Below, in pieces: positions 1 to 64,000 of a stretch of DNA of 64,000 nt. The position numbers and the translations under genes were made by a program. Position 1 is the first letter of the stretch; every line of letters starts with the position of its first letter. The stretch lies in NCBI GenBank assembly GCA_963924555.1, contig OZ004591.1, forward strand, positions 4,836,001-4,900,000. The letters run 5' to 3'. This stretch comes from Crambe crambe. Taxonomy: Eukaryota; Porifera; Demospongiae; Poecilosclerida; Crambeidae. The notes under the pieces were generated by a model that saw only the letters and a program-made list of their open reading frames with translations, was not told the origin of the DNA and ran no database searches.

Positions 1-496
1 GCTATGTATAGAGTTCATTCTTCTATGTGTATGCAGGGACAGATGAAAGAAGAATAGTTCTCCAATAGCATACCAGCCCAATCATTATCAACGAGTCAAG
101 GTGGAGGTAGAAGATGCTGAAATAGAGTCTACCTTGTTGAATCTAAATCCCCGAGTCGATACAGTAGTCTATCATTATTCTAGCTACATATACCTATACC
201 TAGGACCTAGCTAGCTAGCTAGCTAGAGGCAGCTGAGTAATATTATAATTTCGAATAATTGGATATCAAATACATGCGCATGCGTATTATAGAAAAGATG
301 GCTTCCTAATTGAATTAGTCGAGTGCTGTGCTCCTTAGTGTCTCCTTTTTCATCGACTCTTTCGAGGATCAACGAGTAGAAAAGATCGTAGTTGGTAGAA
401 TTTGGAGTGGATTTGTCCAGAAATCATAGCTGTAGCTTGAGTGGTTCGAGAGATATGGTTGTCTAAGAAGAATAATAATAATAAGAAGAAGAATAA
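1..496. repeat. C-element body, truncated by window edge
   Basis: This stretch matches the body that follows the C palindromes at 6393, 16861, 17963, 19516 and 37320. It contains the AGCTAGCT microsatellite, a GCGCATGCG site beside AAGATGGC, and a closing AAG/AAT trinucleotide tract at about 465-496. The palindrome that should precede it would lie left of the window. After the tract it switches to an unrelated repeat, so the usual hairpin module is missing. It has no coding capacity. Confidence 0.8.
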
Positions 497-1563
497 CTAG
501 GGCAATGTACATTTGAGTCGCAGCGAGCGAGCAAGTAGCTAGCTAGGCTTTTGTGCTGATATTCATTTGTGCTTCAACTCCTTAGAAGATTTTGATGTGA
601 GTTTATATGTAAGTGGCAGGCATCTGCATACATAGAAAACTGTAATGCTTACCTCAAAGCACCTAGATAAGTGCCTACAAGCTTTAGATAAGCCTTGTGC
701 CTGCTGCCCAAAAGCCTGTAGAAATGTTGAGTTCATTTGTTGAGTTATGTAAGTGGCAGGCAGCTGCATGCATAGAAAGCTAAGTACTTACCACAAAGCA
801 CTTAGATATGTCTAGTGCCTACGAACAATCCGCTTATCTCCCCTACTATCCACACAAAGCGATGTAGAAATCAATCAAGCAATTACAATTGGAGCATGCG
901 CATAAATGCACGCGCAGGGCGCTACTATTGCACGATACGTACGTACGCCTGGGGCATTTTGGAGTGTAGACCTAGATATACTAGGGCAATGTTCAACATT
1001 CAGTTGACAGCGAGCGAGCAAGCAAGTATTCTTCAACGATTTTCATTTGCTGTTGAATATCTATAGCAATGTGCAGCATTTGACAGTGAGCAATTAAAGT
1101 AGCTGATAGGCTTCAGTGCTTGATATTGCTAAGAGTCATGTAAGTGGTGGCAGGCAGCTGCATACATGCTTACCTCAAAGCACTTAGATAAGCCTAGTGC
1201 CTACAAGCCGCTTAGATAAGCCTCTTGTGCCTGCTGCCCAAAAGGCTGTAGAAATGTTGAGCTTGCTTTGCTGTTGTGTTATGTAGCTAAGTGGCAGGCA
1301 GCTGCATGCATAGAAAGCTAAGTACTTGCCACAAAGCACTTGGATATGTCTAGTGCCTACAATCCACTTAGATAAGCCTAGCCCTACTATCCACCATGCT
1401 ATATACAAAGCGATGTAGAAATCAATCAAGCAATTGCAACTGGAGCATGCGCATAAATGCACGCGCAGGGGCGCTACTATTGCACGACACGTACGTACGT
1501 ACGTACGTACGTACGTACGCCTGGGGCATTTTGGAGTGTAGACCTAGATATATATATATATAT
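497..1563. repeat. Diverged tandem pair of a ~490-bp dispersed repeat
   Basis: Two head-to-tail copies (about 497-978 and 1064-1550) share the same order of landmarks: GGCAATGT start, AAGTGGCAGGCAGCTGCAT, a CACTTAGATA run, TGGAGCATGCGCATAAATGC, an ACGT run and GGGGCATTTTGGAGTG. Related stretches occur at 3210-3590, 5800-6080 and inside the palindrome at 10690-10940 and 11440-11700. Short ORFs here are incidental. No transposase, TIR or poly-A tail was recognised. Confidence 0.65.
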
Positions 1564-1622
1564 TTAAAATTTCAATGAGTCATGACCTGAGAGTCAGCTC
1601 ACTCGCTTCGCTCGCTCGCTGC

Positions 1623-3125
1623 AACTAGAGATGCTCGTATAGCATTAGTTGGGCGAGCAAGCAGCCAGTGGTCATTTCAATGTGCTCCTCCCTCACTTAT
1701 GATTATATAGCCCCAACAGTGACTTTCGATATCTGGCTATTCACGTTGTTAACTGACTTGGTGCATTCCCAGTTAGCATTAGAGTGTCTTCTCTGAACCC
1801 AGGCTACCACTCCTGTTCAGACTCAGTAGCTAGTCTCTCAAATAATGAGCCCTCATATGCTCTAATCTGGCAGCTCTGTGTTCTGCTGACTCTGCTCTCC
1901 TTCTGGCTCTAATTACGTCTGCTCCTAACATGATGTCATAATTCTAGGAATGTACAACTTTGTGATGGAGAAGCACAGAGATGAGTATGGTGCATTTGCT
2001 CTGCTCTTGCAGCATTATCTTCTGCTGACTCTGTACATTCCCTCCTCCTGGCTCTATCTGTCGCATTTCTTTGCTAGTCTTGTTTTTCTCTGTTCCTTTG
2101 ACTCTGTTCTCCTTCTCTTTCATTTCTTTCATGAGGTCTCGCTCTTCTTTGCTGGTCAGTTTCTAGAGGGTGTTCTGGGGCCCTCCTTCGCTTGTTTTCT
2201 GGTTCTCTGGGTCCCATAATACTCGCTACAATAGTGTTTCAACTTCAAGCCTAAAGAAAATGATTGCTTATTATGACGTTGCTTAGTAGCTATTTCATGC
2301 GCATGCGTAAGCGCATGCGCATTTTGAGTGACGTACGTGTAACATATAAATATCGCAATTTTCCATTTTGACCAATTAGTGTGGGACTTCGCTCGCTTCG
2401 CTCGCTCGCCAACTAGAGATGCTCGTATAGCATTAGTTGGGCGAGCAAGCAGCCAGTGGTCATTTCAATGTGCTCCTCCCTCACTTATGATTATATAGCC
2501 CCAACAGTGACTTTCGATATCTAGCTATTCAGGTTGTTAACTGACTTGGTGCATTCCCAGTTAGCATTAGAGTGTCTTCTCTGAACCCAGGCTACCACTC
2601 CTGTTCAGACTCAGTAGCCAGTCTCTCAAATAATGAGCCCTCATATGCTGTAATCTGGCAGCTCTGTGTTCTGCTGACTCTGCTCTCCTTCTAGCTCTCA
2701 TTTGCTCTGCTCTTTCAGCATTATCTTCTGCTGACTCTGTACATTCCCTCCTCCTGGCTCTATCTGTCGCATTTCTTTGCTAGTCTTGTTTTTCTCTGTT
2801 CCTTTGACTCTGTTCTCCTTCTAGCTCTGTCTCTTTCATTTCTTTCATGAGGTCTCGCTCTTCTTTGCTGGTCAGTTTCTAGAGGGTGTTCTGGGGCCCT
2901 CCTTCGCTTGTTTTCTGGTTCTCTGGGTTCCATAATACTCGCTACAATAGTGTTTCAACTTCAAGCTTAACGAAAATGATTGCTTATTATGACGTTGCTT
3001 AGTAGCTATTTCATGCGCATGCGTAAGCGCATGCGCATTTTGAGTGACGTACGTGTAACATATAAATATCGCAATTTTCCATTTTGACCAATTAGTGTGG
3101 GGCTTCGCTCGCTTCGCTCGCTCGC
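1623..3125. repeat. Tandem duplication of a ~715-790-bp unit
   Basis: Unit 1 (1623-2410) and unit 2 (2411-3125) are head to tail and nearly identical apart from indels. A third copy lies at 12028-12742. Each ends in CG-rich CGCTTCGCTCGCTCGCC, which is also what precedes the first unit. Each carries two NRF1-like GCGCATGCG sites and a TGACGTACG next to the end. The pyrimidine-rich middle produces spurious ORFs. The identical junction sequence suggests unequal exchange at the TCGCT repeats. Confidence 0.75.
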
Positions 3126-3154
3126 CAACAAGTGAATGCAAAAAATTTCTTCTA

Positions 3155-3590
3155 ACTAGGGTATGTTCGTGTAACATATTCAATCGGCGAGCGAAGCAGT
3201 TGGTGAAAGTCATTTGTACTTTGACTTACTAAGGTATTGCAGTTGCATACATAGGAGGCTGTATAATGCCTACCACAAGCACTTAGAAACCCAAGCGCCT
3301 ACAATCCACTTAGCGCCTCTATGACAAAATGCTGTAGAAAACAATAAGCTCAAGCTGTTTGCTTCTTACACAGGAGGCTGTATAATGCTTACCACAAGCA
3401 CTTAGAAAGCCAAGCGCCTACAATCCACTTAACACCTCTATGACAAAATGCTGTAGAAAGCAATAAGCTCAAGCTGTTTGTTCTAAGTGCTATGGGCATG
3501 TTTCATTTGTGGGGTCAAAGGTCAAACGAACGTGCGCATGCGTATTATTAATTATGCCCGCTAGCTATTGACGTACGTACGTATATATCT
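3155..3590. repeat. Dispersed repeat, first of two copies beside the CAGTC element
   Basis: It starts ACTAGGGTATGTTCGTGTAA and ends in an NRF1-like GCGCATGCG followed by ACGT repeats. It contains an internal partial duplication (about 3243-3350 and 3360-3480). The second copy is 5772-6080. The 3598-5762 element sits immediately after this copy, so the two copies are a segmental duplication separated by a transposon insertion. Just upstream (3126-3155) is a 30-bp relic of a palindrome terminus beginning ACAAGTGAATGC. Confidence 0.7.
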
Positions 3591-3597
3591 ATATATA

Positions 3598-5762
3598 CAG
3601 TCTAATCGCCAGCGTTGGCGAGGCCCATAGGGCTAATACAACTTTAATTGCACAGACACGCACTTTTATCACTCACCAGTTTACGGAAGTATCCGGAGAG
3701 AGTGTTTGTGGTCAAATTCACTTCCTTTAGTTGTAGTGCCGAGATTTTCCCTTTACAGAAGGCATAAAGCTGCCTGTAGCTGCACCTTGCACGGTACTAA
3801 CTCCACTATAATTTTAATAGCAAATGCAGCTGCACGCGCGAAGCAGCTGCTACATTTTTGTGGTCTTTGATATTGTGATAATCAATCGTGTTGTGGGCTG
3901 TGACATTTGTATTTCACACTTCCTGCCACTACTTCGAAGGTATGTAGAGCTCCTCCTATTATAAGTGGCATGTTATGCGTAATAAAATTAACTGTCCATT
4001 AGTGCATGTCTGTAATACAGCCTTTGCTTTATAGAGCCTTTGAATGTTACTCATAGCTTGAAGCTATACTGTTCATTGAATATTATAATGGCCTACTGAA
4101 TAAGAATGGTGTGTTGGTATTAGCTATTAGCTAGCAGTAGTCCATCCAAATCTTTTACTATAGCTATACACACACTATAGCAATGACAACCCTTGCCCAT
4201 GGACCATGTCACTCTGTAAGCAGTGATCATTCAGATACACACTTAAAAATATTGATTGACTATTAATCATCATGGGACACTTTCAGACACGGATACCTCT
4301 GCCAGGCTTCCATGAAGCAAATCAAAAGGAAAACCCTTAGCTAACATTAAAAATTTCCATCCTTGATGGCTGCCCAACCAAGCAGGTAGCTACGAACAGA
4401 AACAATTTAGAACTGTAAAAAACTGACATACAGCACCACCAATCTTTTAATACCCCAGGCCAACCCCAGATAAAGTTGATATTCTCTCTTGATAGGTACA
4501 GATGTGTATCACATACGTTTGATACTATTATGTTTCCTGGGAGTAAGATTTTCATCCTAAAGATGCTATAGGTTCCTGAATCAGAATGCTTTGAACACTA
4601 TCACAGAAGAGCTACTACCACACTTAATGTCTGTACTCCTTTTTCATGGGATCGGGAATACCAGTTTTCTCTCTACATTCTATCATTTTTCTCCTTCATC
4701 AATAATGAAACACTGTGTGGTTCACTAGGACAAGTGACAGCAGATCCTGCCTCCCCTTCCCTCCGACTTGTTGGCTGTGGATATTTTAGAGTATATTTAT
4801 CCAATCTTCACCAATCACCCTCTTTTATTCAATGAAATCAGAGTCTCTCCATGACTTGCACTATCATCAGGAGAACAGTGTGGGAGTGAGCAGACATGAC
4901 CATGCCCTCTACCGAAGCTCTAAAGCTCCACTGGAATCGCTCCCTGTGGTATTAGAGATGTGGCATCATGCAACTTCCAACGACATTGATCTTCCAGGTA
5001 AGTTAGCTGTTTGAGAAATGTAATTAAGATTCGATTTCTAGCTCACTGACACACATACATTTACCTATATAGCTGGAAATGGTTGGATGGAAAAGTCCAA
5101 AGTGTCTTAGACGTTCCTGAAAACATGGCAAGAGTTCAGGATTTTGTTTTCAATGGGTGTGGCTGAAAATTGACAAGCATACAAATGTGGACCAGGATGC
5201 AAGTGTGTCAACTGTTTAAATAGCTATGACAACAGTCTCAATCATCCTGAAGCAGTGATGGAGCTGTAAACATTGATGGACTTCAGAAACAGAACGAAGA
5301 ATTGATAGGAGATAATATAGAGAGTGATGAAGAACATGAACTAAATGAAAGACAGGATGAATGGGTGTGACATTTGCATTTTGCAATACTTACATCCACA
5401 AAATTGCTACTGTATATTATACAAGCAATACTACACAGGATCCAGCTAGAATCTGAAGTGTCCACTGCTAGGAACGAAAATTCTAGCAAGAAACACTATG
5501 ACGTGATGAAACTAGCCAAGCAACAGAGGCAACATATAGCTGAATTTTCTGCCTATTTATAGCTTGCAACAATGTTTATTGTGCAGTAATACTTACCTAG
5601 GTTTCATCTTTAGCAGAAAGTGCTCTCCATATTGCTTCTTCGGCTTCTAAGAGGCAGTTACAGTCCATACAAAACACCCGCACAATTTCTGTTTTTCGAC
5701 TACAATTTATGACGTCATCGCTAATACGTGGTAATTAATTACGTGCACTGGCGATTAGACTG
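3598..5762 (+). mobile_element. DNA transposon relic with CAGTC termini and TATA target duplication
   Basis: The 15-bp terminal inverted repeat CAGTCTAATCGCCAG occurs at 3598-3612, with its exact complement at 5748-5762. The flanks are TATA on both sides (3594-3597 and 5763-5766), compatible with a 4-bp target duplication in TA-rich DNA. The interior is single-copy-like and holds a broken plus-strand ORF with a cysteine-rich tail. The element at 13590-15414 has a related terminus and a related tail. I cannot name the superfamily; 4-bp duplications occur in several groups. Confidence 0.75.
4832..5255 (+). pseudogene. Broken transposon ORF with Cys-rich tail
   Basis: An open stretch of 60 codons (4832-5014) runs into a GTAAGT-like donor at about 4997. 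After about 5070 an exon-like stretch reads AGNGW. At about 5185-5250 another frame gives KCGPGCKCVNCLN preceded by a TGA where W is expected. The order GNGW then Cys-rich CGxxCxCxNCxN is typical of C-termini of many invertebrate transposon-derived ORFs (family knowledge). Stops and frame changes show it is dead. It lies inside the CAGTC element and probably represents its former protein. Confidence 0.5.
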
Positions 5763-5771
5763 TATATAGAT

Positions 5772-6080
5772 TACTAGGGTATGTTCGTGTAACATATTCA
5801 ATCGGCGAGCGAAGCAGTTGGTGAAAGTCATTTGTACTTTGACTTACTAAGATATTGCAGCTGCATACATAGGAGGCTGTATAATGCTTACCACAAGCAC
5901 TTAGAAAGCCAAGCGCCTACAATCCACTTAGCACCTCTATGACAAAATGCTGTAGAAAACAATAAGCTCAAGCTGTTGGTTCTAAGTGCTATGGGCATGT
6001 TTCATTTGTGGGGTCAAAGGTCAAACGAACGTGCGCATGCGTATTATTAATTATGCCCGCTAGCTATTGACGTACGTATA
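5772..6080. repeat. Second copy of the ACTAGGGTATG repeat
   Basis: Collinear with 3155-3590 but without the internal duplication. It ends in ACGTACGTATATA, directly followed by the left arm of a C palindrome at 6087. Confidence 0.7.
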
Positions 6081-6086
6081 TATAAT

Positions 6087-6392
6087 AAGGGAAAAAGCAT
6101 TTCGTGAAATGAAAAAAAGATGTAGGGATGACCACTGCTCAAAAAAGTAAGGAAACAAGAAGGATGGAAATGGGATCAATCTTTGTTCTGTATATCCAGC
6201 CAACAATCCCTACATATACACACATTACTACACTATAATCTGAAGTTACCTGACGTATATGTAGGGATTGTTGGCTGGATATACAGAACAAAGATTGATC
6301 CCATTTCCATCCTTCTTGTTTCCTTACTTTTTTGAGCAGTGGTCATCCTTACATCTTTTTTTCATTTCACGAAATGCTTTTTCCCTTACTTG
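6087..6392. mobile_element. C-family long palindrome, copy 1
   Basis: The arms are about 140 bp each, nearly perfect, around a ~30-bp loop (about 6229-6256). The outer GTAGGGATG box is at 6122-6130 and the inner box borders the loop in opposite orientation. The right arm has one mismatch (CATCCTTAC). The first six terminal bases (ACAAGT) are missing on the left. ACTTGTTCCTGG closes it on the right, then a T-rich tract leads into the body. A 73-codon ORF read through the right arm recurs in other copies only because the repeat does. Confidence 0.9.
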
Positions 6393-7160
6393 TTCCTGGT
6401 CTTTTTTCCTCTCTTTTATGGTTTTAGCTATGATTAGAGTTCATTCTTCTATGTGTATGCAGGGACAGATGAAAGAAGTTCTCCAATAGCATACCAGCCC
6501 AATCATTTATCGAGTCAAGGTGTTGTGTTGTTGAGCCATACTTGGAGGTCGAAGATGCTGAAATAGAGTCTACCGTGGTGAATCTAAATCCCCGAATCGA
6601 TACAGTAGTCTATCATCAGCTAGAGCTAGCTAGCTAGCTAGAGACAGCTGAGTAATATTATGATTTCGAATAATTGGATATTCAAATACATGCGCATGCG
6701 TATTATAGAAAAGATGGCTTCCTAATTGAATTAGTCGAGTGCTGTGCTCCATAGTGTCTCCTTTTTCATCGACTCTTTCGAGGACCAACGAGTAGAAAAG
6801 ATCGTAGTTCGTAGAATTTGGAGTGGATTTGTCCAGAAATCATGGCTGTAGCTTGAGTGGTTCGAGAGATATGGTTGTCTAAGAAGAATAATAAGAAGAA
6901 GAATAATAATAATAATAATAGAGAAGAAGAAGAATATAGCGATTTACCTGCTTGCCGTATTTCTGAAACGGTAAGCTCCCTGGTCCTGAAACTTGGTCTG
7001 CACATTGTAGTAGGCTCTAGTAGGCTGGATAATCATTCACAGTAGCTTTTGTTAGGTCTAAGTGGGGGAACTGGAATTTCACTTTTGTATTAGTCTATAG
7101 GCGGCGCGCGCGGCCGTCCGAGTCATCCCTACATAGAGAGTGCTACCGCACTCTCTGATA
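6393..7160. mobile_element. C-element body plus type I 3' hairpin module
   Basis: The body follows the palindrome and contains an AGCTAGCT microsatellite, GCGCATGCG 30 bp before AAGATGGC, and an AAG/AAT tract (about 6885-6920). It then holds a GC-rich end GGCGGCGCGCGCGGCCG, the box CATCCCTAC at 7124-7132 and a hairpin (stem 7135-7143/7148-7156, loop TACC) followed by GATA. Together with 6087-6392 it makes a ~1.07-kb element with unlike ends. No ORF is convincing. Confidence 0.75.
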
Positions 7161-7169
7161 TGTGACCGG

Positions 7170-7822
7170 CTCTGGGAAAACCCTCCGTCCGGTGCAAAAA
7201 TCAATTATCAGATATGAGCACGTTTAGTTGGCAGTGCCAAAATTTGGCAAAAAAATTTTTTAAGCATAAATGACAAATATGATCCTTGAACAAAGCACAG
7301 ATGAAGTTTGGAGCTCAGACTACAAGTACAAAGGCTTCAAATGAAGCGCTAAAGTTAGCTAGTCAGCCATTGAAGCTTCGTGCACGGAGATTCTAGTCAG
7401 GCTGAAATTCATTGAACTTTAGGCAGGCTTTCCAGCTTATGCGCTGGGAAATATGAACTTATTAAGCTATCTGCGCTACCTTCGGTACCTTGCTTCTCTT
7501 CTCGGAGCTTCGGTTGGACCTTTCTCGAGCCAAAAGGCAAGAAACTAGCTTCTTACTAACTACAGTTCGAAACCCCACCCACCGTCAATTTACTAGTCCA
7601 CGGGCATGTCCGGAAATAATGTTCACGTTGCTTAGTCAGCTTTTCTCGAAAAAACAATAATGCTAATGGACGCTACCTCGATCTTTCTAAGAGCTGTTCC
7701 TCAGGCGTCATAAAAGCTATAGCTTTGAAATTTGCGCAATAAAGAGCCAAAGGGCCATAGATAATAAATTTTACCATAACAAAATTTTTTTAATTTTCAC
7801 CCGACGGAGGGTTTTCCCAGAG
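7170..7822. mobile_element. 653-bp MITE nested in the left end of the composite
   Basis: Terminal inverted repeats of ~20 bp start CTCTGGGAAAACCCTCCGTC at 7170 and end with the complement at 7822. CCGG flanks both sides (7166-7169 and 7823-7826). Joining the flanks restores the ACCGGTGTAG seen in mirror image at 10399-10408, so the insertion site and a CCGG duplication are well supported. The interior is non-coding. The transposon family is not identified. Confidence 0.65.
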
Positions 7823-7954
7823 CCGGTGTAGTAGTGAAATGGGGCCCCCCCGTGATATGGGGCCCCCCATCCCCAAATCACTAGAGATTTAGGGCTGGGG
7901 GGGCCCCATACAACTAGGGTTATGGGGACCCCGTAGTCCCCATATTCCTAGGGC

Positions 7955-8955
7955 TATAGGGACCAGTCAGTGATATGGGGCCCCCTCAATTTTCCAAGCT
8001 TCCTAGCAAAATAAAAGCGTTTGCTATAGGGACCAGTCAGTGATATGGGGCTCCCTCAATTTTCCAAGCTTCCTAGCAAAATAAAAGCTTTTGCTATAGG
8101 GACCAGACTCCAGTCAGTGATATGGGGACCCCTCAATTTTCCAAGCTTCCTAGCAAAATAAAAGCTTTTGCTATAGGGACCATCAGTGACATGGGGCTCC
8201 CTCAATTTTCCTAGCAAAATAAAAGCTATAGGGACAGTCAGTGATATGGGGCTCCCTCAATTTTCCAAGCTTCCTAGCAAAATAAAAGCTATAGGGACCA
8301 GTCAGTGATATGGGGCTCCCTCAATTTTCCAAGCTTCCTAGCAAAATAAAAGTGTTTGCTATAGGGACCAGTCAGTGATATGGGGCCCCCCTCAATTTTC
8401 CAAGCTTCCTAGCAAAATAAAAGCTTTTGCTATAGGGACCAGTCAGTGATATGGGGCTCCCTCAATTTTCCAAGCTTCCTAGCAAAATAAAAGCTATAGG
8501 GACCAGTCAGTGATATGGGCCCCCCTCAATTTTCCAAGCTTCCTAGCAAATAAAAGCTTTTGCTATAGGGACCAGTCAGTGATATGGGGCTCCCTCAATT
8601 TTCCAAGCTTCCTAGCAAAATAAAAGCTTTTGCTATAGGGACCAGACTCCAGTCAGTGATATATGGGGACCCCTCAATTTTCCAAGCTTCCTAGCAAAAT
8701 AAAAGCTTTTGCTATAGGGACCATCAGTGATATGGGGCTCCCTCAATTTTCCTAGCAAAATAAAAGCTATAGGGACAGTCAGTGATATGGGGCTCCCTCA
8801 ATTTTCCAAGCTTCCTAGCAAAATAAGCTATAGGGACCAGTCAGTGATATGGTGCTCTCTCAATTTTCCAAGCTTCCTAGCAAAATAAAAGCTGTCAGTG
8901 ATATGGGGCTCCCTCAGTTTTCCAAGCTTCCTAACAAAATAAAAGCTTATGGTGT
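7955..8955. repeat. Minisatellite of ~15 units, ~55-80 bp, with higher-order structure
   Basis: The unit reads TATAGGGACCAGTCAGTGAT, then ATGGGGCTCCCTCAATTTTC, then CAAGCTTCCTAGCAAAATAA. Variants are ordered. The ACCAGACTCCAGTCAGTG variant followed by a short ACCATCAGTGA unit without AAGCTT occurs at about 8098-8220 and again about 540 bp later at 8637-8760. The array is therefore a higher-order duplication as well as a simple tandem array. It is not a CRISPR: there are no unique spacers. Confidence 0.85.
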
Positions 8956-9031
8956 CTGAATATTGTCCTCCCAAAATTTGTCCCAGTGGACAATTTTCAC
9001 CAGTGAATAATTCACTGTCCCCCCTCAGTGA

Positions 9032-9392
9032 ATGATGAAATCCTCAAGGCTGAAGAATTGTCACTGCATGGATGCAAGAGAGAGATTGGTAGTTTTCTCC
9101 AGTCTAGCTATAGACATCTCAGACTACATCTGCTTCTCTACAAATGCAACTAGGGCAGCATCGAACAACAAACTGGAGTACAAGTTTAATTGCACAATCG
9201 TGGGCCGCCACTTCTATTTCAGCAGAATATCACGGCTGTGGAACTCAATGCCTCAAGTGAATCTTGAAAAGTCATTCAAAGCTCAACTTTTACAGTTTTC
9301 ATGGCACATTTCATGAACAACTTTAATCAAGCCAGGCTATGTACATATCATATATTCTGTCCTTGCTCAACATGCCATTTGACTAATCCTTA
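9032..9392 (+). pseudogene. C-terminal tail of a non-LTR retrotransposon reverse transcriptase
   Basis: The frame from 9032 gives FYFSRISRLWNSMPQVNLEK, then SFKAQLLQF. A +1 shift near 9314 continues with CTYHIFCPCSTCHL. The R(I/L)xRLWNxLP...SFKxxL...CPCSxC order is the usual end of CR1/L2-type LINE proteins (family knowledge). Only the last ~90 residues survive, consistent with 5'-truncated insertion or later loss. No poly-A or short tandem 3' tail is clear. Confidence 0.65.
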
Positions 9393-10118
9393 ACCTACTA
9401 ATAGTCACTACAAATTTTTATTTTTATACTAGTAGTTCTCTAAGTTACAACCTTTGTACATACTTCACTTCACTTTATTTTATTTCCAGCTTCACCAGCA
9501 CGTGGTGTTAGTCTGGCAACATGTTTCACTATGCTTTAGTTCTGTAGCACCAAACTCTTTATCAATAACATGTTGAGAAGTCAAAAAAATCACCTTGGAA
9601 GAAGCATGGAAGAAGCGTGGTAAAACTCTAGCTATATGTCACGTGCTAGATGAGAAAATGTCATCTTGGTCCACAATTAACTGGATAGTTCTACCACAAA
9701 ATAGCTATCTAGCTAGGTGAGGTTCCCTATTTTCTACTCAGTAAGCTGTGTCACATAACACTAGAAAAGTATCTCAGTCTGTATGGTCAACGTCACAGAG
9801 TCTATGAAGCAAGTCAGAAAATTCACACTCGATCGTGGTTATAATACTCCAACTGACTAACACACCATTAGAATGCTGTATAGCTATGAGGAATCTATAT
9901 AGAAACTATGTATCTTTGCCTCTTGTATGCAATGCATACCAGCTAGCCCAAGTCAATGGCGCCTACCTCACATGGTTAGCCCCCTGAAACTCATGGCAGC
10001 TAGCTATGCATGCCTAGATGAACAGGGCAGGCACGCATAAACCTAGTGTCTCTAGGGGCTAACTCCAAGAAGCTCTGCCCACCAAATCAACACATCAGCC
10101 TAGCGCCTATAGCAATTT
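9393..10118. other. Unassigned interior of the inverted-end composite
   Basis: AT-rich DNA between the LINE tail and the right inverted end. No ORF over 60 codons, repeat match within the window, or RNA-like fold stands out. Confidence 0.5.
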
Positions 10119-10268
10119 TTATATGCTGCAGTTTTGTGGATCTTCCTCCTCCTCATTCTTAGACTGCTTGTCATAGCCATCAGGATACACTCCACCTGTC
10201 AAGTACTCTTTTGATGGCTGTGTAGGAATACTGACATAGCTAGCTGCTATTCCCAGCTGATTGCCAGC
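10119..10268 (-). other. Possible captured 3'-terminal exon
   Basis: On the minus strand a 49-codon frame ends at TAA (10119-10121) and reads YVSIPTQPSKEYLTGGVYPD, then GYDKQSKNEEEEDPQNCSI. Its composition looks protein-like (acidic run, Pro/Gly turns) rather than like translated repeat, and it ends exactly before AT-rich DNA. It has no start codon. It is recorded as a candidate exon fragment carried by the composite; no family was recognised. Confidence 0.25.
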
Positions 10269-11055
10269 ACGCGTGCGTGGGCCCCATTTCACTGGGGGAG
10301 CCCCAAAATACTAGCGCTTTGAGGCCCCCCTGGGGGCCCCATTTCACTAGTGATATACGGCCGGGGGGCCCCATATCACGGGGGGCCCCATATCGCTCCT
10401 ACACCGGTCACATATATACAAATATTTATTATGTAGTTACTGAGCATGTCCCATAGAGAATAGTAGTATCACAACTAGGGTGATATTTTACCATATCGCG
10501 TAGTCATATCGCGTAGTCATATTACGTCCCCCTGGGCAATCTTTGCATAATGATTTATTTTACATGTATAGCCATGATAATATATATATAAGTGAAAAAC
10601 TAGACTATACTTCCTTTTCAAGAGTTTAAAAAATAATGCTGAACTCCTAGCAAAAAAAATCCAGTAGCTAATTATACTATGGCAATGTGCAACATTTGAC
10701 AACAAGTAGTAAAAACATTTGACAGCAAGTGAAGCAAGTACAGCTATACCTTTTAGATGTGCCTAAACTCCTTAACTAGCTGCTGTAGTAAGTGGCAGTT
10801 CAGCCTGGCAGCGCGGTTGGTAAAGGGTCTGGCCCACGAGACTAGCTGCATACAGAGGAAGCTGTAATGCTAGCCACAAAGCACTTAGCGCTTACAATAG
10901 ACACTTATAAGCCTAGTGTCCACAACTAGAAATGCTGTAGAAATCAATTACAACTGTAACAAGTCAAGCTCACTCACCGGATAAACAAAACGAATCCAAC
11001 GGCCTGAAGGCACCACGCATGCTCAGTAGTTACATAATAAATTGATTATTACGTA

Positions 11056-11157
11056 GATACCGTGAAATATCACTCGTCTGATTGGCTGGTATTCTCACTC
11101 GTGCCTGCGGCACTCGTGTGAATACTAGCCAACAGACTCGTGATATTTCACGGTATC
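11056..11157. repeat. Inner hairpin of the left palindrome arm
   Basis: GATACCGTGAAATATCAC is mirrored by GTGATATTTCACGGTATC at the other end, with imperfect pairing through CTGATTGGCTGGTATTC. The same hairpin occurs inverted at 11235-11336, so the locus is a palindrome whose arms are themselves hairpins. Confidence 0.85.
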
Positions 11158-11234
11158 AATGTAATAATCTATATATATCTCGAGCTCCCGTTGACATGAC
11201 CAGAGAGTGGCTCGCTTCGCTCGCCAATTACATT

Positions 11235-11336
11235 GATACCGTGAAATATCACGAGTCTGTTGGCTAGTATTCACACGAGTGCCGCAGGCACGAGTGAGAA
11301 TACCAGCCAATCAGACGAGTGATATTTCACGGTATC
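11235..11336. repeat. Inner hairpin of the right palindrome arm
   Basis: Mirror copy of 11056-11157. Because each arm is an imperfect hairpin and the arms mirror each other, both strands encode the same short peptide beginning MAGILTRACGTRVNTSQQTR. It is a by-product of symmetry. Confidence 0.85.
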
Positions 11337-12027
11337 TACGTAATAATCAATTTATTATGTAACTACTGAGCATGCGTGGTGCCTTCAGGCCGTTGGATTC
11401 GTTTTGTTTATTCGGTGAGTAAGCTTGACTTATTAGTTGTAATTGATTTCTACAGCGTTTCTGATTGTAGACACTAGGCTTATAAGTGTCTATTGTAAGC
11501 GCTAAGTGCTTTGTGGCTAGCATTACAGCTTCCTCTGTGTATGCAGCTAGTCTCGTGGGCCAGACCCCTTACCAACCGCGCTGCCCGGCTGAACTGTCAC
11601 TTACTACAGCAGCTAGCTAAGGAGTTCAGGCACATCAAAAAGGTATAGCTGTATTTGCTTCACTTGCTGTCAAATGTTTTTACTTGCTTTAGCTACTTGT
11701 TGTCAAATGTTGCACATTAATTATTCCCTAGGAGTTCAGCAGAATTTTTAGCTATTCTTTAAACTCTTGAAAAGGAAGTATAGCCTAGCTTTTCACTTAT
11801 ATATTATCATGGCTATAAAATAAATCAATATGCAAAGATTGCCCAGGGGGACGTAATATGACTACGCGATATGACTACGCGATATGGTAAAATATCACCC
11901 TAGTTGTGATACTACTATTCTCTATGGGACATGCTCAGTAACTACATAATAAATATAAATATATATATATAAATATATATCTCGAGCTCCCGTTGACATG
12001 ACCAGAGAGAGGCTCGCTTCGCTCGCC

Positions 12028-12742
12028 AACTAGAGATGCTCGTATAGCATTAGTTGGGCGAGCAAGTAGCCAGTGGTCATTTCAATGTGCTCCTCCCTCA
12101 CTTATGATTATATAGCCCCAACAGTAACTTTCAATATCTAGCTATTCAGGTTGTTAACTGACTTGGTGCATTCCCAGTTAGCATTTATATAATAGAGTGT
12201 CTTCTCTGAACCCAGGCTACCACTCCTGTTCAGACTCAGTAGCTAGTCTCTCAAATAATGAGCCCTCATATGCTCTAATCTGGCAGCTCTGTGTTCTGCT
12301 GACTCTGCTCTCCTTCTGGCTCTCATTTGCTCTGCTCTTGCAGCATTATCTTCTGCTGACTCTGTACATTCCCTCCTCCTGGCTCTATCTGTTGCATTTC
12401 TTTGCTAGTCTTGTTTTTCTCTGTTCCTTTGACTCTGTTCTCCTTCTAGCTCTGTCTCTTTCATGAGGTCTCGCTCTTCTTTGCTGGTCAGTTTCTAGAG
12501 GGTATTCTGGGGCCCTCCTTCGCTTGTTTTCTGGTTCTCTGGGTTTCATAATACTCGCTACAATAGTGTTTCCAACTTCAAGCTTAACGAAAATGATTGC
12601 TTATTATGACGTTGCTTAGTAGCTATTTCATGCGCATGCGTAAGCGCATGCGCATTTTGAGTGACGTACGTTACATATAAATATCGCGAATTTCCATTTT
12701 GACCAATTAGTGTGGGGCTTCGCTCGCTTCGCTCGCTCGCCA
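12028..12742. repeat. Third copy of the 1623-3125 unit
   Basis: Same orientation and landmarks as 2411-3125, with two NRF1-like sites and the closing CGCTTCGCTCGCTCGCC. A truncated B palindrome begins at its last base. Confidence 0.8.
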
Positions 12743-12975
12743 AATAAAAAGGTTAAGTAGGGATAGCTTAAAATCTAGCTGGGCTATATAATGTACTGCA
12801 GCCTCGTATGAAAACAATCCCTACATTTACATCCACTACCTATAGCTAACTATGGCAGTTGTAAAAGTAGGGATTGTTTTCATACGAGGCTGCAGTACAT
12901 TATATAGCCCAGCTAGATTTTAAGCTATCCCTACTTAACCTTTTTATTTAGAAGAAATTTTTTGCATTCACTTGT
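12742..12975. mobile_element. B-family palindrome, copy 1 (left terminus missing)
   Basis: The arms of ~95 bp contain AAGTAGGGATAGC outside and AATCCCTAC inside. The loop is at about 12810-12860. The left arm lacks the ~27 terminal bases that the right arm keeps (GAAGAAATTTTTTGCATTCACTTG). The arms here both read GCAGCCTCGTATG; the copy at 15702 has GCAGTCGTATG in both arms. Confidence 0.88.
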
Positions 12976-13589
12976 TTCTATCCTTTTTTCTTAGTGCTTG
13001 AAGTTGAATGTAAGTTGTGTATGTAAAGAATTGAGTGGCAGTATTGACTGTCACTTCAACTGAGAGTATGCATGCAGTGATTATTGATTTGACACGAGTC
13101 TACAGTACAGTACTATACAAAGCCAGCTCTACATAAAACTTATCTTTTTCTTTTGTAGGTACATACACAGTCTCTGGTTGAAGAATTTGTTTAGCTATTT
13201 AAGTTTTGTCTATTATTTAATATAAAACTTTACAGCAACAGCAATGTAGCTTAATGACATGTGCATGGCATGGTGAAGTGAGCTGACTACACTACAGCCA
13301 AGTACTGGCTATAATGCTACTATAAGATGAGGTAAAGCGGGCTATTTCGAATGGTGGGGCTATTCCGTAGGGTCAAATATTTTCAAAACTCCTCGAGCTT
13401 ATGAGCTCTATTTTGAAAGGTATATTCTACTATTATGGTAGATTATATCCTCCAACATTGAGCTCAGAAGCCTGAGTAGTTTCAGAAATATTTGAACAAT
13501 ACGGAATTACCCGCCGTTCGAAATAGCCCCGCTTTACCTTACTGCAATTCAGCAAGGAGTGACTGGAACATCATCAGATAAGAATAATA
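12976..13589. repeat. B-element body, copy 1, interrupted by a MITE
   Basis: Starts with the T-rich TTTCTATCCTTTTTTCTTAG tract found after both B palindromes and matches 15960-16290. Compared with that copy, 13330-13539 is extra. It ends at the left flank of the CAGTC element. Confidence 0.7.
13330..13539. mobile_element. 210-bp foldback MITE, AGGTAAAGC ends
   Basis: The termini AGGTAAAGCGGG(G)CTATTTCGAA are inverted at 13330 and 13539. Pairing continues imperfectly through TCAAATATTTxxxAAACT toward the centre. The homologous stretch at about 16240-16255 lacks it, giving an approximate empty site (the target sequence itself has diverged). Non-coding. Confidence 0.75.
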
Positions 13590-15414
13590 CAGTCGTTACG
13601 CCAGCGGTAATTTATGCACACTTTTATTTGCACGGTTACGTCATAATTTTATTAAAAATGGCTATTTGACCGCGTGGAAGGTGTTCGTGTTTGGCTGATG
13701 CTGTTGGTGTGATGCTTATTGCTACGATTATTTGGATAGTTTGTAGCTCCTTTGAAGGAAGCTTTCTATCTTTTATCACCAGTTTTAGATGCCAGGACTA
13801 AGCCTTTCCTAAGTACCACTACTAGTTTTTGTGGATGTGCTACAATTAGAAACAAAGATGATCGAACAGAAGAGGATGCTATGCAGCATTGGCTGGACAG
13901 AACAACTCTAAATTGGATATTACAACGGAGGTGTGAGTAAAGACTGTAACTACCAAGTTTCATAACCTAGGAGAAAACAGAAAATTTGTTTGCACGTGTC
14001 CACCATTAGCTAGCTCTGTTTCACACTAATTGAACTCATTTGCATCCAACTCCAGATTACCTTGATTGTCCTCTTCTCCAAATATCATGTCCATGATTTC
14101 TTTTGAGTGGTTACAAGTGCATCACAGGCTGCTCCACCAGACGCTGCAGCTGCCTCAGGAAACAGACCCAGTGTGGCGAAGAGTGCCAGTGCCAGAATTG
14201 TGACAATCTCTATCCCCCCTCTGATGACAACACCCAGCAAGAGGCTAGTGAACCCTTACAATGGTAAGCTTTACTTCCCACCCATGATTAACTAGTGGTT
14301 CCAGAATCATAGAATTTGGTCGGCTTGTTGCCACATGTCAACATGTTCTTTGCCAATGTCATCTGAGGGTGTAGCCAGGTGTTTTGTTGTATATCCTCCA
14401 ACCATTCAGAATGTTGTTTGTTTGTTTGATTTTGGCTTTCTAAATTTTAGAAAATTGGCTGTCGGTGATACATTAGCAAAGCCAGTGGCATATTTCTTGT
14501 CATATGCAGTTCCAATTAAATGTATAAATACCAACTGTATATTGGTGTTAGGGTGTTATACACCATAATTATGATAGTTTGACTTGCACATGGGGGTTGG
14601 TGAAGGTACATCTATTGCTCTGTATAGCTCTAGCTATGCTTTGTGGATTCATTTTTGTGGCTACAAATGAAGTGTCTTCACACCCTGGTACTTAGCATTT
14701 CTAACCCAATGAGCCCTTCGGGTATGTGTTGGCATATTCATAACTTTATTGATATCCACCCTACAGGGCCGGCAGCGCAGATGGCTGCATCAAGAGGCAA
14801 CTCTGGAGAGACAGGGCATACTCCCAAGCTGGCTCACATACCTATTGTCTTGTGTGGCTGTGATAGCTATTACATATTTGCCTTGTATCTCTACTCATAA
14901 TGACTCTTTTAATAATTCATTATCAACAACTGATTACCTTGTGGTCAGGTATGGATGTTCATACAAAAAAGGTAGAGACGCATGTCTAGTCTACCGCAAC
15001 CGGCTGCCTTGATTGATAACAGCTGAAATTGTAGCGTGTGTGGCGCGCTTTCTACCGTTGGGAACAAAATGTATTTTGCATGAGTGTAACTTCAGTTCAT
15101 GGTCTCAAAGATGGTGCAGAATTTAAGTCGTGGCCACTTACAGAAAATCCAGTTGCACCTCTACCGTCAAGGCACTTGTTTCCAAGTGATTGTGACTTCG
15201 TGTATCTGGAAGTAACAACTTTTTCACATAGTTAGATAGGTCTATGTGTGATCTGTTTGTGTGAAGTGTTTTACTTACTACACGTATAAAGTGTAAGAGT
15301 TATAGCAGGAATTATAAGTTAACTAGACAGGAAAATATTCCAAATGAAGAACTTCCGGTGCAAATAAAATTGTATGGGGCCCTATGACTTCCGGTTCCGC
15401 TGGCGTAACGACTG
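13590..15414 (+). mobile_element. Second CAGTC-ended DNA transposon relic
   Basis: CAGTCGTTACGCCAGCGG at 13590-13607 has its complement at 15397-15414. AATA flanks both ends (13586-13589 and 15415-15418), a 4-bp target duplication. The terminus resembles CAGTCTAATCGCCAG of 3598-5762. Subterminal TTTGCACGG and CCGGTGCAAA also mirror each other. It encodes a two-exon relic with a Cys-rich tail; the rest (14270-15390) has only unrecognised short ORFs. Confidence 0.75.
13747..14267 (+). pseudogene. Transposon ORF remnant with Cys-rich (CXC-like) tail, two exons
   Basis: After a TTTGTAG acceptor, exon 13747-13930 is open and ends ...NWILQR at a GTGTGAGT donor. If it joins 14108 (after TTTCTTTTGAG) the phase is kept and the tail reads SGYKCITGCSTRRCSCLRKQ, then TQCGEECQCQNCDN, ending at TAA 14265-14267. 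The CxTxxCxC...CGxxCxCxNCxN pattern matches the Cys-rich C-terminus of many invertebrate transposon-encoded proteins. The splice join is inferred. Without an upstream catalytic domain it is probably a remnant. Confidence 0.5.
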
Positions 15415-15441
15415 AATAGCTAGCTAAATGAAGACCTAGCT

Positions 15442-15653
15442 AAGCTTACGTGGCTCCGCCCATAAGCTCCGCCCCCTACCGACGTGCGCTTCAAAATGGC
15501 GTCGAAAGATTAGCTAGTGTTCCGAGTGCTCGAATAGTGAAGTAGAGCCTTAGTCAAAACTAATAGCAAAAGATCAGCCTCTAGGTGCCGCTCTAACAGA
15601 TGGCCAAAGCAGAATTTTGATGACTATAGCCAGTAAGCCGGTACGTCGATCTG

Positions 15654-15701
<48 letters not shown>
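15442..15701. repeat. Dispersed repeat with (ATT)n tail, copy 1
   Basis: From AAGCTTACGTGGCTCCGCCC to an ATT microsatellite (15655-15701). It contains AAAATGGCGTCG, a YY1-like start-site motif whose ATG runs into a stop after five codons. Copies are at 16307-16547 and, diverged, 21570-21765. The fixed 3' trinucleotide tail is SINE/LINE-like, but no RNA polymerase III boxes were recognised. Confidence 0.65.
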
Positions 15702-15703
<2 letters not shown>

Positions 15704-15959
15704 AAGTAAGTGCAAAAAATTTCTTCTAAATAAAAAGGTTAAGTAGAGATAGCTTAAAATCTAGCTGGGCTATATAATGTACTGCAGTCGTATGAAAACA
15801 ATCCCTACATTTACATCCAATATACCTATAGCTAGCTATGGCAGTTGTAAAAGTAGGGATTGTTTTCATACGACTGCAGTACATTATATAGCCCAGCTAG
15901 ATTTTAAGCTATCTCTACTTAACCTTTTTATTTAGAAGAAATTTTTTGCACTTACTTGT
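15702..15959. mobile_element. B-family palindrome, copy 2 (complete)
   Basis: Both termini are present: ACAAGTAAGTGCAAAAAATT at 15702 and its complement ending 15959. The outer box is altered to GTAGAGAT in the left arm (15743) and to the complementary ATCTCTAC in the right arm. Inserted at the end of an (ATT)n tract. Confidence 0.9.
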
Positions 15960-16306
15960 TTCTATCCTTTTTTCTTAGTGCTTGAAGTTTAATAATAAGT
16001 TTGTGTATGTGGCAGTATTTACTGTCACTTCAACTGAGAGTATATGCATGCAGTGATTATTAATTTGACATGAGTATCTTTTTCTTTTGTAGGTAGCAGT
16101 CTCTAGTTGAAGAATTTGTTTAGCTATTTAAGTTTTGTCTATTATTTAATATAAAACTTTACAACAACAGCAATGTAGCTAAATGACATGTGAGCTGACT
16201 ACACTACAGCCAAGTACTGGCTATAATACTACTATAAGATGAGCATCTGTACTGTAATTCAGCAAGGAGTGACTGGAACATAATCAGATAAGACGATTAA
16301 GCTAGA
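15960..16306. repeat. B-element body, copy 2
   Basis: Matches 12976-13589 without the 210-bp MITE and with small deletions. It begins with the same T-rich tract after ACTTGT. Confidence 0.7.
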
Positions 16307-16517
16307 AGCTTACGTGGCTCCGCCCATAAGCCCCGCCCCCTACCGACGTGCGCTTCAAAATGGCGTCGAAAGATTAGCTAGTGTTCCGAGTGCTCGAATA
16401 GTGAAGTAGAGCCTTAGTCAAAACTAATAGCAAAAGATCAGCCTCTAGGTGCCGCTCTAACAGATGGCCAAAGCAGAATTTTGATGACTATAGCCAGTAA
16501 GTCGGTACGTCGATCTG

Positions 16518-16547
<30 letters not shown>
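16307..16547. repeat. (ATT)n-tailed repeat, copy 2
   Basis: Nearly identical to 15442-15701, including AAAATGGCGTCG. The tail is an ATT tract at 16516-16547, into which a C palindrome is inserted. Confidence 0.7.
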
Positions 16548-16549
<2 letters not shown>

Positions 16550-16860
16550 AAGTAAGGGAAAAAGCATTTCGTGAAATGAAAAAAAGATGTAGGGATGACC
16601 ACTGCACAAAAAAGTAAGGAAACAAGAAGGATGGAAATGGGATCAATCTTTGTTCTGTATATCCAGCCAACAATCCCTACATATACACACATTACTACAC
16701 TATAATCTGAAGTTACCTGACGTATATGTAGGGATTGTTGGCTGGATATACAGAACAAAGATTGATCCCATTTCCATCCTTCTTGTTTCCTTACTTTTTT
16801 GAGCAGTGGTCATCCCTACATCTTTTTTTCATTTCACGAAATGCTTTTTCCCTTACTTGT
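16548..16860. mobile_element. C-family palindrome, copy 2 (complete ends)
   Basis: ACAAGTAAGGG at 16548 pairs with CCCTTACTTGT ending 16860. The outer box is 41 nt from the left end (16589). The arms differ at one informative site: CTGCACAAAA on the left against the complement of CTGCTCAAAA on the right. This copy is therefore heterozygous between the states fixed in both arms of copies 1 and 3. Confidence 0.9.
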
Positions 16861-17356
16861 TCCTGGTCTTTTTTCCTCTCTTTTATGGTTTTAGCTATGA
16901 TTAGAGTTCATTCTTCTATGTGTATGCAGGGACAGATGAAAGAAGTTCTCCAATAGCATACCAGCCCAATCATTTATCAAGTCAAGGTGTTGTGTTGTTG
17001 AGCCATACTTGGAGGTCGAAGATGCTGAAATAGAGTCTACCGTGGTGAATCTAAATCCCCGAATCGATACAGTAGTCTATCATCAGCTAGAGCTAGCTAG
17101 CTAGCTAGCTAGAGACAGCTGAGTAATATTATGATTTCGAATAATTGGATATTCAAATACATGCGCATGCGTATTATAGAAAAGATGGCTTCCTAATTGA
17201 ATTAGTCGAGTGCTGTACTCCATAGTGTCTCCTTTTTCATCGACTCTTTCGAGGATCAACGAGTAGAAAAGATCGTAGTTGGTAGAATTTGGAGTGGATT
17301 TGTCCAGAAATCATGGCTGTAGCTTGAGTGGTTCGAGAGATATGGTTGTCTAAGAA

Positions 17357-17391
<35 letters not shown>
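16861..17391. repeat. C-element body with (AAT)n end
   Basis: Same body as 6393 onward. It ends in an AAT microsatellite (17356-17391) that directly receives the next palindrome, so the 3' hairpin module is absent. Confidence 0.8.
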
Positions 17392-17395
<4 letters not shown>

Positions 17396-17682
17396 GTAAG
17401 GGAAAAAGCATTTCGTGAAATGAAAAAAGATGTAGGGATGACCACTGCACAAAAAAGTAAGGAAACAAGAAGGATGGAATCTTTGTTCTGTATATCCAGC
17501 CAACAATCCCTACATATACGTCGGGTAGCTTCAGATTATAGTGTAGTAATGTACGTACATGTAGGGATTGTTGGCTGGATATACAGAACAAAGATTCCAT
17601 CCTTCTTGTTTCCTTACTTTTTTGTGCAGTGGTCATCCCTACATCTTTTTTCATTTCACGAAATGCTTTTTCCCTTACTTGT
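17392..17682. mobile_element. C-family palindrome, copy 3 (short-arm, inverted loop)
   Basis: Both arms lack AATGGGATC, both have six instead of seven A/T in the run next to the box, and both carry CTGCAC. The loop (about 17519-17555) is the reverse complement of the loop in copies 1, 2 and 5, although the right flank is the same. Confidence 0.9.
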
Positions 17683-18017
17683 TCCTGGTCTTTTTTTCCT
17701 CTCTTTTATGGTTTTAGCTATGTATAGAGTTCATTCTTAAGGAAACAAGAAGGATGGAATCTTTGTTCTGTATATCCAGCCAACAATCCCTACATATACG
17801 TCGGGTAGCTTCAGATTATAGTGTAGTAATGTACGTACATGTAGGGATTGTTGGCTGGATATACAGAACAAAGATTCCATCCTTCTTGTTTCCTTACTTT
17901 TTTGTGCAGTGGTCATCCCTACATCTTTTTTCATTTCACGAAATGCTTTTTCCCTTACTTGTTCCTGGTCTTTTTTTCCTCTCTTTTATGGTTTTAGCTA
18001 TGTATAGAGTTCATTCT
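17458..18017. repeat. Perfect 280-bp tandem duplication
   Basis: 17458-17737 and 17738-18017 are identical as far as I compared them. The join occurs at TAA. It duplicates most of palindrome copy 3 and the start of the body, leaving a second palindrome (17738-17962) without its outer left arm. It is either very recent or an assembly effect of the palindrome. Confidence 0.85.
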
Positions 18018-18741
18018 TCTATGTGTATGCAGGGACAGATGAAAGAAGAATAGTTCTCCAATAGCATACCAGCCCAATCACTATCAACGAGTCAAGGTGG
18101 AGGTAGAAGATGCTGAAATAGAGTCTACCTTGTTGAATCTAAATCCCCGAGTCTATACAGTAGTCTATCATCATCATCACTAGCACTATTCTAGCTACCT
18201 ATACCTAGCTAGCTAGCTAGAGGCAGCTGAATAATATTATAATTTCGAATAATTGGATATCAAATACATGCGCATGCGTATTATAGAAAAGATGGCTTCC
18301 TAATTGAATTAGTCGAGTGCTGTGCTCCTTAGTGTCTCCTTTTTCATCGACTCTTTCGAGGATCAACGAGTAGAAAAGATCGTAGTTCGTAGAATTTGGA
18401 GTGGATTTGTCCAGAAATCATAGCTGTAGCTTGAGTGGTTCGAGAGATATGGTTGTCTAAGAAGAATAATAATAAGAAGAAGAATAATAATAATAATAAT
18501 AGAGAAGAAGAAGAATATAGCGGTTTACCTGCTTGCCGTATTTCTGAAACGGTAAGCTCCCTGGTCCTGAAACTTGGTCTGCACATTGTAGTAGGCTCTA
18601 GTAGGCTGGATAATCATTCACAGTAGCTTTTGTTAGGTCTAAGTGGGGGAACTGGAATTTCACTTTTGTATTAGTCTATAGGCGGCGCGCGCGGCCGTCC
18701 GAGTCATCCCTACATAGAGAGTGCTACCGCACTCTCTGATA
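17963..18741. mobile_element. C-element body plus type I hairpin module
   Basis: Downstream of the duplicated palindrome. The body has an extra TCATCATCATCAC run. The AAG/AAT tract (18466-18515) leads into the type I module ending with a hairpin at 18716-18737 and GATA. Confidence 0.75.
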
Positions 18742-19208
18742 GAGAAGAAGAAGAATATAGCGATTTACCTGCTTGCCGTATTTCTGAAACGGTAAGCTCC
18801 CTGGTCCTGAAACTTGGTCTGCACATTGTAGTAGGCTCTAGTAGGCTGGATAATCATTCACAGTAGCTTTTGTTAGGTCTAAGTGGGAGAACTAGAATTT
18901 CACTTTAGTATTAGTCTATAGGCGGCGCGCGCGGCCGTCCGAGTCATCCCTACATAGAGAGTGCTACCGCACTCTCTGATAAAGAAAAAGAACAAAAGTC
19001 AATTTTAGAACTCGCTTTTTTCTTATGTTAGCGAATGAATTTTTGGTTTTTGAACATTCTCCTCTCTTCTTTATAGATGTAATAATTCACTGTAGCCTTC
19101 TGAGAACCTATAGAGTAAGGATAGAAGAGAAAGAAGAGTTTTAGTTTATACAGTCTTATGACCTTTGACCCGCCATCCCTACTTAGAGAGTGCTAACGCA
19201 CTCTCGAT
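18742..19208. repeat. Head-to-tail 3' hairpin modules, type I then type II
   Basis: 18742-18981 is a second type I module 240 bp long, ending in a hairpin at 18956-18977. 18982-19208 is type II: unrelated sequence (ACAAAAGTCAATTTTAGA...GACCTTTGACCCGC), but the same CATCCCTAC box and AGAGAGTGC hairpin (19185-19205). So the terminus is shared while the body differs. Confidence 0.8.
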
Positions 19209-19515
19209 AAGGGAAAAAGCATTTCGTGAAATGAAAAAAAGATGTAGGGATGACCACTGCTCAAAAAAGTAAGGAAATAAGAAGGATGGAAATGGGATCA
19301 ATCTTTGTTCTGTATATCCAGCCAACAATCCCTACATATACACACATTACTACACTATAATCTGAAGTTACCTGACGTATATGTAGGGATTGTTGGCTGG
19401 ATATACAGAACAAAGATTGATCCCATTTCCATCCTTCTTGTTTCCTTACTTTTTTGAGCAGTGGTCATCCCTACATCTTTTTTTCATTTCACGAAATGCT
19501 TTTTCCCTTACTTGT
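19209..19515. mobile_element. C-family palindrome, copy 5
   Basis: Long-arm form (with AATGGGATC in both arms), loop as in copy 1, one arm mismatch (AAGGAAATAAG on the left). It directly follows the type II hairpin. The left terminal ACAAGT is missing, as at 6087. Confidence 0.9.
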
Positions 19516-20303
19516 TCCTGGTCTTTTTTCCTCTCTTTCATGGTTTTAGCTATGATTAGAGTTCATTCTTCTATGTGTATGCAGGGACAGATGAAAGAAG
19601 TTCTCCAATAGTTCTCCAATACCAGCCCAATCATTATCGAGTCAAGGTGTTGTGTTATTGAGCCATACTTGGAGGTCGAAGATGCTGAAATAGAGTCTAC
19701 CGTGGTGAATCTAAATCCCCGAATCGATACAGTAGTCTATCATCAGCTAGAGCTAGCTAGCTAGCTAGCTAGCTAGCTAGAGACAGCTGAGTAATATTAT
19801 GATTTCGAATAATTGGATATTCAAATACATGCGCATGCGTATTATAGAAAAGATGGCTTCCTAATTGAATTAGTCGAGTGCTGTGCTCCTTAGTGTCTCC
19901 TTTTTCATCGACTCTTTCGAGGATCAATGAGTAGAAAAGATCGTAGTTCGTAGAATTTGGAGTGGATTTGTCCAGAAATCATAGCTGTAGCTTGAGTGGT
20001 TCGAGAGATATGGTTGTCTAAGAAGAATAATAAGAATAATAATAATAATAATAATAGAGAAGAAGAAGAATATAGCGATTTACCTGCTTGCCGTATTTCT
20101 GAAACGGTAAGCTCCCTGGTCCTGAAACTTGGTCTGCACATTGTAGTAGGCTCTAGTAGGCTGGATAATCATTCACAGTAGCTTTTGTTAGGTCTAAGTG
20201 GGGGAACTGGAATTTCACTTTAGTATTAGTCTATAGGCGGCGCGCGCGGCCGTCCGAGTCATCCCTACACGTGCACATAGAGAGTGCTACCGCACTCTCT
20301 GAT
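19516..20303. mobile_element. C-element body plus type I hairpin module
   Basis: The body has the longest AGCTAGCT run in the window and the GCGCATGCG/AAGATGGC pair. The module ends with a hairpin at 20279-20300. CACGTGCA is inserted just before the hairpin compared with other copies. Confidence 0.75.
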
Positions 20304-21100
20304 AATAATAATAGAGAAGAAGAATTATAGCGATTTACCTGCTTGCCGTATTTCTGAAACGGTAAGCTCCCTGGTCCTGAAACTTGGTCTGCACATTGTA
20401 GTAGGCTCTAGTAGGCTGGATAATCATTCACAGTAGCTTTTGTTAGGTCTAAGTGGGAGAACTAGAATTTCACTTTAGTATTAGTCTATAGGCGGCGCGC
20501 GCGGCCGTCCGAGTCATCCCTACATAGAGAGTGCTACCGCACTCTCTGATAAAGAAAAAGAACAAAAGTCAATTTTAGACATCGTTTTTTTCTATGTTAG
20601 CGAATGAATTTTTGGTTTTGGAATATTCTCCTCTCTTCTTTGTAGATGTAATAATTCACTCTAGACTTCTGAGAACCTGTAGAGTAAGGGTAGAAGAGAA
20701 AGAAGAGTTTTTAGTTTATACTGTCTTATGACCTTTGACCCGCCATCCCTACTTAGAGAGTGCTAACGCACTCTCTGATATATATTTTTTACAATTTCAA
20801 TGAGTCATGACCTGAGAGTCACCTCACTCGCTTCGCTCGCTCGCTGCAATAATAATAATAGAGAAGAAGAAGAATATAGCGATTTACCTGCTTGCCGTAT
20901 TTCTGAAACGGTAAGCTCCCTGGTCCTGAAACTTGGTCTGCACATTGTAGTAGGCTCTAGTAGGCTGGATAATCATTCACAGTAGTTTTTGTTAGGTCTA
21001 AGTGGGGGAACTGGAATTTCACTTTTGTATTAGTCTATAGGCGGCGCGCGCGGCCGTCCGAGTCATCCCTACATAGAGAGTGCTACCGCACTCTCTGATG
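20304..21100. repeat. Array of hairpin modules I, II and I
   Basis: Type I ends at a hairpin 20527-20548. Type II ends at a hairpin 20755-20776. A 70-bp piece carrying CGCTTCGCTCGCTCGC (20781-20848) intervenes. Another type I module ends at a hairpin 21075-21096. Each module is followed by GAT(A/G) and starts again in an AAT/GAAG tract. Confidence 0.75.
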
Positions 21101-21775
21101 AAAGGACCTAGCTATCCTGTATAGTGAGAAATTTCATTACATCAAATGTGTTCGTAGAGGAAGTGTTGTTTTCTTCTTGTTGTTGTTGTTTTCTAGCTAC
21201 AGTAGATCCTATCAACCTTTGCATGGATTAGACGTTACTCATCAGGATTGTGTGCTGCATGGTATATCTGGTAACAGGAGTTTCATGAAGTCATTTCCTT
21301 TACAATTTTGGTATTTTGGCACATTGAGATTAGTTGTTTTTACTATGAGCGTAAAAAAATTTCAGCCATAAAAGTTCAGCTGCATTCCTATCATTCCTAG
21401 CCCTCCTAATTTCAATAACCGCACCTATAGCTATCCTACTTCAAGTGAGTGAAGTAGCTAACCCCTTACCCATACCCACAGCAATATTACTTCCTACTTC
21501 ACTCCTAGGCCTCCTAATTTCAATAGCCACACTCCTAATAAGGCCTGGGTACGAGGCTACCCAGGCTTCCAAAAAATGGCAAAGAAAGATTAGCTAGTGC
21601 TCAGAGTGCTGCCAATATCACTGAATTTTAAAATCGAACTGTAGTCAAAACTAATAGCAAAAGATCAACCTAGCTCTAGGTGCCGCTTTAACGGATGGCC
21701 CGAACAGAATTTTGATGACTATAGCCAGTAAGTTCAGTACGTCGATCTTATTATTATTATTATGTTAATAATCAG
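21101..21775. other. Array-spacer DNA and diverged (ATT)n-tailed repeat
   Basis: 21101-21370 matches 38056-38300 (AAAGGACCTA...GTTCGTAGAGGAAGT), sequence that precedes a transporter fragment in both places. 21570-21765 is the third, diverged copy of the ATT-tailed repeat with an ATT tract. No gene is supported. Confidence 0.55.
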
Positions 21776-21979
21776 AACAAAAGTCAATTTTAGATATCTT
21801 TTTTTTCTTATGTTAGCGAATGAATTCTAGATGTTTGAACATTCTTCTCTCTTCTGTGTAGCTGTGATGATTCACTGTAGCCTTCTGAGAACCTGTAGAG
21901 TAAAGGTAGAAGAGAAAGAAGAGTTTTTAGTTTATACAGTCCTATGACCTTTAGAGGGCGCTAGCGCACTCTCTGATAT
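21776..21979. repeat. Type II hairpin module, variant
   Basis: Same body as 18982-19208, but it has lost the CATCCCTAC box. The hairpin is 21953-21974 with stem AGAGGGCGC/GCGCACTCT. It sits between array-spacer DNA and a transporter fragment. Confidence 0.7.
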
Positions 21980-22029
21980 TATTTGTATATAATATGTTTC
22001 ATTCGTAATCTTCCTTATTAATTGATGGA

Positions 22030-22275
22030 AATTCATAATGAAACCTGGTAGAGTGGATCTTTATAAACTTGTGTACAGAGTACAAAATTAATGGTATACA
22101 GAGTTACTGGCATCTCAAGATCTATCTCAGCTACTGTGAGGATGAGTGGCCTTTAATCTTTGCAAACACAAAAGTGTGGTGGGCCATTCACTGTGGAACA
22201 GGTCGAACTTTCTGTTTCCATTGTGCCATTATTCATGTTGAATGCTTTGACAATGATTATCCATTCAATTCAGGT
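22030..22275 (+). pseudogene. Transporter fragment (central linker)
   Basis: GGTAGAGTGGATCTTTATAA through GAGGATGAGTGGCC and GTGGAACAGGTCGAA corresponds to the cytoplasmic linker GRVxxYKLVYRV...EDEWP...VEQVE and the start of TM7 of the intact genes. It has frameshifts and deletions. Fragments with the same limits lie at 38345 and 62540, so one pseudogene fragment was copied with its flanks. The downstream flank is cut at 22300 by the inserted element. Confidence 0.75.
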
Positions 22276-22300
22276 CAAGTTTATTACATTGCTTAATCTT

Positions 22301-22960
22301 ACAAGTAAAGGAAAAAACATTTAAAAAAATGAAAGTAGATGTAGGGATGACAAAAAACTGTACAAAAAAATAAAGAAACAAGGAAAGAAATTGTGAAAAG
22401 AAAATGTGGATTTATTATCATCCCTACATCAAGCCTATCAATGGTATAGCAATGGACTATCTACCAGAATAGAGAGAGGCTGTCCTCTTTCAATAATGAA
22501 AATCTATTAGCAGTCACTCTTTTGGCACAGGTGGTTGAGAATTGTCTTTTCAGTGAGGTTGAATCAATATGTGAATAGAGAGAGGCTGTCCTCTTTCAAT
22601 AATGAAAATCTATTAGCAGTCACTCTTTTGGCACAGGTGGTTGAGAATTGTCTTTTCAGTGAGGTTGAATCAATATGTGAGCTATGAATACCACCTAGCT
22701 AGCATCACATATATATTTTTAATTGTTTCATTATGGTAATTATTGAACATCTTATGATAGCTACTTATAAGCTTAGCTGAATAGTCAAAGTATAATTATA
22801 ATATTTAGCTACGATAATTCCTTGGCTTGATGTAGGGATGATAATAAATCAACATTTTCTTTTCACAATTTCTTTCCTTGTTTCTTTATTTTTTTGTACA
22901 CTGTTTTTTGTCATCCCTACATCTACTTTCATTTTTAAAAATGTTTTTTCCTTTACTTGT
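22301..22960. mobile_element. D-family palindrome with long loop
   Basis: ACAAGTAAAGG at 22301 pairs with CCTTTACTTGT ending 22960. The arms are ~134 bp; the outer box GTAGGGATG is 40 nt from the end (22341) and the inner box borders the loop. The 390-bp loop holds a tandem duplication. A T-rich tract follows on the right, as in families B, C and E. It marks the left end of the 22301-25568 insertion. Confidence 0.88.
22467..22678. repeat. Identical 106-bp tandem duplication in the D loop
   Basis: 22467-22572 and 22573-22678 are identical. The unit starts GAATAGAGAGAGGCTGTCC. Confidence 0.85.
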
Positions 22961-23261
22961 TTTCTTTCTTTTTTTGTAATTAATGAGCTCCCCTGCCTAT
23001 ATACGCCCTTGGTATGAAATCAAAAGATGGGATAGATACATATTTTTTATAGAGAACTACTTGCTCGTCTCCAGGTTTGTGGAGGTGGTCAATAGAGCAC
23101 TCTTTGCACGTGCGCCAAAAATCCGATTAGGTGGATTTGTACTCTACTCTCAGTAATCTTCCATGACACATGATGCAATACTGCTAAATCAGCACTGCGG
23201 TAGACAGCTATGTGTCTTTTATATCCTATCTCAGCTGGGATAACCCCACCTACTGAACAAG
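22961..23261. other. D-element body, unassigned
   Basis: After the T-rich tract there is ~280 bp found once in the window. A 70-codon minus-strand ORF (23089-23301) crosses into the next repeat and has no recognisable features. Confidence 0.5.
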
Positions 23262-25478
23262 GGTATGTCACACTAGTGACTGCACCCAGATTTGACTTCA
23301 TCCTTGCATAATCTCATCTATTCAGCTCTTGTTCCAACTCTTTTTTGATCAGTTAACTAGTTATCCTTACATCACCTTAGAATAAATATTTTTGTTTCTT
23401 TTATTTTTTTTAAATAGAATTATTTTTGCAGGAGGTTATTAGAGCTGTATCAATGAATATCTCATTGATTTTGTGATATCTTTTTGTAGGAAGTAGTTAG
23501 CACTTAGCTATAACTGTTTTTAATATTAATTCTATGTTATGCTGATTAATTAAGTTGAACTTCATAGAGTGGTAGGGGAAGGAGGCAAGGTCTGTAGCTG
23601 TTCTTGTTTCATGAAATTTAATTTCATAGCTCTTGTGTTACAATGCTGGATCACAACCAAGCTTGGTAAGCGATTAAAATCTTCTAACTAGCTGAGTTCA
23701 TAGATAAAAGAAGGAGAAGGGCTAGGGGCTAGGGAGCTGCGATCAGCCTGCTTTCGTTTCTAAATAATGCACTGGCAGCTTATGAACTCGAGAAAGCTTA
23801 CCATTCAAAATTTACACGCTGTCGTTACAGCTCAGCTAATAGCTAGCTAGGATAACTTACCCTAGAGCTGACTATCTATCTATGCTCGAAATGCGAAATG
23901 GCTTTTTGCTTCGATGAGATCGAGAGTCATGGCAACTATCGTTTGTTACGCATGCGCGTTATGTTCAATTTCTTTGTTGTATAGTCCCTATACTAAGAGA
24001 GCGGCTTTTTTTCTGAGTGAACTAGAGGCTAAACCGATACCACACTGCACTGGTCGGGGTAAAAAGCTACACATTCATATATAGAACATAGCCATAACGC
24101 GGCCCAATTTTTCTCCAGATCGTGCCATTATTATTATGATGATTAAGAACAAGAAAATGAGAAATCATGAAAAAGTGCATTTTTACTGCTCTTCCGTGTT
24201 AAGTCTTTCAGCCTCCAAAATTCTCCTGCATGATAAGAATTGCATGAAATACAGGGTAAGCAGTCATAGCAGCTACAACTTAAGAAAATCCAACTTCATT
24301 TTGTATAAAGAAAAAAACATTTATTCTAATAAATGAAGGTGATGTAGGGATGACTAGTTAACTGGTCAAAAAAGAGTTGGAACAAGAGCTGAATAGATGA
24401 CTGCAAGGATGAAGTCGAATGTGGGTACGTCACACTAGTGACTGCACCTGGATTCGACTTCATCCTTGCAGTCATCTATTCAGCTCTTGTTCCAACTCTT
24501 TTTTGACCAGTTAACTAGTCATCCCTACATCACCTTCATTTATTAGAATAAATGTTTTTTTCTTTAGCTACTTGTTTCTTTTATTTTTTTAAAAAATAGA
24601 ATTCTTTTTGCAGGAGGTCATTAGAGCATCTATTATGAATACCTCATTATAGCTGCTTGTTATGATTATTGTTCAGTAGGAAGTAGTTAGTGTTTTTTTT
24701 CCTCCTTATTATAACTGTTTTTAATATTAATTGTTATGCTGGTTCATAGAGTGGTAGGTGAAGGAGGCAAGGTAACTGTAGCTGTTCTTGTTTCATGAAA
24801 TTCAATTTTCATAGCTCTTGTATTGCAATCCTGGATCACAACCAAGCCTGAATTAAAATCTTCTAACTAGCTGAGCTCATAGATAAAAGAAGGGAGAAGG
24901 GCTAGGGCTAGGGCAGGCTAGGGAGCCTGCTTTCGTTTCTAAATAATGCACAACTCACTGGCAGATTATGAGCTCGAGTAAGCTTAGGTCTACCATTCAA
25001 AATTTACACGCTGTCCTTACAGTTCTAGCTAGTAATAGCTAGCTTAGAGCTGACTATATTATTCTGCTCTATCTCTATGGTTGAAATGGCTTTTTGCTTC
25101 GAGAGTTATGGCAACTATACTATCGTTTGTTACGCATGCGCGTTATGTTCAATTTCTTTGGTTGTATAGTCCCTGTACTAAGAGAGCGGCTTTTTTTCTG
25201 AGTGAACTAGAGGCTAAACCGATGCCACACTGCACTAGTCGGGGTAAAATGCTACACATTCATATATAGAACATAGCCATAACGCGGCCCAATTTTTCTC
25301 CACATCGTGCCATTATTATGAAGAATATGATGATTAAGAACATGAAGAATAAGAAATCATGAATATGCACGCTTTTATTGCTCTTCCGTGTTGAGGGTTT
25401 CAGTCTCCAAAATTCTCCTGCATGATAAGAATGTGCATAAAATACAGGGTAAGCAGTCATAGCAGCTACAACTTACTA
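23262..25478. repeat. Tandem duplication of the ~1.1-kb E unit
   Basis: Copy 1 (about 23262-24290) starts inside the right half of an E palindrome; copy 2 is about 24423-25478. Shared landmarks are the CACACTAGTGACTGCACC loop, CAGGAGGT(C/T)ATTAGAGC, CTTGTTTCATGAAATT, TACGCATGCGCGTTATG and AAATACAGGGTAAGCAGTCA. Each has an NRF1-like site near the middle. No gene is supported; both 60-codon ORFs are frame fragments. Confidence 0.75.
24303..24557. mobile_element. E-family palindrome
   Basis: Arms of ~115 bp around a ~30-bp loop (24426-24455). The left end is GTATAAAGAAAAAAAC (diverged from ACAAGTAAAG). The outer GTAGGGATG is at 24344 and its mirror at 24520. There is no inner box beside the loop, unlike families A-D. 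With the downstream unit it forms a complete element ending at the 25544 hairpin. Confidence 0.85.
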
Positions 25479-25568
25479 TTTTCTGAGTAAATCCAACTGC
25501 ATTTAGTATTAGTCCTATATAGGGTCATAGGTCATCCCTACATAGAGAGCGCTACCGCGCTCTCTGAT
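25479..25568. repeat. 3' hairpin terminus with type III body
   Basis: CATCCCTAC (25533-25541) precedes a hairpin at 25544-25565 with stem AGAGAGCGC/GCGCTCTCT and loop TACC, then GAT. Both stem strands carry a C/G change relative to AGAGAGTGC, so pairing is kept. The paralogous sites at 38640 and 62785 lack everything between 22301 and here. Confidence 0.8.
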
Positions 25569-25969
25569 TAATGATTGTTACATGGTCATATCTTGCATCC
25601 GTCATCTTATATCCTACATGCATCTATTTCAGTCTTATCATGCTACCTATGAAACAAACTTTAAACTCTGTTTACAATGATGGCTATAACACTGAAAGTA
25701 AATCCAATTACAATATCAACTTACAGTCATGCAGTGTATGTATCAGAGAGTACGATAGTACTCTCTAAGTAGGGATGGCACGGATGCTCCATTGGAGTAT
25801 AGTACTTAATATTTTCTTTCATAACACCAGAATACTTCCCTCCTACAGTCAGCAGCTCCTAACTTGAACACAGAACACCTTCAATGTCTATAGGACTCAA
25901 ATATGAAGAGCAGAAGACAACGCAGTATCATTTTACAGCAACTTCTAAAATCGCCATTTTCATCTGGTC

Positions 25970-25975
<6 letters not shown>
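25569..25975. repeat. Transporter-linked spacer with a reverse-oriented hairpin end
   Basis: Collinear with 38650-38995 and partly 62795-63030. A hairpin at 25745-25766 (AGAGAGTAC/GTACTCTCT) followed by GTAGGGATG (25769-25777) is the hairpin terminus in the opposite orientation; the same occurs at 38830-38862. No coding content. Confidence 0.65.
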
Positions 25976-26003
<28 letters not shown>

Positions 26004-26004
<1 letters not shown>

Positions 26005-26437
26005 GGCCTTGGCATATTATGCCGGCATAATTTTGAGCATAATAACATTGATTTGTAAGGCAAGCATAATCGAGCATAATCAGCAATCATATGAGCATAA
26101 TCGTCTCATTTCAAAAATAAAATCATATATACATTTTGAACGGCTATTATACTCTAGCATGACACTCAATTCCACATAGTTTTGCAGTGAGCTAGCTTGT
26201 TTATCAGTAAAATGTCCTTTTAGTATTGAAAAAAAAAACAACTCTTTCAGTATCAGCTGATCACTAGCCATGAACACAAACCCAGGATCGGATTACTGAG
26301 GTTAAAGGTCAATAATACAAGCATAATGATATTGCACATGAGCATAATAACTTTACACATGAGCATAATAACATGATTTTTTGAGCATAGAAGAATAGCA
26401 TAATAGCCAATTTTTTGAGCATAATGCGCCAAGGTCT
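26004..26437. mobile_element. hAT-like MITE with iterated GAGCATAAT
   Basis: The ends AGGCCTTGGC and GCCAAGGTCT are inverted, with flanking GCATAATA-type sequence also mirrored. About nine GAGCATAAT or close variants fill both subterminal regions, in mixed spacing. It sits in an ATC microsatellite, which blurs the target duplication. A relative at 43822-44143 has an 8-bp duplication, which supports hAT. Confidence 0.7.
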
Positions 26438-27005
26438 AATTCATCATCATCATCATCATCAAACAACTTATTTCAGAAATGGTTCATTCAAATGCTATAA
26501 TTCTTATACCAATCTACTCAGAAATGACTGCGCTATAATCCTTTACCTTTAACTCGACATGTTCAAAAATAGCACGTCATTTTCCAACTTGTTAGCTTTC
26601 AACCTACAACAAGGCAGACATTTTTATGCCCTGCCCTGTACACGTCGACCCAGTGCGCTATTATAGAAACAGCCCTGCCCCTTGATTCTTTGAACTGCGT
26701 GTGTTGACAGAGCGAATAGTGGTCTTGGTTAAGAGTTTCTTCTTGTCTGTCACCAATGATGATAGCTGCAGGCCTCAATTCTTATGCCAATATGGAGAAT
26801 TATGACTGTATTCTTTGACTCCTCTCCCAACCATAGACCTTATAAGAATTGTTGTACTGATTTACACAGTTTAAGAAGGTATAATAACCTCATAATCTAC
26901 ATAATAAATTAATAAGGTGTAGCTAATTTTGCTTATCAACTGCATAGCTGCATAGCCTTGTTGATACAGTCAAAAAATATAGTCCTAATTCTCTACATTT
27001 ATTTT
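26438..27005. other. Spacer, no gene seen
   Basis: Starts with a TCATCA tract, then unique DNA. 26820-27000 resembles the spacer at 32540-32720 (CC(A/G)ACCAT...CTTATAAGAA...GTGTAGCTAATTTTG). Confidence 0.5.
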
Positions 27006-27360
27006 TTATAGAAGGGGAAAACATTTCTATGAAATGAACTAGGGATGACCATTACTCAAAAAAGTAAGCCAAAAAGGGTAGCTATACAGTAGGGATGAAG
27101 GGGGTCAATATGTGTTTGTTCTGTATATCCAGCCAACAATCCTTACATAATTATGCATCCATTACTGCATTATGATCTGAAGCTACCCATAGCTTACTAT
27201 ACGTACATACTTCACTCCCTCCATGAGGCCGGAGAGAAGTAGGGAATTAAGTTGGGTGATATAGAAGGGTTATAGGAGTGATAGGAGAATAGTGTAATAA
27301 AGCAGCTAAATTCTATGGCTATCGATCCCTACTTCAACTTTTTATTTAGTCATTTCAAGT
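27006..27360. repeat. Decayed palindrome half upstream of transporter gene 1
   Basis: The left arm of an old C-type palindrome (CATTTCTATGAAATGAACTAGGGATGACCATTACTC... to TCCAGCCAACAATCC) is followed by a different right part ending GATCCCTACTTCAACTTTTT. The same decayed block lies upstream of the genes at 33281 (about 32720-33000) and 39553 (39000-39290). It was therefore present before the gene duplications and gives a relative age for the family. Confidence 0.65.
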
Positions 27361-27477
27361 CAAATTTATCCATGCAGTTATGCTTTATTGTTGATATACA
27401 TCCATCTTAGATATAGTCCACATGTTATTACGTGGTTGTTAGTTGATATAACAATATGATTTTGATTCATTACACTG

Positions 27478-27615
27478 TAAAACAGGACACACACACTAAA
27501 CACACTATAAATATGTAGTGTACACTTTCATTTCTACATGTAGCTTCATACATTTTAGCAGTCGGCACTGACTAGTCTAAAAGTCCCCAGCGTACTTCGA
27601 TGTCTAGCTATTGCA
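27478..27615 (+). promoter_or_regulatory. TATA promoter of transporter gene 1
   Basis: TATAAATA at 27506 lies 110 nt before the ATG and is followed by AGTGTACACTTTCATTT and an initiator-like GGCACTGACTAGTC. The block is conserved before 33281 (TATA at 33170) and 39553 (TATA at 39443) with nearly the same spacing. The start context is TTGCAATGGATGG. Confidence 0.65.
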
Positions 27616-29415
27616 ATGGATGGTCAAGTCAATGAACAGTCACCACTCTTACAAGTTGCAGCTGCCTCTGTTCGTAAGTCAGCTTATACCTACAACTTCT
27701 TTAAAATTGGCTGTATCAGATCAAAATCTGCTATAGTGGTACTCTTTTTGACTTTTTCAGCATTAGTAGGTTATAACATAGTTAATCCTATAAAATTCCA
27801 AGAGACATTATATTTACCGTCGAAACATCATGTTTTTGTCATTTTGGCATTTATAATAATTTCAATTGGAATTATGTTTATCTCACCCATGGCTGGTTTG
27901 CTTGCTGATATCAAATTTGGTCGCTATAAGACTCTGCAATGTAGTGCTTATATCACAGTTACAGCCATGAGTTTTATTTCAATATCTTTCATTACGTATA
28001 CCATTGTTATTAGTATTGTTACATTTCATCATATTGATAGCGTCCTTTTTGTGTTTATCTCATCAATTCTCTTTGCAACTATTGGCGTGCTTCTAACAAG
28101 TTCCATTGTATTGACTACTAATGCTATCAACTTTGGCATGGACCAGCTCCACGACTCATCAACTCAAGATTTTATTTTCTTTGTGCACTGGTATGTGTGG
28201 CTTAGCCATCTAAGTCTTCTTGTAATAGGAGTCCCATGGAGTCTTTACTTCTATGATACTCGGTATGTAGACTATGCTGATGCATTCAGAATTGTCGGTA
28301 TCTCTCTGTATGTATTGATTTCTGGCATCATTTTATTCCTCTTTATCGTCTCTCTTTGTGTGGTTCGTCATAAACGAAGGTGGTTCTTGATCGAACCTAG
28401 TGGTAAAGTGAATCCTTACAAACTGGTGTACAGAGTTGTCAAGTTTGCCTGGCACCACAAGATCCCTGTTCGTCGCAGTGCCTTCACTTACTGTGAGGAT
28501 GAGTGGCCTTCAAGACTGGATCTTGGCAAACAGAAATATGGTGGACCATTCACTGTAGAGCAGGTCGAAGATGTCAAAACTTTCCTTGGTATCTTGAAAG
28601 TATTAGTTTCCATTGTGCCAATATTTATGTTGCAATATGTATCAGAATCAATGCTTTCTCAATTCACAATACATAGTAATTTATTTTTCATGCCTCCTGG
28701 AAATACTTCTTCCCATGCTTTTGGGCATATGATACGTATTGAAGGAATTGTTCACTACCTATTTCTCAGCAGTGGTTTGTTGTCTCCCCTGCTAGTTGTG
28801 GTCTCTCTCCCCCTTTACCTCTTTTTGCTTCGTCCGTTCATTATATATCACATTCCAGGGTTGCTGAAGACTATCCTGAAAAGGATAGGAGTAGGGCTGC
28901 TTCTGATCATACTATCTCTTCTTTGTGCCCTTGCTATGGATGTGGTCGTACATGAAAGAAACAGCAATCAGTTATGCATGTTTTCTCCAAATCATACACT
29001 AAATTTAGTCAATGAGTCTACCTCATACAGGCCACGTTTATATCAAAATGTGTACTTCTTCATTTCTCAGCATGTACTTTCTGCACTGTACAACATGCTT
29101 ATTGACATTGCAGTGTTCGAATTCATTGCTTCCCAAAGTCCTTATTCCATGAAGGGGCTGTTGATTGGTTTACTCTTTTCCTCAAGAATACTAGCACAGG
29201 CTCTTGGTATTGTCGTAATGATACCATTTTCAACCTCCTGGAAGACTAGCTACCCCTTGAGTTGTGGGTCTGGCTTTTATATCACTAATATTTCTATAGG
29301 AATAATAACCTTTATCATATATATTTGGGTGGCTAAGAACTACAAGCATCGAGCAAGAGATGAACCATCTTTCATACGTCAGTATGCTGAAGAGTACTAC
29401 TCAAATCAAAGATGA
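27616..29415 (+). CDS. POT/SLC15-like 12-TM transporter, array gene 1
   Basis: An intact intronless 599-codon ORF, the usual length for eukaryotic PTR2 proteins. The cytosolic N-terminus has NEQSPLL (acidic dileucine, residues 6-12). Family motifs are ADIKFGRYKT (97-106), NFGMDQ (172-177), FVHWYVW (189-195), linker EDEWPSRLDL (294-303) and YGGPFTVEQVEDVK (308-321), LKRIGVGL (421-428), a TM9-10 loop with two N-glycosylation sequons (459, 466), and SPYSMKGL (508-515). These place it in the POT family (peptide, nitrate or small-solute transport, usually proton-driven). TM1 (about 36-55) has no ExxER, so coupling or substrate may differ. An endolysosomal site is inferred from the dileucine. The C-terminus is changed to YYSNQR. 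Expression and substrate are unknown. Confidence 0.85.
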   Translation: MDGQVNEQSPLLQVAAASVRKSAYTYNFFKIGCIRSKSAIVVLFLTFSALVGYNIVNPIKFQETLYLPSKHHVFVILAFIIISIGIMFISPMAGLLADIKFGRYKTLQCSAYITVTAMSFISISFITYTIVISIVTFHHIDSVLFVFISSILFATIGVLLTSSIVLTTNAINFGMDQLHDSSTQDFIFFVHWYVWLSHLSLLVIGVPWSLYFYDTRYVDYADAFRIVGISLYVLISGIILFLFIVSLCVVRHKRRWFLIEPSGKVNPYKLVYRVVKFAWHHKIPVRRSAFTYCEDEWPSRLDLGKQKYGGPFTVEQVEDVKTFLGILKVLVSIVPIFMLQYVSESMLSQFTIHSNLFFMPPGNTSSHAFGHMIRIEGIVHYLFLSSGLLSPLLVVVSLPLYLFLLRPFIIYHIPGLLKTILKRIGVGLLLIILSLLCALAMDVVVHERNSNQLCMFSPNHTLNLVNESTSYRPRLYQNVYFFISQHVLSALYNMLIDIAVFEFIASQSPYSMKGLLIGLLFSSRILAQALGIVVMIPFSTSWKTSYPLSCGSGFYITNISIGIITFIIYIWVAKNYKHRARDEPSFIRQYAEEYYSNQR

Positions 29416-30540
29416 ATAACTGATTTAAAAAAAATAATAATGTTCATACTAGTAAAATCTAGCTAGCTATTTATATTAATGCATATTAACGTTTGTATAA
29501 ACAAAGAAGATTTGTACTTTCATAGTTTAAAACTTTCATAGATTATCCACGTTGGAGGAGCTAGGGAGGATGATATTGGCGCTGTTTAGGTGGTACTGCA
29601 TGGGCTGCATTGGCAGGTCGCCTCTGTATTGGTCTTTAATCAGTATATTTACATGAACATAGACTAGCACATGGAGAAGAAGTTATAAAGGTCATAGTAG
29701 TGTGTGACATAATAATGGTCCACCTAATTATTATCCACTACAAGTTAGAGTACATGGAACATTGTACCACAACCTCTATGCAAATGCTTGACAACATGTG
29801 AATATTGAAATATTATGATTATGAGTTAGACTACTTCAAAAACTGTTTCATAGCATATGCCAGTAATTACAGTGAAGTGTGTTCTTGAAAGTGTAACCAG
29901 GCCAACCTATGTATGGATGTAAGCATCTACATGTGGACTAATATATACAATGTTTGAGTTTGCCTAAAATAGTAATGCATTAGGAATTAGCCTGCATAGT
30001 ATGGCAAGCTTTAATGTGTAGATAGATATAGGCCTACACTCTCATTTAATGAAGCAATGGACCTCTCCCAACCATTTCTATTTTGGACCCTATAATACTA
30101 ATTTTGATTAATAATACTTTCAAAGCTATAACAACCTCATAAATTATGAATTTCCCAAATAGCTATGTTTATATCAATTTTAAAGACTATATGATTTGTT
30201 TATCAATAGGGTTTCGTTTAATTAAGGTGTGGAGATAAACCTCATTATGCAATAAGTTGTGTACATAACTACCTTGATACAGTCAAAGAAAGTGATAATA
30301 AACTTCATAATTTGCATAGCTGCTTTACATTTTTAAATGTTCTCATTAATGAAGGTATTAAGTGGCTGACGTGGAATATCTCACAATGAATGGTACTTAT
30401 GTTATAGATAAACCTCAGTTTACTTCTACAGGATATACACTCAAGGATAGACGCCGAGCAGAGCCGAGACACACTGTAGAAGTGCTAACCTGTAGTCACA
30501 ATTTTAGCACACCTAACAACTGACAAGAATACTACTTATA
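29416..30540. other. 3' spacer of transporter gene 1
   Basis: Paralogous to 35084-36300. It contains GATGATATTGGC...TGGGCTGCATTGG, a TTCTTGAA copy of the intergenic element in reverse orientation (29882-29889), and a block (30196-30530) repeated at 31606-31925 and 35940-36270. No coding sequence was recognised. Confidence 0.55.
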
Positions 30541-30790
30541 ACAAGTGAATGCAAAAAATTTCTTCGAAATAAAAATGTGAAGTAGGGATGCTATTATAAC
30601 TGCAGCTTCATTATGAAAACCAAGTACTGCAGCATCGAAGCAGTATGGCCCAAAAATCTAGCTGGAATATGTATTATAACTGCATGCAAGAGAGTGAACT
30701 TAGTGAAGTGACCCTTACCCATCATCAAGTACGAGATACTATTCCTACTTCACTCCCTTGGCCCTTGATCATGGGAGTGTAAGTACTCCA
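30541..30790. mobile_element. G-family palindrome terminus (left side)
   Basis: ACAAGTGAATGCAAAAAATT at 30541 has GTAGGGATG 41 nt in (30582). B-like CTAGCTGG(A/G) and ACTGCAG words follow, but no good right arm. It lies 250 bp upstream of a transposase relic. Confidence 0.6.
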
Positions 30791-30797
30791 ACTAGTT

Positions 30798-31604
30798 ATT
30801 TGTATTGTTCCTGGGTGCTCCAAGCGTTCGGACAGAGATAAGGATGTAGCTTCCCACTATTAGAACTGGAAAGTGAGGAGGAGTTGGAACTGAGCAGGAG
30901 AAGAAGAGCTGGCTATTTGGCTGCAATTGGTAGAGACTTAAGTAGTCATGATTTAAGAAATATCAGAATTTGTTCCAAGCATTTTATTTCTGGCCTTCCA
31001 GCTTATTTGTTCGACCAATTCAATCCTGACTGACTTCCCACACAAAATGTGAGGTCTAGATGCAACATGAAAGCATTATATCAGTGTCATGACTGCTATC
31101 TCCGAATAAAGTCCAGAAATGCACGCATTCATGCACCACCAACAGAACCAGTTAAATCATCAACAACACCAGTTACTTCCATTGATTCAATTAATGTATT
31201 GATTGAAGCAGATGAGCCATCAACTGATGATATACCTGCTACCGAAGTCAGCAGATACTCAGATGCACAGAGCCAAACTGAGGATAATATTGCACAATAA
31301 TTAAGAACAGAACTGAACAATACAAAGCCATACACACTTTACGGACCAAAGTTAGTAAGATTACTCCCTTCACTGAATTAACTCTACAGGATCAACAAAA
31401 GAAATTTATTAAGCACTACACAGGGTTACCTAGTTTTGAAGTACTTAAGGCAGTGTATGACTTTGTCTCCTCCAGTAGCAAATTTGGAAACACAAAATTG
31501 GAACCATTTAGAGAGTTTGTGCTTACACTGGTGAAACTACGGCATAATTTCACTTACCAAGACCTTGCATATCGTTTTGATGTAGCTACTGTATCAAGGA
31601 ATTT
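30798..31604 (+). pseudogene. THAP/HTH transposase relic lacking the DDE domain
   Basis: Frame 1 opens IVPGCSKRSDRDK. After a shift it reads GYLAAIGRDL...IRICSKHFISGLPAYLFDQF and NPD*LP, where the stop replaces the usual W: a THAP zinc finger (C2CH). Next come a Ser/Thr-rich linker (31049-31300), then LPSFEVLKAVYDFV and LVKLRHNFTYQDLAYRF, the HTH_Tnp_4 type helix-turn-helix that precedes DDE_Tnp_4. The reading breaks after TVSRNF at 31604, where duplicated spacer sequence begins, so the catalytic domain is gone. At least one nonsense and two frameshifts. THAP+HTH+DDE_4 proteins belong to PIF/Harbinger- or ISL2EU-like groups. Confidence 0.75.
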
Positions 31605-31925
31605 TTTGTTTATCAATAGGGTTTCGTTTAATTAAGGTGTGGAGATAAACCTCATTATGCAATAAGTTGTGTACATAACTAACTTGATACAGTCAAAGAA
31701 AGTGATAATAATTTGTATAGCTGCTCTACATTTTTAAAAGTTCTCAGTAATGATATTTAAGGCATTAAGTGGCCGACTTGTGGAATATCGCACAATGAAT
31801 GGTAATTATGTTATAGATAAACGTCAGTTTACTTCTATAGGATATAAACTCAAGGATAGACACCGGGCGAAGCCAAGGTGCCCTGTAGAAGTGCTAACCT
31901 GTGGTCACAATTTTAGCACACCTAC
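31605..31925. repeat. Second copy of the 30196-30530 spacer block
   Basis: Starts GTTTATCAATAGGGTTTCG and runs to TTTTAGCACACCTA, in direct orientation. The transposase relic and G terminus lie between the two copies. A third copy is at about 35955-36270. Confidence 0.75.
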
Positions 31926-32107
31926 GCACATATACATCCATTACTGCACTGTTATCTGACATATATGTAGGGATTGTTGGCTGGATATACCAAACAAAGA
32001 TTGATCCCATTCCATCCTTCATCCCTATAACCTTGTTTCCTTACTTTTTTGATCATCCCTACATCTTTTTTTTTCATTTCATGGAAATATTTTGTCCCTT
32101 ACTTATA
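31926..32107. mobile_element. Right half of an old C palindrome
   Basis: Begins in the loop (ATCCATTACTGCACTGTTATC) and continues with TGTAGGGATTGTTGGCTGG to CATTTCATGGAAAT and CCCTTACTT. Diverged, with an internal indel near CATCCCTATAACC. The left arm is absent. Confidence 0.75.
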
Positions 32108-33140
32108 ATAATGGTATGATGGTCCACCAACCCCGCATGGCTGTGAGAGAAAATCTTGACCAGAAATATTAATGTCATTAATACTGTCCTTATAGTACAT
32201 GTCAGTTTATCATTGAAAAGGTGGGATCAGGCCAAAACTTTTCTGGTTTGAGAACAGGCTATGTAATTAATTATACTGTAGAACTTTCTCCTTTGCTAAA
32301 TATATAACTCGCGTTATGCAGGTACCTTAATATTCACAGGCTAAGTTGGGCAAATTTACACAGGCTAACTTGTGCTCACATAATTATAGCCTATCATACA
32401 AGGTAACTTGCAATGTGTACATGCTATTGTAGACATACATACATACATACATACATGGGACTTGCAGTCTAACTCACAATCATAATCATTATGTAGAAAC
32501 TAGATAGGTAGGTTTATACTTTCAATATAGTACACTATAGACCTCTCCCGACCATTCCTATTATAGACCTTATAAGAACTGTTATACAGTTTAAGAATAC
32601 TCTGAAAGGTAGTTAATAATCAATAGGGTTTCATTAAGGTGTAGCTAATTTTCATAGCCATGTGTTTTGTTGATACAGTCAAAGAATACAGTCATAATTC
32701 TCTTCATTTGTTTTTTTTAAGAGGGGAAAAACATTTCTAGGAAATGAAGTAGGGATGACCATTGCTCAAAAAAGTAAGCCAAAAAGGGTAGCTATAGGGA
32801 TGAAGGGGGTCAATATTTTGTTAAATATCCAGCCAAAATTATGTATATATTATATATATTACTGCACTACTCATAGCTACTTCACTCCCTCCATAAAGCC
32901 GGAGAGAAGTAGGGAGGGTGATATAGAAGGGCTATAGGAGTGATAGGAGAATAGTGTAATAAAGTATGGCCTACGTACTTCACTTTTGTTTAGTCATTTC
33001 AAGTCAAATTTATCCATGCAGTTATGCTTTATTGATAGTCTATATCATGTTATTATTTGTTGAAAGTGAAAGGTTATGGTTGTTAGTTGATATAATAATA
33101 ATAATATCGATTTCATAACTGATTTTGATTCATTACACTA
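32108..33140. other. Spacer with ACAT microsatellite and decayed palindrome
   Basis: (ACAT)6 at about 32431-32455. A stretch like 26820-27000 begins about 32540. The decayed palindrome block shared with 27006 and 39000 is at about 32720-33000. No gene. Confidence 0.55.
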
Positions 33141-33280
33141 TAAAAACAGGACACACACACTAAACACACTATAAATATGCAGTGTACACTTTAATTTTTA
33201 CATGTAGCTTCATACATTTTTAGCGGTCAGCACTGACTAGTCTAAAAGTCGCCAGCGTACTTCGATGTCTAGCTATTGCA
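33141..33280 (+). promoter_or_regulatory. TATA promoter of transporter gene 2
   Basis: TATAAATA at 33170, 111 nt before the ATG, in a block nearly identical to 27478-27615 including GTGTACACTTT and GCACTGACTAGTC. Confidence 0.65.
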
Positions 33281-35083
33281 ATGGATGGTCAAGTTAATGA
33301 ACAGTCATCACTTTTACGAATTGCAGCTACTTCTGTTTGTAAGTCAGCTCATACCTACAACTTCTTTGAAATTGGCTGCATTAAGTCAAAATCTGCTATA
33401 GTGGTACTTTTTTGGACTTTTTCAGCATTAGTATGTTATAGCATAGTTAATCCTATAAAATTGCAAGAGACATTACATGTACCACAAAAAGTGTCTAAGC
33501 ATCATCTTTTCGTCATTTTGGCATTTGTAATAATTTTACTTGGAATTATGTTCATCTCACCCATGGCTGGTTTACTTGCTGATATCAAATTTGGTCGCTA
33601 CAAGACTCTGCAATGTAGTGCTTATATCACAGTTGCAGCCATAAGTTTTCTTTCGATATCTTTCGTTACGTATACCATTGTTATTAGCATTGTTACATTT
33701 CATCATATTGACAGCGTCCTTTTTGTGTTTATCTTATTAATTCTCTTTGCAACTTTTGGTGTGCTTATAACAAGTTCCATTGTATTTACTACTAATGCTA
33801 TCAACTTTGGTATGGACCAGCTCCATGACTCATCAACTCAAGATTCTATTCTCTTTGTGCACTGGTATGTGTGGCTTGACAATGTGAGTCTTCTTGTAAT
33901 AGGAGTCCCATGGAGTCTTTACTTCTATGATACTTGGTATGTAGACTATGTGGATGAATTCAGAATCATCAGTATCTCTCTGTATATATTGATTTTAGGC
34001 GTCATTTTATTCCTCCTTATTGTCTCTCTGTGTGTGGTTCGTCAAAGACAAAGGTGGTTCTTTATAGAATCTAGTGGTAGAGTCAATCCTTACAAACTGG
34101 TGTACAGAGTGGTCAAGTTTGCCTGGCAACACAAGATCCCTGTTCGTCGCAGTGCCTTCACCTACTGTGAGGATGAGTGGCCTTCAAGACTGGATCTCGG
34201 CAAACAGAAATATGGTGGACCATTTACTGTAGAACAGGTCGAAGATGTCAAAGTTTTTCTTGGGATCTTCAAAGTATTGGTTTCCATTGTGCCATTATTT
34301 ATGCTGCAATTTATATCAGAGTCAATGCTTCCACGATTTGCAATACATAGTAATTTATTTTTCAAGCCTCCTGGAAATACTTCTTCCCATGCTTTTGGGC
34401 ATATGATACGCCATGAAGGATTAGTTCACTATCTATTCCTGAGCAGTGGTTTGTTGTCTCCCCTGCTAGTTGTGGTCTCTCTCCCTCTTTACCTCTTTTT
34501 GCTTCGTCCATTCATTACATATCACATTCCAGGGTTGCTGAAGACTATCCTGAAAAGGATAGGAGTAGGGTTGCTTCTGATCATACTATCTCTTCTTTGT
34601 GCCCTTGCTATGGATGTGGTCGTACATGAAAGAAACAGCAATCAGTTATGCATGTTTTCTATAAATCATACCAGACATATTGTCAATGAGTCTACCTCAT
34701 ACAGGCCACGTTTGTATCAAAATGTGTACTTCTTCATTTCTCAGCATGTGCTTTCTGCGCTGTACAACATGCTTATTGACATTGCAATGTTCGAGTTCAT
34801 CACTTCCCAAAGTCCTTACACCATGAAGGGATTGTTGATTGGTGTACTCTTTTCCTCAAGAATACTAGCACAGGCTCTTGGTATAGTTGTAATGATACCA
34901 TTTTCAACCTCCTGGAAGACTAGCTACCCCTTGAGCTGTGGGTCTGGCTTTTGTATCACTAATATTTCTATAGGAGTGATAACTTTTATCGCATATGTTT
35001 TGGTGGCTAAGAACTACAAGCATCGAGCAAGAGATGAACCATCTTTCATATATCAGTATGCCGAAGACTACTACTCAAATTAA
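33281..35083 (+). CDS. POT/SLC15-like transporter, array gene 2
   Basis: Intact 600-codon intronless ORF. All motifs listed for gene 1 are present: EQSSLL dileucine, ADIKFGRYKT, NFGMDQ, EDEWPSR, YGGPFTVEQVEDVK, LKRIGVGL, and the SPYTMKGL variant. Differences concentrate in TM2-TM6 and in the loop after TM7 (SESMLPRFAIHSN). TM1 again lacks ExxER. The C-terminus stops early at EDYYSN, losing the IQDE found in genes 4, 6 and 7. Duplicated with its promoter and decayed palindrome from the same ancestor as gene 1. Assignment to POT is firm; substrate unknown. Confidence 0.85.
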   Translation: MDGQVNEQSSLLRIAATSVCKSAHTYNFFEIGCIKSKSAIVVLFWTFSALVCYSIVNPIKLQETLHVPQKVSKHHLFVILAFVIILLGIMFISPMAGLLADIKFGRYKTLQCSAYITVAAISFLSISFVTYTIVISIVTFHHIDSVLFVFILLILFATFGVLITSSIVFTTNAINFGMDQLHDSSTQDSILFVHWYVWLDNVSLLVIGVPWSLYFYDTWYVDYVDEFRIISISLYILILGVILFLLIVSLCVVRQRQRWFFIESSGRVNPYKLVYRVVKFAWQHKIPVRRSAFTYCEDEWPSRLDLGKQKYGGPFTVEQVEDVKVFLGIFKVLVSIVPLFMLQFISESMLPRFAIHSNLFFKPPGNTSSHAFGHMIRHEGLVHYLFLSSGLLSPLLVVVSLPLYLFLLRPFITYHIPGLLKTILKRIGVGLLLIILSLLCALAMDVVVHERNSNQLCMFSINHTRHIVNESTSYRPRLYQNVYFFISQHVLSALYNMLIDIAMFEFITSQSPYTMKGLLIGVLFSSRILAQALGIVVMIPFSTSWKTSYPLSCGSGFCITNISIGVITFIAYVLVAKNYKHRARDEPSFIYQYAEDYYSN

Positions 35084-36780
35084 AATAATAATGTCATAAA
35101 ATTCATACTAGTATCTTTATTACCCACTCTCTTGCCATATCAAAAAGTCTAGCTATTTATATTATTAATGTGTATTAATATTTGTATAAACAAAGAAGAT
35201 TTGTGCTTTCATAGTATAAAACTTTCATAGATTATCCATGTTGGAGGAGCTAGGGAGGGTGATATTGGCACATATCAGCTGTTTAGGTGGTACTGCATGG
35301 GCTGCATCGGTAGGTCGCCTCTGTATTGGTCTTTAATCAGTATATTTACATGAACATAGACTAGTTAGAACATGGAGAAGAAGTTATAAAGGTCACCGTG
35401 TGTGACATAATAATTGTCCACCTAATTATTATCCAGAATACATAGAACATTCTACCACAACCTCTATGCAATAATAGGGTGATATGTATGCTTGACAACA
35501 TGTGAATATTGAAATATTAAAGCTTATCATACTACTATGCAGGCTAATTCAATGCATGCACACTATAATGAGTAATCTAATGCATTATTATTTAAGGCAA
35601 ACTCAAATATAGTCCACATGTAGATGTATCCATGCATAGCTATTTACATCCATACTTAGGTTGGCCTGGTTACACTTTCAAGAACAACTTCACTGTAATT
35701 ACTGGCATGTTATAGGATAAATGAAACAGTTTTTAGAAGTAATCTAACTCACAATCATAATGTGTAGATAGATATAGGCCTACGCTTTCAATATTATACA
35801 TTTAATGACTCAGACAGCAGTGGACCTCTCCCAACTATTTCTATTTTGGACCCTATAATACTAATTTTGATTAATAATACTTTCAAAGCTACGTATAACA
35901 ACCTCATAAATTATGAATTTCCCAAATAGCTATGTTTACATCAATTTTAAAGACACTAACTTTATCAATAGGGTTTCGTTTAATTAAGGTGTGGAGATAA
36001 ACCTCATTATGTTTATTAACTGCATACGTAGCTCAATAAGTTATGTACATAGCTAACTATCTTCAAAGAAAGTGGCTTAGCTAGTTCTCTACATTTAAAA
36101 AAAGTTCTCATTAATGATAATTAAGGCATTAATGGCCGACTTGTGGAATAGCTATCTCATAATGAATGGTTTAGAGCAGTAATTATGAACCTTAGTTTAC
36201 TTTACAGAGGCGGTTATAACATAGATGCCTGAGGTGTCTAAAACAACCCCGAGTGTATCCTGTAGAAGTGCTAACCTGTATGTTTACACTAGGGGGTGTA
36301 GTGGGATCTGTCTTATTAGTATCCATGGATACAAGCTCAATGTCGTCTAACTGCTAGATCTGGAAGATAGGTGATGGCTTCTAACTTCTTGTGCCAGTGT
36401 TTATACTACAGGCAGTGTCTTTGATGTCCCCCATGCACTGTAGTAGTACAAATCACAATTTTAGCACACCTAGCAACTGACGAGACCACCACTTATGACC
36501 TAATGTATTTGTGTATGCAGTGATCTATTGATGTGAATGCATGGTGAAACTTACAGTCAGTCATGGACTATGACACAAAATACAATCTATTAAACCATGA
36601 TTCAATGGATGACTAAGCCACAAATTATTAACTTCATTTTAACACTACTTGAAACACAATCACACTAGTTTCATTTCATCCATGCAGTTATGATAACTAT
36701 AATCCTTTATGTGTTGAAGATGAAAATGTTAGCTTCATAATGTTCCAAATAACACTTCAATTAGTTAATTTCATGACTGG
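35084..36780. other. 3' spacer of gene 2 and upstream region of copy 3
   Basis: Paralogous to 29416-30530 up to about 36300. It includes TTCAAGAA (35677-35684) and the GTTTCGTTTAATTAAGG block. 36270-36780 is unique and has no recognised gene. A TATATAA at 36801 precedes pseudogene copy 3. Confidence 0.55.
35650..35713 (+). promoter_or_regulatory. Conserved intergenic element with TTCAAGAA
   Basis: GGCCTGGTTACACTTTCAAG then AACAACTTCACTG...AGTTACTGGCA. Nine copies occur, all in spacers of the transporter array, with TTCAAGAA at 35677, 43539, 45338, 47533, 48612, 51527, 53012, 55046 and, reversed, 29882. TTCnnGAA is the core pairing of heat-shock-factor and STAT sites; that function is only inferred. 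Flanks commonly include TCTCCATTAGGCACCA. Confidence 0.5.
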
Positions 36781-36873
36781 TTTCCATTTATTACTGGCCC
36801 TATATAACTTCATACATTTAAGCAGTCAGCGCTAGTTTAAAAGTCCTCAGAGTACTTTGATGTGCTATTTGCA

Positions 36874-37188
36874 ATGGACGGTCAAGTCAATGAACAGTCA
36901 CCACTCTTGCAAGTTGCAGCTACCTCTATTCGTATGTCAGCTCATACCTACAACTTCTTTAAAATTGGCTGCATCAAGTCAAAATCTGCTATAGTGGTAC
37001 TTTTTTGGACTTTTCTGGCATTGGTAGGTTATAATGTACTTAATCCAATAAACTCATGGATGCTATATAATGTATCACAAAGTGTCTCGAACTATAAAAT
37101 TATTCTCATTTCAGTATGTGCAATTATTTTTTTTCGGTATTATGTTCATCTCACCCATGGCTGGTTTGCTTGCCGATATCAAATTTGG
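36874..37188 (+). pseudogene. Transporter copy 3, N-terminal stub
   Basis: Starts at the family ATG (GCAATGGACGG) with MDGQVNEQSPLL and runs through TM1 and into TM2-3. A run of T near 37125 has changed length, shifting the frame: after AIIFF the true ...MFISPMAGLLADIKFG continues in another frame. The sequence stops at AAATTTGGT (37188), the codon before RYKT, where a C element is joined. The rest of this gene is not found next to it. Confidence 0.85.
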
Positions 37189-38040
37189 TATATGTAGGGA
37201 TTGTTGGCTGGATATACAGAACAAAGATTGATCCCATTTCCATCCTTCTTGTTTCCTTACTTTTTTGAGCAGTGGTCATCCCTACATCTTTTTTTCATTT
37301 CACGAAATGCTTTTTCCCTTACTTGTTCCTGGTCTTTTTTCCTCTCTTTTATGGTTTTAGCTATGATTAGAGTTCATTCTTCTATGTGTATGCAGGGACA
37401 GATGAAAGAAGTTCTCCAATAGCATACCAGCCCAATCATTTATCAAGTCAAGGTGTTGTGTTGTTGAGCCATACTTGGAGGTCGAAGATGCTGAAATAGA
37501 GTCTACTGTGGTGAATCTAAATCCCCGAATCGATACAGTAGTCTATCATCAGCTAGAGCTAGCTAGTAGCTAGCTAGAGACAGCTGAGTTATGATTTCGA
37601 ATAATTGGATATTCAAATACATGCACATGCATATTATAGAAAAGATGGCTTCCTAATTGAATTAGTCGAGTGCTGTGCTCCATAGTGTCTCCTTTTCCAT
37701 CGACTCTTTTGAGGATCAACGAGTAGAAAAGATTGTAGTTGGTAGAATTTGGAGTGGATTTGTCCAGAAATCATGACTGTAGCTTGAGTGGTTCGAGAGA
37801 TATGGTTGTCTAAGAATAATAATAATAATAATAATAACAAGGGAAAAAGCATTTCGTGAAATGAAAAAAAAGATGTAGGGATGACCACTGCTCAAAAAAG
37901 TAAGGAAACAAGAAGGATGGAAATGGGATCAATCTTTGTTCTGTATATCCAGCCAACAATCCCTACATATACACACATTACTACACTATAATATGAAGTT
38001 ACCTGACGTATATGTAGGGATTGTTGGGATTGTTTTCCCT
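37189..38040. mobile_element. C element joined into transporter copy 3
   Basis: Begins inside the palindrome loop (ATATGTAGGGATTGTTGGC), so only the right arm is present. Then come the C body with its AAT tract (about 37815-37838) and a second palindrome (37839-38036). The right arm of that second palindrome collapses after GTAGGGATTGTTGG directly to TTTTCCCTTACTTGT. The order is consistent with breakage and repair at palindrome centres rather than a clean insertion. Confidence 0.75.
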
Positions 38041-38344
38041 TACTTGTGGATATATGAAAGGACCTATCCTGTATAGTGAGAAATTTCATTGTATCAAATG
38101 TGTTCGTAGAGGAAGTATTTGTTTTCTTGTTGTTGTTGTTGTTGTTTTAAAAATAATGCATTATGGCTACAGTAGATCCTATCAACCTTTGCATGGATTA
38201 CTCATCAGGATTGTGTGCTGCATGGCATTATCTGGTAGCTAACAGGAGTTCCATGAAGTCATTTTCTTTACAATTTTGGTATTTTGGCACATTGTAAATT
38301 ACTTGCTTTTGCTAATATAATGTTTCATTCATAGTCTTCCTTAT
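38041..38344. repeat. Array spacer, second copy of 21101-21370
   Basis: AAAGGACCTATCCTGTATAG...GTTCGTAGAGGAAGT with a (TTG)n tract, as at 21110, leading again into a transporter fragment. Confidence 0.65.
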
Positions 38345-38605
38345 TAATTGATAATGAATCCTGGTAGAGTGGATCTTTATAAACTTGTGTACAGAATACA
38401 AAAATTAATGGTATACAGAGTTGTTAAGTTTGCCTGGCATCTCAAGATCCATCTCAGTGCCTTAAATTCGTCTACTGTGAGGATGAGTGGCCTTTAATCT
38501 CAGCAAACACAAAAGTGTGGTGGACCATTCACTGTAGAACAGGTCGAACTTTCTGTTTCCATTGTGCCATTATTCATGTTGAATGCTTTGACAATGATTA
38601 TATCT
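38345..38605 (+). pseudogene. Transporter fragment (central linker), second copy
   Basis: Same limits as 22030-22275 but with more of the linker kept (GTTGTTAAGTTTGCCTGGCA). Encodes broken pieces matching YRVVKFAW, CEDEW and GGPFTVEQVE. It continues without interruption into GCTTAATCTTGATCTCATTA, the intact counterpart of the site split at 22300/25569. Confidence 0.75.
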
Positions 38606-39400
38606 ATTCAATTCAGGTAAGTTTATTACATTGCTTAATCTTGATCTCATTAATGATTGTGGTCATAATGTTGTCATATCTTGCATCCGTCATCTTATAT
38701 CCTACATGCATCTATTTCAGTCTTATCGTGCTACCTATGAAACAAACTTTAAACTCTGTTTACAATGATGTTATAACACTGAAAGTAAATCCAATTACAA
38801 TATCAACTTACAGTCAGTGTACGTATATCAGAGAGTACAATAGTACTCTCTAAGTAGGGATGGCACGGATGCTCCATTGGAGTAGTACTTAATATTTTCT
38901 TTCATAACACCAGAATACTTCCCTCCTACAGTCAGCAACTCCTAACTTGAAGACAGAACACCTTCAATGTGCTAGGACTCAAGTATGAAGAGCAGAGGAC
39001 AAAAAGGGTAGCTAGCTATACAGTAGGGATGAAGGGGGTCAATATTTGTTCTGTATATCCAGACAATAATCCTTACATAATATTATTATGCATACATTAC
39101 TGCACTATAATCTGGAGCTACCCATAGCTTACTATTATACCTACTTCACTCCCTCCATGAGGCCAGAGAGAAGTAGGGAATTAAGTTGGGTGATATAGAA
39201 GGGCTATAGGAGTGATAGGAGAATAGTGTAATAAAGCAGCTAAATTCTATGGCTATCGATCCCTACTTCAACTTTTTATTTAGTCATTTCAAGTCAAATT
39301 TATCCATGCAGTTATGCTTTATTGTTGATATACATCCATCTTAGATATAGTCTACATGTTATTATGTGAATGGTTGTTAGTTGATATAACAATATGATTT
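38606..39400. repeat. Transporter-linked spacer with hairpin end and decayed palindrome
   Basis: 38650-38995 matches 25569-25920 including the reverse-oriented hairpin (38830-38851) and GTAGGGATG (38854-38862). 39000-39290 matches the decayed palindrome upstream of gene 1 almost base for base. Confidence 0.65.
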
Positions 39401-39414
39401 TGATTCATTACACT

Positions 39415-39552
39415 GTAAAAATAGGACACACACTAAACACACTATAAATATGCAGTGTACACTTTCATTTTTATATGTAGCTTCATACATTTTAGCAGTC
39501 AGCACTGACTAGTTTAAAAGTCCCCAGCGTACTTCGATGTCTAGCTATTGCA
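39415..39552 (+). promoter_or_regulatory. TATA promoter of transporter gene 4
   Basis: TATAAATA at 39443, 110 nt before the ATG. The block is nearly identical to that of gene 1. Confidence 0.65.
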
Positions 39553-41367
39553 ATGGATGGTCAAGTCAATGAACAGTCACCACTCTTACAAGTTGCAGCT
39601 GCCTCTGTTCGTAAGTCAGCTCATACCTACAACTTCTTTAAAATTGGCTGTATCAGATCAAAATCTGCTATAGTGGTACTCTTTTTGACTTTTTCAGCTT
39701 TATTAGGTTATAACATAGTTACTCCTATAAAATTCCAAGAGACATTATATTTACCACAAAAATTGTCGAAACTTCATGTTTTTATCATTTTGGCATTTGT
39801 AATAATTTCACTTGGAATTATGTTCATCTCACCCATGGCTGGTTTGCTTGCTGATATCAAATTTGGTCGCTATAAGACTCTGCAATGTAGTGCTTATATC
39901 ACAGTTGCAGCCACGAGTTTTATTTCAATATCTTTTGTTACGTATACTATTGTTATTAGCATTGTTACATTTCATCATATTGATACCATCCTTTTTGTGT
40001 TTATCTCATCAATTCTCATTGCAACTATTGGCGTGCTTCTAACAAGTTCAATTGTATTGACTACTAATGCTATCAACTTTGGCATGGACCAGCTCCACGA
40101 CTCATCAACTCAAGATTCTATTTTCTTTGTGCACTGGTATGTGTGGCTTAGCTATCTAAGTGTTCTTATAATAGAAGTCCCGTGGAGTCTTTTCTTCTAT
40201 GATATTTGGTATTTAGACTATGTTGATGCATTCAGAATCGTCGGTGTCTCTCTGTATGTATTGATTTCTGGCATCATTTTATTCCTCGTTATCGTCTCTC
40301 TTTGTGTGGTTCGTCACAAACGAAGGTGGTTCTTGATCGAACATAGTGGTAAAGTGAATCCTTACAAACTGGTGTACAGAGTTGTCAAGTTTGCCTGGCA
40401 CCACAAGATCCCTGTTCGTCGCAGTGCCTTCACTTACTGTGAGGATGAGTGGCCTTCAAGACTGGATCTCGGCAAACAGAAATATGGTGGACCATTCACT
40501 GTAGAGCAGGTCGAAGATGTCAAAACTTTCCTGGGGATCTTGAAAGTATTAATTTCCATTGTGCCATTATTCATGCTGCAATTTGTATCAGAGTCATCAC
40601 TTACTAAATTTGCAGTGCACCATAATTTATTTTTTAAGCCTTCTGGAAATACTTCTTCCCATGCTTTTGGGCATATGATACATATTGAAGGAATTGTTCA
40701 CTACCTATTTCTCAGCAATGGTTTGTTGTCTCCCCTGCTAGTTGTGGTCTCTCTCCCTCTTTACCTCTTTTTGCTTCGTCCGTTCATTACATATCACATT
40801 CCAGGGTTGCTGAAGACTATCCTGAAAAGGATAGGAGTAGGGCTGCTTCTGATCATACTATCTCTTCTTTGTGCCCTTGCTATGGATGTGGTCGTACATG
40901 AAAGAAACAGCAATCAGTTATGCATGTTTTCTCCAAATCATACAACAAATTTTGTCAATGAGTCTACCTCATACAGGCCACGTTTATATCAAAATGTGTA
41001 CTTCTTCATTTCTCAGCATGTACTTTCAGCACTGTACAACATGCTTATTGATATAGCAATATTTGAGTTTATCGCTTCCCAAAGTCCTTACTCCATGAAG
41101 GGGCTGTTGATTGGTTTACTCTTTTCCTCAAGAATACTAGCACAGGCTCTTGGTATTATTATAGCGATACCATTTTCAACCTCCTGGAAGACTAGCTACC
41201 CCTTGAGTTGTGGGTCTGGCTTTTATATCACTAATATTTCTATTGGAGTAATAACTTTTATTGTGTATGTTTTGGTGGCCAAGAACTACAAGCATCGAAC
41301 AAGAGATGAACCATCTTTCATACATCAATATGCTGAAGAGTATTACTCTACTATTCAAGATGAGTGA
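39553..41367 (+). CDS. POT/SLC15-like transporter, array gene 4
   Basis: Intact 604-codon intronless ORF, closest to gene 1 in protein and upstream DNA, so the two share a recent duplication that skips gene 2. It keeps EQSPLL, ADIKFGRYKT, NFGMDQ, EDEWPSR, YGGPFTVEQVEDVK, LKRIGVGL and SPYSMKGL, and ends YYSTIQDE. It differs in the TM4-5 region (IEVPWSLFFYDIWYLDY) and the post-TM7 loop (SESSLTKFAVHHN). TM1 lacks ExxER. The two sequons in the TM9-10 loop are kept. Confidence 0.85.
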   Translation: MDGQVNEQSPLLQVAAASVRKSAHTYNFFKIGCIRSKSAIVVLFLTFSALLGYNIVTPIKFQETLYLPQKLSKLHVFIILAFVIISLGIMFISPMAGLLADIKFGRYKTLQCSAYITVAATSFISISFVTYTIVISIVTFHHIDTILFVFISSILIATIGVLLTSSIVLTTNAINFGMDQLHDSSTQDSIFFVHWYVWLSYLSVLIIEVPWSLFFYDIWYLDYVDAFRIVGVSLYVLISGIILFLVIVSLCVVRHKRRWFLIEHSGKVNPYKLVYRVVKFAWHHKIPVRRSAFTYCEDEWPSRLDLGKQKYGGPFTVEQVEDVKTFLGILKVLISIVPLFMLQFVSESSLTKFAVHHNLFFKPSGNTSSHAFGHMIHIEGIVHYLFLSNGLLSPLLVVVSLPLYLFLLRPFITYHIPGLLKTILKRIGVGLLLIILSLLCALAMDVVVHERNSNQLCMFSPNHTTNFVNESTSYRPRLYQNVYFFISQHVLSALYNMLIDIAIFEFIASQSPYSMKGLLIGLLFSSRILAQALGIIIAIPFSTSWKTSYPLSCGSGFYITNISIGVITFIVYVLVAKNYKHRTRDEPSFIHQYAEEYYSTIQDE

Positions 41368-42730
41368 GATACAGTTATATAGTTTTATTTATCATCTGTC
41401 AACTTTTTTTAATAATCGGTCATAATTATTGTGTTCATGTCTAGCATCTCTCCCCTTACTGGTTATATTTATAAAACAGAAGTTTCATTATCACTCATGC
41501 TAGTACCAGTACCAGTCAAAAATTTCACTTGTTTGAATATGCACCAAAACAAATATCTTATTAGTGCATACCATGTGTATCATTTGGAGTTGAAGCTACA
41601 GGCTCTTCAAGCATGCATGGCATTCACTGCTTGCACTTGTGTCAAATTATCAATGAAACTCACAACAATAATAGATCACGAGCTACGTAGCATACACTGG
41701 GCATCCCTCTGTCTTTATTTAATTCATGAAAGTGAAAACGAAAGCTTTCAGAAAGGTAGAGTCAGCTGCATCACATCTACTGGGATCTAACATATCTCGT
41801 CATAGCTAGATTGTCTCTTAATAGCTTTCTTTTTTCAAGGTAAATAAAATAATCGAAAAAAGCAGTAGAAAAATGATGGCCATCTATAGTAGCTGTGTGT
41901 AGTACAGGTAGGCTGACTAGCCACTCCCACTTCACTGCTCCATAATTACAAATTCTGGGTCCTGAGATTTCTCAGAAAAAAAGAAAAAAAATCAGTGGAT
42001 GTGCAAGCAATGGATAGCTACCATGCTCTTTTTTCCTCCCCCACAATAATAAAAACTCTGCATGGGTACAAGAGCTAACAAATGGTTCTTTTTTGTTTCA
42101 TCAGTTTCTCATGGTGACTTCATTATGTGCTGATAGTGCAAGGATATTAGAAATAGAGAAAAATTATAAAATAAGGAAGTTTAAGGAATCACTACACATC
42201 TCAGCTTATTCCAGAACAAACTCAACTCATGAACCTAGACAGAGGCCTCCAGGTGCATTCTTCATGGATAACATGCATCTAACCTTAGGCAATTTTTTCA
42301 AATTTGAATTGTAAATCACCTCGTTGATCGAAAATTTTGATTGGATTTTTATTGATACTTAGCTACTACAGTATTGAAGCTCAATTATTATTAGCTATAG
42401 CTATAATTGATGTTCTTCCAGGAATTAGACTATAGCTAGTCACAATCAAGGAATCTGATTGGTCCATTTGGTGAATTCTATTCACTTAGAATCACGCCTT
42501 ATGGCACTTAGAATCACGCCTTATAGCACTTAGAATTCACTTGCCCTAGGTAAACCCGGTAAAGATGGTCATTCCAATTGGTCCAATTCTAGCAACGCAT
42601 CGCGGTGGCCGGCCACGGTTATTATTTCTAGGTGCGCTCTGATTCATGTTTGTTGCATTTAAAAACCATGGTTATTGTTTCCAAGTGCGTGTTGAAGTAA
42701 GTTAAACAACTCCAGTGATTGGCTATAGTC
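41368..42730. other. 3' spacer of gene 4
   Basis: 41440-41520 (CATCTCTCCCCTTACTGGTTAT) is shared with 48320-48360. A 119-codon ORF (41431-41790) is not conserved there and is not called. 42470-42540 holds three imperfect 22-bp repeats of CACTTAGAATCACGCCTTAT. No gene is supported. Confidence 0.5.
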
Positions 42731-42731
42731 T

Positions 42732-42889
42732 AAATAAGTTAGACACCTCGACCAACGGGATTTACGGTCTGTTTAGAAACCTTCGGGCCCTTAGTAGCGC
42801 CCTCGCTGCGCTCGGGACGCTACAGCCCAGGGCTCTCAGGTTTCTAAATAGACCGTAGATCCCTTGGTCTCGTTGTCTAACTATTATTT
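42732..42889. mobile_element. 158-bp foldback MITE
   Basis: The ends AAATAAGTTAGACA and TGTCTAACTATTATTT are inverted. Pairing continues through TTTACGGTCTGTTTAGAAACC and its mirror. In the centre GTAGCG(C/T)CC...GG(A/G)CGCTAC forms a GC-rich hairpin. Non-coding. Confidence 0.75.
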
Positions 42890-43789
42890 GTGCTGCTCTA
42901 ATTCTTCAAATCTTATAGTTTTCTTTTCTCTCCAAGTCATGCCCATTTATGCACATGAAAATTGATGGCTTTATAGCTTTGATGTGACGTGTAGGTCAAC
43001 TCTTTGTGTGGAAAGTGAAAATGTTTGCTCTATTTATAGTACTGAAATAGTTTGTTGTTACTATAGTTACAGCTTATGCCAGAAAAGCTTGACTAGTTTT
43101 CCATTTATAGTCAATGTCACTAGCTAGTCCAGTACAGATAGCTAGCTTCATAGTTTCTTTTAAAGTAAATACATGAAGAGAAGAAAAATAGTTAAACAGT
43201 CTCAAGCTGTTGCTATAATATTGCAATGGACAGTCAAGTTGATGCAAAGTCACCAGATGCAATCTAAGAGAATCCGAACTTCAATAATTTCCTGGGAGGG
43301 GGGCATGCCCCCTAGATAGCACACTTCTTGCACTGTGTAGCCTACTTTTAAGCTTCTAGCTACCCTAAATTCAAATTCCTCGATGGAACCCTGGCACTGG
43401 ATCCATGCAGGCTGGTACTATGCAGGCTATAACTCCAGTTGTAAGGTTTTCACATAGATTCATTAATGTCATGCAGTCTCTATGTGATTTATAATTAAAG
43501 CCTTCAGCCATACATCTACGAGTTGGCCTGGTAACACTTTCAAGAATAACTCTTCATTAGGCTGTCATCTTTGCCAGAGAATGGAAACTTGAGGGTCTAT
43601 CCTATAGACTGTGTAGCTAATTCTATGATTATACAAATCTTCGATATTACTTGCCTATTATGACCATGTAGCTAATGTATGTTAATTTCTATTTCACATG
43701 CATGTACAGTAATTTCACATGCATGTAGCTTTACATATGTATAATAGGCTAACTAATGACACTAATCAAGTTCGTAACTACTTTGATGT
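42890..43789. other. Spacer upstream of pseudogene copy 5
   Basis: Contains TTCAAGAA (43539) in its conserved block, and at 43224 an ATGGACAGTCAAGTTGATGC that resembles the family start but leads nowhere. 43060-43160 resembles 49400-49460 upstream of gene 7. No coding gene. Confidence 0.5.
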
Positions 43790-44677
43790 ATGGATGGTCA
43801 AGTCAATCAACAGTCACCACTAGGCCTTGATGAATTATGCTAGCATATAATTTTGATATTTAAGAGGATTGAGAATTAGGCTAGAATAATAATTAATTGT
43901 GTGTATTATGCAACTCTATTATGACATCATGGTAGTGGGCATCAATCATAGTCAACCATGATCTAATGGAGCTGCAGAAGTAGTTTTAACTGATTCTGAA
44001 CGAGCGTCTGACCATAGTGAGCACCATGTAATGTGCAATACAATTCTCATTCATAAAAATTAATGTTTGCTATAATATTATTAGAAAAGAGTCAGCATAA
44101 TTCAGAATGATAGGTAAAAATAAAAGCATAATCCATCAACTAGTTACCACTGCACTCTTACAGGTTGTTCTGTTTGTATAAGTCACCTACAACTTCTTTA
44201 AAATTGGTCAAAATCTACTTTTTTGGACTTTTTTCAGCATTGCTAAGGTTAATTATACTTAATCCAATGAATTCAGGGATACTGGCTATAAGAAAAAAGT
44301 ATTATTCTTTAGGGTATGTGTAATTTTCTTTGGTGTTAGCTATGTTCATCTCACCCATTGCTTGCTGACATCAAATTTGGTCACTATAAGACTCTGCGAT
44401 TTAGTTCTTATAATTATCACAGTCGTAGCCATAAGTTTTCTTTTGATATATTAACATTTACCATAGTTACTAACATTGTTATGCCTCAGTATATCTCGAG
44501 ATCCCCTCTTGTATTTATTGCATCAATTCCCTTCAGACTATAGTTACCCTTTGAGCTGTGGATCTGGCTTTTATATTACTGGTACCATCATTTGATAGGG
44601 GTTTGGGGTAGCTGAGAACTACCATCTTTCATATGTCAATGTGCTGAAGAGTATTACTCGAACATCCAAGATGATTG
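43790..44677 (+). pseudogene. Transporter copy 5, deleted and transposon-split
   Basis: Starts ATGGATGGTCAAGTCAATCA, is split after ~10 codons by a MITE (43822-44143), then resumes with CTCTTACAGGTTG and reads through decayed TM1-TM4 (FFGVSYVHLTHCLLTSNLVT frames) to about 44537. There it jumps to the 3' end (GACTATAGTTACCCTTTGAG) and finishes at the family terminus SNIQDD. About 1.1 kb of the centre is deleted, and there are many frameshifts. Confidence 0.85.
43822..44143. mobile_element. hAT-like MITE inside pseudogene copy 5
   Basis: AGGCCTTGATGAATTATGC and GCATAATCCATCAACTAG are inverted ends related to 26004-26437. The flanks TCACCACT (43814-43821) and TTACCACT (44144-44151) are an 8-bp duplication with one difference, verified by the intact gene sequence TCACCACTCTTACA. 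Confidence 0.75.
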
Positions 44678-45521
44678 AACTATTACAATCATTCTTCTAC
44701 TATGTAGGATTGTATTATAGTTTTCACATACTGTATAGCTGCATGCTTTTGTATAGGTTTTTATTCACATATAGGTTTTCCTGAACAACTTGACTTTGCC
44801 ACTACTATAGTTAAGATTTATCTCGTGGAATATGTAGTCCTTATGGTATGATTGAGTGGACACTGCTCCAAGCCAACCTGCAGCACAGACACTCCAAGAC
44901 TCTGTGGGAGCTGTTGACCCTGGTCAGGAGTGACGTTTAGCAAGAGGCCATAAACCCCTCCCCCTTGCCTATCGCCACTGGTAACTCCTCAGCTGATGCC
45001 AAGACTGCATGGGAGCTCGGTGGTATACCAAGGCAACTCTAACAAGGCAGTCATGACAGGCCAGCAAGCCCCCCCCCCCCCCCCCCCAAGGTTTAGTTGT
45101 TTAAATTGTACTTTGATTAGCAGCAGCCTCAAGCCTTAATTGCCAGCCTACAACTTCTTTAAAATCAGAAAATCTGCTCAGGTCTTTCCATTAATTTGCT
45201 GGCTAACTCCATACTATGCAGCTAACTATTATTATAAATATTATTTTTTCACATAGATACAATCACGTTTAGTGTGCAGTCTCCATGTGATTTATAAAGC
45301 CTTGAGCCATACATCTTTTGATGGACCTGGTTACGCTTTCAAGAACAACTCTCCATTAGGCACCATAGTTACAGTACGTCATCTTTGCCAGAGAATGGAA
45401 ACTAGAGAGTCTATCCCTAATTCCTTATCAACTGTCTTCAATTAAAGTGGACAAACAACAGCTTTCGGCGACTAACTAGAATTTACAACTAGCTTTTGTC
45501 AACTATCAATGTACTACTGCA
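44678..45521. other. Spacer with poly-C and TTCAAGAA block
   Basis: A 19-base C run at 45069-45087, preceded by GC-richer unique DNA (44870-45065). The conserved intergenic block has TTCAAGAA at 45338, 184 nt before the next ATG. No TATA box of the gene 1 type was found. Confidence 0.55.
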
Positions 45522-47324
45522 ATGGACGGTCAAGTCAATGAACAATCACAACTCTTACAGGTTGCAGCTACCTGTGGTCATAAGTCAGCTCATACCTACA
45601 ACTTCTTTAAAATTGGCTGCATAAGGTCGAAATCTGCTATAGTGGTACTTTTTTGGACTTTTTCGGCATTGGTAGGTTATAACATACTTAATCCAACGAA
45701 TTCAGGGGTGCTACATATATCAAAAAATTTGAAACAAAAGTATATTTATATTGTTTGGGTATGTGCAATTATTTTCTTTGGTATTATGTTCATCTCACCC
45801 ATGGCTGGTTTGCTTGCTGATATCAAATTTGGTCGCTACAAGACTCTGCGATGTAGTTCTTATATCACACTTGCAGTCATAAGTTGTCTTTTGATATGTA
45901 TCATTGCACTTACCATAGTTATTAGCATTAATCAAATCTCAAGATTCCCTTTCGTGTTTATTGCATTTATTGTCATCATGATTGCGGGTGTGCTTATAAT
46001 AAGTTCTATAGTATTGACTACTAATGCAATCAACTTTGGCATGGACCAGCTCCACGACTCATCAACTCAAGATTCTATTCTCTTTGTGCACTGGTATGTG
46101 TGGCTAAACTATCTAAGTGTTCTTGTAACAGGAGTTTCATGGAATCTTTTCTTTTATGATTCTTGGTATGTAGACTATGTGGATGCATTCAGAATTGTCG
46201 GTATTTCTCTGCTTATATCAATGTTTTGTATTGTTTCATTCCTCATTATTGTCTCTTTGTGTGTGGTTCGTCACAAACGAAGGTGGTTCTTGATAGAATC
46301 TAGTGATAGAGTCAATCCTTACAAACTGGCGTACAGAGTTGTCAAGTTTGCCTGGCACCACAAGATCCCTGTTCGTCGCAGTGCCTTCACCTACTGTGAG
46401 GATGAGTGGCCTTCAAGACTGGATCTCGGCAAACAGAAATATGGTGGACCATTCACAGTAGAGCAGGTCGAAGATGTCAAAGCTTTTCTAGGTATCTCAA
46501 AGGTATTAATTTCCATTGTGCCATTATTCATGCTGCAATTTGTATCAGAGATGATGCTTCCTCAATTTGCATTACACCATAATTTATTTTTCAAGCCTCC
46601 TGGAAATACTTCTTCCCATGCTTTTGGGCATATGATACATATTGAAGGATTTGTTCACTACTTATTTCTCAGCAGTGGTTTGTTGTCTCCCCTGCTAGTT
46701 GTGGGCTCTCTCCCTCTTTACATCTTTTTGCTTCGTCCATTCATTACATATCACATTCCAGGGTTGCTGAAGACTATCCTGAAAAGGATAGGAGTAGGGC
46801 TGCTCCTGGTCATACTATCTCTTCTTTGTGCCCTTGCTATGGATGTGGTCGTACATGAAAGAAACAGCAATCAGTTGTGCATGTTTTCTCCAAATCTCAC
46901 AATACATATTGTCAATGAGTCTACCTCATACAAGCCACATTTGTATCAAAATGTATACTTCTTCATTTCTCAGCATTTACTTTCTGCACTGTATAGCATG
47001 CTTATTGACATTGCAGTACTCGAGTTCATCACTTCCCAAAGTCCTTACTCCATGAAGGGGCTGTTGATTGGTGTACTCTTTTCCTTAAGAATACTAGCAC
47101 TGTGTCTAGTGATTGTAATAATGATACCTTTTATAACCTCCTGGAAGACTAGCTACCCCTTGAGCTGTGGGTCTGGCTTTTATATCACTAATATTTCTAT
47201 TGGAGTGATAACTTTTATAGTGTATGTTTTGGTGGCTAAGAACTACAAACATCGAACAAGAGATGAGCCATCTTTCATACGTCAATATGCTGAAGAGTAT
47301 TACTCAAACATCCAAGATGAATGA
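45522..47324 (+). CDS. POT/SLC15-like transporter, array gene 6
   Basis: Intact 600-codon intronless ORF and the most divergent full copy in the N-terminal half: TM2 reads LKQKYIYIVWVCAIIFFGIM and the TM3-4 loop is shortened to TIVISINQISRFPFV. The dileucine is EQSQLL. From the linker onward it is again near-identical to its neighbours (EDEWPSR, YGGPFTVEQVEDVK, LKRIGVGL, SPYSMKGL). LAQALG near TM11 is changed to LALCLVIV. Ends YYSNIQDE. TM1 has no ExxER. The mosaic pattern suggests conversion of the 3' half. Confidence 0.85.
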   Translation: MDGQVNEQSQLLQVAATCGHKSAHTYNFFKIGCIRSKSAIVVLFWTFSALVGYNILNPTNSGVLHISKNLKQKYIYIVWVCAIIFFGIMFISPMAGLLADIKFGRYKTLRCSSYITLAVISCLLICIIALTIVISINQISRFPFVFIAFIVIMIAGVLIISSIVLTTNAINFGMDQLHDSSTQDSILFVHWYVWLNYLSVLVTGVSWNLFFYDSWYVDYVDAFRIVGISLLISMFCIVSFLIIVSLCVVRHKRRWFLIESSDRVNPYKLAYRVVKFAWHHKIPVRRSAFTYCEDEWPSRLDLGKQKYGGPFTVEQVEDVKAFLGISKVLISIVPLFMLQFVSEMMLPQFALHHNLFFKPPGNTSSHAFGHMIHIEGFVHYLFLSSGLLSPLLVVGSLPLYIFLLRPFITYHIPGLLKTILKRIGVGLLLVILSLLCALAMDVVVHERNSNQLCMFSPNLTIHIVNESTSYKPHLYQNVYFFISQHLLSALYSMLIDIAVLEFITSQSPYSMKGLLIGVLFSLRILALCLVIVIMIPFITSWKTSYPLSCGSGFYITNISIGVITFIVYVLVAKNYKHRTRDEPSFIRQYAEEYYSNIQDE

Positions 47325-47754
47325 CAATAATTTCATTACTCAAACATCAGGATGAATGACAATAATTTCAATTCTTATCTTTTAAATAGATTATGGTTTC
47401 ATTTCCTTCTTCCATTGGTTAACAGTATACCATATTTGATTTTGTTTATAAAGTATGGTGGATTATATTGTATGTACTTTCCACATGCTGTAGCTGCATG
47501 CTTTGTATAAGTATAATTATTCTGATTAAACTTTCAAGAAGAACTTGATATTTGACACTATATAGTTACTGGCATGTTAATAACGCTAGCTACCAGCGAG
47601 AGTTTATCTCACGGAACATGTAGTCCTTTTGCTACGATCCCAATCTTCATTTTAAAGTGGATGAGCAGTTTATTCTGTATGCAAACTAATAACCCATATA
47701 GCTATCCAGCTTCTGTCACTTAGCTATTATTTGTGTAGTTCTTGAAATTGTGGT
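47325..47754. other. 3' spacer of gene 6
   Basis: An imperfect 24-bp repeat of the gene's last codons (ACTCAAACATC(C)AGATGAATGACAAT at 47304 and 47338) directly follows the stop. TTCAAGAA at 47533. No gene. Confidence 0.5.
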
Positions 47755-48226
47755 TTCCTTTCAATTTCACCATTGTTATTAGCATTATTAATCCTCAGCA
47801 TATCCCAGTAGTCCCTTTTGTGTCTTCTCATAACTACGTATGGACAAGTTCCATTGTATTGACTACTATTACTATCAACTTTGGCATCAACTCACTCTTT
47901 GTGCAGGAGTCTTTTACTTCGAAATGTGTACTTCCTTCATTTCCAAGCATGCACTTCTGCACTGTATGACATATTCATAGACATTGGAGTTTATTGCTTC
48001 GCCAAAGTCCTTAATTACTCCATAAAGGGGATGTAAGCACAAAGTTTTGGTATATTAGTACCATTTCAGTCACCTGGAAGACTAGCTACCCCTTGAGCTG
48101 TGGGTCTGGCTTTTATATCACTAGCAAATATTTCTATCGGAATGATAACTTCTATTGTGTAGCTATGTATTGGGTATTGGTGGCTAAGAACTACAAGCAA
48201 TACACTGAAGACGATCATTCATTATG
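47755..48226 (+). pseudogene. Transporter remnant, copy 7a
   Basis: Pieces match in order TM3 (TTCACCATTGTTATTAGCAT), the NFG region (ACTATCAACTTTGGCAT), TM10 (GTGTACTTCCTTCATTTCC), TM11 (CAAAGTCCTTAATTACTCC) and the C-terminal CTGGAAGACTAGCTACCCC. Large internal deletions and stops. Lies between genes 6 and 7. Confidence 0.8.
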
Positions 48227-49505
48227 AGTTACAATTTCTTTTTTACATACAGTTGCAATTTTGTTCATTATCAGACAACTTTTTATTATGAGTGATATAA
48301 CCAGGTCATAATTTAATCATGTCTCATCTCTCCCTTTACTGGTTATCCCTACAAAAACAGAGCTTTTAGCTCTATTATTATTATACTAATGTTAGCATAC
48401 CAGTCTGAAATCCCATCAGAAGTTCCATCATCATAATTATCACCTCTATAAAATTGAATATGACTTACCATACTCAGAACTATTGCTCACAATAGTATAG
48501 TTTTTGCATAGCTGCATAGCTACATGTTTAGTGTTAGTGTTACAGTCTCTACGTGATTTACACATAGTCTCAAGCCATGCATCTACGTATATAGGTGGGC
48601 CTGGTTACACTTTCAAGAACAATTCTCCATTAGGCACCACAGTAAATAAGGGCATTAGTGGGGACTTCCCTGAAATTCACTTTCCCACCTACTTAAAATA
48701 TAATTAATGGATTCCAAGAAACTGTTCCATTATATCATCCCACCTGTGTATACTATCCCAATATACCCTTCCCTCCTGTACTTTCCCACTGTTCCATCTC
48801 CTATGTACTGTGTACTAACTCACTATTCTATAATGCACCCATCCCCCCTATGTAGTGTACTATTCCACTGTTCCATAATACACCCATCCCCCCTATACTA
48901 TCTCACTGTTCACCCATCCCCCTATGTACTGTGTACTATCCTAACACACCCATCCCCTATGTACTGTGTACTATCCTACCCTACTCTTCCATAATGCATC
49001 CATCCCCTGTGTACAGTGTACTATCCCATACACCCATCCCCCTATTAATGTTCATAATATACCAACCTCACCTATGTACTGTGTACTATCCCAATGTTCC
49101 ATGATTATTGCAAAAGAATCTTATGCTAAACAATCCCTAAGTAGATTAGCAATCTTTGCAATTGATCTCATTGATATCCGAATATTCGATTAGAACATGT
49201 CCAGCTTTTGCTTCACCCCACCCACACATGACTGCAAGGGCTGCTTGGAGCAGCAATGTGTGACGTTGACTTTGTAGTTTCGATTATTTTACCATATACA
49301 GTCAAAGAATACTGAAAAGGCTAGAACAACTCTTTGTGAATGTTTGCTGTATATATAGCTAATAGTTAAAATAACCACTTCAGTTTGTTGTTAGTTAGTT
49401 CATGCTGGATAAGCATGACAGGTTTTATTTATAATCAATGTGAGTCGATGTGACTAGTCTACTACAGATAGCTTCATACAGAGGACAATCTTTTAAAAGT
49501 ATATT
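48227..49505. other. Spacer upstream of gene 7
   Basis: Shares a spacer block with 41440 (48320) and has TTCAAGAA at 48612. The C-rich minisatellite is listed separately. TATATATAG at about 49346 is the only TATA-like word upstream of gene 7. Confidence 0.5.
48755..49105. repeat. Pyrimidine-rich imperfect minisatellite
   Basis: About eight units of ~40-50 bp built from ATGTACTGTGTACTATCC, CACTGTTCCATAAT and ACACCCATCCCCC. GTACTGTGTAC is itself near-palindromic. Strong strand asymmetry (C much more frequent than G). The short ORFs here are repeat translations. Confidence 0.8.
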
Positions 49506-49553
49506 ATGCAGTCTGTACTAGTTCAACAGTCTCAAGTTGTACGTACTATTGCA

Positions 49554-51350
49554 ATGGATGGTCAAGTCAATGAACAGTCTCCACTCTTACAAGTTGCAGC
49601 TACCTCTGTTCGTAAGTCAGCTCATACCTACAACTTCTTTAAAATTGGCTGCATTAAGTCAAAATCTGCTATAGTGGTACTCTTTTTGACTTTTTCAGCA
49701 TTAGTAGGTTATAACGTATCTAATCTAATAAAATTGCAAGAGACATTACATGTATCACAGAAAGTGCCAAACTATATTATTTTCATCATTTTGGCATTTG
49801 TAATTATTTTACTTGGAATTATGTTCATCTCACCTATGGCTGGTTTGCTTGCTGATATCAAATTTGGACACTACAAGACTTTGCGATGTAGTGCTTATTT
49901 TACACTTGCAGCCATAAGTTTTCTTTTGATATGTTTCATTACATATACCATTGTTATTAGCATTATTGCGTTTCATCATATTGATAGAGTCATTTTTGTG
50001 TTTATTGCATTAATTTTATTTGCAATTATTGGTGTGCTTATAACAAGTTCCATTGTATTGACTACTAATGCTATCAACTTTGGCATGGACCAGCTCCATG
50101 ACTCATCAACTCAAGATTCTATTCTCTTTGTGCACTGGTATGTGTGGCTTAACTATCTAAGTATTCTTGTAACAGGAGTCCCATGGAGTCTTTTCTTCTA
50201 TGATACTTGGTACATAGATTATGTGGATTCGTTCAGGATTGTCGGTATTTCTCTGTACATATTGATTTTTGGCATCATTTCACTCCTCCTTACCGTCTCT
50301 CTGTGTGTAGTTCGTCACAAACGAAGGTGGTTCTTGATAGAACCTGGTAAAGTGAATCCTTACAAACTGGTGTACAGAGTTGTTAGGTTTGCCTGGTACC
50401 ACAAGATCCCTGTTTGTCGCAGTGCCTTCACCTACTGTGAAGATGAGTGGCCTTCAAGACTGGATCTCGGCAAACACAAGTATGGTGGACCGTTCACTGT
50501 AGAGCAGGTCGAAGATGTCAAAACTTTCCTAGGGATCATGAGAATACTGGTTTCCATTGTGCCGATATTTATGCTGCAATCAATATCTGAGTCAATGCTT
50601 CCTCATTTTGCATTGCACAGTAATTTCTATTTTAAGCCTCCTGGAAATGCTTCTTCCAATCATATGATACGTATTGAAGGAATTGTTCACTACCTATTTC
50701 TCAGCAGTGGTTTGTTGTCTCCCCTGCTAGTTGTGGTCTCTCTCCCTCTTTACCTCTTTTTTCTTCGTCCGTTCATTACGTATCACATTCCAGGGTTACT
50801 GAAGACTATCCTAAAAAGGATAGGAGTAGGGCTGCTTCTGATCATACTATCTCTTCTTTGTGCCCTTGCTATGGATGTGGTCATACATGAAAGAAACAGC
50901 AATCAGTTATGCATGTTGTCTAATTATACCAGACATATTGTCAATGAGTCTACCCCATACAGGCCACGTTTGTATCAAAATGTGTACTTCTTCATTTCTC
51001 AGCACGTACTTTCTGCATTCTACAACATGCTTGTTGACATTGCAGTGTTCGAGTTCATTGCTTCTCAAAGTCCTTATTCCATGAAGGGGCTGTTGATTGG
51101 TGTTCTCTTTTCCTTAAGAATACTAGCACAGGCTCTTGGTATTATTATAGTGGTACCATTCTCCTCCTGGAAGACTAGCTACCCCTTGAGCTGTGGGTCT
51201 GGCCTTTATATTACTAATATTTCTATTGGAGTGATCACTTTCATTGTGTATTTTTTGGTGGCTAAGAACTATAAGCATCGAATGAGAGATGAGCCATCTT
51301 TCATACGTCAATATGCTGAAGATTATTACTCAAATATTCAAGATGAGTGA
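49554..51350 (+). CDS. POT/SLC15-like transporter, array gene 7
   Basis: I start at 49554 (GCAATGGATGG), the family start; an in-frame ATG at 49506 would add 16 residues not conserved in paralogs. This gives 598 codons, intronless. Motifs are intact: EQSPLL, ADIKFGHYKT (R to H), NFGMDQ, EDEWPSR, YGGPFTVEQVEDVK, LKRIGVGL, SPYSMKGL. Differences: IPVCRSAF for IPVRRSAF, loss of four residues in PPGNASSNHMIR, one residue lost in PFSSWK, and YLFFLRPF. Ends YYSNIQDE. TM1 lacks ExxER. Probably functional, as no disabling change is seen. Confidence 0.85.
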   Translation: MDGQVNEQSPLLQVAATSVRKSAHTYNFFKIGCIKSKSAIVVLFLTFSALVGYNVSNLIKLQETLHVSQKVPNYIIFIILAFVIILLGIMFISPMAGLLADIKFGHYKTLRCSAYFTLAAISFLLICFITYTIVISIIAFHHIDRVIFVFIALILFAIIGVLITSSIVLTTNAINFGMDQLHDSSTQDSILFVHWYVWLNYLSILVTGVPWSLFFYDTWYIDYVDSFRIVGISLYILIFGIISLLLTVSLCVVRHKRRWFLIEPGKVNPYKLVYRVVRFAWYHKIPVCRSAFTYCEDEWPSRLDLGKHKYGGPFTVEQVEDVKTFLGIMRILVSIVPIFMLQSISESMLPHFALHSNFYFKPPGNASSNHMIRIEGIVHYLFLSSGLLSPLLVVVSLPLYLFFLRPFITYHIPGLLKTILKRIGVGLLLIILSLLCALAMDVVIHERNSNQLCMLSNYTRHIVNESTPYRPRLYQNVYFFISQHVLSAFYNMLVDIAVFEFIASQSPYSMKGLLIGVLFSLRILAQALGIIIVVPFSSWKTSYPLSCGSGLYITNISIGVITFIVYFLVAKNYKHRMRDEPSFIRQYAEDYYSNIQDE

Positions 51351-53281
51351 CATTAATATAACTACTTGATAATGTGCAATTATATAGTGATCAAAATGAG
51401 CTCATTTTCTTAACATGTTTTAATTGATTAAGTTCTGTGAATAGTTTATAGTTTCTCTGATGGTTATTTTTGCTAGTACTATTATTCCATGCAGCTATTA
51501 TAGCTTCATGTATTTTTGTTTACACTTTCAAGAACAATTCTACATTAGGCACCACATACTATAGGGAATGGGAATTAGAGGATCTATCTCATTGAATATG
51601 TAGTGTTTATGTGCTGCATGATTAACCAATCACTGAAAAGTGAGTGTACAATCTTGACGACTAAACGTTATACCTTAATTCATGTAATATTATTATCAGA
51701 ATGTACATAACTAGGGAAATGCAAAGCATTTGGCAAGCAAAGCTTTATTTGATGACATCACTGTATCATAATGGATGGAATCAGAAGAATGTACATACGC
51801 ACGACAAAATAATGGCTTGCTATCCATGCAGCTACTGTTTCTTATATTTTTGATTCTGTAGTGTTTTAAAAATTTCATTGGCTATAGCACAATGCTGCAT
51901 CCTGTAAGATTGTAGGAGGTTTGGCTACAGGCTATCAAATCTGTACATTATCATATTGTAGCTATCTTCTAATGCTAAGGTTTGTGTCATTGAAATGGTT
52001 TCTGTTTATGTATTTTTCCTTCTTATGCAATGACCATAGGCTTTCATGATGTAAAGCTTTCATTGTAATGTTTCATTATTAGTGGCATAGCTATGTTTAT
52101 TTTATGACAACTAAAGAATCACATGTATATTCTAACACACACATCCTACCAATTCTATATATAGTCTTTGGTATACATATCATATCATCACTCTCCCTCC
52201 TGTGACCGTAGGAAGCAAAAATTAATTAAAGTGGAGAGGCCTTGGGTGTGATTAGGGGAGCAGTTAAGACCTTTGTCGTTATAGTTGTAGTAGAGGTCAT
52301 TGTTGGAAGATTTACACTGTTATATCTTCAAGGGTGTTCCAGAGCAGTGTACCACTTCGGGAAAATTGCTTAGTAACTTACTGCTTTGATTTCAGAAGTC
52401 TTTTTTGTGGGTGTCCATAAATAGAACTTATCGTCCAGATATAGATGGGTTTAAGTGAAGCTACATTTCTGGCTATTGCTTTGAAATAACAACAGGTACT
52501 ATTGAAGACAATTTTTTGGTGACAGAACAATGAAGGTTTGTGCTCCATGTTGGTAATTTAAACTTAATTAGTTCTCCATACTGTCGTTCCTGAGATATAG
52601 TGTATCAATAATACATGGTGTCCGATCTTTGGTCATTTATTCTAACTATGTAAATAAAACAGAATAGTGCTTTTATAGAGTCAATGGAGTTTTTATACGT
52701 AGGGGGAAGGGTGATATCATGTGAGCAAAGGCCACCAGCTCTTAAGGGTGGCACTGCATGTGCTGCATTATCGCATTTATTATCAGGTCACCTCTGCATA
52801 TGCGCATGATCAGGTCACAGTCAGTGAGGTGATGCAGGTGCTGGGCAGCAATGCAAAATTGCACTATACAGTGTCGTCCTTACCATGCTAACTGTGGTAA
52901 ACCTACATATGTAGCTATACTATATAGCTTATATGCAGGGTAACTACAACTGCATGCATGCATGTATATTAATGTTACAGTCTCTGTGTAGCCTTAGGAG
53001 GGGGTTACACTTTCAAGAACAACTCTCCATTAGGCACCATAGTTACTGTCATCTTTGCCGGCTTGTTCTTATGCATCCAATTCCTTATCAACCATCTCAA
53101 TTTTTGTATTGACTCTCTATAAATCAAATTGCATGTAGTAAACCATAACAAAATGCTGTGTTGTACTGTTGTACTAGCAAATTTCAATTTCACATGCATG
53201 TAGCTTTACATGTATAAAATAGGCTAACAAGAATTTTATAACCATGCAACTTTTTTTGACACTTGTAACTACTTTAATCCA
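51351..53281. other. Spacer between gene 7 and pseudogene copy 8
   Basis: TTCAAGAA at 51527 and 53012 within the conserved block. 52690-52800 resembles the spacer 29560-29640 (GGTGATAT...GGCACTGCATGxGCTGCATT). The remainder (51700-52650) is unique AT-rich DNA; I see no exon or RNA gene. Confidence 0.5.
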
Positions 53282-54877
53282 ATGGATGGTCAAGTCAATG
53301 AATGGTCACCACTCTTATAAGTTGCAGTTACCTCTATTCGTAAGTCAGCTCATACCTACAACTTCTTCAAAGTTGGCTGCATCAGGTCAAAATCTGCCAT
53401 AGTGGTACTTTTTTTTGATTTTTTCTGCATCAGTAGGTAGTAATATACTGCATAATCTGACAAATTCAGGGGTGCTATAATTATATTTCACATAAAGTAA
53501 AACAACTTTATTTTATGGTATGTGTAATTATCTTCCTTGGTGTCATGTTCATCTCACCTATGGCTGGTTTGCTTGCTGATATCAAATTCGGTCGCTACAA
53601 GACTCTGAAATATAGTGCTTATATCACAGTTGCAGCTGGAAGTTGCCTTTCAATATGTATCATCGCGTTTACTGTGGTTATATGAACATCATTACGCCTC
53701 ACCATATCTTTTTTTTATGATTTTTGGTCTGTGGACTATGTGGATGCATTCAGGATCATTGGTCTTTCTCTGTGTATATTGATTTTTGGCATCATTGTAT
53801 TTCTCTTCATCATCTTTATGTGTGTGGTTTGTCACAAACGAAGGTGGTTGTTGATAGAATCTGGTGGTAGAATCAATCCTTACAAACTGGTGTACAGAGT
53901 TGTTAAGTTTGCCTGGAACAACAAGATCCCTGTTAGTCGCAGTGCCTTCACCTACTGTGAGAATGAGTGGACTTCAAGACTGGATCTCGGCAAACAGAAA
54001 TATGGTGGACCATTCACTGCAGAAGAAGTTGAAGATGTCAAAACTTTTCTGGGAGTATTAATTTCCATCGTGCCATTATTGATGCTGCAATTGGTATCAG
54101 AGGCATTGCTTCCTCAATTTGCATTACACCATAATATTTTTTCAAGCCTCCTGGAAACACTTCTTCCCCTTTTGGGCATATGATATGTATAGAACGATTT
54201 TTTCATTACCTATTTCTCAGCAATGGATTGTTGTCTCCCCTGCTAGTTGTGGTCTCTCTCCCTCTTTACCTCTTTTTGCTTCGTCAATTCATTAAATATC
54301 ACATTCCAGGGTTGCTGAAGACTATCCTGAAAAGGATAGGAGTAGGACTGCTCCTGACCATACTATCTCTTCTTTGTGCCCTTACTATGGATGTGATCGT
54401 ACATGAAAGAAACAGCAATCAGTTATGCATGTTTTCTCCTAATCACATAATACATAATTGTCAATGAGTCTACCTCATACAGGCCACATTTGTATCAAAA
54501 TGTGTACTTCTTCATTTCTCAGCACGTACTTTCTGCATTGTACAACATGCTTATTGACATTGCAGTGTTCAAGTTCATTGCTTCCCAAAGTCCTTACTCC
54601 ATGAAGGGGCTGTTGATTGGCGTACTCCTTTCCTTAAGAGTACTACGTAGCACAGGCTCTTGGTATTATTATAATGATACCATTTGTAAATTCCTGGAAG
54701 ACTAGCTACCCCTTGAGCTGTGGGTCTGGCTTTTATATCACCATCATTTTGATAGGAGTGATAACTTTTATCACGTATGTTTCGGTTGCTAAGAACTACA
54801 GGCATCGAACAAGAGATGGACCTTCTTTCATACGTCAATATGCTGAAGAGTATTACTCAAACATCCAAGACAAATGA
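53282..54877 (+). pseudogene. Transporter copy 8, nearly full length but dead
   Basis: Begins ATGGATGGTCAAGTCAATGA, but codon 13 is TAA in place of CAA. Further lesions are a TAG in TM1, a T-run expansion, and a deletion joining TM3 to FYDFWSVDYVD near 53705 that removes NFGMDQ and FVHWYVW. Frameshifts lie near 54150, 54465 and 54640. The linker (CENEWTSRLDL, YGGPFTAEEVEDVK), LKRIGVGL and SPYSMKGL remain readable in pieces to SNIQDK. The linker stays ~95% similar to live copies despite the dead 5' part. Confidence 0.88.
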
Positions 54878-55200
54878 CAATAATTTCACTCTATTGCAAT
54901 CATTTGTGATCAAAATTAACTCAGTCTGTTGCCATGTTTTCTACCTTGTTTTCATTTCAGGATTGTATACAGTACTTTGTTTACAAACTATGCAGGATTG
55001 TATTGTAGTTTTTAAGAAGCTCCATGCTTTGGTAGTACATAAACTTTCAAGAACATTTGACACTATAGTTACTGGCACACTATAAACACTGCCAGAGAGA
55101 GGAGATTAGAGTGTTTATCTCATGGGATGTGTAGTCTTCATAAGTAACCAACCCCATCTTCATTTTAGTGGACATTACATGCATGTACACATGACCAATA
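54878..55200. other. 3' spacer of pseudogene copy 8
   Basis: Family spacer with TTCAAGAA at 55046. A 102-codon ORF starting in the pseudogene is an out-of-frame reading. Confidence 0.5.
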
Positions 55201-55205
55201 CACTA

Positions 55206-56445
55206 CAGGGGCGGATTTAGCCAGTCTTCTTCCGTGTTCCGGTGTAACAGCGAATTTGTTCCGGGCAGCGTGATAGTTCCCCCGGAACTAACGAGCTAGC
55301 GAAAAAATTCCGGTTCATACAGATAATAGCGGTTGTGTTCCGCCTAGCAGGTTTGCTCTGCATGCATAGTTGATATTAGCCCTTTGTACGCTGAGAACAT
55401 TAGTAGTCATAAATAGCTAGTTAGCTAGTTGTTCTTATAAAATTGACATAGCCATTCCACATCAGAATTGTTCAACTGTTCATCAGTGTAATGGCAACAT
55501 CCAACATGAAACCACTTTAGACACACACTACATTCAGTCATAGGGACATCATTAATTGCTGGCATTCTACAATTGCAATGCACTGGAATAGCTATCATCT
55601 TCTGATTTCAAACCACCAGCTCTGCTATGCTCTTTCTCAGGGAAGGGTGTTAGTTTCCTAGATGAGAAGCATCTGTAAAGATGTTGTCTCATTGCAGCCT
55701 GATTAAAATTGCACACATCGGGATCTTCTGACAATCGATACAGGTTTTAACAAACAAATCAATATCATCATACATTCCAGTAGTATCTCTTGGCTATTTT
55801 CTCTCTTCTCTCTCGTTTTATCTCTCCCAAGGTGACACCTGCCACTAGAATCACTGTGGATCGATTTCAATATTTGTTGCTGAAGTTTAGAATCAGATCC
55901 ACTTCCTCTCATCATAATGGAGAACTCCATCTACCAGTGCAGAAAATTTTCTTATAGCTCTCCTCCTGCTTTCTGAACAGTTAGCAGCGTATTTCGAGTC
56001 AGCCTTAATCAAGTGTCACCGTTCTCTTTGTAGCCATTATTGTTCTGGCAGGAACATACATGCGGCAGCGGAACATTTTCGCGCATGCGTGATTATTCCG
56101 CGTGGAACTCCTACGCTAGCATTTTTGTTCCTGAGGAACAATCGCGCGTGGGAACATTTTCACTGCGACACCGGAAGACGGTCAATATTTTTGTTGTTAG
56201 TCAGCGCGTGCGCAGACTGATTTTACACTCCGCATTTGATTAGGTTTCAGCCTATTGCTAGCAGCTATATAGCTACAGAAGCTTAGCTATATTAGATAGC
56301 TGGGCCATCAGAATTCTTCATCAATCAACTTCAAAATGGGCGTGGCTGAGCAAATGTGTGGGCGTGGTCAGATAAATTTCCCCGAGCGCAACTGATTTAC
56401 CACTGGTGTGAAGACTGTCAATTTCAAGGGCTAGATCCGCCCCTG
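55206..56445. mobile_element. 1.24-kb DNA element with CAGGGGCGGAT ends
   Basis: CAGGGGCGGATTTAGCC at 55206 has its mirror GGGCTAGATCCGCCCCTG ending 56445. CACTA flanks both sides (55201-55205, 56446-56450), a 5-bp target duplication. Subterminal regions carry many GTTCCGG/GGAAC words, about five on the left and seven on the right, plausible transposase sites. CAGGGG ends are hAT-like, but the 5-bp duplication and integrase relic inside do not fit a standard hAT element. Confidence 0.7.
55437..55880 (-). pseudogene. Integrase-type zinc finger and PHD-finger relic
   Basis: Minus strand, in order: SIHSDSSGRCHLGRDKTRE (about 55870-55810), then after frameshifts YDDIDLFVKTCIDCQK (about 55779-55720). 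This is the HHCC finger (integrase H2C2 type) of Ty3/gypsy integrases and GINGER transposases. Further on, HCNC...MTECSVCLKWFHVGC...WLCQFY (about 55590-55440) is a PHD finger with the last Cys replaced by Tyr. The integrase core between them is absent. PHD modules are known on some integrase-like transposases, so one decayed protein is plausible. Confidence 0.55.
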
Positions 56446-56450
56446 CACTA

Positions 56451-56990
56451 TGATACTTTAATCTCACACAATTATTGCTTCACATCCCAATTGTTTCAGA
56501 TCACTTGTTACAATATTTAGTCATCATCAGTCCGTTTTTTTTTTAACAATTAATTTTATTTATTTAATAATGTGAGTAATTTATGGTATAACCAAGTGAG
56601 TCATATTGTAATCATCCCTCCCCATATGGCCATGCTGATTATCCCCACATCTTCATACTTACAGCATTACCACTTCAGTGGTATCTGCTGGGCCTGGCAC
56701 TGTGAAGCCTTTCATATCAAAAGATTATATGAGGTAGTCCATAAGGTTTGTGTCATAGGAAAGCTTTCACTATGTAATATTATTTATGGTTTCATTTGGT
56801 TATTCAATGACTTTGCAGATGAATCTGAAATACCGGTACAGGATCGATGAATCTAACTTGAGCCATATGAAGAGCTAGAGATATAACTAGCTGAATTTTA
56901 GATCAAAGTAGACATGTGGATATTCATTATTAAATAAAAAAACTTCCAATAATTAAGATTGTACACCATATGTAGTGTCTCCTTTTTCAT
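56451..56990. other. Spacer, nothing recognised
   Basis: Unique AT-rich DNA with a 92-codon ORF (56572-56850) that lacks any recognisable motif and has no paralog in the window. Confidence 0.4.
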
Positions 56991-57208
56991 CGACTCTTTT
57001 GAGGATCAATGAGTGGAAAAGGAAAAAATAATACCCGGTAAACTTGTTCTGCACTTTGTAGTAGGCTCTAGTAGGCTGAATAATCATTCACAGTAGCTTA
57101 TGTTAAGTCAAAGTGGGGGAACTAGAATTTCACTTTTGTATTAGTCTATAGGCGGCGCGTGCAGCCGTCCGCATCATACATAGAGAGAGCTACTGCTCTC
57201 TCTAATTA
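56991..57208. mobile_element. 3' end of a C element, type I hairpin module
   Basis: GTGTCTCCTTTTTCATCGACTC and GTAGTAGGCTCTAGTAGGCTG as in 6746-7160, with an internal deletion that removes the AAT tract. The box is reduced to CATCATAC; the hairpin at 57182-57203 is AGAGAGAGC/GCTCTCTCT, again with paired changes in both stem strands. Confidence 0.75.
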
Positions 57209-57503
57209 TAGCTACACTTCATGTATTATGGCTTGAATAATGAGTATTGTAGAAAACAACCTAAGGTATAATTGTGTATACAGCTTTCACTATGCAAGCC
57301 TATCATCCCATATCAACCTTAGCAGTCTTTGACTTAATTGGTAGCTAAATACTTGCAGCAATAGTTACGTAGCTAGTCAGTAAACATCTTTAAGTTATGT
57401 TTATGTTTGTATTTGGTATATTTTTCAATTTCATTTTCGTGTCTAGTATATAATTGATATCCCTCAGGCACTGCTAGACGGCAGTTCCTATTGTTCACCT
57501 ATC

Positions 57504-58551
57504 ATGATGGAAGGTCTGGTCAATGAACAGTCACCACTCTTGCCTGTTGCAGCCACCTCTGTCCGTAAGCAAAGTTACTTGTGTGACTACTTTAAAATCG
57601 GCTGTATCACATCAAAGCCTGCTTTGGTGATTCTTCTTTGGAGTTTTTCTGCATTACTAGCGAATAAAATCTTAATTAATACAGGATATGTATATGGTTT
57701 GAGAATATATCCAGAACCCTCACTACAATTAAAATACTATCAAACAATGTTTATCACTTTTTTATTCCTTGGCATAACTATATCATCTACCCTGTGGCTG
57801 GCTTGCTTGCTGATATTAAATTTGGTCGCTACAAGACTGTGTTATGTAGTTCTTACATCATAGTTATAACTATGGGTTTGTTCCCTTTGTGTGCTGTTGG
57901 GATTGCAGTGATGAAGAAAATATATCCATTCACATGATGATCTCTTAAGAAGTCCTTTTCAGAGTCTCGTGATTCTGTTTTTACTACATATAACAGTACT
58001 ATTAATTACGTAGTTCCATCATATTCACTACTAATGCTATCAACTTTGGCATGGACCAGCTCCATAACTCATCAACTCAAGATTCTATTCTCTTTGTGCA
58101 CTGGTATGTGTGGCTTAATTATCTGAGTATGCTGGTAACAAGAGTCCCATGGAGTCTTTTCATTTATGATTCTCGGTATTTTGACTACATAGACACATTC
58201 AGAATTGTTGCCTTAACTCTATTTTCGTTTATTTTCTATTCATCCTCATCTCCTCTCTGTGTTTAATTGAATATAAACAAAGGTGGTTCATGATAGAACC
58301 TGGCAGGGTGAATCCTTACAAACTAGTGCACAGAGTTGTTAAGTTTGCCTGGCATCACAAGATCCCGCAGTGCCTTCACCTACTGTGAAAATGAGTGGCC
58401 TTCAAGACTGGATCTTGGCAAACAGAAATATGGTGGATCATTCACTGTAGAACAGGTCGAAGATATCAAAGCTTTCCTTGGGATCTTGAAAGTATTGGTT
58501 TCCATTATACCACTATTCATGTTACAATGTGTATCAGAATTAATGCTTCTA
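57504..58551 (+). pseudogene. Transporter copy 9 (subfamily B), 3'-truncated
   Basis: Starts MMEGLVNEQSPLL and shares SVRKQSYxxDYFKIGCITSK with the edge copy at 63094, defining a second subfamily. A 2-bp insertion near 57779 (CTATATCAT for CTATCAT) breaks the frame. Deletions follow near 57940 and 58225, and 8 bp are lost in the linker (AAGATCCCGCAGTG). The homology ends after TM7 at 58551, where a transposon with TA duplication is inserted; no 3' half is found beyond it. Confidence 0.85.
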
Positions 58552-58652
58552 GTCAGGTCAATTTCGCAGAATTTTTCATGAAATCGTTACCAACTGGACC
58601 AAAGCATAATTTTTTGTAATGTGATTTATCATACCATATTAAAGCTATTCAG

Positions 58653-60393
58653 AAGGGGTGCCATTGAATTTTCACTATGGAAGCAAAAGTATGAAGCTTC
58701 AAACTTTTTACCTTGAAGTTGCGCTATGCGCGAAATATATTAATTTCGCTCATTGCACAGCTACAATAGTAAAAATGACGCGAATTTTAATTTCGCGAAA
58801 ATTAAATTTACTTTTTTGGCCTGCAACCATTTTGGGTGTGCAGATTGGAAGTGCTGTGTTATTTGTGGAGGGGAAGAGGATCTTAAATGCCCAGCAGATA
58901 GTTATCAAGGTAATGGCTTGAAATTTACAGCAGCTTTCTCCAAACTACCATGATCTTCAATGTTTACCAGCTGTAGTGAAGTTCAGTGAGAATGAAGATG
59001 CTGAATCATTCATGACAAATAGAGCTAAGTGGCACAAGGCATGTCACCTGAAGTTTGCCCCTTTGAAGCTCGAGAAAGTAAGAGTAATAGCTAAACGATC
59101 AGTTGAAGTTGAAAATGAGGAGGAGCAAAGAAAATCGAAACGAAAAAGAGTTAGAACTCCCAGTGTGGTGTATTTTGCTCTGAGGTAGGTGATAAACTTC
59201 ATAATTGTTCCACAATGAATCTTGATACTGAATCGAGAAGAATGGCTACAGAGTTACAAGATACAGCTTTGCTTGCTAGGATTTGTGGGGATGACTTAAT
59301 AGCTATAGAAGCCAAATACCATTATAACTGTCTTTCAAAGCATAAAAATAGGTATTGAAGTGCACAAGAAGCTAAGCAAGACTCTACTATCAGTGAAGAT
59401 AATAGTATAGTTGATGCTCAAGTATTTGTTGAATTGGTATCCCATATTGAGGATAGTGTTGAAGCTGGCAAATTCATTTTTAAGCTGCCTGAGTTGCATG
59501 GTTTATATGAAAATCATTTTAAAACCCTTCAAGTTGAGAAACAAATAAAGTTAAAGCAGTAGCTGCTTGATCATTTTGGTGATAGATGTCAGTAGCAGTC
59601 AGATGGCAAGGCTACATTATTTCAAGGCTTACAGAAATTGTTGAAGGAAGCTGTTGCTGATAGACAATCAGAAATGTTAGCTATGGCTAAGGTTGCAAAA
59701 AGATTAAAAAAAGAGATGTTAGAATGGAAGCCTCCACAGTTTGCAGGCAGCTTTCCATCAGACTGCCAGAGTAAGTCAGTGCCTAAATTGCTGAAGCTTT
59801 TTGTGAATTTGTGATGTAGTATGAAATTTTAGCTGAGTCACAGACTACACTAACAATTTCACAGCTAATATACTTTAGCTAATGTAAAAGTTAATGGACC
59901 TACAAAAAAGCTTCATCTCTTGAAGTATCATGAACCTCCACTTCCTCTTTATATTGGTTTAAGTATCCACACACATAGCTACCAGGACTAAGAAAGAAGT
60001 AAATGGTTTGTATAGAATGGGAATCAGTGTTAGCTATAACCGTATTTTGGAATTGGACTTGCTTACTGTATAATAATGTATGGAAGCCAGTGTGGACAAA
60101 TCTTCCAGAGATAGCAAAAGCCTGTCAAGAACTTTTGAAATGTGGCTGTCAAGCACACCCCTTATGCTCAAGAAAGTGCAAGTGTAAAGATGCAGGGCTC
60201 TCTTGCACTGCTTTGTGCAATTGCAGTGGAAATTGTAATTCATGATCAATTTATATTTCGTGCTTTTTTATTTTGCTATGTTATCTCTATGGGTAGCGAA
60301 AATTTAAATTTTCGTGCTTACCGCGAAACAAAAAAAAATCTAAACAAAATGTCATAAAAACTCTCCAAACCACTCAAACTGATGGCACCCCTT
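58653..60393 (+). mobile_element. Inner DNA transposon with AAGGGGTGCCAT ends
   Basis: The 12-bp inverted ends AAGGGGTGCCAT (58653-58664) and ATGGCACCCCTT (60382-60393) match exactly. Subterminal TTTCGCGAAAATTAAATTT-like words occur on both sides (about 58785-58810 and 60297-60330). No clear target duplication. It encodes a decayed plus-strand protein. Confidence 0.65.
58800..60245 (+). pseudogene. Decayed transposon protein, Cys-finger start and CXC-like tail
   Basis: Pieces in order are CCVICGGEEDLKCP (about 58850); NRAKWHKACHLKFAP with RKSKRKRVRTPSVV (59005-59160); MATELQDTALLARICGDD, then LIAIEAKYHYNCLSKHKNRY (about 59240-59355); a helical stretch with VADRQSEMLAMAKVAKRLKK (about 59660); and the tail ELLKCGCQAHPLCSRKCKCK, then DAGLSCTALCNCSGNC (60130-60240). 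Recurrent invertebrate transposon ORFs show the same order (recollection, not searched). Several stops and shifts. Exon-intron structure is possible between pieces. Confidence 0.55.
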
Positions 60394-60474
60394 AGTATGG
60401 ATTCATAAATGATGTTATGAAGTTTCATATTTTGGTCCACTTCGTAACAATAAAATATAAAATTGACCTGACTA

Positions 60475-60892
60475 AATGAAATTCATATCAACTTATGCAG
60501 TTAGCTATAACCACACAATGTGCTTTTACCATCGTTATATCCACAGTTTCCCTTCAAAATGATCACTCATATCGCATCATAACTATGTCAGCCATTTAAG
60601 GGGGCTCCGACATCCCACCCACGCGCTTGTTTTGCAGGTTGCTAGGGACTGATATCGAGACTACCGACACTTGCAGAGATAAGCTACAAAGACCACAGTG
60701 GAGGACTTATCTACGGTCGCAGATCTCCCAAGAACTAGGAAAAACGGGGCAGTTACCGAGAGGCTAGCACCGCTTGAAGCTAAAAGGACTAAAATTAATA
60801 CTTCTTTTTTTGTGCTAAACTTACAATGTTGAAAATAGTTTCACATCCTTCCTTTACATGCTTATAAGACAACTACGGATCGAATTGTCTAT
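60475..60892. other. Spacer, nothing recognised
   Basis: A GC-richer stretch at 60600-60770 stands out in composition but gives no ORF, tRNA cloverleaf or rRNA match that I can recognise. Confidence 0.4.
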
Positions 60893-60899
60893 ATATAAC

Positions 60900-61402
60900 C
60901 ATAGACTATATAGGTTCCAACATGGACTGGAAACGCCTATTAAATTAATATTAACAAGCACTTCCGGTCGTGTGATATCCGTGTTGCGCCTATTGCACTG
61001 CAGCTGTATCTCCATGAAAATGTGGTTGAGGACTTGAAGTACATGTTAGTAAATTGTTTTAAAAGATACATATCAACTTTCTACTACATTGTTACAACTA
61101 CTACACCTTTCTTTGTCAAATAGTATACCTGCTTTGTGTAATTTTCTAGGACCAAGTTTAACCAATCCAGCTCATACTGTAATATAAGCAGTTCATATAA
61201 AGTTTGCAGTGTTGCATGGTATTGTTTTTATCCATTTTGGGTACATATTTGGTTGTAGTAATTCACTAGACAGTTAATTAATTGATGGAAACAGCCGGCC
61301 CAGAATACAATATCCGGTAAGTATTACCATAAATATACGGAACACCGCAAGGCAGATGTAATTAATCATTTCCAGTCCATTCTGGAACCTCTATAGTCTA
61401 TG
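60900..61402. mobile_element. 503-bp MITE with CATAGACTATA ends
   Basis: CATAGACTATATAGGTTCCA and its mirror ending 61402 pair over ~35 bp with few mismatches, including ATGGACTGGAAA. ATATAAC flanks both sides (60893-60899, 61403-61409), a 7-bp target duplication. Non-coding. Confidence 0.75.
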
Positions 61403-61409
61403 ATATAAC

Positions 61410-62230
61410 CTAGCTTCCTAGATACACGAATTTCTAGCTTTAGAATGAACTGCTGAAAGCGCTGATCACTTCAGTTTTTGAAGATTTCCTAATCCCATCC
61501 GTAGCTGTCTACCCCAGACCATGAGGAAACTACCTGCCAAGTACGGACTCTTCTGGATTTACTGGTGTCTGCGAGTAGCGAGTATACCGATACACAGCCC
61601 CACCCCAGCCCCACCCACTATATCCGGCAGGATGCCGAGTCTTTCTGTCCATGCGGTACTGTTAGTCGAGTGATCGCTCATGGTGAGGCGGCCCTGATCC
61701 TGGCCAGACTCGGGAGAATCTGGCTCTCTGCACTTCGGACTCGTCTGGATCTCAACACCTCTTTGTACCGGAGGTCTGCTAGCCCAGACTAGCTCTAGAG
61801 TTAGTCTCGCTCGGACCAGACTCTTCCGGTGACACTGGCTCTGGAATAGGCTCTGAATCTGGCGCTGGAAATAATTATAGATAGCCTACATTACTTTTCT
61901 TCAGGAGTGCTACCTATACTAGCTATTATAGCTACATGCAATTGAATAAATTATTTACTATTATGACTTTTCCTGCTTGTATGGTTCATGTACTACCTGT
62001 ACAAAGTTGCATTCCTAACCTTTTTGTGGTTTTTCAGCTCGTTTTCCACAATCATGATCCTGTTATTAGTGCTTATCCTTACTTGCGCGCACGCGTAGTC
62101 ATGTTGGACCCCCAATCATTTGTCACGCTCGCGCGTCTGTCACTATCACGTACACGTACGCGCATGCCAACCAGCTATTAATTAATTTTTACTTGAAAAT
62201 AATATTCAAAGGTCATACAAAAAGTAAACA
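61410..62230. other. Unassigned stretch with GC-rich segment
   Basis: 61560-61870 is GC-rich with repeated (C/G)AGACT(A/C) words and a 75-codon ORF (61565-61792) of unknown nature. 62085-62165 is rich in CGCG/ACGT. No family recognised. Confidence 0.4.
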
Positions 62231-62538
62231 AATAAGTGAAAGGAAAAAAATATATGTTAAATAAAAAGGCCATGTAGGATTAGCCTGTACTTTAACAGTT
62301 TCTGTCAACAAAAATCAAAATAATGCTGCCTTCAATAATAATCCCTACATCACTGCCTAAACCAAGCAGAACACTTTATACTGACATGAACAATTAAAGC
62401 AGCTTGGTGGGAGGCAGTGATGTAGGGATTATTATTGAAGGCAGCATTATTTTGATTTTTGTTGACAGAAACTGTTAAAGTACAGGCTAACCCTACATGG
62501 CCTTTTTATTTAGCATAAATTTTTTTCCTTTCACTTGT
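62231..62538. mobile_element. A-family palindrome
   Basis: Arms of ~130 bp around a ~70-bp loop. The left end ATAAGTGAAAGG (62232) pairs with CCTTTCACTTGT. The outer box GTAGGATT (62274) pairs with AACCCTAC (one mismatch); the inner boxes AATCCCTAC and GTAGGGATT border the loop. The T-rich tract seen right of the other families is missing; a transporter fragment follows directly. Confidence 0.88.
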
Positions 62539-62539
62539 A

Positions 62540-62775
62540 AACTTGTGTACAGAGTACAAACTGGTAGTTGTTAAGTTTGCCTAAATCCCTGTTCATCTCA
62601 GTGCCTTAAATCCACCTACAGTAACTATGAGGATGAGTGGCCTTTAATCTCGGCAATCACAAAAGTGTGGTGTACCATTCACAATAGAACAGGTCGAACT
62701 TTCTTGTTTCCATTGTGCCATTATTCATGTTGAATGCTTTGATAATAACAATTCAGGTCAAGTTTATTACATTGC
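62540..62775 (+). pseudogene. Transporter fragment (central linker), third copy
   Basis: Starts at AAACTTGTGTACAGAGTACA, includes GAGGATGAGTGGCC and AGAACAGGTCGAACTTTC, and ends GCTTTGATAATAACAATTCA, like the fragments at 22030 and 38345. The 5' end is cut by the A palindrome. Confidence 0.75.
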
Positions 62776-63093
62776 TTAATCTTGATCTTATTAATGATTG
62801 TTATATATATACATGGTCATAATGTTGTCATATCTTGCATCTGTCATCTTATATCCTACATGCATCTATTTCATTCTAGCTACCTATGAAACAAACTTTA
62901 AACGCTGCATACATTTATTTCAGTCTTATCGTGCTACCTATGAAACGAACTTTAAACTCTGTTTACAATGATGGCTATAACATTGAAAGTAAAAACAATT
63001 GCAATATCAACTTACAGTCAGTGTACGTATATTTAAGTATCCCATACCAATGATTAGCAATTATTCCAACTACTTTGAATTGTAGCTACCACA
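62776..63093. repeat. Transporter-linked spacer, third copy
   Basis: Matches 38630-38820 (GCTTAATCTTGATCTTATTA...GTCAGTGTACGTATAT), with a local duplication of CTACCTATGAAAC(A/G)AACTTTAA (62880 and 62935). It lacks the reverse hairpin end. It leads into the start of the edge gene. Confidence 0.65.
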
Positions 63094-64000
63094 ATGAATG
63101 ATCAAGTCAATGAACAGTCACCACTCTTGCCTGTTGCAGCCACCTCAGTTCGTAAGCAAAGTTACTTGTATGACTACTTTAAAATCGGCTGTATCACATC
63201 AAAGCCTGCTTTTGTGATACTTTTTTGGAGTTTTTCAGCATTACTAGCAAATAAAATCTTTATTAATACAGGAAATATATATAGTTCGAGAATCTATACA
63301 GAACCCTCACTGCATAGAACAATTATATTCATTTTTTTTTTCCTTGGCATAACTATCATCTATCCTGTGGCTGGCTTGCTTGCTGATATTAAATTCGGTC
63401 GCTACAAGACTGTGTTATGTAGTTCTTACATCATAGTCATAGCTGTGGGCTTGTTCCCTCTGCATGCTGTTTGGATTGCAGTGATGAAAAATAACCTTAA
63501 TGATCTCTTAAGAAGTCCTTTTCTGAGTCTCGTGATTCTGCTTTTACTGAATATAACAGTACTATTAATTAGTTCCATCATATTCACTACTAATGCTATC
63601 AACTTTGGCATGGACCAGCTCCATGACTCATCAACTCAAGATTCTGTTCTCTTTGTGCACTGGTATGTGTGGCTTAATTATCTGAGTATGCTGGTAACAG
63701 GAGTCCCATGGAGTCTTTTCATTTATGATTCTCGGTATTTGGACTACATAGACACATTCAGAATAGTTGCTTTAGCTTTATATTCGTCTATTTTCTGTGT
63801 CATTTTAGTCATCCTCATCTCCTCTCTGTGTTTAATCAAATACAAGCAAAGATGGTTCTTGATAGAACCTGGAAGAGTGAATCCTTACAAACTGGTGTAC
63901 AGAGTTGTCAAGTTTGCCTGGCACCACGAGATCCCTGTTCGTCGCAGTGCCTTCACCTACTGTGAGGATGAGTGGCCTTCAAGACTGGATCTTGGCAAAC
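63094..64000 (+). CDS. POT/SLC15-like transporter, subfamily B, partial at window edge
   Basis: Open for 302 codons from ATG 63094 (ACCACAATGAATG) to the window end with no stop. MNDQVNEQSPLL keeps the dileucine. SVRKQSYLYDYFKIGCITSK is shared with pseudogene 57504. Then ADIKFGRYKT, NFGMDQ, FVHWYVW, GRVNPYKLVYRVVKFAW, CEDEWPSRLDLGK. TM1 (PAFVILFWSFSALLANKIF) lacks ExxER. The N-terminal half differs clearly from the MDGQ copies while the linker is nearly identical. The rest lies right of the window. Confidence 0.85.
   Translation, partial: MNDQVNEQSPLLPVAATSVRKQSYLYDYFKIGCITSKPAFVILFWSFSALLANKIFINTGNIYSSRIYTEPSLHRTIIFIFFFLGITIIYPVAGLLADIKFGRYKTVLCSSYIIVIAVGLFPLHAVWIAVMKNNLNDLLRSPFLSLVILLLLNITVLLISSIIFTTNAINFGMDQLHDSSTQDSVLFVHWYVWLNYLSMLVTGVPWSLFIYDSRYLDYIDTFRIVALALYSSIFCVILVILISSLCLIKYKQRWFLIEPGRVNPYKLVYRVVKFAWHHEIPVRRSAFTYCEDEWPSRLDLGK

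What the first reader, a model, noticed from the sequence alone, without database searches (positions are those of the whole stretch)
22301..25568. A mobile-element class with unlike ends: long palindrome on the left, boxed short hairpin on the right
Paralogous spacers at 38640 and 62785 read GCTTAATCTTGATCTCATTA straight through. Here the same site is split, and the insert starts exactly with ACAAGTAAAGG of a palindrome and ends with CATCCCTAC plus an AGAGAGCGC hairpin and GAT. The same order (palindrome, T-rich tract, non-coding body, box + hairpin + GATA) recurs at 6087-7160, 17738-18741 and 19209-20303 with other palindromes and bodies. The ends share only the GTAGGGATG box, in opposite orientation. 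Ordinary MITEs have matching ends. Helitrons have unlike ends, but the CTRR 3' end is not seen. About 7 bp of target (GATCTCA region) appear lost.
Basis: partly seen in the sequence, partly recalled or inferred. Interest (0 to 1): 0.8.

Follow-up and report, generated by a model that had tools for sequence, protein, structure and literature searches.

The report
Helitron relatives with giant palindromic ends
The odd insert is a stripped-down Helitron-like jumping gene whose protein-coding relatives sit elsewhere in the same genome; its unusual part is a long self-complementary end whose two halves appear to be kept matching each other.

Summary
The architecture is real, but it is not a new class. 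Window 22301-25566 is a non-autonomous Helitron-like element. In the same 143-Mb eukaryotic genome, E5 has this insert's type of ends around a 2,314-aa frame; close relatives encode HUH Rep, PIF1 helicase and OTU domains. Box + hairpin + GAT occurs 2,185 times; the reversed-pattern control gives 0. Six of six filled/empty comparisons (one host paralogue, five nested copies) fit insertion at a host A|T step without duplication or loss. One end reads CTGA|T (fits CTRR); along the Rep gene the ends read A|TC...CTTG|T. Hairpin-end stacks examined in the window, E5 and E9 are nested insertions.

It resembles Helitron2 but fails one of its rules, and fails Helentron rules. What looks new: one end is a palindrome with 90-164-nt arms that share element-specific changes; the inner arm keeps the exact terminus (22 of 22) while the outer often lost it (10 of 22 kept). 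I infer rolling-circle transposition with arm-to-arm correction in folded single strands.

The parts
22301..25566 (-). non-autonomous Helitron-like element of the C-type (strand given as that of the Rep gene in its longer relatives)
   Evidence: hairpin side aligns to E4/E5/E10 at 82-84%, palindrome side at 84-90%; empty site L051
22301..22960 (.). terminal palindrome (P-end): outer arm 22301-22435, inner arm 22824-22960, boxes at 22341, 22419, 22832, 22912
22961..22977 (.). T-rich tract after the inner arm
   Evidence: sequence
22978..24305 (.). first non-coding body copy
24306..24566 (.). second, internal palindrome (arms 115 nt, 100% complementary); start of a second element copy
24567..25532 (.). 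second non-coding body copy
25533..25541 (+). box CATCCCTAC, inverted copy of the box in the palindrome
25544..25565 (.). 9-bp hairpin of the H-end; element ends CTCTCTG(A) and host reads (A)T onward
6087..7158 (-). A-type non-autonomous copy (palindrome 6086-6388; box and hairpin end from 7124); its outer arm lacks ACAAGT
15702..19207 (-). B-type copy interrupted by the A copy below (outermost of three nested elements)
16548..18978 (-). A-type copy inserted in the (ATT)n tract of the B copy
17391..18738 (-). A'-type copy inserted in the (AAT)n tract of the A copy
19209..20778 (-). composite with one palindrome and three successive hairpin ends (20302, 20549, 20778)
20846..21098 (-). solo A-type hairpin-end tail without palindrome
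25742..25777 (-). another hairpin end, stem AGAGAGTAC/GTACTCTCT
38827..38862 (-). paralogous hairpin end of the same kind

Best explanation
The insert is a non-autonomous member of a family of Helitron-like rolling-circle transposons living in this genome. Longer members encode a protein with an HUH Rep nuclease (two catalytic tyrosines), a PIF1-type helicase and an OTU protease domain. Shown: both ends of the insert match both ends of such elements; insertion is at a host A|T step without duplication or loss in the six sites tested; the two ends share a 13-nt box in inverted orientation; one end (H) is a box plus a short hairpin and is precise, the other (P) is a long palindrome whose outer terminus varies; the two palindrome arms change together. 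Inferred: the Rep protein nicks one strand at A|T, the element is peeled off and copied as a single strand, and it is joined to another A|T. I favour (about 60:40) initiation at the hairpin end (A|TCAG..., upstream of the Rep gene) and termination at the palindrome (...CTTG|T), because the variable end in Helraiser transposition is the 3' end. Also inferred: in the single-stranded intermediate the palindrome folds back, so mismatches between arms are corrected or one arm templates the other, keeping them alike within an element while elements diverge.
For: 67 Helitron_like_N (PF14214) matches in the genome, 16 of them in open frames of at least 2,300 aa; 0 of 14 control genomes. Of 10 fetched Rep regions, E4, E5 and E10 carry the C-type palindrome and E5 and E10 also the C-type hairpin end of this insert; E8 carries A-type and E9 B-type ends. 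PF14214 + PIF1 + OTU in the E4, E8 and E9 proteins, no endonuclease domain (E5 and E6 not scanned, E5 is 97% identical to E4 in DNA). HUH motif and, in the alignment, Y-x3-Y shared with Helraiser. 2,185 hairpin ends. Six of six filled/empty pairs match exactly over 24-48 nt across the join with the A|T boundary, 0 of 6 with the boundary after GAT. H-end precise: 1,752 of 1,872 exact TGC-type hairpins are followed by TGAT. P-end variable: outer ACAAGT 10 of 22, inner 22 of 22. Arms: cells with the same non-majority state in both arms against cells with arms differing: A 10/13, B 12/0, C 13/6; 0 of 5,000 shuffles reach the observed count in each family.
Against: The direction of transposition is not proved: the Helitron2 rule (3' box immediately before the hairpin, 20-30 bp from the end) and the CTRR rule (CTGA|T) point the other way, with the Rep gene reversed, for which there are published precedents. 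The arm shuffles ignore relatedness. In the A family more cells show arms differing than agreeing, many in the decayed E1 copy. With looser core limits the own partner arm is nearest or tied for only 8 of 14 arms in A, 2 of 10 in B and 4 of 8 in C. E4 lacks a recognisable hairpin end in the fetched stretch; E10 has both ends but its Rep frame is interrupted; no ends were assigned to E3 or E7. E2, with an RGSPH-type Rep, also lies between a B-type hairpin end and a B-type palindrome; whether it belongs to that element or is inserted in it I did not resolve. Five of six empty-site tests lie in AAT/ATT repeats, where repeat length cannot be checked. No activity is demonstrated.
Confidence: 0.85

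Rival explanations
1. Helitron2-type orientation: the palindrome is the 5' end where the nick starts and the hairpin end is the 3' terminator; the Rep gene lies in reverse orientation.
For: 3' box directly before a hairpin, box 25-34 bp from the end, CTGA|T fits CTRR; [quoted passage not shown] the 22301 insert has two palindromes and one hairpin end, as expected if copying stops at the first hairpin.
Against: The palindrome terminus is the imprecise one while the hairpin end is precise; three composites have one palindrome and several hairpin ends (window 19209-20778, E8, and E1 with a decayed second one), which in this direction needs read-through; the box is about 40 bp from the palindrome end, not 0-2.
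Confidence: 0.35
2. The palindromes are separate MITE-like or fold-back elements that happen to sit next to a hairpin-ended element.
For: Each arm of types A, B and C carries inverted boxes; palindrome types differ between lineages.
Against: Palindrome within 3 kb only on the box side for 25 and only beyond the hairpin for 0 of 56 hairpin ends (1 of 56 when single boxes and 5 kb are allowed); Rep-bearing elements of three lineages end in palindromes; no target duplication in the six sites tested; roughly one A/C-type palindrome per A/C-type hairpin end (2,319 arm boxes, 1,113 hairpin ends, exact matches).
Confidence: 0.04
3. The arms match because each palindrome arose recently and separately by inverted duplication, not because the arms are corrected continually.
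For: Shared private indels (E8 insertion, E9@11167 deletion, window 17432 deletion) would look the same if one arm had been copied anew.
Against: The inner arm ends at the mirrored terminus in all three families, and the sequence between the arms is alike within each family, so re-creation would have to hit the same end points many times. This differs from correction only in frequency.
Confidence: 0.3
4. The tandem hairpin ends arise by tail-only insertions, not nesting.
For: Solo tails exist (window 20846-21098), and stacks with one palindrome exist (window 19209-20778, E8, E1).
Against: In window 15702-19207, E5 and E9 each extra hairpin end is matched by its own palindrome in mirror order, and the joined flanks recreate an uninterrupted body.
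Confidence: 0.15

Closest known systems
Helitron2 (Bao and Jurka 2013, PMC3627910; passages read)
   Same: Short asymmetric inverted repeats, hairpins at both ends, box immediately before the short hairpin, Rep-helicase without endonuclease, reversed RepHel known, no duplication in nearly all Helitron-1N1_CRe copies
   Different: Box about 40 bp from the palindrome terminus instead of 0-2; palindrome arms of 90-164 nt instead of a short hairpin; A|T target instead of after TTTT; OTU domain present
Helentron / HINE / DINE-1 (Thomas et al. 2014, PMC4067079; passages read)
   Same: Non-autonomous derivatives of Rep-helicase partners; subterminal inverted repeats plus a terminal stem-loop; OTU domain occurs in Helentrons
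   Different: No AP endonuclease domain; RGAPH instead of RGSPH at the HUH motif; A|T instead of TT target
Fusarium FoHeli (PMC5148889; passages read)
   Same: Inverted repeats at the ends; FoHeli1/2 have hairpins at both ends and start with TCAG, as the hairpin end does when read towards the Rep gene; self-insertion composites proposed
   Different: Short hairpins; FoHeli1/2 end in ATTTT
Canonical Helitron / Helraiser (PMC4778049; passages read)
   Same: HUH-Y2 Rep plus PIF1-type helicase, A|T insertion, TC at one end; CTTG-3' ends occur in some insertions from Helraiser vectors lacking the hairpin or right end; variable 3' end
   Different: Helraiser groups with E1, not with this family; one short palindrome, 11 nt from the 3' end

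Membership tests
Helitron superfamily | HUH Rep fused to PIF1-like helicase in longer partners | tested here: met
Helitron superfamily | insertion without target duplication | tested here: met
   6 of 6 filled/empty pairs
Canonical Helitron (Helitron1) | insertion between A and T | tested here: met
   one-base ambiguity, W|AT or A|T
Canonical Helitron (Helitron1) | 5'-TC and CTRR-3' together | tested here: inconclusive
   TC...CTTG in the Rep direction, CAAG...CTGA in the other
Canonical Helitron (Helitron1) | no 5' hairpin, single 3' hairpin about 10-12 nt inside | tested here: not met
   structures at both ends
Canonical Helitron (Helitron1) | Rep groups with Helraiser | tested here: not met
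   UFBoot 100 split {Helraiser, E1} against the rest, (9 sequences, unrooted)
Helitron2 | 8-15-nt asymmetric inverted repeats at the two ends | tested here: met
   13 nt in A and C types; matched variants in E9
Helitron2 | hairpins at both ends; 3' repeat immediately before the 3' hairpin, 20-30 bp from the end | tested here: met
   (in the palindrome-first orientation)
Helitron2 | 5' repeat 0-2 bp from the 5' end | tested here: not met
   box 40 bp from the end at 22301, 35-45 bp in the A and C copies aligned
Helitron2 | RepHel falls in the Helitron2 clade | not testable with these tools
   no Helitron2 reference protein available; only the split from Helraiser/E1 was tested
Helentron / HINE | AP endonuclease domain | tested here: not met
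   Pfam scans of E4, E8, E9 at E <= 0.001
Helentron / HINE | S between G and P in the HUH motif (RGSPH) | tested here: not met
   RGAPH in E4, E5, E6, E8, E9; RGSPH in E2, E7
Helentron / HINE | insertion in TT | tested here: not met
MITE / DDE transposon | matching terminal inverted repeats and target duplication | tested here: not met
   ends share only the subterminal box; no duplication

The most novel reading that the evidence does not exclude
The giant palindrome is an end-repair device: the inner arm is an archived copy of the element's terminus, and in the single-stranded transposition intermediate the often truncated outer end folds back on the inner arm and is re-copied from it, restoring the terminus and keeping the arms identical, much as hairpin telomeres do for linear DNA genomes. 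This would be a self-correcting rolling-circle transposon end.
Probability: 0.2. Interest if true: 0.78.

Novelty: new variant of a known kind. Interest (0 to 1): 0.5.

Why it matters
How Helitron-like elements recognise and finish their second end is an open question. This genome holds thousands of exact end copies (2,185 hairpin ends) in at least three lineages, 16 Rep-helicase frames of at least 2,300 aa still open, clean empty sites, and a natural record of arm-to-arm sequence transfer in terminal palindromes. It also shows that such elements can be taken for a new class when the last host AT is counted as part of the element.

Tried and rejected
Loss of the second catalytic tyrosine in the A/C lineage was considered from the motif YVTKA and rejected: in the alignment Y-VTA-Y-VTK lines up with Helraiser Y-LFK-Y, so both tyrosines are present.

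The boundary 'ends in GAT' was my first reading and was rejected by the joined-flank test (0 of 6). The idea that hairpin-tail arrays are tail-only insertions was largely replaced by nesting. Using composites to prove the direction failed: each composite type can arise in either direction. A first genome pattern with the parts in the wrong order found nothing.

An automatic choice of palindrome core included loop and truncated flank columns and gave mixed nearest-neighbour results: the own partner was nearest or tied for 8 of 14 arms in A, 2 of 10 in B and 4 of 8 in C. I redid the count on fixed core limits; both are reported.

The organism was not identified. A sponge was my guess from memory and rests on no call. 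Paper searches for nested or palindromic Helitron2, long palindromes in Helitrons, sponge or Amphimedon Helitrons, Amphimedon transposable elements and Helitron2/Helentron papers from 2019 on listed nothing that, by title and start of abstract, describes this structure. The listings were capped (8 of 9, 12 of 26, 12 of 1,170, 10 of 218 and 4 of 4 papers), and only open-licence papers are held.
Full report
WHAT WAS CLAIMED.

THE OBSERVATION. The parts are there. The palindrome 22301-22960 has arms of about 136 nt, 96% complementary, and folds far better than 20 shuffles. The box CATCCCTAC at 25533 is followed by a 9-bp stem and 4-nt loop. Among 19 distinct hairpin-like 22-mers that I picked by eye from the first 100 genome places (palindrome arms and other lengths left out, so the sample leans towards paired ones), stem pair 7 occurs as T-A, C-G, A-T and T-G and pair 8 as G-C, A-T and G-T; 16 and 18 of 19 pair. 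The pattern box + hairpin + GAT occurs 1,068 + 1,117 times in the 143-Mb genome, and 0 times when the pattern is reversed. The palindrome box GATGTAGGGATGAC occurs 2,319 times; of the first 100 places 78 are in facing pairs less than 800 bp apart, with 3 back-to-back pairs. Of the 56 exact A/C-type hairpin ends on C1 below 5.68 Mb (of 84 listed for C1), 25 have a palindrome within 3 kb only on the box side, 0 only beyond the hairpin, 2 on both sides and 29 none; with single boxes counted and 5 kb allowed, 37, 1, 3 and 15. The patterns are exact-match only, so 'none' includes decayed copies.

WHAT IT IS. The genome has 67 Helitron_like_N matches, 16 in open frames of at least 2,300 aa. I fetched ten Rep regions of 18 kb each, E1-E10. 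E5 and E10 carry, on the side upstream of the Rep gene, the hairpin end TCATAGGTCATCCCTACATAGAGAGCGC...GAT found at 25533 and, downstream, the same palindrome type; E5 has a 2,314-aa frame between them, while the frame of E10 is interrupted. E4 has a 2,397-aa frame and the palindrome but no recognisable hairpin end in the stretch. The insert aligns to these at 82-84% on the hairpin side and 84-90% on the palindrome side. E8 (2,461 aa) carries A-type ends (as window 6087-7158) and E9 (2,383 aa) B-type ends (as window 15702 on). The E4, E8 and E9 proteins contain PF14214, PIF1, OTU and DUF6570 and no endonuclease domain. The HUH motif is RGAPHFH/RGAPHYH in E4, E5, E6, E8 and E9, against RGSPHVH in E2 and E7 and RGLPHCH in E1, a close relative of Helraiser. 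A 9-sequence Rep tree splits {Helraiser, E1} from the rest with UFBoot 100 (my slicing shortened E7 and E8). The insert is therefore a non-autonomous derivative of a Helitron-like element, in the relation that HINEs bear to Helentrons. One loose end: the RGSPH-type Rep of E2 also lies between a B-type hairpin end and a B-type palindrome; I did not resolve whether it belongs to that element.

BOUNDARIES AND TARGET. I compared one host paralogue (L051) and five nested insertions with uninterrupted copies. If the element is ACAAG...CTCTCTG, the joined flanks match an empty site exactly over 24-48 nt across the join in 6 of 6; if it ends in GAT, in 0 of 6. Five of the six sites are AAT or ATT repeats, whose length cannot be checked. 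All 25 hairpin ends that my regular expression found in the window and E1-E10 are followed by GAT; it missed one at 20260-20303, whose box and hairpin are farther apart and which also reads GAT.

NESTING. Window 15702-19207 is a B copy split by an A copy (16548-18978), itself split by another (17391-18738), each time in the AAT/ATT tract 230-240 bp from the hairpin end; E5 shows B > A > C and E9 B > B'. This explains the stacked hairpin ends there. Other stacks have one palindrome and several hairpin ends (window 19209-20778, E8, and E1 with a decayed second end), and the target insert has two palindromes and one hairpin end; these look like composites moved as one unit, but the set is small and fits either direction.

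THE TWO ENDS DIFFER IN PRECISION. 1,752 of 1,872 exact TGC-type hairpins are followed by TGAT. At the palindrome, 929 of 1,404 A-type arms keep ACAAGT. Of 38 two-armed palindromes among the first 100 of those 1,404 places, 22 could be oriented by a hairpin end (4 ambiguous, 12 unknown, not counted): the inner arm keeps ACAAGT in 22 of 22, the outer in 10 of 22. The hairpin list used there was the 84 C1 places plus nine picked by eye. In the held copies, 6 of 7 shortened ends start at an A after T.

THE ARMS CHANGE TOGETHER. Sixteen palindromes in three families were aligned arm by arm. Within fixed core limits, cells where both arms carry the same non-majority state, against cells where arms differ: A 10 and 13, B 12 and 0, C 13 and 6; shuffling partners reached the observed count in 0 of 5,000 in each family. 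Shared changes include a 10-bp insertion in E8, a 10-bp deletion at 17432 and a large deletion in E9@11167. Relatedness is not controlled, but states private to one element and present in both arms need copying between arms. A first version with looser limits gave a weaker picture (own partner nearest or tied for 8 of 14, 2 of 10 and 4 of 8 arms).

HOW IT LIKELY WORKS. Shown: architecture, partner protein, target, precision difference, concerted arms. Inferred: rolling-circle transposition. Direction is open. Read along the Rep gene the element is A|TCAG-hairpin-box ... box-palindrome-CTTG|T: TC start, precise start, variable finish, and a CTTG finish seen in some insertions from Helraiser vectors lacking the hairpin or right end (PMC4778049, passages). 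Read the other way it is A|CAAG ... box-hairpin-CTGA|T, which fits CTRR and the Helitron2 3' end (PMC3627910, passages) with a reversed Rep gene. I lean to the first, about 60:40. A 90- to 164-nt fold-back in a single-stranded intermediate offers a ready route for mismatch correction or templated extension between arms.

NOVELTY. Unlike ends with a shared box and terminal hairpins are known from Helitron2, Helentrons and FoHeli (passages of PMC3627910, PMC4067079, PMC5148889). The long, concertedly evolving terminal palindrome with an intact mirrored terminus was not described in what I saw; the searches were made, with capped listings, in an open-licence library. Because one Helitron2 rule is not met and clade membership could not be tested, I call it a new variant within the Helitron superfamily, not a member of a named subgroup.

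Noticed in passing
window 10412-11966: A different set of nested long inverted repeats (arms 209, 151 and 150 nt, 95-99% complementary) in which one search lists no box; possibly another palindromic element.
   Followed up: no
window 62234-62536: A further palindrome (arms 125 nt, 98%) carrying AATCCCTACATCACTGCC boxes; a similar box is in E3.
   Followed up: no
window 22467-22680: A unit of about 106 bp is tandemly duplicated inside the loop of the target palindrome (seen).
   Followed up: no
G000:C14:4757127-4912913: The host sequence around the insert is a paralogous array, eight related sites over about 156 kb.
   Followed up: partly
L031 3947-7140: A Helraiser-like canonical Helitron Rep and helicase in separate open frames, next to an A-type copy, in the same genome.
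   Followed up: partly
L047 (E9), nested elements: Two nested elements have boxes matched between their own two ends (ATGTAGGGATGGC with CCATCCCTACAT; AAGTAGGGAT with ATCCCTACTT), suggesting the boxes at the two ends change together.
   Followed up: partly
L033 51-10000 and L034 to about 1590 (E2): A Rep of the RGSPHVH type with an OTU domain in a second frame lies between a B-type hairpin end and a B-type palindrome; it may be another partner of these ends or an insertion into a B copy.
   Followed up: no
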